41,846 bases of DNA from Gemmatimonadota bacterium (lineage in GTDB: Bacteria; Gemmatimonadota; Gemmatimonadetes; Gemmatimonadales; GWC2-71-9): NCBI GenBank assembly GCA_016794825.1, contig JAEUJH010000182.1:1-41846 (forward strand), written 5' to 3'. The notes under the pieces were generated by a model. That model was not told the origin of the DNA. It saw nothing but the letters and a program-made list of their open reading frames with translations, and did no database searches. Positions within the stretch are counted from its first letter, which is position 1; each line of letters opens with the position of its first letter. This document shows positions 1-41,846 of the stretch, piece by piece. The position numbers and the translations under genes were made by a program.

Positions 1-498
1 GGCCGTGATCGGGATGCCGCGCACCCGAGCCCCGGTCTGGTCCGCGATCAGCTGCCAGGGCACCAGGTTGGAGTGATGTTCGAGTTCCGTGACCAGGATC
101 TCGTCGCCCGGGCGCAGCACCGCCCGCCCGTAGCTCTGGGCCACCAGGTTGATCGAGGCGGTGGTCCCGCTGGTGAACACGACTTCGTCCGCCGGTCGGG
201 AGCCGAGGAACACCCCGACTTCCTGCCGGACGGCCTCGAACCGCTCCGTCGCCTCCTGGCTGGCGGTGTGAACACCACGAGCCACGTTGGCGGTGACGTC
301 CTGGTAGTATCGGACGACTTCGTCGATGACGGATTGCGGCTTGAGGGCGGTCGCGGCGTTGTCGAGGTAGGCGATCGGCTGTCCCCGGATCTCGCGCGCC
401 AGCATCGGAAAGTCGCCCCGGATCGAAGCCGGATCCCAGGTCACTTCCTGGCCGGGCGCGGTGCCCGGAGGCGGCTCGATGGCGGACGGGCCCCTCAT
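1..498 (-). CDS. sufS: Cysteine desulfurase SufS, N-terminal 166 residues (cut by window edge)
   Basis: SufS is a PLP-dependent enzyme that takes sulfur from L-cysteine as a persulfide and hands it to the SufBCD scaffold in the cytoplasm. The visible part starts at an ATG (496-498) and runs open to base 1. It shows the class V aminotransferase landmarks DNAATALKP (about residues 46-54), the VARGVHTAS segment and ELEHHSNLVPWQ (about 139-150). The PLP lysine and the persulfide cysteine would lie to the left of the window. A GAGG sits about 8 bases upstream of the ATG. The gene begins 8 bases after the sufD stop, so it is the fourth visible gene of a sufBCDS operon. Family assignment is secure; completeness cannot be judged. 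Confidence 0.95.
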   Translation of the reverse strand, partial: MRGPSAIEPPPGTAPGQEVTWDPASIRGDFPMLAREIRGQPIAYLDNAATALKPQSVIDEVVRYYQDVTANVARGVHTASQEATERFEAVRQEVGVFLGSRPADEVVFTSGTTASINLVAQSYGRAVLRPGDEILVTELEHHSNLVPWQLIADQTGARVRGIPITA

Positions 499-506
499 GG
501 TAAGCC

Positions 507-1807
507 TCAGGACCCGACGCCCAGCCGGTCGCGAACCAGCCGATCGAGAGCGGACCGAACCGGCACCGCGGAGATCTCGTCGAGCACCTCGGCCGCGAAG
601 GCATAGGTCAACACCCGGCGGGCCACCGCGTCGGGAATTCCCCGGCTCCGGAGGTAGAAACCCGAGAGCAGATCGAGGTTACCGACGGTGGCCCCGTGGG
701 TGCATTTGACGTCGTCGGCAAAGATCTCGAGCTGCGGCTTGGTGTCGATCTTGGCCGCGTCGGAGAGGAGGAGGGCCCGGTTGGTCTGCTTGGCGTCGGT
801 CTTCTGAGCCTCCGGCTTGACGAAGATCTTCCCGTTGAAGACTCCGTGCGACCGGTCGTCGAGAATGCCCTTGTAGACCTCCCAGCTCCGGCAATTCGGC
901 TGGTCGTGGAAGATCGTCGTGTGATTGTCGATCAACTGGTCGCCGCGGCCGAGATAGAGGCCGTAGAGCAGGGCCTCGGTGTTCGGCGCGTTGAGCCGGG
1001 TATGGAGATTGTGGCGAACGATCGCGCCGCCCATCGCGAGCGAAAACGACCGGTAGTGACTGTCCCGGGCCTGCGATACCTGGGTGAACCCGATGTGGTA
1101 GCCGCCTTCGCTCTCCCGCTGAATCCGGCTGTGCTCCACCCAGGAGCCCTCGCCCATCGCGATCTCGCAGACCGTGTTGGTCAGGTACCGGGCCCGGTCG
1201 CCGAGCGAGACGTAGCTCTCCACCAGCTGGATCCGCGCCTCCCGCTCCACCAGGACCAGCACCCGGGGGTGGAACGCGGCCCCCTCGGCCTCCCGGCTGG
1301 CGACGAACAGCAGGTGAATCGGCTGGGCGAAGACCGTACCGCGGGCCGCGCGGATGACGACGCCGTCGGGCGCGAGCGCGGTGTTGAGGGCGGTGAACGG
1401 CGTCGCGTCGGGAACCACGTGTCGGCCGAACTCGGTTTCGAGGCCCTTCGGATCGGCGGCCAACGCCTCGGCCAGGGTCGAGACCTGGAGCCCGGCGGCC
1501 GCCGCCGGGCTCGAGAGGTCGGCCCGGTAGCGTCCGTCGACGAAGACCATTCGCGGCCATTCGTCGTGGCCGAAGAGGAACGGCTGGAGATCGGCGGCCA
1601 CCACCGCCCCACCACCCGCCGCCGGCCCGAAATCCGTCCGGACGATCGGCGCCACCGAGGTGAACCGCCACTCCTCGTCCCGACCGGACGGGAAGCCGGT
1701 CTCGCGGAAGCCGTCGATGGCCGCTCGCCGCAGGGACTTGAGCCAATCCGGGGCCCGGCCGCCTCCATTGGCGGCAAGGGCCTCGTATTGACGAACGTAC
1801 CGATCGA

Positions 1808-1811
<4 letters not shown>
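507..1811 (-). CDS. sufD: Fe-S cluster assembly protein SufD
   Basis: SufD pairs with SufB to form the scaffold on which Fe-S clusters are built, with SufC as ATPase. The 434-residue product has the SufB/D beta-helix core. Near the C-terminus it has [15 protein letters not shown], which holds the conserved histidine region of SufD, followed by the YLRSRGIP segment. The frame stays open to an ATG at 1844, but I prefer the GTG at 1809-1811. It overlaps the sufC stop as GTGA, a usual coupling arrangement, and gives a normal family length. The upstream ATG would add eleven residues overlapping sufC. It is co-transcribed with sufB, sufC and sufS. Confidence 0.95.
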
Positions 1812-2578
<767 letters not shown>

Positions 2579-2588
2579 GATCCGCTCC

Positions 2589-4025
2589 CTATCCCACGCT
2601 GCCTTCGAGACTGATACCCAGGAGCTTCTGCGCTTCGACGGCAAACTCCATCGGGAGTTCCCGGAACACTTCCTTGCAGAAGCCGTTGACGATCATGGAA
2701 ATCGCGTTCTCGGTGTTGAGACCGCGCTGCTTCAGGTAGAAAATCTGATCCTCGCCGATCTTCGACGTCGAGGCTTCGTGTTCGACGGCGGCGGTCCGGT
2801 TCTGGACGTCGATGTACGGGAAGGTGTGGGCCCCGCACCGATTGCCGATCAGCATCGAATCGCACTGGGTGTAGTTGCGAGCCCCGTCCGCCCGAGGCAT
2901 CACCTTGACGAGGCCGCGGTAGCTGTTCTGCCCGGCCCCCGCGGAGATGCCCTTCGACACGATCGTGCTGCGGGTGTTCCGGCCGAGGTGGACCATCTTC
3001 GTGCCGGTATCGGCCTGCTGGCGACCGTTGACGACGGCCACCGAATAGAACTCACCGACCGAGTCGTCTCCCTGGAGGATGACGCTCGGGTACTTCCAGG
3101 TGATGGCCGATCCGGTCTCGACCTGGGTCCACGAGATCTTGGCACGGGGTCCAGCGCACTTCCCCCGTTTGGTGACGAAGTTGTAGATGCCGCCCTTGCC
3201 ATCCTCGTCGCCGGCGTACCAGTTCTGGACGGTCGAGTACTTGATCGTGGCGCCCTCGAGGGCCACCAGTTCGACGACGGCGGCGTGAAGCTGGTTCTCG
3301 TCCCGCCTGGGCGCCGTGCAACCCTCCAGGTAGCTGACCGAGGCTCCCTCGTCGGCAATGATCAGCGTCCGTTCGAACTGCCCGGTGTTCTGGGCGTTGA
3401 TCCGGAAGTATGTCGACAGGTCCATCGGGCAACGCACCCCCTTGGGCACGTACACGAAGGAACCGTCGCTGAACACCGCCGAATTGAGCGCCGCGAAGAA
3501 GTTGTCGCTGCCGGGAACCACGGTTCCGAGGTACTTCTGGACCAGCTCCGGATGCTCCCGGACCGCCTCCGAAAAGGAGCAGAAGATGATCCCCATTTCG
3601 GCCAGGTGCTTCTTGTAGGTCGTCCCGACCGACACGCTGTCGAACACGGCGTCGACCGCCACCCCGGAGAGAATCTTCTGCTCCGTCAGCGGGATCCCGA
3701 GCTTGTCGTACGTTTCCCGGATCTTGGGGTCGACCTCGTCGAGGCTCCCGAGCGGCTTCTGCGTCCGGGGAGCCGAGTAATAGACGATCTTCTGATAATC
3801 GATCGAGGGGTACTGCACGTTGGGCCAGTGCGGCTCGGTCATCTTGAGCCAGCCCCGGTAGGCCTTGAGGCGCCATTCGAGCAGGAACGCCGGCTCCTGC
3901 TTTTTGGCCGAAATGGCCCGAATCACGTCTTCGTTGAGACCGGGCGGCAACGTGTCGGCTTCGATATCGGTAACGAAGCCCCACTTGTATTCGCGATTGA
4001 CCAGCGTCTCGACTGACTCGCTCAC
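2589..4025 (-). CDS. sufB: Fe-S cluster assembly scaffold SufB
   Basis: SufB is the core scaffold subunit that receives persulfide sulfur and assembles [4Fe-4S] clusters. The 478-residue product has the family landmarks YKWGF near the N-terminus, [15 protein letters not shown] and [22 protein letters not shown]. It also has [17 protein letters not shown], with the cysteine equivalent to E. coli C405, and [18 protein letters not shown], with the His-Glu pair needed for cluster formation. I chose the GTG at 4023-4025 because a GGAGG lies about 9 bases upstream; the frame stays open to 4058. It is the first gene of the suf operon, with a good promoter 40-68 bases upstream. No sufR or iscR-type regulator gene lies next to it in the window. 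Confidence 0.97.
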
Positions 4026-4064
4026 GAGCCCTCGCCTCCGGAGTACAGACCACGCCAACCGGAA

Positions 4065-4093
4065 ATCCTAAGTGAAAAAGTCGGGATTGTCAA
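4065..4093 (-). promoter_or_regulatory. Sigma70-type promoter of the suf operon
   Basis: On the minus strand, TTGACA (4093-4088, a perfect -35) is followed by a 17-base spacer and TAGGAT (4070-4065, 4 of 6 to the -10 consensus). Transcription would start near 4058, giving a leader of about 33 bases before the sufB GTG. The spacer contains a short T-run. I saw no convincing Fur or IscR palindrome overlapping it. Confidence 0.65.
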
Positions 4094-4236
4094 ACGAGGG
4101 CAGGCCTCCCCGCGGGGTTGTCCTCCGGGCGGCGGCGGAACTGCACGCTGCAAGTCCGTAGGCGTTGTACGTACCACTACGTAAGACGGAAACCGGGCCC
4201 CCTTGCCACAGACCGGGAACCGCCAAGATTAGCGTC

Positions 4237-4800
4237 ATGACCATTCACCGCATCCGACTGCTGGGCGACCCGGTTCTCCGCACCAAGTGCGAGCCCATCA
4301 GCCAACCGACGTCGTCCGCGGTGCGCATGATCGTCGACGACCTCCGCGAAACCCTGCGGGACTGGCAATCGCGATTCGGGAACGGGCGCGCCATCGCGGC
4401 GCCCCAGATCGGGGCCCCGGTCCGGATCGTCTACGTCGAGATGGACCGACCCTGGCCGTTGATCAACCCCGAAATCGTCGACATCGGCACCGATGATTTC
4501 AGCGTCTGGGATGACTGCTTTTCGTTCCCCAACCTGCTCGTCCGGGTCCAGCGGGCCTACCGAATCAAGGTTCGCTACCAGGACATGAAGGGCGACACCC
4601 ACGAGATCGACCTCGAGGGTGACCGCGCCGAGTTGCTTCAACACGAAATCGACCACCTCGATGGGGTGCTGGCCGTGGATCGGGCCCACGGCGCCGACCC
4701 GTTCTGCCTTCGTGAAGAGTGGAGCCGCTGGTATACGTCGAAGGACCGGCACGGCGACCCCGAACCCCGAGGTATCCACCTGTCGGCCGCCCTCCTCTAG
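4237..4800 (+). CDS. def: Peptide deformylase (divergent motif 2)
   Basis: Peptide deformylase removes the formyl group from the N-terminal methionine of new proteins. The 187-residue product has motif 1 as GRAIAAPQIG (residues 50-59) and motif 3 as HEIDHLDG (136-143; metal ligands H136 and H140, catalytic E137). In place of motif 2 EGCLS it has WDDCFSF, keeping the metal-ligand cysteine (C94). All metal ligands are therefore present but the active-site surroundings are atypical, as in divergent (type III-like) deformylases. The ATG at 4237 is chosen because the protein then starts just before the conserved IRLLGDPVLR segment. No Shine-Dalgarno is visible. The gene is divergent from sufB and 35 bases upstream of the next hydrolase gene; no fmt gene is nearby. 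Confidence 0.9.
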   Translation: MTIHRIRLLGDPVLRTKCEPISQPTSSAVRMIVDDLRETLRDWQSRFGNGRAIAAPQIGAPVRIVYVEMDRPWPLINPEIVDIGTDDFSVWDDCFSFPNLLVRVQRAYRIKVRYQDMKGDTHEIDLEGDRAELLQHEIDHLDGVLAVDRAHGADPFCLREEWSRWYTSKDRHGDPEPRGIHLSAALL

Positions 4801-4835
4801 GGCCCGCCAGACCCCCCGCTCTTCGGACAAACCCC

Positions 4836-5513
4836 ATGGGATCGATGGTGACGTACCCGGCCAACGGGCACACGACCTCCGGCTACCTGGCGCTGCCGCC
4901 CTCCGGCACCGGCCCCGGCGTCCTCGTCATCCAGGAATGGTGGGGTCTGGTTGACCACATCAAGGCGGTCGCCGACCGCTTTGCCGCCGCGGGCTTCGTG
5001 GCGCTCGCCCCGGACTTCTACAACGGTCAGACCACCAAGAGCCCCGACGCCGCCGCCAAGCTGTTCATGGCGGTCAACATCGACCGGGCTGGCGCCGATC
5101 TCCGGGGATCCGCCCAATACCTCCTGGGCCGACCCGAGGTCGTCAGCCGCCGAGTCGGCGCGCTGGGCTTCTGCATGGGGGGCCAGTTGGCGCTCTACGG
5201 CGGGATGATCGACCCGGACCGGATCGGGGCCGTGGTGGATTTCTACGGCATCCACCCCAACGTCCCGATCGACCCCGCTCGGCTGACCGTCCCCGTTCTC
5301 GGCCATTTCGGAACCCGGGACGCCTCGGTCCCCCGCGCGACCATCGACGCCCTCGCCGCGGCCGTGCGAGCGGCGGGCGGGTCGTTCGAGGCCCACTTCT
5401 ATGAAGCGGATCACGCGTTCTTCAACGACACCAGGCCCCAGGTGTTCCACGAACCGAGTGCGCGGCTCGCGTGGGACCGCTCCCTCGCCTTCCTCAAGGG
5501 CCACCTCCGCTGA
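4836..5513 (+). CDS. Dienelactone hydrolase family protein
   Basis: This is a 225-residue alpha/beta hydrolase of the dienelactone hydrolase family, which opens cyclic enol-lactones in aromatic degradation but includes many members of unknown substrate. The Cys-Asp-His triad is visible: C113 in GFCMGG, D162 in GTRDASVP and H193 in EADHAFF. The family's glutamate is E34 in IQEWWGL. There is no signal peptide, so it is probably cytoplasmic. The start could be the ATG at 4836 or the one at 4845; both lie just before the beta-strand leading to the core. It follows def by 35 bases and could share its transcript. No other aromatic-degradation genes are nearby, so the substrate is unknown. Confidence 0.9.
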   Translation: MGSMVTYPANGHTTSGYLALPPSGTGPGVLVIQEWWGLVDHIKAVADRFAAAGFVALAPDFYNGQTTKSPDAAAKLFMAVNIDRAGADLRGSAQYLLGRPEVVSRRVGALGFCMGGQLALYGGMIDPDRIGAVVDFYGIHPNVPIDPARLTVPVLGHFGTRDASVPRATIDALAAAVRAAGGSFEAHFYEADHAFFNDTRPQVFHEPSARLAWDRSLAFLKGHLR

Positions 5514-5554
5514 CCCCACGGGACCTGCCGACCCCGACGACCGGGCGGCCCCCC

Positions 5555-5583
5555 TTGCGTCTCGCCAGGGGACCCCATACTCT
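5555..5583 (+). promoter_or_regulatory. Possible promoter of the ferredoxin gene
   Basis: TTGCGT (5555-5560), a 17-base spacer and TACTCT (5578-5583) lie 44 bases before the ferredoxin ATG. The match to consensus is modest, so this is a weak call. Confidence 0.3.
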
Positions 5584-5626
5584 GTCCGGTCGTCGGTTCT
5601 AGCCCTCATCGGAGCCATTCAATCCA

Positions 5627-5890
<264 letters not shown>

Positions 5891-5904
5891 CCGAGCCTGA
5901 CACA

Positions 5905-5947
5905 CCAGGAAGGGCGGCCTCGTTAGGCCACCCTTCGTCGTTCCTGG
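5905..5947. terminator. Nested hairpin after the ferredoxin gene
   Basis: Outer arms CCAGGAA (5905-5911) and TTCCTGG (5941-5947) enclose an inner stem, AAGGGCGGCCT (5910-5920) with AGGCCACCCTT (5925-5935), which has one mismatch and a four-base loop. The two stems share bases at the left arm, so they may be alternative pairings. There is no long T-run. It lies between two convergent genes and probably ends the ferredoxin transcript. Confidence 0.55.
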
Positions 5948-6022
5948 ACAAGGGGGGTCAAGCCCGCAGGGCCGGGGGAATTCCGACCCTGGGGCCTGAG
6001 GAATGGAGGGACTGCATGAGGC

Positions 6023-6062
6023 ATGACGGGGATTCGCGAGAAGGCGAATCGGGGCCCGTCAT
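6023..6062. terminator. Long interrupted palindrome between convergent genes
   Basis: Arms ATGACGGG (6023-6030) and CCCGTCAT (6055-6062) flank an inner perfect stem GATTCGC (6031-6037) with GCGAATC (6044-6050). Together they form a two-tier hairpin about 40 bases long, 32 bases beyond the stop of the leftward hydrolase gene. It could act as a bidirectional terminator. The rest of 5891-6093 holds nothing else I recognise. Confidence 0.5.
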
Positions 6063-6093
6063 CTAACTAGACGCCCAGCCCCGCCAAATGGTT

Positions 6094-7290
6094 TCATCGG
6101 AGACTCTGGAGGAACTTGAGCACCGCCCGCGTGGTCGGCACCGGCTGTTCCACGATCGGCAGGTGACCCGCTCCGGGGATCTCGACGAACCGCGCCTCCG
6201 GAATCGTCGTCGCCATGGAGCGCGAAATCGAGGGCGGCGTGATCACGTCCTCCTCGCCGACGACGACCAGGGTCGGCACCCCGACGAGCGTCGCGAGCAG
6301 GGGGCTGCTGTCAGGCCGGTCGCGCATGGCCGTCAGCGCGCCGACGATGCCCGGTACCGGCGTCCGGAGGATCATCTCGCGCACCGACTGGATGATCTCG
6401 GGCGGCACGCCGGCCGTGAAGAACCGGGGCAACATCGCCTCCGCGGCCGCGATGGCGCCCTGCTCCCGGACCCGCGTCACCAGCATGTCCCGGGCTTTCC
6501 GACCCTCGGCGCTGTCTGCTTCGGCCCGGGTATCCATCAGGATCAGCCCCCGAACCCTGGCCCGGTACCGCCGCAGGAACTCGAAGGCGACGTATCCGCC
6601 CATCGACAACCCGCACAGCACCACCCGGTCCTCGCCTAACGCATCGATCAGGGCCGCCAGGTCGTCCGCGTACATCGCCATCGAGTACCCGAGGTCCGGG
6701 GCGTCCGACTGCCCCATCCCGCGGAGGTCGAGCGCGATCCGGCGAAAGCCGGTCAGGGTGTCGAGCGGATGCCGCCAGATCGAGCGGTCCAGCGGAAACC
6801 CGTGGATGAAGACGACCGCCGGGCCCGACCCCCGGGTCTCGATGGCCAGGCTCACCCCGTTCACGGTGACCCGATCGACCGGCTCCGAGCTGGCCCGGGC
6901 GCTGAAGAACCGCCCGACGTCCTCCGGAACCGGCTGCGGCTGCCCCTGGCGGTCGAGGCAGACGAACAGGAACTCGGCCGAGGCGGCCGCAACCCCGTCG
7001 GTGGCCCGGCGGGCGTTCTGGCGGAGGGTGAAGCTGGTCCGTCCCAGGTGGGTCAGGTGCTGGGTAAATCGGAGGGTCTCGCCGGGGCGGACCGGGGTGT
7101 GGAACTCGAGCACGCTCCGCCGGACCGCCGGCCAGACGCCTTGGCGGTCGAACACGTCGACGCCCGGCCCGCGACGGAGCTGTTCCCAACGAGCGCGCTC
7201 GAACAGCCGGAGGAACGCCGCGTGGCTGACGGTGCCAGCCGCGTCGCAGTCGTCCGGAACGGCTGTGAGCTCCACCTCGATGTCGGACAT
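6094..7290 (-). CDS. Hotdog thioesterase / alpha-beta hydrolase fusion
   Basis: This 398-residue protein has two catalytic domains. Residues 1 to about 130 are a YbgC/4-hydroxybenzoyl-CoA thioesterase-type hotdog; D16 in DDCDAAG aligns with the catalytic aspartate, followed by the FLRLFERARWEQL helix. Residues about 138-398 are an alpha/beta hydrolase with oxyanion motif HGFPLD (163-168), nucleophile S229 in GLSMGG, D348 in GEEDVITPP and H376 in GAGHLP. Both sites look intact. The start is the ATG at 7288-7290, which begins the hotdog; the open frame upstream is not conserved-looking. No signal peptide. Suggested role: hydrolysis of an acyl-CoA or ester, possibly two sequential steps, but the substrate is unknown. 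It is divergent from rnd across a 150-base spacer. Confidence 0.85.
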   Translation of the reverse strand: MSDIEVELTAVPDDCDAAGTVSHAAFLRLFERARWEQLRRGPGVDVFDRQGVWPAVRRSVLEFHTPVRPGETLRFTQHLTHLGRTSFTLRQNARRATDGVAAASAEFLFVCLDRQGQPQPVPEDVGRFFSARASSEPVDRVTVNGVSLAIETRGSGPAVVFIHGFPLDRSIWRHPLDTLTGFRRIALDLRGMGQSDAPDLGYSMAMYADDLAALIDALGEDRVVLCGLSMGGYVAFEFLRRYRARVRGLILMDTRAEADSAEGRKARDMLVTRVREQGAIAAAEAMLPRFFTAGVPPEIIQSVREMILRTPVPGIVGALTAMRDRPDSSPLLATLVGVPTLVVVGEEDVITPPSISRSMATTIPEARFVEIPGAGHLPIVEQPVPTTRAVLKFLQSLR

Positions 7291-7440
7291 GGCGTTGACT
7301 CGCTGGGGACCCGCGCGACCCAGCAAGCTACGCCGGGCGGCCTGGCCCCCGCTACCTTTCGTGAGAATGACCACTGCAAACCGCTTGCCGCGGTGGCCCG
7401 CGGACGCCTCCACTCCCCCTCGCGCCCGCCTGGACCGCCC

Positions 7441-8574
7441 GTGACGACCGAACCGCCGCTCCTGATCGCATCAGCCGAGCACTTCGCCGACCTCGTCGCC
7501 CGGTGGCGCCACGAGCCGGTCATCGGGATGGACACCGAGGCCGCGAGCTTCCACAAGTTCCGCGACCGGGTCTACCTCCTCCAGATCTCGACCGAGACCG
7601 CCACCGCGGTCGTCGACCCGGTGGCCACCGGGGGGATCGAGCTCCTCCGGCCCTGGTTCGAGGACGATGCGACCGAGTTCATCTTCCACGACGCCGACTA
7701 CGATCTCCGGTTGATGCACCGGGAGGCGGGCCTCCGGCTTCATCGGCTGTTCGACACCCGGATCGCCGCCCAGTTCCTCAACCTCCCCAGTATCGGCCTC
7801 GGCGCGATTCTCGAAAGCCGGTTCGGGATCAAGACGGACAAACGGTTCCAGCGAGCGGACTGGTCGGCGCGTCCGTTGTCGCCCGAAATGATCGCCTACG
7901 CCGCCACGGACACCCGGTTCCTGCCGGCCCTGCGCGACGCGTTTCGGGCCGAGTTGGCCCATATCGGGCGGCTCGACTGGGTCGAAGAGGAGTGTCAACT
8001 GCTGACGACCGTGGAGTGGCCGACGCCCGAACCACCGGAGGTCGGGTTCCTCCGGATGAAGGGCGCTCGCGACCTCGATCGCCGCGGCCTGGCCGTGCTT
8101 CGTGAGCTGTTCGTTTGGCGGGAGGGGGTCGCCAGCCGACTCGACCGGGCCCTGTTCCGGGTCCTCGGCAACGAGGTGCTGATCGTCCTGGCGGCAACCC
8201 GCCCCGCGACCGAGGCGGAGTTGGGCAAGGTTCGGGGAATCGGGTCGGAGAATGCGGGGCGCCGGGGAGGCGAGATCCTGGAGGCCATCCGCCGGGGACT
8301 CGCGGTGCCCGATCGGGAGTTGCCGGCGTTCGAGCGGCGGCCCCGATTCCGGCCCGATCCGGCCTTCGAGGCCCGGCTCGAGCGCCTCAAGACATGGCGC
8401 ACCCCGGTCGCCGCCCGCTACGACCTGCCACCCGGGTTGATCGCGCCGAACGGCACGCTCGAGGCGGTGGCCCGGGCGGCGCCCCGAACCGAGGCCGAAC
8501 TGCTGGCGGTGCCCGGTATCCGCCGGTGGCAGGTGGGCGAGTTTGGCGCGGAACTGCTGACCCTGCTTACCTGA
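7441..8574 (+). CDS. rnd: Ribonuclease D
   Basis: RNase D is a 3'-to-5' exoribonuclease that trims tRNA and other stable RNA precursors. The 377-residue product carries the DEDDy residues: D31 and E33 in GMDTEA, D88 in HDADYDLRL, and Y153 and D157 in YAATDTRF. An HRDC-type helical region follows (about 205-285), and a second helix-hairpin-like segment ends with AVPGIRRWQVGEFG. The GTG at 7441 is chosen because the protein then begins just before the exonuclease fold. The open frame upstream overlaps the divergent hydrolase gene antisense. The gene is convergent with the DUF59 gene, the two stops being 12 bases apart. Confidence 0.93.
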   Translation: MTTEPPLLIASAEHFADLVARWRHEPVIGMDTEAASFHKFRDRVYLLQISTETATAVVDPVATGGIELLRPWFEDDATEFIFHDADYDLRLMHREAGLRLHRLFDTRIAAQFLNLPSIGLGAILESRFGIKTDKRFQRADWSARPLSPEMIAYAATDTRFLPALRDAFRAELAHIGRLDWVEEECQLLTTVEWPTPEPPEVGFLRMKGARDLDRRGLAVLRELFVWREGVASRLDRALFRVLGNEVLIVLAATRPATEAELGKVRGIGSENAGRRGGEILEAIRRGLAVPDRELPAFERRPRFRPDPAFEARLERLKTWRTPVAARYDLPPGLIAPNGTLEAVARAAPRTEAELLAVPGIRRWQVGEFGAELLTLLT

Positions 8575-8586
8575 CCGCGAACCGGC

Positions 8587-8883
8587 CTAACCGAGGAACG
8601 CGCGGACTCTCGGATCCATCCGATCGGGAGTCCAGTAGGGCTCCCAGACCAGCTCCACGGCCGCGCTGTTCACTCCCTCGACCTGCTCCGCCACCAACCG
8701 GGCGTCTTCGAGAATCTCGGGCCCCGACGGGCAGCCGGGCGACGTCAACGTCATCTTGACGAGCACGTCGTTGTCGTCCGAGACGATGACATCGTAGACC
8801 AGACCGATGTCCACGATGTTGAGGCCCAGTTCGGGATCCTTGACTGAACGAAGCGCCTTGCGGACGATTTCCGGAGTGACCAT
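8587..8883 (-). CDS. MIP18/DUF59 family protein, SufT-like
   Basis: A 98-residue single-domain DUF59 (MIP18) protein. Members include SufT, which helps mature Fe-S proteins, and PaaD of the phenylacetyl-CoA epoxidase cluster. It shows DPELGLNIVDIGLVYDV (residues 16-32) and TSPGCP (47-52) with the conserved C51. No paa genes are nearby, while a suf operon lies 4.5 kb away, so a role in Fe-S carriage is more likely than PaaD. The ATG at 8881-8883 has a GGGGAGGA ribosome site. It is a single gene between the convergent rnd and the serine hydrolase; 53 bases separate it from the latter. Confidence 0.88.
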   Translation of the reverse strand: MVTPEIVRKALRSVKDPELGLNIVDIGLVYDVIVSDDNDVLVKMTLTSPGCPSGPEILEDARLVAEQVEGVNSAAVELVWEPYWTPDRMDPRVRAFLG

Positions 8884-8936
8884 CGATCCTCCCCTTCGGG
8901 TTGCGGCGGGAACCTACCGGCGACGCGGACCCGCGG

Positions 8937-10070
8937 TCAACACGCGGCGAGAACCGGCCGACAGCGGGGCGGCACCGCCGCCGAGACCAAGTCTGAAACC
9001 TGGGCCCGGAGTTCCCGCATGGCGCGGAACGAGCCGCGGCCGTTCGGACCAAGGCTTCGATTGGTCAGGAGCACCAGGAACACGTCCCGGACCGGGTCGA
9101 ACCAGAGGAAGGTCCCGGTCCACCCGGTGTGCCCGAAGGTGGTGGGGGTAGCAAGCCGGCCGTAGGGCGATCGATCCAGCTGGCTTGGATCCGGTCGTTC
9201 CCATCCTAACGCCCGGGCCCCCGGGGAGGGCTCCAGAAACCGACGCACCGTGCCGGTGCTGATCCAGCCGCCATCCGCTCCGCGGCCAAGCCAGGCCTGG
9301 GCCAGGCGAGCAAGGTCGAGCCCGGTGCCGAAGAGGCCGGCATGGCCCGCCACGCCACCCATTGCCCGGGCATTCGGGTCACTCACCATGCCGGGGACGG
9401 CTCGGCCGTCCTTGATGACGCTGGGCGCCACCCACGACCGATCGGCGACGGCAAAGTCGGTACTCCGCATGCCGAGCGGTCCGAAGACCGTCTGACCGAC
9501 GAACCGGTCGAGCGAGGTGCCGGCGACCGCCTCGACGACGAGGCCGAGGAGAATCGCGTTGAGGTCGCTGTACTCGACGACGGAGCCGGGCTGGGCCACC
9601 GGCCGAACCCGGAACAGCGCGTCGACCATCCCTTCTCGACCGCCGGAGCTTCGATACAGCGGGGCGAATGCCGGAAGCCCGCTGGTGTGATCGAGCAGCA
9701 TCCGCACCGTGATCCGGTCGCGACCGTCGCCGGCGAACCGCGGCAGGAGGTCGGCCACCCGGGCATCGAGATCGAGGCGACCGCGATCGACGAGCGACGC
9801 CACGGCCCCGGTGGTCGCCACCACCTTGGTGAGCGACGCCAGATCCCACCGGGTCCGATCCGGATCGGGCACGGGAGCGCTCCGGCCCCAGTCGGTTCGC
9901 CCGAACCCCGCGGAGTAGAGGATCGAGTCGCCCCGACCAACGACGACCACGGCACCCGGGAAGACCCGGCGCGCCACGGCTCGTTCGATCAACTCGGCGA
10001 CGGGCCGCCATTCCGGCGGGCTTCGCACCGGATCGAGCGCGGCCGCCAGGGCGAGGACGAGATGGATCAC
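8937..10070 (-). CDS. Serine beta-lactamase-like hydrolase (class C/DD-peptidase fold)
   Basis: A 377-residue beta-lactamase-family serine hydrolase, of the group that covers class C beta-lactamases, D-aminopeptidases and EstB-type esterases. The nucleophile motif is S79-L-T-K82, the second motif is Y167-S-D, and a GHTGWTG near the C-terminus replaces the KTG box. The first 12 residues form a short hydrophobic signal-like stretch, so export is likely. The start is the GTG at 10068-10070, which overlaps the stop of the upstream protease gene as GTGA. The frame is open far further upstream, but that part runs antisense-shifted through the protease gene. The substrate is unknown; a cell-wall peptide or ester is plausible and antibiotic resistance is not implied. 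Confidence 0.85.
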   Translation of the reverse strand: MIHLVLALAAALDPVRSPPEWRPVAELIERAVARRVFPGAVVVVGRGDSILYSAGFGRTDWGRSAPVPDPDRTRWDLASLTKVVATTGAVASLVDRGRLDLDARVADLLPRFAGDGRDRITVRMLLDHTSGLPAFAPLYRSSGGREGMVDALFRVRPVAQPGSVVEYSDLNAILLGLVVEAVAGTSLDRFVGQTVFGPLGMRSTDFAVADRSWVAPSVIKDGRAVPGMVSDPNARAMGGVAGHAGLFGTGLDLARLAQAWLGRGADGGWISTGTVRRFLEPSPGARALGWERPDPSQLDRSPYGRLATPTTFGHTGWTGTFLWFDPVRDVFLVLLTNRSLGPNGRGSFRAMRELRAQVSDLVSAAVPPRCRPVLAAC

Positions 10071-10900
10071 GGCAGCAAGGGCTCCCGAAGTGGCCCGAAG
10101 GGAAGCGCGTAGAGCAGGGCGATCGTCGCCCGATCGCGGGCTGACGGCTCCGGAGCGACCACCATCGGATACATGATATCCTCGCGCCGCCCCGAGTGGG
10201 GGAGCCCGAGGGCGTGGCCGAACTCGTGAGCGGCGATCGATCGCAGCGCGGCCTCGCTCAAGGCATCGCCGCGGCCGTCCTGGAGAGCCAGCGTGATCCG
10301 GACGAAGGTGATTGCGCCCGCCGGATCGGAGCGAAGCTCGGACAACCCGGTTCGGGTCGGCGCTCCAGCCTCCGTGGGAGCGGCCTCGAACCGCGGGATC
10401 CAGTCGACCACGATGTCGGCTCCGGCCGAATCGCTGGTCTCGACCATCGTCACTCCGAACGACGCCGCGGTCCAAGCCTGGAACCCAGCCCGGACCGGCG
10501 CAACGAGGTGCCCAGCCCCTTCCGGGGCTCGAATCAGGACCCGGATCGTGGTCTGGTCGGCCCACCGACGGAGCGTCGAGTCGGGCGTGATCAGGAGCGA
10601 GTCGAGGTACGTCGCGCGTCCGGCGTACTGCAACCGCCGCCGGGCCTCCATCCGGGCCATCCGGGAGATGATCGGGGTCCGGTCGGCGGGTGGCGCGGGC
10701 GGAAGGTCGCCGGAGGCCATCGTGCGGGCGGCCGACGGCTCGGCCGGCCGGGCCTGACCCGTTGCCGCGGGCACCTCGACGGGCGCCGGCGACTCGGCCG
10801 CGGACTCCGGCGCGACGGCAACCGCGGGCGACCGGCTCAGCCGGCTGCCGAGGAGCATCGCGGTCGCGATGAGGACCAGGATCAGGAGGAGTCGGGTCAC
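10067..10900 (-). CDS. Exported matrixin-like zinc metalloprotease
   Basis: A 277-residue metzincin-type protease. The zinc site is HEFGHALGLPH (225-235), giving H225, E226, H229 and H235, with the Met-turn at M243 in DIMYP. The N-terminus has a hydrophobic segment (about 4-18), then a long Ala/Pro-rich linker (25-75), so the protein is probably anchored or exported. I chose the GTG at 10898-10900 because it gives a clean signal sequence with AGGA just upstream; an ATG at 10945 would add 15 residues before it. The stop overlaps the GTG of the serine hydrolase by four bases, so the two are translationally coupled. It is divergent from the MMPL exporter gene. Targets are unknown. Confidence 0.83.
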   Translation of the reverse strand: MTRLLLILVLIATAMLLGSRLSRSPAVAVAPESAAESPAPVEVPAATGQARPAEPSAARTMASGDLPPAPPADRTPIISRMARMEARRRLQYAGRATYLDSLLITPDSTLRRWADQTTIRVLIRAPEGAGHLVAPVRAGFQAWTAASFGVTMVETSDSAGADIVVDWIPRFEAAPTEAGAPTRTGLSELRSDPAGAITFVRITLALQDGRGDALSEAALRSIAAHEFGHALGLPHSGRREDIMYPMVVAPEPSARDRATIALLYALPFGPLREPLLP

Positions 10901-11044
10901 GGATTCCTGCGTGGCAATTTGGACGCCGACCTCGCCCGGGGGCACCCCGCTGGCTCCCTCTCCGGAACGGCCTTACATTGCCGCAGTTTTTGCTCTCCCC
11001 CCGGCCGAGGCAAACTTGTTGTCCCATATGAAGATGGAGCCCGC

Positions 11045-13294
11045 TTGATCGTCGAGGGCCTGGCTCGGGCCCTGGTCCGATGGCGGTGGGTGGTGATTGC
11101 CGTGTGGGTGGTTATCGGCGCCGTCGCCTTCTATCGGGCGCCGAAAACGCCCGATCGCCTCGCCCTTCGGGGCGGCAGCAACGAGCCGACCGAGGCCCGG
11201 CTGGCCGACCGACTGCTGGCGGAACGGTTTGCCAGGCCGTTCGGGGAGTTCTTTGCCGTCACGATCGAGGGGCCCGAGTCGTTCGCCACCGGCGCCGGTC
11301 GCGCCGCGCTCGATTCCCTGACCGCCGCGGCCGCGCGGCTGCCCTACGTCCAGAGCGTCGTGTCGTACGCCACTCGCGGCGACTCGCTGTTTCTCTCGGA
11401 CGACGGCCGGCTGACCTTCTTCCTGGTGTCGTTCTCCGCCACCGGCGACAGCGTCGGCAATCTGGTCCGGCCATTCCGCGTCGAGATGCAGCACGCCCTC
11501 GCCAAGGTCCCGAACCGTCCCGGCTATCAGTTGCGGGTCACCGGACGTTCGGCCCTCGACCTCGACGTTCGGACCGTCAGCGCGGAAGATGGACGCCGCT
11601 TCGAGTTGCGGCTCCTTCCACTGACGCTCGTCATCCTGGTGCTTGCCTTCGGCGCGCTGGTGGCGGCCTTGTTGCCGCTCGCGATCGGCGTGCTGGCCAT
11701 TGCGGTGTCGCTGACGGCCATCGGGCTGCTCGCCACCGTCATGCCGATGTCGGTGTTCGTTCTCAACCTGACGACGATGATCGGCCTCGGCGTCGGGATC
11801 GATTACTCACTCCTCATGGTGACCCGGTTCCGGGAGGAGCTTGCCCGCGGGTCGCGGCGCCGGGAGGCGGCGGAGCGAACGCTCGTCACCGCCGGAGTCG
11901 CGGTGTTCAATTCGGGCCTGACGGTGGTCGTCGGGTTTGCCGCCCTGCTGCTGACCCCGATGGTCGAGACCCGGAGCGTCGGGATCGGCGGACTCGTCGT
12001 CGTGGCGGTGGCGGTCCTTCTGTCGGTGACCCTGCTCCCCGCCCTGCTCGCGGCCCTGGGCCGGGCCATCGACCGACCGCGGTGGCTGGCCAAGCGGCTG
12101 ACGTGGTATCACGCGCCGCAGGTCTGGGAAAAATGGGCCCGGTCGCTGGCCCGGCACCCGATCCGCGCCCTGGCCGTGGGGAGCGCCGTGATCATCGTCC
12201 TGACCCTGCCGGTCTTCTGGATCCGGATCGGCCTGCCGGCCCGGAACTGGTGGCCGGCCCAGACCGAGGCCGGCGCGGGGGTCGAGACGCTGTCGAAGAT
12301 GGGTGTCTCGGGCTACATCACGCCGGTCCGGGTCCTGGTCGAGGTGCCTGAGGGCAAGGCGGCTACCCAGGCTGTGTACCTCCGCGGACTCCGGGCTCTC
12401 TCCGATTCGATGCGCCGGGATCCCCGCGTCCTCGACGTCCGGAGCATCGTCGACCTCGAGCCCGGCACCTCGATCCTGGCGTACTCGCTGCTCTACTCCG
12501 ACCTCGACTCGGCCCGGGTCAACCACCAGGAGTTCCTCGACGCCTACCTCAGCCGCGACACGCGGGTGGCCCTCGTGGACGTCATCCTCCGCGACACCAC
12601 GTCGCTGACGTCGGCCATGGCGGTCGTCGAGCGGGCCCGGGCGCTGGTCGACTCGAGCGCGATCCGGCAGCTCCGGGACGCGAAGGTGTCGGTGGGCGGC
12701 TACGTGGCGGCGAGCCTCGACCTCCAGACCGAGATGCTGCGCCGATTCCCGTTGCTGATCGGGCTGGTGCTGTCGGCCACGGCGGTGATGCTGGCCATTG
12801 CGTTCCGCTCGATCCTGGTGCCGCTCAAGGCGGTACTGATGAACTCGCTCTCGGTGAGCGCCACCTTCGGGTTGATCGTGCTCGTCTTCCAGCACGGGTA
12901 CGGGGGCCAGTTGTTCCATCTGACCGGGCCGACGGAGGCGATCTTCGTGCTGGTACCGGTGCTCGTGTTTGCCGTGGTGTTCGGCCTCAGCATGGACTAC
13001 GAGGTCTTCCTGCTGAGCCGGATCAAGGAAGCCTTCGATCGAAGCGGCAAGAACACCGAGGCGACGATGGAGGGGCTCAGCGCGACGGCATCGGTCATCA
13101 CGTCGGCCGCGCTGATCATGATCTGCGTCTTCGGGGCGTTTGCCTTTGCCCGGGTCCTGGTGATGCAGTTCCTCGGATTCGGACTGGCCCTGGCGGTCCT
13201 CCTCGACGCCACGGTCATCCGAATGGTCCTGGTGCCGGCCTTCATGCACCTCATGGGCCGTTGGAACTGGTGGCCCGGCGCCCGGCGGAGCTGA
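11045..13294 (+). CDS. MMPL/RND family membrane exporter
   Basis: A 749-residue RND-superfamily transporter of the MMPL type, which moves lipids or hydrophobic molecules using the proton gradient. It has the usual duplicated layout: one N-terminal helix (about 15-33), a periplasmic domain, a five-helix block with GLGVGIDYSLLMVTRFREEL, then a second half with FGLSMDYEVFLLSRIKEAF. Both copies carry the (G/S)xDY signature aspartate. The start chosen is the TTG at 11045, with GGAG 7 bases upstream; no in-frame ATG or GTG lies closer to the first helix. No adaptor or outer-membrane partner is next to it. Its stop is 6 bases from the stop of convergent polA, with no terminator between. Cargo is unknown. 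Confidence 0.88.
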   Translation: MIVEGLARALVRWRWVVIAVWVVIGAVAFYRAPKTPDRLALRGGSNEPTEARLADRLLAERFARPFGEFFAVTIEGPESFATGAGRAALDSLTAAAARLPYVQSVVSYATRGDSLFLSDDGRLTFFLVSFSATGDSVGNLVRPFRVEMQHALAKVPNRPGYQLRVTGRSALDLDVRTVSAEDGRRFELRLLPLTLVILVLAFGALVAALLPLAIGVLAIAVSLTAIGLLATVMPMSVFVLNLTTMIGLGVGIDYSLLMVTRFREELARGSRRREAAERTLVTAGVAVFNSGLTVVVGFAALLLTPMVETRSVGIGGLVVVAVAVLLSVTLLPALLAALGRAIDRPRWLAKRLTWYHAPQVWEKWARSLARHPIRALAVGSAVIIVLTLPVFWIRIGLPARNWWPAQTEAGAGVETLSKMGVSGYITPVRVLVEVPEGKAATQAVYLRGLRALSDSMRRDPRVLDVRSIVDLEPGTSILAYSLLYSDLDSARVNHQEFLDAYLSRDTRVALVDVILRDTTSLTSAMAVVERARALVDSSAIRQLRDAKVSVGGYVAASLDLQTEMLRRFPLLIGLVLSATAVMLAIAFRSILVPLKAVLMNSLSVSATFGLIVLVFQHGYGGQLFHLTGPTEAIFVLVPVLVFAVVFGLSMDYEVFLLSRIKEAFDRSGKNTEATMEGLSATASVITSAALIMICVFGAFAFARVLVMQFLGFGLALAVLLDATVIRMVLVPAFMHLMGRWNWWPGARRS

Positions 13295-13300
13295 CCAGGC

Positions 13301-16102
13301 TCAGCGTTTCGCGTCCAGCCAGTTCGTGCCCACCCCGATGTCGACCACCAGCGGTACCTTGAGCTCGGCCACTCCCTCCATGTGAAGCCGAACCAGATCG
13401 CGAACCCGGTCGACCTCGGCCAGGGGCGCCTCCAGAACCAGTTCGTCGTGCACCTGAAGCAGCAACCTCGCCTCGAGGCGCTCGGTTCTGAGCGCTCGAT
13501 GGAGGCGCACCATCGCGATCTTGATCAGGTCCGCGGCCGACCCCTGGAGGGGCGAGTTCTGGCTGAGCCGTTCGCCGAAGGATCGGGTGTTGAAGTTCTT
13601 GTCGCGGATCTCCGGGATGTACCGCCGCCGTTTGAACAGGGTTTCGACGTAGCCCTGGGACCGCGCCAGTTCGACCTGGCGATCGAGATACGCCCGGACG
13701 CCAGCGAACCGCTTGAAGTACTCGGCAATGAACCGCTTGGCTTCGTCGAGCGGGATCTTGAGCAGGCGGCTCAGCGCAAACGGTCCCTGGCCGTAAATCG
13801 TCCCGAAGTTGATCGTCTTGGCCTGGCCCCGCATCTCCGCCGTCACCTGCTCCACCGGAACCCCGAAGATGATCGCCGCGGTCTGCCGGTGAATGTCCTC
13901 GCCCTGTTGGAAGGCGGCCAGGAACGCCGGGTCATCGGAGAGGTGGGCCATCAGCCGCAACTCGATCTGCGAGTAGTCGGCGACGACGAAGCGCCAGCCC
14001 GGGCTGGGCACGAAACCCCGCCGGATGGCCTCGCCCCGCGGCGACCGGACCGGGATGTTCTGGAGGTTGGGATCGGATGACGAGAGCCGCCCGGTCGCCG
14101 CCCCGGTCTGGTTGAAGCTGGTGTGGATCCGGCCGGTGTGTCGGTTGACCCGCAGCGGCAGGACGTCGACGTAGGTCGATTTGAGCTTCTGGAGTTCCCG
14201 GAACTCCAGCAGGAGCCGGGGCACCTCGTGCCCCTGTTCGGCCAGTTGCTCGAGGACGTCGGCATCGGTCGAGGGACCGGTCTTGGTCTTCTTGAGGACC
14301 GGGAGGCCGAGCCTCTCGAACAGGACCGCCGCCAGCTGCTTCGGACTGTTGAGGTTCACCACCCCGCCCGCGGCCGTGGCGATCTCGCCTTCGAGCCGGA
14401 CCAGATCGGCGTTCAGCTCCCGCGACAGCTGCTCGAACACCGTCCGGTCGATCGCGATCCCGGCCCACTCCATCGAGACCAGCACCTCGACCAGCGGCAT
14501 TTCGATGTCGGCCAGCAACGGGGTGAGCGCGGTCTCCTCGAGACGCGGGGCCAGGTAGGCCTCGAGCGCGAGGATCGTCGTGGTGTCGGTTCCGCAGGCG
14601 GCCGCGGCATCGGTGACGGCGATCTCGGCAAAGGGGGTTTCCGTCTTGGATCGACCCGTCGCCTCCGCGTATCGCGCCAACGGCTTGCCCAGATGGTCCA
14701 GGCTCAGCGTGTCGAGCCCGTGCGAGCGCCGTCCCGGATCCTGGACGAAGCTCGCGAGCATCGTGTCGAAAGCGACTCCGCCCAGTTCGACGCCCGCTCG
14801 GCGGAGGACCTGCCAATCGAACTTGATGTTGTGACCGGCCTTGGGCACGGCGGGATCGGCGAGCAAGGCGGCGAGCGGCGCGCAGGCGGGGTCCGCCAGT
14901 GGCGGCAGGTTCACCACCGGCGCCGGCGCGGCCAGTTCCCCCTCGAGCGGCCGGTGGCCGAACGGCAGGTACCAGGCCTCGGTCGCGCTGATCGCCAGAC
15001 CCAGTCCGACGAGCGCTCCTTCGCGCGGCTCCGACGCGCCCGTTTCAGTCTTGACGGCCACCAGCCTGGCCGCGCGCAGCCGGTCGACCAGGCCCGCAAG
15101 CGCCGCCGGATCGTCGATCACCTCGATCGTCGGTCCGGCACCGCTCTCGGTACCACCAGCGGCCGCCTCGGCGGCCACCTCGCCACCGACCGGGGGCGGC
15201 TCAGTCACCGACAGCTTGCCGACCAGGGAGTGGAATTCGAGGCGCGCCAGGATCCGGACCAGCGACTCCCGATCCGGCTCCCGGGCGCGGGATGCTTCGA
15301 GGTCGATGTCGACCGGCACGTCGGTCCGGATCGTGACGAGTTCCCGGGACAACCGCGCCTGTTCCGGCTCCGCCAGGAGCGCTTCGCGCGGGCGTTTGGC
15401 CTTGACCTCGGCCGCGTGGGCAAGGATCGATTCGAGATCCCCGTACTCTTGGAGCAACTGCGCCGCCGTCTTTTCGCCGATCCCTCGCACGCCGGGCACG
15501 TTGTCGGAGGCATCGCCCACCAGCGCCAGGTAGTCGATCACTTGGCGGGGAGGAACGCCGAGGCGTTCTCCCGCGTTCGACTCATCGACCCATTGTTCCT
15601 CGACCCCGGCCGCCCCGCCCCGCCCCGGATTGAGAAGCGTCACCCGAGGTCCGATCAGCTGGTAGAAGTCCTTGTCGCCCGAGACGATCACGACCTGGTG
15701 CCCACGCTCGGATTCCCGCCGGGCCAGCGTCCCGATCACGTCGTCGGCCTCGAACCCCTCGATCGCCACGATCGGGATTCGGAATGCCGCCAACAGGTCC
15801 CGGATCTGCTCGAGGGCCAGGTCGAAGTCCTGCTGGAGTTCGGCGTCGAGCTTTTCCCGGGTCGACTTGTAGTCGGGATACAGCGCGGTCCGGAACGACC
15901 GGCCCCGGTCGAGAACCCAGATGACGTAGTCGGGGTGGTACTTGGTCTGGAGCCGGAGGAGGAAGTTGACCACACCCCAGGCCGCCGAGGTGTTCTCGCC
16001 GCGCGACGTCCGCAGGGGGCGGCTGATCAGCGCGAAGAACGCCCGGTAGATGAGGGCATGACCGTCGACGAGAAAGACCTGGGGCGGATCGTGGTGAGCC
16101 AT
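13301..16102 (-). CDS. polA: DNA polymerase I, proofreading site degenerate
   Basis: A 933-residue family A polymerase for Okazaki fragment processing and repair. Residues 1 to about 290 form the 5' nuclease (FLVDGHALIYRAFFAL, EGFEADDVIGTLA). The polymerase domain has motif A VVADYSQIELR (D709), motif B RGQAKTINFGTIYG and motif C QVHDELVLEAP (D886), all intact. The 3'-5' exonuclease domain (about 330-515) is present, but its DEDDy set reads K351, E353, D429, A502 and D506. The first aspartate is lysine and the catalytic tyrosine is alanine. Proofreading is therefore probably lost, as in Taq and several other PolI enzymes. The ATG at 16100-16102 starts just before the 5' nuclease. It is convergent with the MMPL gene. 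Confidence 0.97.
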   Translation of the reverse strand: MAHHDPPQVFLVDGHALIYRAFFALISRPLRTSRGENTSAAWGVVNFLLRLQTKYHPDYVIWVLDRGRSFRTALYPDYKSTREKLDAELQQDFDLALEQIRDLLAAFRIPIVAIEGFEADDVIGTLARRESERGHQVVIVSGDKDFYQLIGPRVTLLNPGRGGAAGVEEQWVDESNAGERLGVPPRQVIDYLALVGDASDNVPGVRGIGEKTAAQLLQEYGDLESILAHAAEVKAKRPREALLAEPEQARLSRELVTIRTDVPVDIDLEASRAREPDRESLVRILARLEFHSLVGKLSVTEPPPVGGEVAAEAAAGGTESGAGPTIEVIDDPAALAGLVDRLRAARLVAVKTETGASEPREGALVGLGLAISATEAWYLPFGHRPLEGELAAPAPVVNLPPLADPACAPLAALLADPAVPKAGHNIKFDWQVLRRAGVELGGVAFDTMLASFVQDPGRRSHGLDTLSLDHLGKPLARYAEATGRSKTETPFAEIAVTDAAAACGTDTTTILALEAYLAPRLEETALTPLLADIEMPLVEVLVSMEWAGIAIDRTVFEQLSRELNADLVRLEGEIATAAGGVVNLNSPKQLAAVLFERLGLPVLKKTKTGPSTDADVLEQLAEQGHEVPRLLLEFRELQKLKSTYVDVLPLRVNRHTGRIHTSFNQTGAATGRLSSSDPNLQNIPVRSPRGEAIRRGFVPSPGWRFVVADYSQIELRLMAHLSDDPAFLAAFQQGEDIHRQTAAIIFGVPVEQVTAEMRGQAKTINFGTIYGQGPFALSRLLKIPLDEAKRFIAEYFKRFAGVRAYLDRQVELARSQGYVETLFKRRRYIPEIRDKNFNTRSFGERLSQNSPLQGSAADLIKIAMVRLHRALRTERLEARLLLQVHDELVLEAPLAEVDRVRDLVRLHMEGVAELKVPLVVDIGVGTNWLDAKR

Positions 16103-16125
16103 GCTGGAAAGTACCCAATAAACAC

Positions 16126-16157
16126 ACCGGGAGCGGCCCTCGAGGCCCGCTCCCGGT
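16126..16157 (-). terminator. Perfect 11-bp hairpin terminator after the GWxTD gene
   Basis: ACCGGGAGCGG (16126-16136) pairs perfectly with CCGCTCCCGGT (16147-16157) around a 10-base loop. Reading leftward, the stem is followed by GTGTTTATT, a modest T-rich tract. It starts 28 bases after the GWxTD stop and lies 24 bases upstream of the polA ATG, so it would separate the two leftward transcripts. Confidence 0.65.
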
Positions 16158-16184
16158 CAGGTTCCCGCCAGCCTGGGGGGTGGA

Positions 16185-17555
16185 TCAGCGAGGCCGACGC
16201 ACGTCCCGCGAAACCAGCGATCGGGCCCGGGCAAACTCGGAGCGGGAGTTTGGCGTCAACCGCATCCGGGAAAAGCCCAGCGTTCCCTCGAAGTCGAGCA
16301 CGGCCCGATACTCACTGTAGATCCAACGGACGTACCGGCGGTCCGACGACGGCGGGGTCTCGAAGACCTGGTCGGGGTCGCCCAGGGTGATGAAGACCTC
16401 GCCCCGGTCGGTCCGCCATCCTTCCCCGCCCTCCTCGCGGAACCGCTCGTTGGCAATGGCCAGTCGGGTGAAGTAGCGATCGAGCGCCTCATTCTCGCCG
16501 GTTTCGGGAACCGGGTCGGTGGCGGTCCAGAACTGACGCCAGAGCTTCCCGCGGTCGGCCGGCTTGGCGTTCCGCAGCCCATTCAAGAGGCCGGGTTCGT
16601 AGGGAAAGAACCGGAGCAGGCTGAGCAGGTTCTCGTAGTTGGTCACCACCCAGCCCCGCGCGAACGAGACCAGCGCCTGGATCTTGCGGGCCGACGGACC
16701 CTCGCCGACCTGAATGACCAGCTCGCCGAGCGGCGGGGCGTCGGAGGCAATCCGAACGATCCGACCCTCCACGCTCTTCCCGCCGGTGAACGCGAGGTCC
16801 GATCGAAAGACGACGCTGTCGCGATCGTCCCGAACCGTGACCGGCACGGTGGTCGGTCCGGAGAAACGGTATCCCTCGACGTAGAGGTACAGCGTATCGG
16901 AACCACCGTGGGAAACCGTCCCTCGGGGATTCAGGACCGCGTGGAACGAATCCGCGACCGAGGTGCGGCCCCGGACCTCGTAGACCATGATTGGCGGGGA
17001 CAACGAGCCGGCGGCAAAGGTCGGCACCTCGATGGGGCGTTCGACCCGGCTGGCCGCGTTCGACGCCGGATCCCGGACGATGACCGTGAGCGTGTAGGAT
17101 CCGGGAGCCAGCAGGAAGCTCTGCTGGAAGAAGATGCTCTCGTCGCCGCGCTGGGTTTCCTGGAAGCTCGCGACCCGGACCATCTCGGTCTTGGAAACCG
17201 CGATCGGCGATCCGCTGGCCCGCGACAGGGACATGTCGACCCGATAACGGGCCAGGAAGGACCCCTGATCGCGCTGGAACGAGAGCGCCCGGTTCTCGAA
17301 GGAAACCCCGAGTTCCACCACCGTGGAGTCGCCCCGGCCGGCCAACATCGCCACATTTCCAACGAACGGAATCGGCCCCGACGCGGCCAGGCGCCCGAGG
17401 CGCTGGTAGACCGACGAGAGGCTGAAGAGTTCCGTGAGCGTCTGGTCCGTCGCGGCTGACGGCGTGAGATTCGAACCGCGGCCCGACGAACAGGCCGTCA
17501 GACCGATTGGGATCAGCGCGAGAGCTGCCAGGAGGCGCCCCACCGATGAACGCAT
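16185..17555 (-). CDS. GWxTD domain lipoprotein
   Basis: A 456-residue predicted lipoprotein: a hydrophobic signal ends in the lipobox LTAC with C22 as lipidation site. The C-terminal third matches the GWxTD domain: LWRQFWTATDPVPETGENEA, then GEGWRTDRGEVFITLGDPDQV. This domain is common in Gemmatimonadota, Acidobacteria and Bacteroidetes and its function is not known. The middle looks beta-rich, as in extracellular sandwich domains. The start is the ATG at 17553-17555, which begins the signal peptide; the open frame upstream continues antisense through the kinase gene and is not credible. It is divergent from the small kinase gene. Location is probably the periplasm or an outer-membrane face. 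Confidence 0.85.
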   Translation of the reverse strand: MRSSVGRLLAALALIPIGLTACSSGRGSNLTPSAATDQTLTELFSLSSVYQRLGRLAASGPIPFVGNVAMLAGRGDSTVVELGVSFENRALSFQRDQGSFLARYRVDMSLSRASGSPIAVSKTEMVRVASFQETQRGDESIFFQQSFLLAPGSYTLTVIVRDPASNAASRVERPIEVPTFAAGSLSPPIMVYEVRGRTSVADSFHAVLNPRGTVSHGGSDTLYLYVEGYRFSGPTTVPVTVRDDRDSVVFRSDLAFTGGKSVEGRIVRIASDAPPLGELVIQVGEGPSARKIQALVSFARGWVVTNYENLLSLLRFFPYEPGLLNGLRNAKPADRGKLWRQFWTATDPVPETGENEALDRYFTRLAIANERFREEGGEGWRTDRGEVFITLGDPDQVFETPPSSDRRYVRWIYSEYRAVLDFEGTLGFSRMRLTPNSRSEFARARSLVSRDVRRPR

Positions 17556-17613
17556 GCTCCGTCCCTTCACCAGGCCTTGGGAAAGCCCGTTCCTCGGACG
17601 GAGCGGGCGCGTC

Positions 17614-17644
17614 TTGCTTAAGCCCTCGGGCGGCGTGTAGCTTG
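17614..17644 (+). promoter_or_regulatory. TAnnTTG-type promoter, near-leaderless, before the small kinase
   Basis: TTGCTT (17614-17619) and TAGCTTG (17638-17644) precede the ATG at 17655. With a start about 7 bases after the -10-like element, the leader would be only about 5 bases, and no Shine-Dalgarno is present (ACCGATCCC precedes the ATG). The same type of element sits before the second kinase and rnpB. Confidence 0.4.
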
Positions 17645-17654
17645 AACCGATCCC

Positions 17655-18548
17655 ATGAGCCAAGATAATCTCGTCGGCCGCACGGTGGCCGGGTACACAC
17701 TCCTCGATCACGTCGGCGAGGGTGGCACCGCTACCGTCTACCGCGCCCAGCATCCGGAGCGCGGCCTCGCAGCCGTCAAGCTCCTTCGTTCCAGGATTGG
17801 ACAAGACCCGATCGCGGTCAAGCGATTCCTTCGCGAAGCCGAGTTCGGCGCCCGCCTGGATCACCCGAACATCGTCCGGACCTACGAGTTCGGCGAGGCC
17901 GAGGGGATGTACTTCCTGGCGCTCGAGTGGGCCGCCGGGGAACCCCTTGCCAGCTTCCTGACAGCCTCGGGGCCGCTGGCCCCTGACTTGGTCGGCAAGA
18001 TCATCGGCCAGCTCGGCGACGCCCTGGGGGTGGCCCACAAGGCCGGGATCATCCACCGGGATCTCAAGCCGGCCAACATCATGTACGACCCGGCCACCCA
18101 GACCGCCCGCCTCCTCGACTTCGGGATTGCCCGCGATGCCGAGGATGACCCGAACCAGCGGCTGACCCGGGCAGGGTTCTTCGTGGGCACCCTCCAGTAC
18201 GTGGCTCCCGAGGCCCTGAGCGGCGAGCTCGTCAAGGAGCAGGCCGACGTCTACAGCCTGGCTACCATCGCCTACCACCTGTTGACGGGCCAGCTTCCCT
18301 ATCCGGGGAAGAACCCTAGGGAGTTGTTCCAGCAACTCCTTACAAAGCCGCCGATTCCGCTCAGCCAGGCGGCCAAAGGTCTCAAGTTCTCTCCCGAACT
18401 CGAGTCCGTGGTCATGAAGGGCCTCGAGCGCGACCTCACGAAGCGGTGGAAGAACATCACCGAGTTTGCCACCGCGTTTTGTCAGGCGGCTCGGGGCGAC
18501 GAGAAAGGGAAGGGCGGTTTCTTCTCGTCACTCTTCCGGAAGCGGTAG
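17655..18548 (+). CDS. Small soluble Ser/Thr protein kinase (PknB type)
   Basis: A 297-residue Hanks-type kinase that is little more than a kinase domain. It has the glycine loop GEGGTATVY (21-29), K42 in AAVKLL, the catalytic loop HRDLKPANIM (134-143, D136), DFGIAR (155-160) and the APE-like element VAPEALSG. No transmembrane segment or sensor domain follows; the tail is a short Lys/Arg-rich stretch (GDEKGKGGFFSSLFRKR), so it should be cytoplasmic, perhaps membrane-associated through the basic tail. pyrE begins 4 bases after its stop, so the two are almost certainly co-transcribed. Its substrates are unknown, and no phosphatase gene is adjacent. Confidence 0.93.
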   Translation: MSQDNLVGRTVAGYTLLDHVGEGGTATVYRAQHPERGLAAVKLLRSRIGQDPIAVKRFLREAEFGARLDHPNIVRTYEFGEAEGMYFLALEWAAGEPLASFLTASGPLAPDLVGKIIGQLGDALGVAHKAGIIHRDLKPANIMYDPATQTARLLDFGIARDAEDDPNQRLTRAGFFVGTLQYVAPEALSGELVKEQADVYSLATIAYHLLTGQLPYPGKNPRELFQQLLTKPPIPLSQAAKGLKFSPELESVVMKGLERDLTKRWKNITEFATAFCQAARGDEKGKGGFFSSLFRKR

Positions 18549-18552
18549 GTCC

Positions 18553-19119
18553 ATGTCGGCTGGGCCGCTGGAAAAGCTGCTGCTCGCCCGCTCGGTCGCC
18601 TTCGGCGACTTCGTGCTCGCCTCCGGTCAGCGCTCCTCGTACTACATCGACGCCCGGAAGACCACCATGTCAGCCGAGGGTCAGCAGCTGATCGGCACGC
18701 TGGGCCTCGAGGCGATCCGGGCCAAGGGCTGGCACGCTCGAGCCGTCGGCGGACTGACGATGGGCGCCGATCCGGTGGCCTACGCCATTGCCCGGGCAAG
18801 TCTCGACTCCCCACCAATCCTCGATGCGTTCAGCGTGCGCAAGGCCGCCAAGGAACATGGCACCAAGCGGCGGGTCGAAGGCAACTTCGAAGCCGGCATG
18901 CCGGTGGTGGTCATTGAAGACGTGATCACCTCGGGTGGCTCCGCGCTGCAGGCCATCGAAGCGGTTCGAGCCGAGGGGGGGATCGTGCTGGGAGTGCTGG
19001 CAGTGGTTGACCGGCTCCAGGGCGGTGCGGACGCGATCCGCAACTCGGGTCTTGACGTAGTATCCCTCACAACAACTTCCTCGATCGGTATTCCTCCTTC
19101 GCCGGCTCCCAGCCGGTAG
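18553..19119 (+). CDS. pyrE: Orotate phosphoribosyltransferase
   Basis: PyrE joins orotate to PRPP to make orotidine monophosphate, the fifth step of UMP synthesis. The 188-residue product has FGDFVLASGQRSSYYIDARK near the N-terminus, the GLTMGADPVA segment, a lysine-containing flexible loop (SVRKAAKEHGTKRRVEG) and the PRPP-binding motif VVVIEDVITSGGSA (118-131). It is at the short end of the family, and its last dozen residues (GIPPSPAPSR) are not family-like. A slightly trimmed or altered C-terminus is possible, although the catalytic parts are complete. The ATG at 18553 is 4 bases after the kinase stop. No other pyrimidine genes are in the window. It is convergent with the AraC-type gene. 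Confidence 0.92.
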   Translation: MSAGPLEKLLLARSVAFGDFVLASGQRSSYYIDARKTTMSAEGQQLIGTLGLEAIRAKGWHARAVGGLTMGADPVAYAIARASLDSPPILDAFSVRKAAKEHGTKRRVEGNFEAGMPVVVIEDVITSGGSALQAIEAVRAEGGIVLGVLAVVDRLQGGADAIRNSGLDVVSLTTTSSIGIPPSPAPSR

Positions 19120-19143
19120 CCGCAGAAATCCCAACCCAAGCCG

Positions 19144-20007
19144 TCATCGTTTGCTCGGGCGGCCGGGTCGACCCCGCTCCATCGGGTGGAAGCTCAGCCA
19201 TTGAGGCCGGTACGGGTCGATCAGCAGCGCAACGAAACGGTCGATGGCCGCGTCGAAGGTGAATCGGCGCCGGAATTCCCCTGGGGTGATGCCGAGCATG
19301 GCGCGGACATGGCGGCCAAAGCTCTGGGGTGAAGAGCATTCCAGGCGATAGGCCACGTCGGAGATCGACAGGCCTTCGTTCTCGAAGTACTGGGCCGCGT
19401 AGAGCAGGCGGAGCGCGGCGATGTAGGTCTTGGGCGACGGCAGCCCGGCTCGGGAGAACCGGGAGGTCAGGGTACTCGGCCGGAGCTGAGTCTGCGACGC
19501 CAACTGGCGAGCGATCGGGGTCGCCGGGGCGAGCCGGATCATCAGCTCGAGGAAGACCCGGGTATCCGGCGGCAGATCGGGCAGGGCATCGATAACGTGA
19601 GCGAGGATTCGGGCGGCCGGCCGGGAAACCGGTTCGGCCAGCAATCGTCGGAGCCGAGACCAGCCGGTGGGACCGGTGACGTCGACCACGTGACGGACGC
19701 CGGTGGCCCCGAGCCGGAGCAGGGTCTCGGGGGCCTGTGGATCGACCCGTGTCAACAGGGCAACCGTCGGGATATCCGGGAAGCGACGAACCAGGTTGTC
19801 GATCTCGTCGACTTCACTGCCACGCCATTGGTGAACCGAGAACACCACTGCGTCCACCGGCCGCTCCCGAACCACCCTGAGCGCCTCCGGAAGCGAGGGT
19901 CGATGCACGACGGCAAAGCAGCCGGCGCCTGCGGCCTCCAGATTGGCTCGCTCGCCCGCCGAGACGACCGCGGCCACGGTTACGGGGCCCCGCGCGATCC
20001 CTGTCAC
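19144..20007 (-). CDS. AraC-family regulator with a receiver-like N-terminus
   Basis: A 287-residue transcription regulator. The C-terminal AraC helix-turn-helix pair lies at about residues 165-265: YIAALRLLYAAQYFENEGLS, DVAYRLECSSPQSFGRHVRA and MLGITPGEFRRRF. The N-terminal 130 residues have an alternating strand/helix pattern resembling a response-regulator receiver. The expected phospho-acceptor strand reads PVDAVVFSVHQW, without the usual aspartate, so it may be a pseudo-receiver. The start is a GTG at 20005-20007 with a purine-rich GGGTCGGAAAC just before it. It is divergent from the large kinase gene across a 209-base spacer, so that gene is a possible target. The ligand is unknown. Confidence 0.8.
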   Translation of the reverse strand: MTGIARGPVTVAAVVSAGERANLEAAGAGCFAVVHRPSLPEALRVVRERPVDAVVFSVHQWRGSEVDEIDNLVRRFPDIPTVALLTRVDPQAPETLLRLGATGVRHVVDVTGPTGWSRLRRLLAEPVSRPAARILAHVIDALPDLPPDTRVFLELMIRLAPATPIARQLASQTQLRPSTLTSRFSRAGLPSPKTYIAALRLLYAAQYFENEGLSISDVAYRLECSSPQSFGRHVRAMLGITPGEFRRRFTFDAAIDRFVALLIDPYRPQWLSFHPMERGRPGRPSKR

Positions 20008-20196
20008 GTTTCCGACCCTGAGTGGTTCGGACGCGAATCTGCCCCGGGTCCCTCAACCGGGGGTCAACGTCGGGATGGAGCGGTCCGCAACGAGGGCAAA
20101 CCGGAAAAACGCGACCCGGCGGCGCTGCCCGACATCCTAGGTTCTAGGCCGGATCCCGCCCGGCCCTCGGGTAGGGTCCGGGGAGGCACCACGGTG

Positions 20197-20203
20197 TATC
20201 TTG
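20197..20203 (+). promoter_or_regulatory. TAnnTTG -10-like element before the large kinase
   Basis: TATCTTG at 20197-20203 lies 14 bases before the first ATG of the large kinase (20217), predicting a leader of about 8 bases. No Shine-Dalgarno precedes the ATG and no clear -35 is seen. The rest of the 20008-20216 spacer shows nothing else I can name. Confidence 0.35.
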
Positions 20204-20216
20204 GAATGAGCCCGAC

Positions 20217-23200
20217 ATGATGGTGCAGCCGTCCGTGACGACCCCTGGGTTCCTCGAGTCCCTGCAGGCGGCCCTGGGCCGTCAGTACCGCGTGGAGCGG
20301 GAAATTGGCCGCGGGGGAATGGGGGTCGTTTACCTGGCGCGCGACCTGACCCTCGATCGCGAAGTTGCGGTCAAGGTCGTGCACCCGGACCTGTCCACCA
20401 ACCGCGCCGTCGCCGCCCGGTTCCTGACCGAAGCGCGGAGCTTGGCCAAGCTCCGTCATCCCAACATCGTCGCGGTGCATTCGGCCGGCGAAGTGGACGG
20501 TCAGCTCTACTACGTCATGGATTTCCTCCCGGGCGAGACCCTCCGGCAGCGGCTGGGCCGGGAGCCTCGCTTGTCGCCCGCCGTCGCCACCCGGATCGCG
20601 TCCGACATTGCCGATGCCCTCGACGCGGCGAGCGCGGCAGGGGTGGTACACCGCGACCTCAAGCCCGAAAACATCTTGCTCGACGGACCGGCGGCGGAAC
20701 CGCGGGCTCTGCTGGCCGATTTCGGGATTGCCCGATTGGTCGAGGGCGGGGCGGGGCACACCGGCCCCGGCGCGGTCATGGGGACGCCGGCCTACATGAG
20801 CCCCGAGCAGGCCGCCGGAGAGGAAATCGACGGCCGGAGCGACCTGTACTCACTCGGCGTGGTGAGCTACGAAATGCTGGCCGGAGCGCCACCCTTCACG
20901 GGCCCCCACCGGACCGTCATCTCGAAGCAGATTCTCGACGCCCCGCCTCCGCTCGATAACGTTCGACCCGGCCTGCCGGCCGCGCTGGTGGCGGGTGTGA
21001 TGCGGGCGCTCGAAAAAGTCCCGGAGGCCCGCTGGCCGGACGGGAGGGCGTTCCGGCGGGCGATTACGGGAGAAGAGTCGACCCCGACCGCGAGCGCGCC
21101 CGTCCGCCGATCCCGACTCGGCCGATTCGTTCCGGCCCTGGTCGGCGTCGTGCTGGCCGTGGTGGCGCTGGTGGCTCTGGTCGCGCGCGACGACGGCCCG
21201 CCGCGGGGAGTCAATCCTCGCCATTCGATCCTCGTGCTGCCGTTCGCGAACGTCCGCGACGACCCGAGCATCGAATGGTTGCGCGACGGCAGCGTCAACA
21301 TGCTGTCGCTCGCGCTGTCGCAGTGGCACGACCTCACGGTGGTCGACCAGGACCGGGTTCATGACCTCCTCGCCAAGGCCGATGACAGCGGCGGGCCGAT
21401 CGGGCTCGAACTGGCCCGTCGGCTGGCGCGGGAGAGCAAGGTGTGGACGGTGGTGCTCGGCGATTTCACCCGGGTCGGGGATTCGCTGCGTCTCGTCGCT
21501 CGCCGGTACGATGTCCAGACCGGGAAGCGCCTGGACCTGATCCAGGTGGCGGGCGTCGTGACCAACGACGACGTGCGCCCGGTCTTCGACGAACTGGCGA
21601 CCCGGCTCCTGGACCTCACGGGGGCCCCCAAGGGCGACCGGGCCTCCCTGACCTCGGTAACCACGGGCTCGCTCGAGGCGTATCGCTCCTATCTCCGGGG
21701 TGTCGATGCCCTGAACCACTGGCGATTGACCGAGGCGAGCCGGGCGCTCCTCGAGGCGGTTCGGCTCGACAGCACCTTCAGTCTCGCCAACTACAAGCTC
21801 GCCATCGCCCGAGGGTGGATCAGCCCGGTGGACACCTTGGGCGCGGCCGCGATTCGACGCGCGGCCCGCTCCTCGGAGCGGCTTCCCGCTCGGGATCGCT
21901 CGCTGATCGAAGGGTATCGCACCTTCATCGATGGCGACTACGAGCGGGGCATGACGATCTACGGCGAGTTGCTGCGCAAGGACTCGGCCGACATCGATGC
22001 CTGGTACGGCCTGGCCGACGCCGCCTTCCACGGGGGCTACGCCACCGGCAAGGTGCCCTTGCTGAGCCGGTCGCTCCAGGGATTTCGCCGACTGATCGGC
22101 CTCGATTCGACCTTTGCGCTGGCCTACGAACACGTCGGGGCGCTGCTCAACGACGCCGGCGTTCCTCGGGGCTGGCTCGTCCTGGTCGGACAGGACTCGC
22201 TCTCCCAGGACCACAACCGGGCCGCCGACAGCGCCGAGGCTGGCGCTCGCCGGGCCGCGATATCCCAGGCAATCAACCTGGCCCAGGCCTGGACCCGCCT
22301 CCAGCCGAGCACCCCACGAGCCCACTATCACCTGTACAAGTCCTACCTGTCGGGCGGCAAGGTCGGCGAAGCACGGCAGACCCTGGGTCAGCTCCGAGGA
22401 CTTTTTCCGGATTCGGTTCAGGCCTTCTTCGGGCTCCTCGACGCGCGGGCCCAGTTCGTCGGTCGGGACATCATTGGCGCGGCTCGGACCCTGAGGGCAT
22501 CGCTTCCCCAGGTTCGGCCCGGCGTCTTTGCCGAACTCGACTTTGCGCCGGAGCCGTTGGTCGACATGATGACCGGGGTCGACGCCCTGGGCTACGTGGG
22601 CGACATCCAGGGCGCGGTCGACCTGATCCGGCTTGGCCGCGAGATGCGGCGGCTTCGTCCCGAGGAGCGGGACTCGGTGGAGAAGCGGACCGAGGACGAC
22701 CTCTGGGAAATCGCCCGGCTGGGGGCGCTGTATGGCGCGACGGGAACTCGAACCGACCGGCTTCGGGCCGTCTGGAACCGGGGCATCGCCATCGCCAAGA
22801 GCACCCCTCCCGAGCATCGGGGCGCGAGCCTCTCGGCCATCAGCGCCTCCGCGGTAGGTCTGCTCCTCGGACCGGAGGGCGATCCATCGGCGGTGGCGGA
22901 GGTCGAGCGTCTGGCGGCGGTAAAGAGCCCCGCCGTCGTCCGCGCCTTGGTAGCCTCCCGAGCCGGCGATTCGGCCGCCGCCCGCCGGCTCCTGGCCGAG
23001 GCCGACAGCGGCAAACGGTCCAGCACCAAGGGGTTTGCCTGGGACCTCGGCGTCAACGATACCCGCCCGATTCGGGCTGAGACCTTCTTCGAGCTGCGGG
23101 ATTTTGCCAAGGTCGTCGAAGTCCTGAGCGATTTTCAGCCAGCCGAGTTCGGGACCCGGGGCTTCGATGCCCGGTGGATCATCCTTCCCCGCGTTCGCCT

Positions 23201-23366
23201 CCTCCGGGGGCAGGCACTCGAGAAGCTGGGCCAGACCGCGGCGGCCGCGGCCGAGTACGAGGCCGTAGTCTCCCAGTGGTCGGGAGCCGATACGGAACTC
23301 CTCCCCGTGGTCCAGCAGGCCCGCCAGCGCCTCGCGGCGGTGTCCGGAACCCTCGAAACCCGCTAA
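20217..23366 (+). CDS. Membrane Ser/Thr kinase with TPR-like sensor region
   Basis: A 1049-residue receptor kinase. Residues about 24-284 form the kinase domain: GRGGMGVVY (31-39), K53 in VAVKVV, HRDLKPENIL (145-154, D147), DFGIAR (168-173) and GTPAYMSPEQ. One transmembrane helix lies at about 304-323. The extracytoplasmic part begins with a strand-rich domain (HSILVLPFANV, like the TolB/CadC-associated regions). It continues with a long helical, TPR-like array (for example SLEAYRSYLRGVDALNHWRL, GALYGATGTRTDRLRAVWNR). This architecture is abundant in Gemmatimonadota. The start could be either of the tandem ATGs at 20217 or 20220. Signals and substrates are unknown. Confidence 0.92.
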   Translation: MMVQPSVTTPGFLESLQAALGRQYRVEREIGRGGMGVVYLARDLTLDREVAVKVVHPDLSTNRAVAARFLTEARSLAKLRHPNIVAVHSAGEVDGQLYYVMDFLPGETLRQRLGREPRLSPAVATRIASDIADALDAASAAGVVHRDLKPENILLDGPAAEPRALLADFGIARLVEGGAGHTGPGAVMGTPAYMSPEQAAGEEIDGRSDLYSLGVVSYEMLAGAPPFTGPHRTVISKQILDAPPPLDNVRPGLPAALVAGVMRALEKVPEARWPDGRAFRRAITGEESTPTASAPVRRSRLGRFVPALVGVVLAVVALVALVARDDGPPRGVNPRHSILVLPFANVRDDPSIEWLRDGSVNMLSLALSQWHDLTVVDQDRVHDLLAKADDSGGPIGLELARRLARESKVWTVVLGDFTRVGDSLRLVARRYDVQTGKRLDLIQVAGVVTNDDVRPVFDELATRLLDLTGAPKGDRASLTSVTTGSLEAYRSYLRGVDALNHWRLTEASRALLEAVRLDSTFSLANYKLAIARGWISPVDTLGAAAIRRAARSSERLPARDRSLIEGYRTFIDGDYERGMTIYGELLRKDSADIDAWYGLADAAFHGGYATGKVPLLSRSLQGFRRLIGLDSTFALAYEHVGALLNDAGVPRGWLVLVGQDSLSQDHNRAADSAEAGARRAAISQAINLAQAWTRLQPSTPRAHYHLYKSYLSGGKVGEARQTLGQLRGLFPDSVQAFFGLLDARAQFVGRDIIGAARTLRASLPQVRPGVFAELDFAPEPLVDMMTGVDALGYVGDIQGAVDLIRLGREMRRLRPEERDSVEKRTEDDLWEIARLGALYGATGTRTDRLRAVWNRGIAIAKSTPPEHRGASLSAISASAVGLLLGPEGDPSAVAEVERLAAVKSPAVVRALVASRAGDSAAARRLLAEADSGKRSSTKGFAWDLGVNDTRPIRAETFFELRDFAKVVEVLSDFQPAEFGTRGFDARWIILPRVRLLRGQALEKLGQTAAAAAEYEAVVSQWSGADTELLPVVQQARQRLAAVSGTLETR

Positions 23367-23371
23367 TCCAT

Positions 23372-23379
23372 TACCTTTG
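23372..23379 (+). promoter_or_regulatory. TAnnTTTG -10-like element for rnpB
   Basis: TACCTTTG at 23372-23379 matches TAnnTTTG exactly. It lies so that transcription would begin around 23384, which is where the RNase P RNA P1 helix independently places the 5' end. No -35-like hexamer is evident. Confidence 0.45.
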
Positions 23380-23383
23380 ACCC

Positions 23384-23768
23384 GGGGTAGGACGGGATGG
23401 TCGCGGACCGGCTTTCGGGCTGGTTCGAGGAAAGTCCGAGCTCCAACGGGTAGACTGCCAGGTAACGCCTGGGCGCCGAAAGGCGACGGACAGGGCCACA
23501 GAAAACACACCGCCTCCGGCGCAAGTCGGCGGTAAGGGTGAAAAGGTGGGGTAAGAGCCCACCGCGCCGCCGGTAACGGTGGTGGCACGGCAACCCCCAG
23601 TCGGAGCAAGGCCAAATAAGCGGCGAGGTGCGGCCCGCACCGACCCCTCCTTCGGGAGTGAGCCGCGGGTAGGCTGCTCGAGGCGACTGGCGACAGTCGT
23701 CCCAGAGAGATGACCATCCGGACCGTTTCGGCGGTCCGAACAGAACTCGGCTTACGGTCCCACCCACC
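23384..23768 (+). ncRNA. rnpB: RNase P RNA, bacterial type A
   Basis: This is the catalytic RNA that cleaves 5' leaders from tRNA precursors. The hallmark GAGGAAAGTCCG is at 23427-23438. Other conserved blocks follow: ACAGAAAACACACCG, GTAAGAGCCCACCG, ACGGCAACC, AGAGAGATGACCATCC and, near the 3' end, ACAGAACTCGGCTTA (23740-23754). The ends are set by P1 pairing: GGGTAGGAC (23385-23393) with GTCCCACCC (23757-23765), one mismatch. Ends are accurate to a few bases. The gene sits between the large kinase and a secreted protein gene, about 5 kb from rnpA, which encodes its protein partner. Confidence 0.96.
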
Positions 23769-23801
23769 CCCTTTCGACGCCTGACGGGCGTTGAAGGGGG
23801 G
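23766..23801 (+). terminator. Hairpin after rnpB
   Basis: CCCCCTTTCGACGCC (23767-23781) pairs with GGGCGTTGAAGGGGG (about 23785-23800), allowing a small internal mismatch, around a short TGAC loop. There is no T-run behind it, so it may work as a 3'-end-protecting or Rho-aided terminator. Confidence 0.55.
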
Positions 23802-23870
23802 CATCGGCAAACGAACCCGGAGTACGAGCCACGCGGGCGTCCGCGTCATCTCATCGAGGAGTGAAGCAGA

Positions 23871-24656
23871 ATGTTTGGACGTGTGTTTCTGGCAGCGGCG
23901 CCGTTTCTCACCTTGTCGGTCGCGCTCGAAGCGCCGGCTCCGAGCACCACTCGCTACCGGATCGAGTCGAAGACCGAACAGGTCGTCGACCTGAGCAAGA
24001 TGGGGCAGGGATCCCAGACCAATGCGTTCACCCAGGTCGCGTTCATCACGGTCAGCCTGAAGGACACGACGGGTGGCCAGGTCGTCCAGGCGGTGATCGA
24101 CAGCGTCTCCACTGACGCGCCGCTGCCCGATCCGGGCAGCGTCCAGAAGGCCAAAGGGGTCTGGCTCCGGGGCCGGGTCGACGCCTGGGGCCGCACGACG
24201 ATCCTGTCCACCTCCGCCGATTCCGTCGACTTGGTGGGCCAGATCAAGAACTCCTTGGCGCGGTTCTTCCCCGTCATCAAGCCGGGGGCCAAGCAGGGCG
24301 ACGCCTGGGTCGATACTTCCCGGGTCGACACCAAGAACGCCCAGCAGGCCATCAAGACCACCACGGTGACGACCTACAACCACGCCGGCGCCGCGACCCG
24401 CGATGGGCAATCGGTCAGCCGGATCACGGCGGCTTCCGCCACCAGCGGCGCAGGCACGATGGAAAATCCGATGGCCGGCACGATGGAAGTCGAGATCAGC
24501 GACACCGGAACGGAGACGTTCTTCGTTGCCGCCGACGGCCGCTATCTGGGTGGAGAGTCGAAGTCCGAAGGGAACAGCCTGGTGCGGACCCCCATGGCGC
24601 CGGATCCGATTCCGGTGAAGATCACCCGCGTTTCGTCGGTCACCATCGTCAAGTGA
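23871..24656 (+). CDS. Predicted secreted protein of unknown function
   Basis: A 261-residue protein I do not recognise. Residues 1-20 form a signal peptide (MFGRVFLAAAPFLTLSVALE). The rest is rich in Thr, Ser and Val with alternating polar/hydrophobic stretches suggesting beta structure. The middle part carries repeated TTTVTTY-like strands, and the end has VEISDTGTETFFVAADGRY. There are no cysteines in the mature part and no catalytic motif that I can see. A GAGGAG ribosome site lies 11 bases before the ATG. It is transcribed downstream of the rnpB hairpin and ends before a strong 12-bp hairpin, so it is probably a single-gene unit. It could be a periplasmic or surface protein. Confidence 0.75.
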   Translation: MFGRVFLAAAPFLTLSVALEAPAPSTTRYRIESKTEQVVDLSKMGQGSQTNAFTQVAFITVSLKDTTGGQVVQAVIDSVSTDAPLPDPGSVQKAKGVWLRGRVDAWGRTTILSTSADSVDLVGQIKNSLARFFPVIKPGAKQGDAWVDTSRVDTKNAQQAIKTTTVTTYNHAGAATRDGQSVSRITAASATSGAGTMENPMAGTMEVEISDTGTETFFVAADGRYLGGESKSEGNSLVRTPMAPDPIPVKITRVSSVTIVK

Positions 24657-24682
24657 TTCGGGGCGGGTTCACGGCCACGATC

Positions 24683-24712
24683 GCGGGCGCCCGGCTCAAC
24701 CCGGGCGCCCGC
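24683..24712 (+). terminator. Perfect 12-bp hairpin between the secreted-protein gene and mtgA
   Basis: GCGGGCGCCCGG (24683-24694) pairs perfectly with CCGGGCGCCCGC (24701-24712) around the loop CTCAAC. GTTGCCTTCC follows, so the T-tract is poor. It lies 26 bases after one stop and 13 bases before the mtgA ATG, where it could also affect mtgA translation. Confidence 0.6.
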
Positions 24713-24725
24713 GTTGCCTTCCTCC

Positions 24726-25670
24726 ATGCCTGATCCGTCCGTCCCGGCGGCACCCCCGAACCCGGCCAAGGTCGCGTCGGCGGGCGGCCTCCCCACGCCT
24801 CCGAAGCCGAAGCGGCGGCTGCTGCGCCGCCTTTTCCTCGCGTTCGTGGTGGTGGGTGCGCTGTTTGCCCTCTGGCTCGTGGCGGTTTGGCCCCCGCCGA
24901 TCTGGTACCGGTGGTTCTGGCCCCGCCAGACCGCGTTCATGGCCATGCGAGCCGGGCAGTCGGACAGTCTGGCGCACCATGTCCAGCGGCGCCGGGAAGC
25001 AACCGACGGCGAACTGCCCCGAAAGTACCTTCCGGTCGAGCTGAGCCGGATTGCCCCGGGAATGCCGCAAGCGGTGCTGATCGCCGAGGACCACCGGTTC
25101 TTCGAGCACGGGGGCATCGATTTCCAGGCCATTCGGGAGGCTCTGGGGTACCGCCGGGCAGATTTCGACTGGGATGACGAGCGAGACCGGGCCGAACTGC
25201 GTCGGGTCCTTGGGAAGGCGTGGAGCCGTCGGGAACGGATCCGAGGCGCCAGCACACTCACCCAACAACTGGCGAAGAACCTCTACCTCTCACCCTCACG
25301 AAACCCCCTCCGGAAGGTGAAGGAAGCCGTCACGGCGTACCGGATCGAGATGGCGATGGACAAGCGCCGGATCCTCGAACTCTATCTCAACGTGGTGGAG
25401 TTCGGACCGGAGATCTGGGGGGTCGAGGCGGCATCGCAGACGTACTTCGGTCGATCGGCCAGCCGGCTCACGGCCGAACAGGCCGCGGCACTGGCCGGAA
25501 CGCTGCCCTTTCCGCTCCGGTCCAACCCGGGCTTCCGCCCGGGTCGGATGCGGTGGCGGCAACAACTGGTGCTACGGCGGATGCGGGGAGAGGCGATTCA
25601 GATCCCTACGGATGCCGAGGCCATCGACGCGAAAGAACCGCCCGCCGATTCGACGCCCGACACCCGCTGA
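24726..25670 (+). CDS. mtgA: Monofunctional peptidoglycan glycosyltransferase (GT51)
   Basis: MtgA polymerises lipid II into glycan strands without a transpeptidase domain. The 314-residue product has a Pro-rich cytoplasmic tail, one transmembrane helix (about 35-56), then the GT51 domain. The domain shows AEDHRFFEHGGIDF (catalytic E121), RGASTLTQQLAKNLYLSPSR and ILELYLNVVEFGPEIWGVE with the second glutamate. Between the first two motifs it carries a charged insertion (YRRADFDWDDERDRAELRRV) longer than in E. coli MtgA. No penicillin-binding domain follows, so it is not a class A PBP. The ATG at 24726 is preferred over an in-frame TTG 12 bases upstream. The stop is 9 bases from the convergent dnaN stop. 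Confidence 0.92.
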   Translation: MPDPSVPAAPPNPAKVASAGGLPTPPKPKRRLLRRLFLAFVVVGALFALWLVAVWPPPIWYRWFWPRQTAFMAMRAGQSDSLAHHVQRRREATDGELPRKYLPVELSRIAPGMPQAVLIAEDHRFFEHGGIDFQAIREALGYRRADFDWDDERDRAELRRVLGKAWSRRERIRGASTLTQQLAKNLYLSPSRNPLRKVKEAVTAYRIEMAMDKRRILELYLNVVEFGPEIWGVEAASQTYFGRSASRLTAEQAAALAGTLPFPLRSNPGFRPGRMRWRQQLVLRRMRGEAIQIPTDAEAIDAKEPPADSTPDTR

Positions 25671-25679
25671 CGCGATCGA

Positions 25680-26792
25680 TCAGTCGAGCAGTCGGAGCGG
25701 CATCACCAGGGTGAGGTAGCTGGCCGGATCGTCCCAGCCAACCGGTTCGCAGGTCGACGCCCGTTCCGGGGTCTTGAAGCTGAGCCGGACCTCGTCGGTC
25801 GGCATGAACTTGAGGACCTCGAGCACGTACGACGCGTTGAAGGCGATTTCCAGCGGATCGCCATCGTACGCCACCGTCATTTCTTCCTGCGCTTCGCCGA
25901 GGTCCGGGGTGGTAACGGACAGCTTGCAGGTTCCGTTGGCAAACGCCATCCGGATCCGGTGGGTCTGGTCGCTGGCCACGATGCTCATCCGCCGAAGAGC
26001 CGCCGAAAGGGCGCCCTTGTCGGCGGTCATGATCTTGTCGTTCTCCCGCGGGATGACCTGCTCGTAGTTCGGATACGGACCCTCGATCAACCGGGTGTAG
26101 ACCTGCGTTCCGGCCGACCGGAACCCGAGGTGGTTATCGCTCCGGGCAATCTCGATCTCGTCCTCGGGTCCGTAGAGGCGGCGAATCTGCTCCAGGGCCT
26201 TCGGGGGGACGATGAGGTCGGCCTGTCCGCCGCCGCCCCCCTTGAGGGGCACATCCATCCTGGCCAGCCGGTGCCCGTTGGTGGCCACCATTCGCATCCG
26301 ATCGCTGCGAAGTTCCCACAGGACACCGTTGAGGATCGGCCGACTTTCCTCGGTGCTGGCGGCAAAGGCCACGTGGCTGATCAGTTTCTGGAGATCCTTG
26401 GCGGCCACCTTCCAGGACCCATCGAACTTGACGGCCGGAAAGGCCGGGAACTCATCGCGGGACAGACCCAGAAGCTTGAACCGCGACCGGCCGCACTCGA
26501 TCTGGACCCGCTGCTCGCCCGATCCGGTGAACCGGATGGCGGCGCTGGGCAGTTCGCGAACGATGTCGACCAGCTTGCGGGCGGGCAGGGTGGTGGCGCC
26601 TTCCTGATCGACCTGAGCCGGGATGATGGTGCTGACGGCAATATCGAGATCGGTACCCGACAGTCGGAGGCCATCCTTGGTGGCCTCGACCAGGATGTTG
26701 GAGAGAACCGGCAGGGTCGTCTTGGATGGCACACTGGCTGCCACGGCTCCAAGACCCTCGTGAAGCTTCTCTCGCGTGATCGTGAACTTCAT
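25680..26792 (-). CDS. dnaN: DNA polymerase III beta subunit (sliding clamp)
   Basis: DnaN forms the ring that tethers polymerase III to DNA and is a landing site for MutS, DNA polymerase I and the initiator-inactivation system. The 370-residue length is normal. Family landmarks are MKFTITREKL at the start, LPVLSNILVEA, ATNGHRLARMD and the C-terminal YLTLVMPLRL, which lines the partner-binding pocket. The ATG at 26790-26792 has GGGAGCG upstream. dnaN follows dnaA on the same strand after a 241-base spacer that looks like the replication origin. The usual next gene, recF, is absent here: the convergent mtgA comes instead. Confidence 0.97.
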   Translation of the reverse strand: MKFTITREKLHEGLGAVAASVPSKTTLPVLSNILVEATKDGLRLSGTDLDIAVSTIIPAQVDQEGATTLPARKLVDIVRELPSAAIRFTGSGEQRVQIECGRSRFKLLGLSRDEFPAFPAVKFDGSWKVAAKDLQKLISHVAFAASTEESRPILNGVLWELRSDRMRMVATNGHRLARMDVPLKGGGGGQADLIVPPKALEQIRRLYGPEDEIEIARSDNHLGFRSAGTQVYTRLIEGPYPNYEQVIPRENDKIMTADKGALSAALRRMSIVASDQTHRIRMAFANGTCKLSVTTPDLGEAQEEMTVAYDGDPLEIAFNASYVLEVLKFMPTDEVRLSFKTPERASTCEPVGWDDPASYLTLVMPLRLLD

Positions 26793-26835
26793 CCGGATAT
26801 CGCTCCCTGGCCAAACTTCGAGTTTTCACCACGGG

Positions 26836-26866
26836 ATATTAGTAAACTTATCCCTGTATAATAAAA
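26836..26866. other. AT-rich putative DNA unwinding element
   Basis: Only 6 of these 31 bases are G or C, in an otherwise high-GC sequence. It abuts the DnaA-trio-like run. It contains TTATCCCTG (26848-26856), which matches the DnaA box TTATCCACA at 6 of 9 positions. Confidence 0.6.
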
Positions 26867-26881
26867 CAGTAGTCGTAGTAG
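26867..26881 (-). repeat. DnaA-trio-like run
   Basis: On the minus strand this reads CTA CTA CGA CTA CTG; the other strand, read 3' to 5', gives GAT GAT GCT GAT GAC. Three of the five triplets match the DnaA-trio exactly and two differ by one base. It lies between a box-like site and the AT-rich segment. Confidence 0.55.
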
Positions 26882-26892
26882 AGTGTCAGGTT

Positions 26893-26901
26893 TGTGGACG
26901 A
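26893..26901 (-). promoter_or_regulatory. DnaA-box-like site beside the trio run
   Basis: TCGTCCACA on the minus strand matches TTATCCACA at 7 of 9 positions, including the full TCCACA core, and points toward the trio run and the AT-rich element. Confidence 0.5.
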
Positions 26902-27004
26902 CCCCAACAACTCCCGTCCCACTCGGCACTTGCTCTCCCGACTCCCCACTCGCCGCGTGTGTACTCTGGGGAAGAGTGGGAAAGTTCACCTCAATTGTCC
27001 CGCC

Positions 27005-27013
27005 CGATCCACA
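27005..27013 (+). promoter_or_regulatory. DnaA-box-like site
   Basis: CGATCCACA on the plus strand keeps ATCCACA of the consensus TTATCCACA, 7 of 9. A second core, CGGTCCACA, lies 20 bases further on at 27025-27033, directly beside the dnaA stop codon. Confidence 0.45.
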
Positions 27014-27033
27014 CCACCAACACACGGTCCACA

Positions 27034-28422
27034 CTACGATGCGGTTAACTCCGCGCGGGCGGAATCGACCCGTTCCCGGAACCCGCGATCGCGCGCGAGT
27101 TGACGTTGGACCTTGTCGACGCTGTGAATGACGGTCGAGTGATCCCGGCCGCCGAAGGCCTGCCCGATCTCGACGAGCTGCATGTTGAGGACCTCGCGGG
27201 CCAGGTACATCGCAATCTGGCGGGGGACCGTCAGACTCTTGATCCGGGCCTTGGAACGGAGTCCTTCCGGCGTGACGCCCCACCGCCGGGCCACGACGTC
27301 CTGGACCTTGTCGATCGACGGCAGGGCCTTGGGTCGCTGCTCCGGGGTCGATTGGCTCGGTCGGATCCGGTCGGCCAGAGCCTCGCGGGCCAGGTCGACG
27401 GAGATCTCCCGATGCCGTAACGACGCGTACAGCAACAACTTGATGATCGACCCCTCGAGCTCCCGGACGTTCGAGTAGACGTGCTCGGCGATGAAGGTGA
27501 GGACCTCATCCGGGATCGTCGTTTCGAGATGGTCCTGCTCCTGCTTCTTCCGGAGGATCGCGATTCGGTGCTCCAAGTCGGGCATGCCGATATCGGCGAC
27601 CATTCCCCACCCGAATCGGCTGACCAGGCGATCCTCCAGGCCAGGCATCTCCTTCGGGGGGCGGTCCGAGGTCAGGACGATCTGCTTCTGCGCCTCGTAC
27701 AACGTGTTGAAGGTGTGAAAGAACTCCTCCTGGGTCGCTTCCTTGCCTTCGAGGAAGTGGACATCGTCCACCAGGAAGAGGTCGACCTCGGTCCGGTACC
27801 GACGCCGCAGGTTGGGCATGGTCCGGCCGTGGATTCCCTCGATTACCTCGTTGATGAAGTGCTCGGCGCCGACATAGACCAGGCGGGTGCCCGGGTTCTT
27901 CCGGATGACGGCGTGGGCGATCGCCTGCATGAGGTGGGTCTTGCCCAGGCCGGTTCCGCCGTAAATGAACAGCGGATTGTAGGTCTTTCCGGGGGCCTCG
28001 GCGACGGCGTAGGCCGCGGCGGCCGCGAGCTCGTTCGACTTGCCGATGACGAACGAATCGAACGTGTACCGCTCATTGAGCGGCAGGGGCGACGGGGTAC
28101 TCCGGACCGGGGCGGCCGCCGGTTCCGGCTGCGACGCCACGAAAAAGTCGATCTGGGGCCGGGCCAAGCGGTCTTCCGGGACCCGGAAGGTGACCTCGGT
28201 GCGCTGGCCAAGGACCTGCTCAGCCAGGCGGGACAGGATCCCGGAGTGCTTGGCCTCGTTCCATTTGATGGCGAACTCGTCGGGGAGCCCCAAAACCAGC
28301 CGACCGTCCTCGATCGCGATGGCCTCGGCTGGCGCAAGCCAAGTATTGACAGCCTGTTCGGGCAGTTCGCGACGGGCCTCGTCGAGGATGCGTTTCCACG
28401 CGTCTTTCGGGGACAACTGCAT
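27034..28422 (-). CDS. dnaA: Chromosomal replication initiator DnaA
   Basis: DnaA binds DnaA boxes, oligomerises with ATP and melts the origin. The 462-residue product has domain I (about 1-85), a Pro/Ala-rich linker (about 95-112) and the AAA+ domain with Walker A GGTGLGKTH (K161) and Walker B LFLVDDVHF. Domain IV carries the signature GGRDHSTVIHSV that contacts the box. The start is the ATG at 28420-28422 with GAGGCG upstream. It is transcribed from a sigma70-type promoter that contains a perfect DnaA box, implying autoregulation. It is followed by the candidate origin and dnaN, and is divergent from rpmH. Confidence 0.98.
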   Translation of the reverse strand: MQLSPKDAWKRILDEARRELPEQAVNTWLAPAEAIAIEDGRLVLGLPDEFAIKWNEAKHSGILSRLAEQVLGQRTEVTFRVPEDRLARPQIDFFVASQPEPAAAPVRSTPSPLPLNERYTFDSFVIGKSNELAAAAAYAVAEAPGKTYNPLFIYGGTGLGKTHLMQAIAHAVIRKNPGTRLVYVGAEHFINEVIEGIHGRTMPNLRRRYRTEVDLFLVDDVHFLEGKEATQEEFFHTFNTLYEAQKQIVLTSDRPPKEMPGLEDRLVSRFGWGMVADIGMPDLEHRIAILRKKQEQDHLETTIPDEVLTFIAEHVYSNVRELEGSIIKLLLYASLRHREISVDLAREALADRIRPSQSTPEQRPKALPSIDKVQDVVARRWGVTPEGLRSKARIKSLTVPRQIAMYLAREVLNMQLVEIGQAFGGRDHSTVIHSVDKVQRQLARDRGFRERVDSARAELTAS

Positions 28423-28464
28423 TTCGCCTCGGAAAAACCAAGGGGGAGCCGCGAAGGGGCGACG

Positions 28465-28493
28465 ATCTTACGACCTGGGTGTGGAAAAGTCAA
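28465..28493 (-). promoter_or_regulatory. dnaA promoter
   Basis: On the minus strand TTGACT (28493-28488) and TAAGAT (28470-28465) are separated by exactly 17 bases. Transcription would begin near 28458, about 36 bases before the dnaA ATG. A DnaA box lies within the spacer and touches the -35. Confidence 0.7.
28480..28488 (+). promoter_or_regulatory. Perfect DnaA box inside the dnaA promoter
   Basis: TGTGGAAAA on the plus strand is TTTTCCACA on the minus strand, a full match to TTnTCCACA. It lies between the -35 and -10 of the dnaA promoter, where bound DnaA would block RNA polymerase. A weak second match, TTTTCCAGG, is at 28523-28531. Confidence 0.7.
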
Positions 28494-28495
28494 CC

Positions 28496-28523
28496 TTGAC
28501 CGGAGCGGGTAGGGTCTGATACT
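28496..28523 (+). promoter_or_regulatory. rpmH promoter, back-to-back with the dnaA promoter
   Basis: TTGACC (28496-28501), a 16-base spacer and GATACT (28518-28523) lie 33 bases before the rpmH ATG. Its -35 is two bases from the dnaA -35, forming a near-palindrome, so the two promoters face away from a shared centre. Confidence 0.5.
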
Positions 28524-28556
28524 TTTCCAGGCTCACTTGAAGTCTTGGGGATTAGC

Positions 28557-28718
28557 ATGCAACCGACTTATCGCCCGCGGAACCGGAAGCGGGTCAATAA
28601 GCACGGGTTCCGCGCTCGAATGGCGACCCGTTGGGGCCGGGAAACCCTGGCTCGTCGCCGGAAAAAGGGCCGGAAACGGCTGACGTTGACGATCGCCTCG
28701 AAGGACGGGGGTCGCTAA
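28557..28718 (+). CDS. rpmH: Ribosomal protein L34
   Basis: L34 is a small basic protein of the large ribosomal subunit. The 53-residue product has the invariant core: [20 protein letters not shown], then a short link to the Arg/Lys-rich [16 protein letters not shown]. The C-terminal [10 protein letters not shown]-like tail makes it several residues longer than the usual 44-46. The ATG at 28557 has TTGGGG 7 to 12 bases upstream. It is the first gene of the rpmH-rnpA-yidD-yidC-mnmE run. The last 88 bases of rpmH are also read in another frame as the N-terminus of rnpA. Confidence 0.97.
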
Positions 28719-29071
28719 CGTCGTCGGAGCGATTCCCGCGGCGGCAACGACTGGCGGGGTCGGACGATTACCGGCGGGTGTTGGGTCGAGGGAGTCGCCA
28801 TCGGGCGACCAACCTCGACATCTTGTGGGCGGTCAACGACGTGGGTCACCCGAGACTGGGACTGGTCGTCCCGAGGTTCCAGTCGAGCGCGGTGGCCCGC
28901 AATCGTTTGCGGCGGCGGCTGAAAGAAATTGTCCGGCGGGCGGGACTACCGCAGTTGGGGCCGATCGACGTCGTGATCCGGGTTCGGCGAGAGGCGTACG
29001 CCGCCTCGGTCGGTACACTCCGGTCGGAGGTGCTCGGGTGGTTGGGGACCAAGGCCCCGCGACGGGTTTAG
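28631..29071 (+). CDS. rnpA: RNase P protein component, start inside rpmH
   Basis: RnpA is the basic protein that helps RNase P RNA bind precursor tRNA. The family core starts at [20 protein letters not shown] and includes the RNR motif [15 protein letters not shown]. In this frame there is no ATG or GTG between the preceding stop (28598-28600) and the core. The only standard start is the TTG at 28631, which overlaps rpmH by 88 bases and gives 146 residues with about 32 extra N-terminal ones. A CTG at 28751 would cut into the core. An rpmH/rnpA overlap is known from Thermus. No Shine-Dalgarno is obvious, so the exact start is uncertain. The family call is firm. Confidence 0.88.
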
Positions 29072-29298
29072 CGGCCGCTGGCCAGTGGCCGCGGCGGGCG
29101 GGGATCGCGCTGATCCGCGGCTACCAGCGGTTCATTTCGCCGGCCTTTCCGCCGAGGTGCCGGTTCAGCCCGAGTTGCTCGCAGTACACTCTGGAAGCGG
29201 TGGAGCGGTATGGTCTGGTGCGAGGAAGCTGGATGGGACTCAAACGGATCGCTCGCTGCCACCCGTTCCATCCGGGCGGGTTCGACCCGGTTCCGTAA
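29038..29298 (+). CDS. yidD: Membrane protein insertion efficiency factor YidD
   Basis: YidD is a small amphipathic protein at the inner membrane that assists YidC-dependent insertion. The 86-residue product has the family core [20 protein letters not shown], then [14 protein letters not shown] and [18 protein letters not shown], with its three conserved cysteines. I chose the GTG at 29038: a GGAGG lies 7 bases upstream and the length is then the same as E. coli YidD. It overlaps the 3' end of rnpA by 34 bases, which suggests coupled translation. yidC follows 25 bases later. Confidence 0.92.
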
Positions 29299-29323
29299 CG
29301 ACTGATCAACACCGGCGCCAATC

Positions 29324-31024
29324 ATGGATCGTCGCTTCGTCCTGGCCATCGTGCTGATGATGGCCGTACTGATTCTCCCCCCGATCTTTCTTCCCAAGCA
29401 GAAGCGTCCGGCGCCCAAGCCGGTCGCGACCGCGCCGGCCACCACGCCAGCGGCGCAGCCGTCGGTCGATGCCGGACCGGGTACCACCCCCACTCGGCTG
29501 ACCGCGGACCTGCCGGAAGCGGTGGTGGAAGATTCGATCGAGGTCACGTCGCCGCTCTATCGCTACACGTTTTCGACCCGGGGCGGGCGGCTGGTGGCGG
29601 CCCGGCTCGAGGGCTACCAGTCGATGCGTCCGGACGAGAAGGGCCAGACCGCCCAGTTTCTCCGGCCGGAAAGCGACTTCCTGACCCTGGCACTGCTGGT
29701 CGGGCGGGACACGATCCCGCTTCGGAACGTGGCCTTTTCGGCGCCGACCCGCGAGGTCCAGGTCGGGGCGGAGGGCGCCTCGTTGGAGCTGACCGCCTCG
29801 GTCGACAGTCTGATCGGGGTGGATCTCCGGTATCGGTTCGTGCCGACGGACTACCGGATCGAGGTTAGTGGTCGGGTCCGCGGCCTTGGTCCGACCGGGG
29901 GGACGCTGCTCGTCGGTCTTGGCCCCGGCCTTCGGAACACCGAGTCCGACAGCGTCGAGCACAGCCGGGAGTTGGGTGTCGTCACCAAGGACACCCGGTC
30001 AAACCTGACCCGCTTTACCGACCTCAAGCCCGGCGAGGGGAAGGTCCTGGCGGGTCCGTTCGAATGGGTCGGGGTCAAGTCGAAGTATTTCGTGGCGGCG
30101 TTGCTGGCCCCGGACACGACGCGGGCCTCGGGCGGGCGGATCGGTGGCGTGCAGGCGACGGCCACTGATCGGGTTCGCAGCACTCCCGAAACGGCCGATC
30201 TGTGGGCCAGTCTGACCGTCGGGGGCGACGGTGCCCTGGGTTATTCGCTCTACATCGGCCCGATGGAGTACCCCCGGCTCAAGGCCATCGGGTACGGCTT
30301 CGACGACATCAACCCCTACGGCTGGGCTTGGCTCCGACCGGTGATTCGACCGGTGGCCGTCGGCGCCCGGTGGCTCCTCGTCTGGCTCCACGAGCAACTC
30401 GGCCTGGCGTACGGGCTCGGGCTGGTCGTCTTCGGGGTGCTGATCCGGCTGGTGCTCTGGCCGCTCAACCAGAAGGCCATGCGGGCCAGCATGGCCATGC
30501 AGGCCATTCAGCCGACGCTGAAGGAGATTCAGGACAAGTACAAGAACGACCCGCAGCGGCTCCAGCAGGAAATGTTCAAGCTGTACAAGGAGAACAACGT
30601 CAATCCGTTCAGTGGCTGCTGGCCGGTGTTGCTGCCGTGGCCGATCCTGATCGCGCTGTTCTTCGTCTTCCAGAACTCGATCGAACTGCGGGGCCAGGCC
30701 TTCCTCTGGGTTCCGGATCTGTCCCGGGCCGATCCGCTCTACATCATTCCGATCGTGATGGCGGGTTCGATGTACGCCGTGACGAAGATCGGGCAGATCG
30801 GCCTCCCGCCGAATCCGCAGATGAAGATGATGCTGTACTTCATGCCGATCATGATGCTGGTCCTGTTCCTGAAGTTCGCGGCCGGCCTGAATCTGTACTA
30901 CGCGGTCCAGAACCTGGCGAGCATTCCGCAGCAGTGGCTCGTCGCGAAAGAGCGCATGCGAAAGGCGTCACTGACCGGCGTGGTACCGCCTCCCGCCCCG
31001 CCGAAGGGCTCGGGCAAGAAGTAG
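29324..31024 (+). CDS. yidC: Membrane protein insertase YidC
   Basis: YidC inserts proteins into the inner membrane, alone or with Sec. The 566-residue product has the Gram-negative layout. It starts with an N-terminal helix (about 6-24), then a Pro/Ala-rich linker and a large periplasmic beta domain (about 60-335). The conserved insertase core follows, with YGLGLVVFGVLIRLVLWPLN and QAIQPTLKEIQDKYKNDPQR, ending in a Pro/Lys-rich tail. The groove arginine lies in the IRLVLWPLN helix. The presence of the periplasmic domain argues for a two-membrane cell envelope. It is 25 bases downstream of yidD and 34 bases upstream of mnmE, in one operon. Confidence 0.97.
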   Translation: MDRRFVLAIVLMMAVLILPPIFLPKQKRPAPKPVATAPATTPAAQPSVDAGPGTTPTRLTADLPEAVVEDSIEVTSPLYRYTFSTRGGRLVAARLEGYQSMRPDEKGQTAQFLRPESDFLTLALLVGRDTIPLRNVAFSAPTREVQVGAEGASLELTASVDSLIGVDLRYRFVPTDYRIEVSGRVRGLGPTGGTLLVGLGPGLRNTESDSVEHSRELGVVTKDTRSNLTRFTDLKPGEGKVLAGPFEWVGVKSKYFVAALLAPDTTRASGGRIGGVQATATDRVRSTPETADLWASLTVGGDGALGYSLYIGPMEYPRLKAIGYGFDDINPYGWAWLRPVIRPVAVGARWLLVWLHEQLGLAYGLGLVVFGVLIRLVLWPLNQKAMRASMAMQAIQPTLKEIQDKYKNDPQRLQQEMFKLYKENNVNPFSGCWPVLLPWPILIALFFVFQNSIELRGQAFLWVPDLSRADPLYIIPIVMAGSMYAVTKIGQIGLPPNPQMKMMLYFMPIMMLVLFLKFAAGLNLYYAVQNLASIPQQWLVAKERMRKASLTGVVPPPAPPKGSGKK

Positions 31025-31058
31025 CCAGCCGGTTCGTGGCGGGAGGTTCACCCTCGCC

Positions 31059-32387
31059 ATGCTGTCCGATCTCATCGCCGCCCTCGCGACCGCCTCCGGG
31101 CGGTCGGCGCTGGCCGTGGTCCGGATCTCCGGTCGGGACGCGTTCGTCGCGGCCCGCCGGATTCTCGGGTGGGCCGCGGACGCACCGACCCCTGCCCGCC
31201 AAGCCATCCTCGCCCCTTTCCACGAAGCCGATGGTACCCCGATCGATCGGGGCTTGGTCACCTTCTTTCCCGGACCGGCCAGCTACACCGGCGAGGACCT
31301 GGTCGAGTTCAGCTGCCACGGCGGGCTGCTCGTACCCGGCCAGTTGCTCGCGGCCCTGTTCGCCGCCGGCGCCCGTCTCGCCACGCCCGGCGAGTTCACC
31401 CGCCGGGCGGTTCTCAACGGCAAGATCGATCTCATCCAGGCCGAGGCCATCGGCGACCTGGTCGAGGCGACGACGCGGGCCCAGGGTCGGGGCGCCCTCC
31501 GCCAGCTCGACGGGGGCCTCTCCGCACGTCTGAACGACCTGCGACAGCAGTTGGTCGATCTGCTCGCGTTGCTCAGTTACGACATCGACTTCCCGGAGGA
31601 GGACGACGGCCCGGTCGATCGGGGCACGATCCAGGCTCGGCTCGGTTCGGCCCGGGCGGGGATCGAGGCATTGCTCGGAACGGCCCACCTCGGCGAACGG
31701 GTTCGGCGGGGGGCCCTGGTGGTGCTGGCCGGTCGGCCGAACGCTGGCAAGTCATCGCTCTTCAACGCCTTGCTGCGGGTCGAGCGGGCGCTCGTCACCG
31801 AGGTGCCGGGGACCACACGAGATACGATCGAGGCCGACCTCGATCTCGACGGCTGGCCGGTCCGGTTGGCCGACACCGCCGGTCTCCGCGATTCGACCGA
31901 TCGGATCGAGCGGTTGGGCATTGCCGTCAGCCGGAAGTACCTGGCGGCGGCGGACCTGACCCTGCTGTGCGTGGAGGCCGGGCGCCGGCTCGACGATGAG
32001 GAAGCGAGCTTGGCGGCCGGTCCGTCGACCCTGGTGGTGCGGACCAAGGCCGACCTGCACCCGGCCGCGGACGGGCTTCTGGTGTCAGCGACGACCGGCG
32101 CCGGTCTTCCGGCGCTGGTTCGTGCCGTCGTGGATCGGCTGTTCGGGGAAGTCGAGCGATTTGCCGACCTCGAGCCGATGCTCACCCGGGAGCGACATCG
32201 GGTGGCGCTGACCCAAGCCGACCTGGAACTGATGGAGGCGATGCCGCACCTGGAGGATGACGGCGACGCGGTGCTGGCGGCCCATCACGTTCGGCGGGCC
32301 ATGGCCTCGTTGGACGAGCTGATCGGGGTGGTCGACGTCGAGGAAGTGCTGGGCGCGATTTTCGAGCGATTCTGCGTCGGTAAGTAG
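31059..32387 (+). CDS. mnmE: tRNA modification GTPase MnmE
   Basis: MnmE works with MnmG to add the 5-carboxymethylaminomethyl group to wobble uridine of certain tRNAs. The 442-residue product has the N-terminal folate-binding domain (ALAVVRISG, PGPASYTGEDLVEFSCHGG). An embedded G domain follows, with P-loop GRPNAGKSS (K231), the TTRD switch I, DTAGLR and TKAD. It ends in CVGK, the C-terminal cysteine motif needed for modification. The ATG at 31059 is preceded by a GGGAGG about 13 bases upstream. It is the last gene of the rpmH operon and its stop is 2 bases from the convergent CDGSH gene stop. mnmG is not in the window. Confidence 0.97.
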   Translation: MLSDLIAALATASGRSALAVVRISGRDAFVAARRILGWAADAPTPARQAILAPFHEADGTPIDRGLVTFFPGPASYTGEDLVEFSCHGGLLVPGQLLAALFAAGARLATPGEFTRRAVLNGKIDLIQAEAIGDLVEATTRAQGRGALRQLDGGLSARLNDLRQQLVDLLALLSYDIDFPEEDDGPVDRGTIQARLGSARAGIEALLGTAHLGERVRRGALVVLAGRPNAGKSSLFNALLRVERALVTEVPGTTRDTIEADLDLDGWPVRLADTAGLRDSTDRIERLGIAVSRKYLAAADLTLLCVEAGRRLDDEEASLAAGPSTLVVRTKADLHPAADGLLVSATTGAGLPALVRAVVDRLFGEVERFADLEPMLTRERHRVALTQADLELMEAMPHLEDDGDAVLAAHHVRRAMASLDELIGVVDVEEVLGAIFERFCVGK

Positions 32388-32389
32388 GG

Positions 32390-32593
32390 TCAGGTGGCGG
32401 GGTTCTGGGCCTTGTGGCTGCCGTCGCAGAACGGCTTGGTCAAGCTGAGTCCGCAGCCGCAGAGCTTGATCTGACCGGGTTGCTTGGCCGGCGGAGGGGT
32501 CAGGAGATTGCCGTCCTGGTCCCGCAGTTCGATGGGCCCCTCGATGACGATGGGGCCCTTTCGTTTGGTGGTAACCACGACCCGGTCGGACAT
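32390..32593 (-). CDS. CDGSH-type iron-sulfur protein
   Basis: A 67-residue soluble protein with one CDGSH domain. The [2Fe-2S] ligands are C45, C47, C56 and H60 in LCGCGLSLTKPFCDGSH, the classical 3Cys-1His set. The N-terminal half (VVTTKRKGPIVIEGPIELRD) matches the small strand segment that precedes the motif in bacterial CDGSH proteins. No membrane anchor is present, unlike mitoNEET. The ATG at 32591-32593 lies 7 bases after the stop of the metallopeptidase gene, so it is the last gene of that operon. The open frame upstream overlaps the preceding gene and is rejected. The role is unknown; electron or cluster transfer is likely. Confidence 0.9.
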   Translation of the reverse strand: MSDRVVVTTKRKGPIVIEGPIELRDQDGNLLTPPPAKQPGQIKLCGCGLSLTKPFCDGSHKAQNPAT

Positions 32594-32600
32594 CGGCGGC

Positions 32601-33545
32601 TCAGGCGGTTCGGATGTCGCGCGCGGCCTCTTCGGCGGCCTCGAACTCGGCGGCGGACGCCCGAAGGGCGGCGGCAATGCCCCGTTCGGCCACGAGCGAC
32701 TCGACCATCCGGTAGCCGAGGTAGTAGCCGGACCGTTCGGGGAGGACCCGGCCCAAGGCCAACCGGGAACCCGGGCTCATGCCGGAGGAGAGGAACCGGA
32801 GCCGGAGCCCGATGCCGGAACGGTCGAGATCGTGATGGGCCGCCCGGCGGAGAAAGGCCTCGAGTTCGCGGAGCCGCTGGAACTGGCGCTTCGGATACCC
32901 GAAGTAGTCGGCGATTTCGTGGTTCGGGGCGACCTGGCGGGCGGCATGAACGGCCAGACCCTCGTTGACCAGCAGTTCGCGCAGGGGCGCCCGAGCGGCG
33001 GTCATCCAGTAGTCGTAGTTCCCCCCGTGCTCGGCCACCAGGCGCTTGAGGTCGCTGGTGCTGTCCGGCGAGGTGTAGCGAACCGTGTGCGCCAACTCGT
33101 GTCCGACCCACAGCGGGATCAGGTCGGGTGAAAGCCCGAGTCCGAACGTGGTCGGGTTGACCCGTCCGGTGAAGTGCTCGACGCAGATGAACGCGACACC
33201 CCGGCCGTTGACGACCAGCTCGCCGGCGTTGGCGGCGCCAACGCCGACCATGAGGTAGACGTCGGTCGGCCGGTCGATCTGGAGCACATCGGTTGCCCGG
33301 GCCACGGCCTCCTCGACCAGACTCGAGACCGGGACGGACTGGAGCAGGGCCTTCAGGTCGGTGCGGTCCGCCCGGAGGGTCGTGGCGATCACCTCGGCGG
33401 CGTGCGGACTCTCGAGATCGAGGACGTAGTTGCCCCAATACGCCGAGAGAACCGCCCGATGGGCGTCGAGGTACCGCTGGTAGGCGGCTTCTCGATTCGA
33501 GGACCCGAGGATTTCGAGGAATTCCGGGAGGAGATTGATGAGCAC
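32601..33545 (-). CDS. Putative cytoplasmic gluzincin metallopeptidase
   Basis: A 314-residue protein with an HExxH zinc site, WVGHELAHTVRY (H149, E150, H153), and a likely third ligand E195 in LLVNEGLAVHAA, 42 residues downstream. This is the gluzincin spacing. It resembles DUF2268-type predicted Zn proteases, which I state as likeness rather than proof. There is no signal peptide or transmembrane segment. The C-terminal part has RSGYYLGYRMVESLVAERG, a helical segment commonly seen after the active site in this group. It begins 45 bases after the rhomboid stop and ends 7 bases before the CDGSH gene. Substrate unknown. Confidence 0.75.
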   Translation of the reverse strand: MLINLLPEFLEILGSSNREAAYQRYLDAHRAVLSAYWGNYVLDLESPHAAEVIATTLRADRTDLKALLQSVPVSSLVEEAVARATDVLQIDRPTDVYLMVGVGAANAGELVVNGRGVAFICVEHFTGRVNPTTFGLGLSPDLIPLWVGHELAHTVRYTSPDSTSDLKRLVAEHGGNYDYWMTAARAPLRELLVNEGLAVHAARQVAPNHEIADYFGYPKRQFQRLRELEAFLRRAAHHDLDRSGIGLRLRFLSSGMSPGSRLALGRVLPERSGYYLGYRMVESLVAERGIAAALRASAAEFEAAEEAARDIRTA

Positions 33546-33590
33546 GGGACAAAATGCGAGCGTCCCGCGTCGAAAATCAAGGTGCGACCG

Positions 33591-34424
33591 CTATTCGTTC
33601 CGGTCGCGGCGCTTTCGTTCGGCGGCTTCGCTCAGGAATCGGCGTTCCTGGGAGGTCAAACTGGAGAGTCCGAACTGCGAGATCTTGTCGAGCAACTGGT
33701 CGACTTCCTGATCGCTGATCTCGGGCATCCGATCGCCGACGGGGGCGGCGGGCCGGAGTTCGGTGACCGTTTCTTGGACCCGCATTGGCGTGACGACCGG
33801 ACGCCGGACCGGCACCGCGCGGGCCGGCTGACGCCGCGTGGTCAGTGACTGGAGCCGGAAGAACACGTACCCCGCCAGTGCCCCGCCCAAGTGGGCGAAA
33901 TGGGCAATCCCATCCTGGCCCCAGATGCCGAGGACGATGTCGATGGCCAGGAGCGAGAGAAAGAGGTTCCGGGCGGTGGCGGCGACGGGGAGCGGAAAGA
34001 CCTGAACCTGGGCGGTGGGCCAGAAGAGCACGAACGCGAGTCCGACGCCGTAGACCGAACCGGATGCCCCCACGAACGGGTCGACCCTGAGGATGGCGGA
34101 CACCGCCAGGGCGCCGAGGGCCGCGCCAATGCCGCAGTAGAGGTAATAGGCGATGAACCGTCGGCTTCCGAGCCGGCGTTCGACCGGCGGCCCGAACAGA
34201 TAGAGCAGGAGTGAGACCAGCGCCAAATGGATGAGGTCGGTGTGGACGACCAGGTAGGTCAGAGCCGTCCAGGGGCGCTGGGTAAAGCGGGCCGGGTCGA
34301 ACGTGAGGGCGTCGAGGAACCGGGGCGCCGTGAACACCGTGGTGAGCAACAGCAGAACCGCCCCGTTGAGGGCCAGCAGCCGGACTACCCACGGCGTCGC
34401 CTTGGTGGCTCTGGGCTCGGTCAT
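33591..34424 (-). CDS. Rhomboid family intramembrane serine protease
   Basis: A 277-residue rhomboid protease, which cuts substrates within the membrane. It has about six helices. The active-site dyad is S121 in GASGSVYG and H178 in HFAHLGG; the HTDLIHL segment (61-67) provides the conserved loop-region histidines. The C-terminal 40 residues outside the membrane (SDQEVDQLLDKISQFGLSSL, then TSQERRFLSEAAE) match the DUF6576-like tail seen on many FCB-group rhomboids. The ATG at 34422-34424 is 5 bases after the ddl stop, so the genes are co-transcribed. The substrate is unknown. Confidence 0.92.
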   Translation of the reverse strand: MTEPRATKATPWVVRLLALNGAVLLLLTTVFTAPRFLDALTFDPARFTQRPWTALTYLVVHTDLIHLALVSLLLYLFGPPVERRLGSRRFIAYYLYCGIGAALGALAVSAILRVDPFVGASGSVYGVGLAFVLFWPTAQVQVFPLPVAATARNLFLSLLAIDIVLGIWGQDGIAHFAHLGGALAGYVFFRLQSLTTRRQPARAVPVRRPVVTPMRVQETVTELRPAAPVGDRMPEISDQEVDQLLDKISQFGLSSLTSQERRFLSEAAERKRRDRNE

Positions 34425-34429
34425 ACGCT

Positions 34430-36824
<2,395 letters not shown>

Positions 36825-36828
<4 letters not shown>

Positions 36829-37235
36829 GGCAGGGTCGCTCCACCGGGAGGAGGGCGGAAATTGAGGGGTTGGAGGAACGGCACCGAAATCGGCTTGCCA
36901 TCGCGGAGCGCCGGCGCGTAGCGGAGGCGGGGTGCGGCCGCCAACGCGGCGGAATCGAGGGCGGGATAGCCGCTCGACTCCTGAATCGAAGTCGACTCCG
37001 GAACAGCCCGCCCGGTCGAATCGAGAAACAGGCGGAGGATGACCGATCCCCCGATGCGCTGCGCGGCGAGAGCGGCCGGATACTGGACCGGGGCGTCGGG
37101 GTTGAGCGGAACCGGGGGTTCGTCGCGCTTGGCCGACGGGGCGGGCTGGTCGGCGGGCAACGTGACGGTGACGTCCGGCTTCGTCCCGCAGCCGAGGCAG
37201 CACACCAGGCCGAATCCGAGCCCCCGACGGATCAC
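36825..37235 (-). CDS. Small exported protein with TonB C-terminal domain
   Basis: A 136-residue protein with a short hydrophobic N-terminus containing VCCLGCG (about 11-17), which could be an atypical lipidation site, and a short Pro-rich stretch. The rest is a TonB C-terminal domain: YPAALAAQRIGGSVILRLFL, then DSTGRAVPESTSIQ and LRYAPALRDGKPISVPFLQP. Full TonB proteins have a membrane helix and a long Pro-rich spacer; here the spacer is only about 20 residues, so reaching across the periplasm to an outer-membrane receptor seems unlikely. No exbB/exbD are adjacent. The start is the GTG at 37233-37235, overlapping the mutS stop as GTGA; the stop overlaps the next gene's ATG. Its role is unknown. 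Confidence 0.82.
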
Positions 37236-39871
37236 GAGGCGGGATCCGCCTTCCGCTTGAGCTCCGCCAGTCGGTTGAGGGCCTCGAGGGGCGTCAGTTG
37301 GTCGAGGTCGAGCGCCGCCAGGGCCAGTCGGAGCGGGTCCGCCGGCGCGACGGGAGGTTTGGCGACGGTGTCAGTGCTCCGGGTCCGACTTCGGGCGGGT
37401 CGCTCGCCGAAGAGCGCGAGCTGACCCTCATCGGGGGTCGGAGCCTCGCCCGGGACCATCCGGTGTTCGCCCTCGAGGGTCAGGAGCACTTCGCGCGCCC
37501 GCTCCACGACCTGATCGGGCAGCCCGGCGAGCTGGGCGACGTGGATTCCGTAGGAACGGTCGGTCCCGCCGGCTTCGAGGCGATGGAGGAACACCACGGT
37601 GTCCCCGGTTTCGCGGACCGCCACGTTCATGTTGCGGGCGTGGGCCAGCCGCTCAGGCAGCTGCATCAGTTCGTGGTAGTGGGTCGCGAACATCGTCTTG
37701 CAGCCGACCCGGTCGTGGAGGTGCTCGGTCACCGCCCAGGCTATCGCGACGCCGTCGTAGGTCGAGGTCCCGCGGCCGATCTCGTCGAGGAGGACGAGAC
37801 TCCTGGGGCTCGCGTTGTGGAGGATCGCGCTGGTCTCGCTCATTTCCACCATGAAGGTGGACTGACCCCGGGCCAGGTTGTCGCTCGCGCCGACTCGGGT
37901 AAAGAGCCGGTCGACCACGCCGATCGAGGCGTGGGCCGCGGGAACGAACGATCCGAGCTGGGCCATGACGACGACCAGGCCGATCTGGCGGAGGATCGTC
38001 GATTTACCGGCCATGTTGGGGCCGGTGACGAGCTGGACCCGGCTCGCGGCCTCGAACTTCACGTCGTTCGGGATGAACGACTCCCGGGGCATCAGTCGTT
38101 CGATGACCGGGTGCCGGCTCTGGGCAAGCGTCAGATCGAACCCATCCGACACGACCGGCCGGACGTACCGATGGAGCACCGCCGTTTCGGCCAGACCGGT
38201 CCAGACGTCGAGACGGGCGAGGATCCGGGCGGTTCGCTGGATCCGGCCGATGGCCGCGCCGACCTGGCTGCGGAGCGCGTTGAACAACTCCGCTTCGCGG
38301 GCCGCCATCCGCTCCTCGGCGCCGAGCACCTTGGCTTCGTATTCCTTGAGCTCGGGCGTCACGTACCGCTCGGCGGTGGCGAGGGTCTGGCGCCGTTCGT
38401 AGTCGGCCGGGATCCGGGCCGAATGGGTTCGGGTGACCTCGAGGAAGAACCCGAACACCTTGTTGTAGCCGACCTTGAGCGACCCGATGCCGGTCCGGTC
38501 GCGCTCCCGCTGCTGGATCGACGCGATGTACTGCTTGCCGCCATCGCGGAGGCTGCGTGACTCGTCGAGTTCGGGGTCGAATCCCGGCCGGATGACGCCG
38601 CCATCGGCGAGGTTGACCGGAGGCCGATCGGTCAACGCCGTCTCGAGCTCGGAGGTGAGGTCCTCGAGTCGGTCGAGATCGGTCAACAGCTCGGCGAGGG
38701 GGTGGTCAGGCTGCCCGCCCGGGATCAGATCGGCCAGCGCGGCCGCGACCCGGGGCAGGCGGCGAAAGGAATCGCGCAGTGCCCCGAGTTCGCGCGGGTT
38801 GGCCCGACCGGCCGCGGCCCGACCCGCGAGTCGCTCGACGTCGCGAACCCCGTCGAGGGCTTCGCGGGCATCGGCGCGGGGACCGGGCCGCTCCACCGCC
38901 GCCTGGACGGCGTCGAGGCGGCGATTGATCTCGGCCACCTCCCGAAGCGGCGAGAGAACCCATTGGCGGAGCAACCGGGCGCCCATGGGCGTGACGGTCG
39001 CGTCGAGGGCCTCGAGCAGCGTCACGCCGCGACTACCGGCCCGGAGCGGCTCGACCAATTCGAGGTTCCGGCGGGTCATCTCGTCGAGCCAGAGGAACCG
39101 CTCGGATCGGCGGATGGCGGGTCGGAGCAGGTGGGCCAGCCCGCCGGGCTGAATTTCCGTCAGATAGCGGAGCAACGCTCCGGCGGCGCCGACCGCGGCG
39201 CGGTCGTCCGCTTCGAGTCCCCAGCCATCGAGCGACGCGACCGCGAACCGGCGGCAGAGTTCCTCACTCGCGAGCTCGGCGTCGAACTCCCAGCTTTCCC
39301 GGCGGGTTCGCATCCCTTCGTGGCTGGTGGACTCCGCCTCGGGCGGAACGACCAACTCGGCCGGCGCGATCCGGCCGAGCGCTTCGTCGAGCCGTTCGGC
39401 CGGCAGGGTCTCGAGGAAGAACTCGCCGGTCGAGAGGTCGATGGCGGCCAGGCCCGCGGAATGCCGATCGTCGCCCGGGTGGAGGGCGACGATGAAGTTG
39501 TTGCGGCTTCCGGGGAGCCAATCTTCCTCGAGCAGGGCGCCCGGGGTGACGGTTTCGACGACCTCGCGGCGGACGATGCCTTTGGCCTTCTTGGGATCCT
39601 CCACCTGCTCGCAGATCGCCACCCGGTGGCCGCCGGCGACCAACTGCTTCAGGTACTCGGCCGCGGCCTTGACGGGAACGCCGGCCAGGGGAACCCCGTC
39701 GCCGCGAGCGGTCAGCGTGATGTTGAGGAGTCGCGACGCGACCTCGGCGTCGTCGTAGAACATCTCGTAGAAATCGCCCATCCGGAAAAAGAGGATCTTG
39801 TCGCGGTGATGCGACTTGATCTCCTTGTACTGCTTGAGGAGGGGCGTGTTTTCCGAGAGGGACAGGCTCAC
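37232..39871 (-). CDS. mutS: DNA mismatch repair protein MutS
   Basis: MutS recognises mismatches and starts repair. The 879-residue product has the mismatch-binding Phe-x-Glu motif in MGDFYEMFYDD near the N-terminus. It continues with the connector, core and clamp regions, and then the ATPase with Walker A TGPNMAGKSTILRQIG, DEIGRGTSTYDG and the ATHYHEL loop. The C-terminal region ends in a short helix (TPLEALNRLAELKRKADPAS) that fits the tetramer or MutL contact helix. The start is a GTG at 39869-39871, 13 bases after the SPOR gene stop. It is coupled to the following TonB-like gene. mutL is not in the window. Confidence 0.97.
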   Translation of the reverse strand: MSLSLSENTPLLKQYKEIKSHHRDKILFFRMGDFYEMFYDDAEVASRLLNITLTARGDGVPLAGVPVKAAAEYLKQLVAGGHRVAICEQVEDPKKAKGIVRREVVETVTPGALLEEDWLPGSRNNFIVALHPGDDRHSAGLAAIDLSTGEFFLETLPAERLDEALGRIAPAELVVPPEAESTSHEGMRTRRESWEFDAELASEELCRRFAVASLDGWGLEADDRAAVGAAGALLRYLTEIQPGGLAHLLRPAIRRSERFLWLDEMTRRNLELVEPLRAGSRGVTLLEALDATVTPMGARLLRQWVLSPLREVAEINRRLDAVQAAVERPGPRADAREALDGVRDVERLAGRAAAGRANPRELGALRDSFRRLPRVAAALADLIPGGQPDHPLAELLTDLDRLEDLTSELETALTDRPPVNLADGGVIRPGFDPELDESRSLRDGGKQYIASIQQRERDRTGIGSLKVGYNKVFGFFLEVTRTHSARIPADYERRQTLATAERYVTPELKEYEAKVLGAEERMAAREAELFNALRSQVGAAIGRIQRTARILARLDVWTGLAETAVLHRYVRPVVSDGFDLTLAQSRHPVIERLMPRESFIPNDVKFEAASRVQLVTGPNMAGKSTILRQIGLVVVMAQLGSFVPAAHASIGVVDRLFTRVGASDNLARGQSTFMVEMSETSAILHNASPRSLVLLDEIGRGTSTYDGVAIAWAVTEHLHDRVGCKTMFATHYHELMQLPERLAHARNMNVAVRETGDTVVFLHRLEAGGTDRSYGIHVAQLAGLPDQVVERAREVLLTLEGEHRMVPGEAPTPDEGQLALFGERPARSRTRSTDTVAKPPVAPADPLRLALAALDLDQLTPLEALNRLAELKRKADPAS

Positions 39872-39884
39872 GGCGCGCTCGCGG

Positions 39885-40778
39885 TCAGCGGTCGACGACG
39901 ACGACGAACGGCTTGCCGCCTAACCGCGACCGGATCCGCGCGAGGGCGGTGCTGGCGGCGGCGCGGGTCGCGAACGGGCCGGCGCGGACCTTGAAGAAGC
40001 CGCCCTCGCGCACGACCTGCGCCTCGAAGCCGGCGCGTTTGAGGCTCGCGACGGTTTCGTCCGCCTTGGCCTGGGTCGGGGCCGCGATGGTCTGAACCCA
40101 GATCCCCTTGGTGGCCGCCTGGGCAGGCGGTTCCGGTTCCGGCTTGACGGGTTTGGGGGTCGGCGTCGGCGCCGGGGTGGTCGGGGCGGCCGGCTTGGCG
40201 GTGTCGCGGTTCATGGCCACCAGGGCCGAACACCGCTGCCGCTGATACTCGAGCTGGTTCCGGAGTTCGACGTCGTCCGTTTTGGCGGCCAGACCGAGGT
40301 CGGCCAACCGACACGCCTCCGCGCCGTTCTGGACGTCGCCCGCGGCACGGGCGCCCCAGAATCCGGCGAGGGCGATGAGCGGACTGGTCGGATAGTCGCC
40401 GACGAGCCGGGTAAACTGGGCCAGCGCGGACCCCGGGTTGCCGTTGGCGTATTCCACCTGGCCCAGCAGGAAGAGCGCGTCATCGGCCCAGGCCGACGTC
40501 GAGTACTCGACGATGACCCGACGAAGGAGGATGCGACGGTCGTGCTCGGTGGCGGCGACCAGTCCGGCGCTGTAGAGGATTTCGGGGTAGAGCGAATCGG
40601 ACGGCTCGGTAGCGGCCTGGAGCCGTTGCACGATGGCGCGGGCCGAGTCGGGCATCCCGTTCTGGGCGAGCTGAACGGCCGCCACGAGCCGGGGCTCGGT
40701 CTGGGCAACCGCCACCGACCCCGCCAAGGAGAGAACGAGGACGGCCGCGAAGGAAACCGTCAGGCGGCGCGTTGCCAT
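39885..40778 (-). CDS. Periplasmic TPR-like protein with SPOR domain
   Basis: A 297-residue exported protein. Residues 1-25 form a signal peptide ending in AVAQ. Residues about 30-195 are helical and resemble tetratricopeptide repeats (SLYPEILYSAGLVAATEHDR, DALFLLGQVEYANGNPGSAL). A Pro/Thr/Lys-rich linker follows (about 200-222), then a SPOR domain (about 225-297: KGIWVQTIAAPTQAKADETV, then RAGPFATRAAASTALARIRS). SPOR domains bind glycan strands lacking stem peptides at division sites. The ATG at 40776-40778 lies inside the 3' end of holA (19-base overlap). Role is inferred to be in cell wall or division, but no fts gene is adjacent. Confidence 0.85.
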   Translation of the reverse strand: MATRRLTVSFAAVLVLSLAGSVAVAQTEPRLVAAVQLAQNGMPDSARAIVQRLQAATEPSDSLYPEILYSAGLVAATEHDRRILLRRVIVEYSTSAWADDALFLLGQVEYANGNPGSALAQFTRLVGDYPTSPLIALAGFWGARAAGDVQNGAEACRLADLGLAAKTDDVELRNQLEYQRQRCSALVAMNRDTAKPAAPTTPAPTPTPKPVKPEPEPPAQAATKGIWVQTIAAPTQAKADETVASLKRAGFEAQVVREGGFFKVRAGPFATRAAASTALARIRSRLGGKPFVVVVDR

Positions 40779-41824
40779 GGCAGGGCAAGCTCCATGCAAA
40801 GGTCGAAGAGAATGGCCCGTTCGTCGGACACGGCCGTGTTCTTGAGCCGCTCGTCGGCGCGCCGCAGGGCGACGAAGGCCGCCTCGACTCGCGCCGCCGG
40901 CCACGCCGGGGCAACCCGGGCCCAGAGACTGGCAGCCTGGTCGTAGCCGAAGCGGTGCGGGGGCCGGATTCGGAAGAGCGCCTGTTTGACCGCGTTGGCC
41001 AGCGGGCCGCCCCGGGTGCCTCGATCATAGAGGCTTCGAGCCAGGCCGATGCCGGTGACGGCCGGGGCCAAGGTGGATACCAGCCCGACGCCGGAGACGC
41101 CGGTTTGGGCAAGGAGGTGGGGCAGGATCGTCACCGCGCGGCCGACCTCGCCCAGGAGGACGAGATCACGCCAATCGGCCTGGGTTTCGCCGTGACGGAT
41201 GCCGAGCAGATCGGCGACGCGATCGAGCGTCAGCGGCGCGCCACCTCCGAGGCCGGCGAGCTTGTCCAGTTCGGAGCGAATTTCGCTGAGGCTGCCACCG
41301 GTGACTTTGACGAGGTGTTCGGCAGCGGACTCCTCGAGCACGACGCCGAGCTGCTCGGCGCGGCGCAGGAGCCATCGCTGGGCCCGGTCGCTCGGGAGCG
41401 GGTCCATCCGGACCGAGAGCGTCTTGGCCGCGAGGTCGGCGTCGACGTCCTCCTCGGTGCTGCCTTGGACCAGAACCAGAATCGTCTCGGCCGCCGGCCG
41501 CTCGAGGTAGCGGATGACGGCGGCCTTGGCCTTGGCGCGCTTGTTCCAGGCCTCGATGTCGCGAATGACCACCACCCGCCGATCCGCCATCATCGGCAGC
41601 GTGGTGCAGAGGGTCTCCGCCTGTTCGGAGTCGAGGGAGGCCGCGGACCGCTGGTCGTAATTGAAGTCGCGCAGCGATGGATCGACGGCGCGGTCGAGGA
41701 CCTCGGCCACGACTTCTTCCTTGAGGACGTCCTCCGGGCCGTGGAGGTACAATGAGCCCGGCACCTCTCCCTTGCGGAGGGCTTTGAACAGCGTGTCGAA
41801 GGACTCGGTTCTCATGGCGGCCAT
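40760..41824 (-). CDS. holA: DNA polymerase III delta subunit
   Basis: HolA is the clamp-loader subunit that opens the beta ring. The 354-residue product has a divergent AAA+-like layout without functional nucleotide motifs, as normal for delta: SLYLHGPEDVLKEEVVAEVL at the N-terminus, PMMADRRVVVIRDIE, ILVLVQGSTEEDVDADLAAK and the C-terminal collar helices (LFRIRPPHRFGYDQAASLWA). The start could be the ATG at 41822-41824 or the ATG three codons on (41815). It has no clear Shine-Dalgarno. It is the first gene visible of the long leftward run, and dnaN, its partner, lies 14 kb away. Confidence 0.9.
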   Translation of the reverse strand: MAAMRTESFDTLFKALRKGEVPGSLYLHGPEDVLKEEVVAEVLDRAVDPSLRDFNYDQRSAASLDSEQAETLCTTLPMMADRRVVVIRDIEAWNKRAKAKAAVIRYLERPAAETILVLVQGSTEEDVDADLAAKTLSVRMDPLPSDRAQRWLLRRAEQLGVVLEESAAEHLVKVTGGSLSEIRSELDKLAGLGGGAPLTLDRVADLLGIRHGETQADWRDLVLLGEVGRAVTILPHLLAQTGVSGVGLVSTLAPAVTGIGLARSLYDRGTRGGPLANAVKQALFRIRPPHRFGYDQAASLWARVAPAWPAARVEAAFVALRRADERLKNTAVSDERAILFDLCMELALPWQRAA

Positions 41825-41834
41825 TCCGGGGGGG

Positions 41835-41840
41835 AATCTA
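41835..41840 (-). promoter_or_regulatory. Possible -10 element before holA
   Basis: TAGATT on the minus strand (41840-41835) lies 10 bases before the holA ATG, predicting a near-leaderless transcript like those of the two kinase genes. The -35 region would lie beyond the window, so it cannot be checked. Confidence 0.25.
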
Positions 41841-41846
41841 CAGCCG

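Follow-up and report, generated by a model that had tools for sequence, protein, structure and literature searches.

A probable DnaA-trio unwinding module of oriC in the dnaA-dnaN spacer of a Gemmatimonadota bacterium

The segment at positions 26836–26901 of the analysed stretch of DNA (the window; 41,846 nt) is very probably the unwinding module, or basal unwinding system (BUS), of an origin oriC located in the spacer between dnaA and dnaN. This kind of system is already known: the DnaA-trio mechanism of unwinding is established in Bacillus subtilis (PMC6669920, PMC8287927, PMC10721633), and BUS modules have been predicted by Pelliciari et al. (2021) in 85% of 2070 bacterial origins (PMC8287927). 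The anatomy and uniqueness of the present site, the phylum-wide order of its elements, the base-capture residues of DnaA and an evolutionary bias of the trio centres to C are shown in this analysis. The spacer contains the following elements.

26793–27033, no strand assigned: dnaA-dnaN intergenic spacer of 241 bp, the proposed oriC
26893–26901, minus strand: DnaA-box-like TCGTCCACA, putative BUS anchor box, 7/9 to TTWTNCACA, with a TCCACA core kept in most relatives
26882–26892, minus strand: spacer AACCTGACACT, 11 nt between the box and the trio array
26867–26881, minus strand: DnaA-trio array CTACTACGACTACTG, read as CTA CTA CGA CTA CTG
26836–26866, minus strand: AT-rich putative unwinding core TTTTATTATACAGGGATAAGTTTACTAATAT, 31 nt, 19.35% GC
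26823–26831, plus strand: box-like TTTTCACCA in inverted orientation beyond the AT-rich core; sequence context CCCGTGGTGA(A/T)AA
27005–27013, plus strand: additional DnaA-box-like CGATCCACA within the spacer, in opposite orientation

The initial annotation had described a minus-strand box, an 11-base spacer, the letters CTA-CTA-CGA-CTA-CTG and 31 bases with 19% GC, a description which proved exact to the base when the sequence was rechecked. The anchor box carries two mismatches to the consensus (up to two being allowed) and lies 11 nt from the trios (up to 16 nt being allowed), and the 31 nt at 19% GC directly follow the array. The plus strand of the array, which is predicted to be bound by DnaA, reads 3'-GAT GAT GCT GAT GAC-5'. 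The AT-rich core is the most AT-rich stretch of the 41.8-kb window and its sole 31-mer with six or fewer G/C. Beside it, the element CCCGTGGTGA(A/T)AA is common to the genus (six of six genomes; 26823–26831 here, the same place in loci L003–L007) and is possibly an inverted weak DnaA box.

The closest known system is the BUS of B. subtilis (incC), which consists of DnaA-boxes 6 and 7 plus CTACTATTACTTCTACTA. Both are positioned between dnaA and dnaN and share the order of box, 10–13 nt spacer, trios and AT-rich DNA, the same strand polarity, and the DnaA capture residues including Asn187. In contrast to the perfect anchor box of B. subtilis, the anchor found here is a 7/9 match, the second box is degenerate in the genus, and the third trio has a central C on the bound strand. 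Likewise unlike B. subtilis, DciA is present (in 16/16 genomes) and no protein with a DnaB_2 domain, the DnaD/DnaB type, was found in the genomes searched. Compared with the predicted BUS modules, the site fits the description of the box, the array and the spacer length, for which a peak at 10–13 bp has been published, whereas the strict run of three NAN trios is interrupted (PMC8287927). The main text of that study does not mention Gemmatimonadetes, and a full-text literature search for DnaA-trios together with Gemmatimonadetes returned nothing relevant.

The combined match of box and array is far above chance. A profile of 15 columns, derived from arrays of relatives that do not belong to the genus, gives the site 24.5 bits, while the next-best non-overlapping site of the window reaches 13.9 and has neither a box nor AT-richness. 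Similar array scores (23.0 and 21.3) exist among 3.56 million positions scanned in other genomes, but these lack AT-richness and a complete box core. The stricter box-plus-array pattern CCACA-N9..13-CTRCKRCKRCTRCTR has a single match in the 5.45-Mb assembly (994 contigs) to which the window belongs, precisely at this site. It is matched in 44/102 genomes of the family and, among the 44 matches listed, all except one (G079:C39) adjoin dnaA; for G085 and G095, which gave no dnaA match, this placement was judged from the matched sequence only.

The relatives of DnaA at 71–73% identity are labelled Gemmatimonadetes (L032, L033), and the window belongs to a family of at least 102 genomes, within a taxonomic order that also includes several complete chromosomes. 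From 180 distinct Gemmatimonadota loci the dnaA-dnaN spacers were extracted, and the order of box, spacer, array and AT-rich DNA was recovered in 177 of them on the basis of array and AT thresholds; as the array score itself served to define the thresholds, this count describes the recovery of a pattern and is no blind test. Lack of conservation of this order in relatives had been named in advance as a finding that would speak against an origin, and the opposite was observed. The rise in AT content begins at the array, and the AT-rich stretch keeps the same offset in relatives. A typical relative contains paired box cores, for example GTCCACATTTCCAGACCCT or TTCCACACTTCCACAC, followed by CTACTACTACTACTA and AT-rich DNA. 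At the position of the 11-nt spacer most of them possess a second, weaker box (e.g. TTTCCAGA or TTCCACA), which is degenerate in the genus of the window. The spacer of the window differs from that of L003, its closest relative, at 46 of 241 positions, just one of which lies between the array start and dnaN.

The AT-rich stretch is located 44–75 bp upstream of the dnaN start, which is a possible place for a promoter, and it might accordingly serve mainly dnaN expression, the resemblance to box and trios being coincidental. We consider this extremely unlikely: a promoter scan which detects the dnaA promoter finds no sigma-70-like site in the dnaA-dnaN spacer, so that a sigma-70 promoter was rejected there; the conservation across the phylum resides in the box and the trios rather than in promoter hexamers, and the array is almost unique to the dnaA-dnaN location across genomes.

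The reading as an unwinding module of oriC also agrees with the genetic surroundings of the site, which lies within a conserved rpmH-dnaA-dnaN neighbourhood.

27034–28422, minus strand: dnaA (initiator), assigned by Pfam, with base-capture residues mostly equal to those of B. subtilis DnaA in PDB 8BTG
25680–26792, minus strand: dnaN (beta clamp), assigned by Pfam
28557–28718, plus strand: rpmH, read from sequence
28465–28493, minus strand: dnaA promoter TTGACT-17-TAAGAT, with the perfect DnaA box TTTTCCACA (28488–28480) between its hexamers

The genes rpmH, rnpA, yidD, yidC and mnmE, all but the first assigned by Pfam, are oriented opposite to dnaA and dnaN. A gene for class A RNase P RNA is found at 23384–23770 on the plus strand, ca. 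2 kb past the far end of dnaN.

Upstream of dnaA, a perfect DnaA box is present within 200 bp in 96 of 118 relatives. Together with the perfect TTTTCCACA of the window this could indicate that the rpmH-dnaA spacer is the functional origin and the dnaA-dnaN element a secondary one. Such an assignment appears very unlikely, since the box sits between the −35 and −10 hexamers of a conserved dnaA promoter, where it probably reflects a conserved autoregulation of dnaA, and since the trio array occurs in none of the 118 relatives possessing that upstream region, as opposed to 93% of the matching dnaA-dnaN spacers. Bipartite origins exist in some other bacteria, and a cooperation of the dnaA-promoter box and the dnaA-dnaN module across dnaA would refine, not replace, our main reading. 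Both elements are conserved and the unwinding spacer contains weak boxes, in line with such a cooperation; nevertheless, dnaA autoregulation suffices as a reason for the promoter box, and several additional boxes are present within the dnaA-dnaN spacer itself. We regard a bipartite arrangement as rather unlikely.

The perfect promoter box also bears on the specificity of DnaA. The weak box at the proposed oriC had been taken as a possible sign of a lineage-specific DnaA preference, an idea which we rejected as a perfect TTTTCCACA is conserved in the dnaA promoter. The box sequences rather suggest that DnaA reads an ordinary box here, and that the 7/9 box at oriC is a weak site and not a new specificity.

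GC skew, which had been recommended as a check, was analysed in relatives and provides partial agreement with an origin at dnaA. In a complete chromosome of the sister family (G043; 4.637 Mb, dnaA at 101), sampled by 20 stretches of 20 kb, the half means counted from dnaA are +0.022 and −0.014 (t test, p = 0.009), and among all rotations the best split is that at dnaA. In a contig of the same genus (G005) the cumulative skew has a local minimum at the dnaA samples and rises thereafter; within the window itself, the skew becomes positive at ca. 28 kb. The skew of G023 is weakly consistent with the dnaA location, but that of a single-contig genome of the same family (G025; 40 samples) is flat, dominated by noise and does not reach a minimum at dnaA. 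The initial proposal that the spacer is oriC, with unwinding between dnaA and dnaN, is supported by the order in 177/180 spacers and by the skew in two relatives.

The DnaA protein of the window is identical to that of B. subtilis at nine of ten positions checked for base capture and oligomerisation, namely E183, N187, I190, I193, R202, K222, E223, E228 and R264 (B. subtilis numbering), and N187, E183, E228 and R264 are invariant in all 180 DnaAs. The only difference is an arginine in place of N196, which in B. subtilis contacts the uncaptured third base of the trio. Most relatives contain in addition separate frames of ca. 600–1000 amino acids with two tandem DnaA-like AAA+ matches and without a match to the DnaA C-terminus (G057:C139, G035:C4, G058:C1:1881544 and many others).

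Four of the five trios in the window have a central A on the bound strand. The third has C, which leaves a run of two NAN trios next to the box; if a central C is disallowed, this trio interrupts the series of three NAN trios in a row that a published search demands within 16 nt of a box (PMC8287927). Trios without a central adenine had been anticipated in the same study. In B. subtilis, strands separate about as fast with a central C as with A, and C sustains growth and initiation better than G or T do, since Asn187 reads its amino group (PMC10721633). The equivalent residue of the window DnaA is N191. By analogy, the third trio would function as a trio and not as a break, the central C retaining the amino group for N191. 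The initial annotation had called the middle trio imperfect; the deviating letter stands, whereas its interpretation gives way to an A-to-C centre change of the type that is functional in B. subtilis (PMC10721633).

A preference for this exchange is visible across the phylum. The non-T centre letters on the CTA-strand of the 177 arrays are G in 64, C in 28 and A in 8 cases, and the box-proximal trio has a central G in none of them. Parsimony on the DnaA tree yields 24 changes from T to G, 8 from T to C and 1 from T to A at the centres of trios 2–4, which on the bound strand correspond to about 24 A-to-C, 8 A-to-G and 1 A-to-T events; the count comes from one quickly built tree, the homology of trios across lineages is approximate, and mutation may depend on sequence context. 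At the third base of these trios, transitions predominate (36.5 A to G, against 9 A to T and 1.5 A to C). At four-fold sites of dnaA, T/C exceeds T/G with 91 versus 26 in close pairs and 572 versus 312 in all pairs. The bias of the centre changes to C on the bound strand is the reverse of this background ratio (Fisher p = 1.5e-5 against all pairs), and GC pressure cannot explain it, as the GC content gains as much from a T-to-C as from a T-to-G exchange. A similar tendency is seen in arrays from other phyla, whose centres include 11 G, 3 A and 2 C. In three Clostridia-type loci (L074, L075, L083), arrays beside tandem boxes contain CGG CGG, i.e. successive trios with central C on the bound strand.

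A second feature concerns the opposite strand. A trio-like motif in reversed orientation (YAGYA) follows 9–30 nt after the array, with a peak at 17–25 nt, in 62% of 176 relatives, compared to 9% in mononucleotide shuffles, 25% in dinucleotide shuffles and ca. 6% in 49 arrays of other phyla. Examples of the form GTAGTA/CAGCAG, located past the AT-rich core, are found in L018–L023, L221–L229, L300–L320 and others. The motif is absent from the window, the genus of which keeps CCCGTGGTGA beyond the core. A hairpin or cruciform formed by forward and inverted trios was discarded, as pairing with the own downstream region (5.67) exceeds that with permuted partners (5.30) only slightly and is confounded by relatedness; an inverted DnaA box as anchor of the inverted trios likewise found no support, TGTGG being present in just 13 of 177 cases. 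In B. subtilis, the DnaD recognition element is the complement of the trios, is read by DnaD and serves the second helicase (PMC10201434). The inverted motif of the relatives resembles it as a strand-specific single-stranded DNA motif in the unwinding region; it differs in occurring ca. 20 nt downstream, in most relatives and not in the window, and in a phylum in which the search for DnaB_2-domain proteins gave no match. One may speculate that the inverted motif serves the capture of the second strand. Taken together, we tentatively propose, giving it somewhat less than an even chance, that natural selection permits trio centres to change from A mainly to C, never in the box-proximal trio, which would be evolutionary support for the amine-capture rule, and that the mirror-image trio motif carried by most of these origins ca. 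20 nt away on the other strand might enable DnaA to take hold of that strand and to load the second helicase in bacteria without DnaD.

We infer that initiation, melting and helicase loading actually occur here, and envisage the following scenario. DnaA would dock onto the double-stranded box TCGTCCACA, the second box being weaker or missing in the genus. A DnaA oligomer would then be fed from the box onto the adjacent trios of the plus strand, where two bases of each trio would be flipped out and captured by neighbouring protomers. The stretch of 31 AT-rich bp past the trios would melt and provide single strands for helicase loading, presumably via DciA.

The site would thereby mark where the chromosome opens in a phylum for which, as far as literature searches show, origins have not been characterised. 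The inverted motif of the relatives is a concrete candidate for second-helicase loading where DnaD is missing. Moreover, a biochemical result, namely that a central C can replace A, now becomes visible as a pattern in natural sequences; since the central C recurs naturally, such arrays would be split by origin-finding programs which insist on A at the centre.
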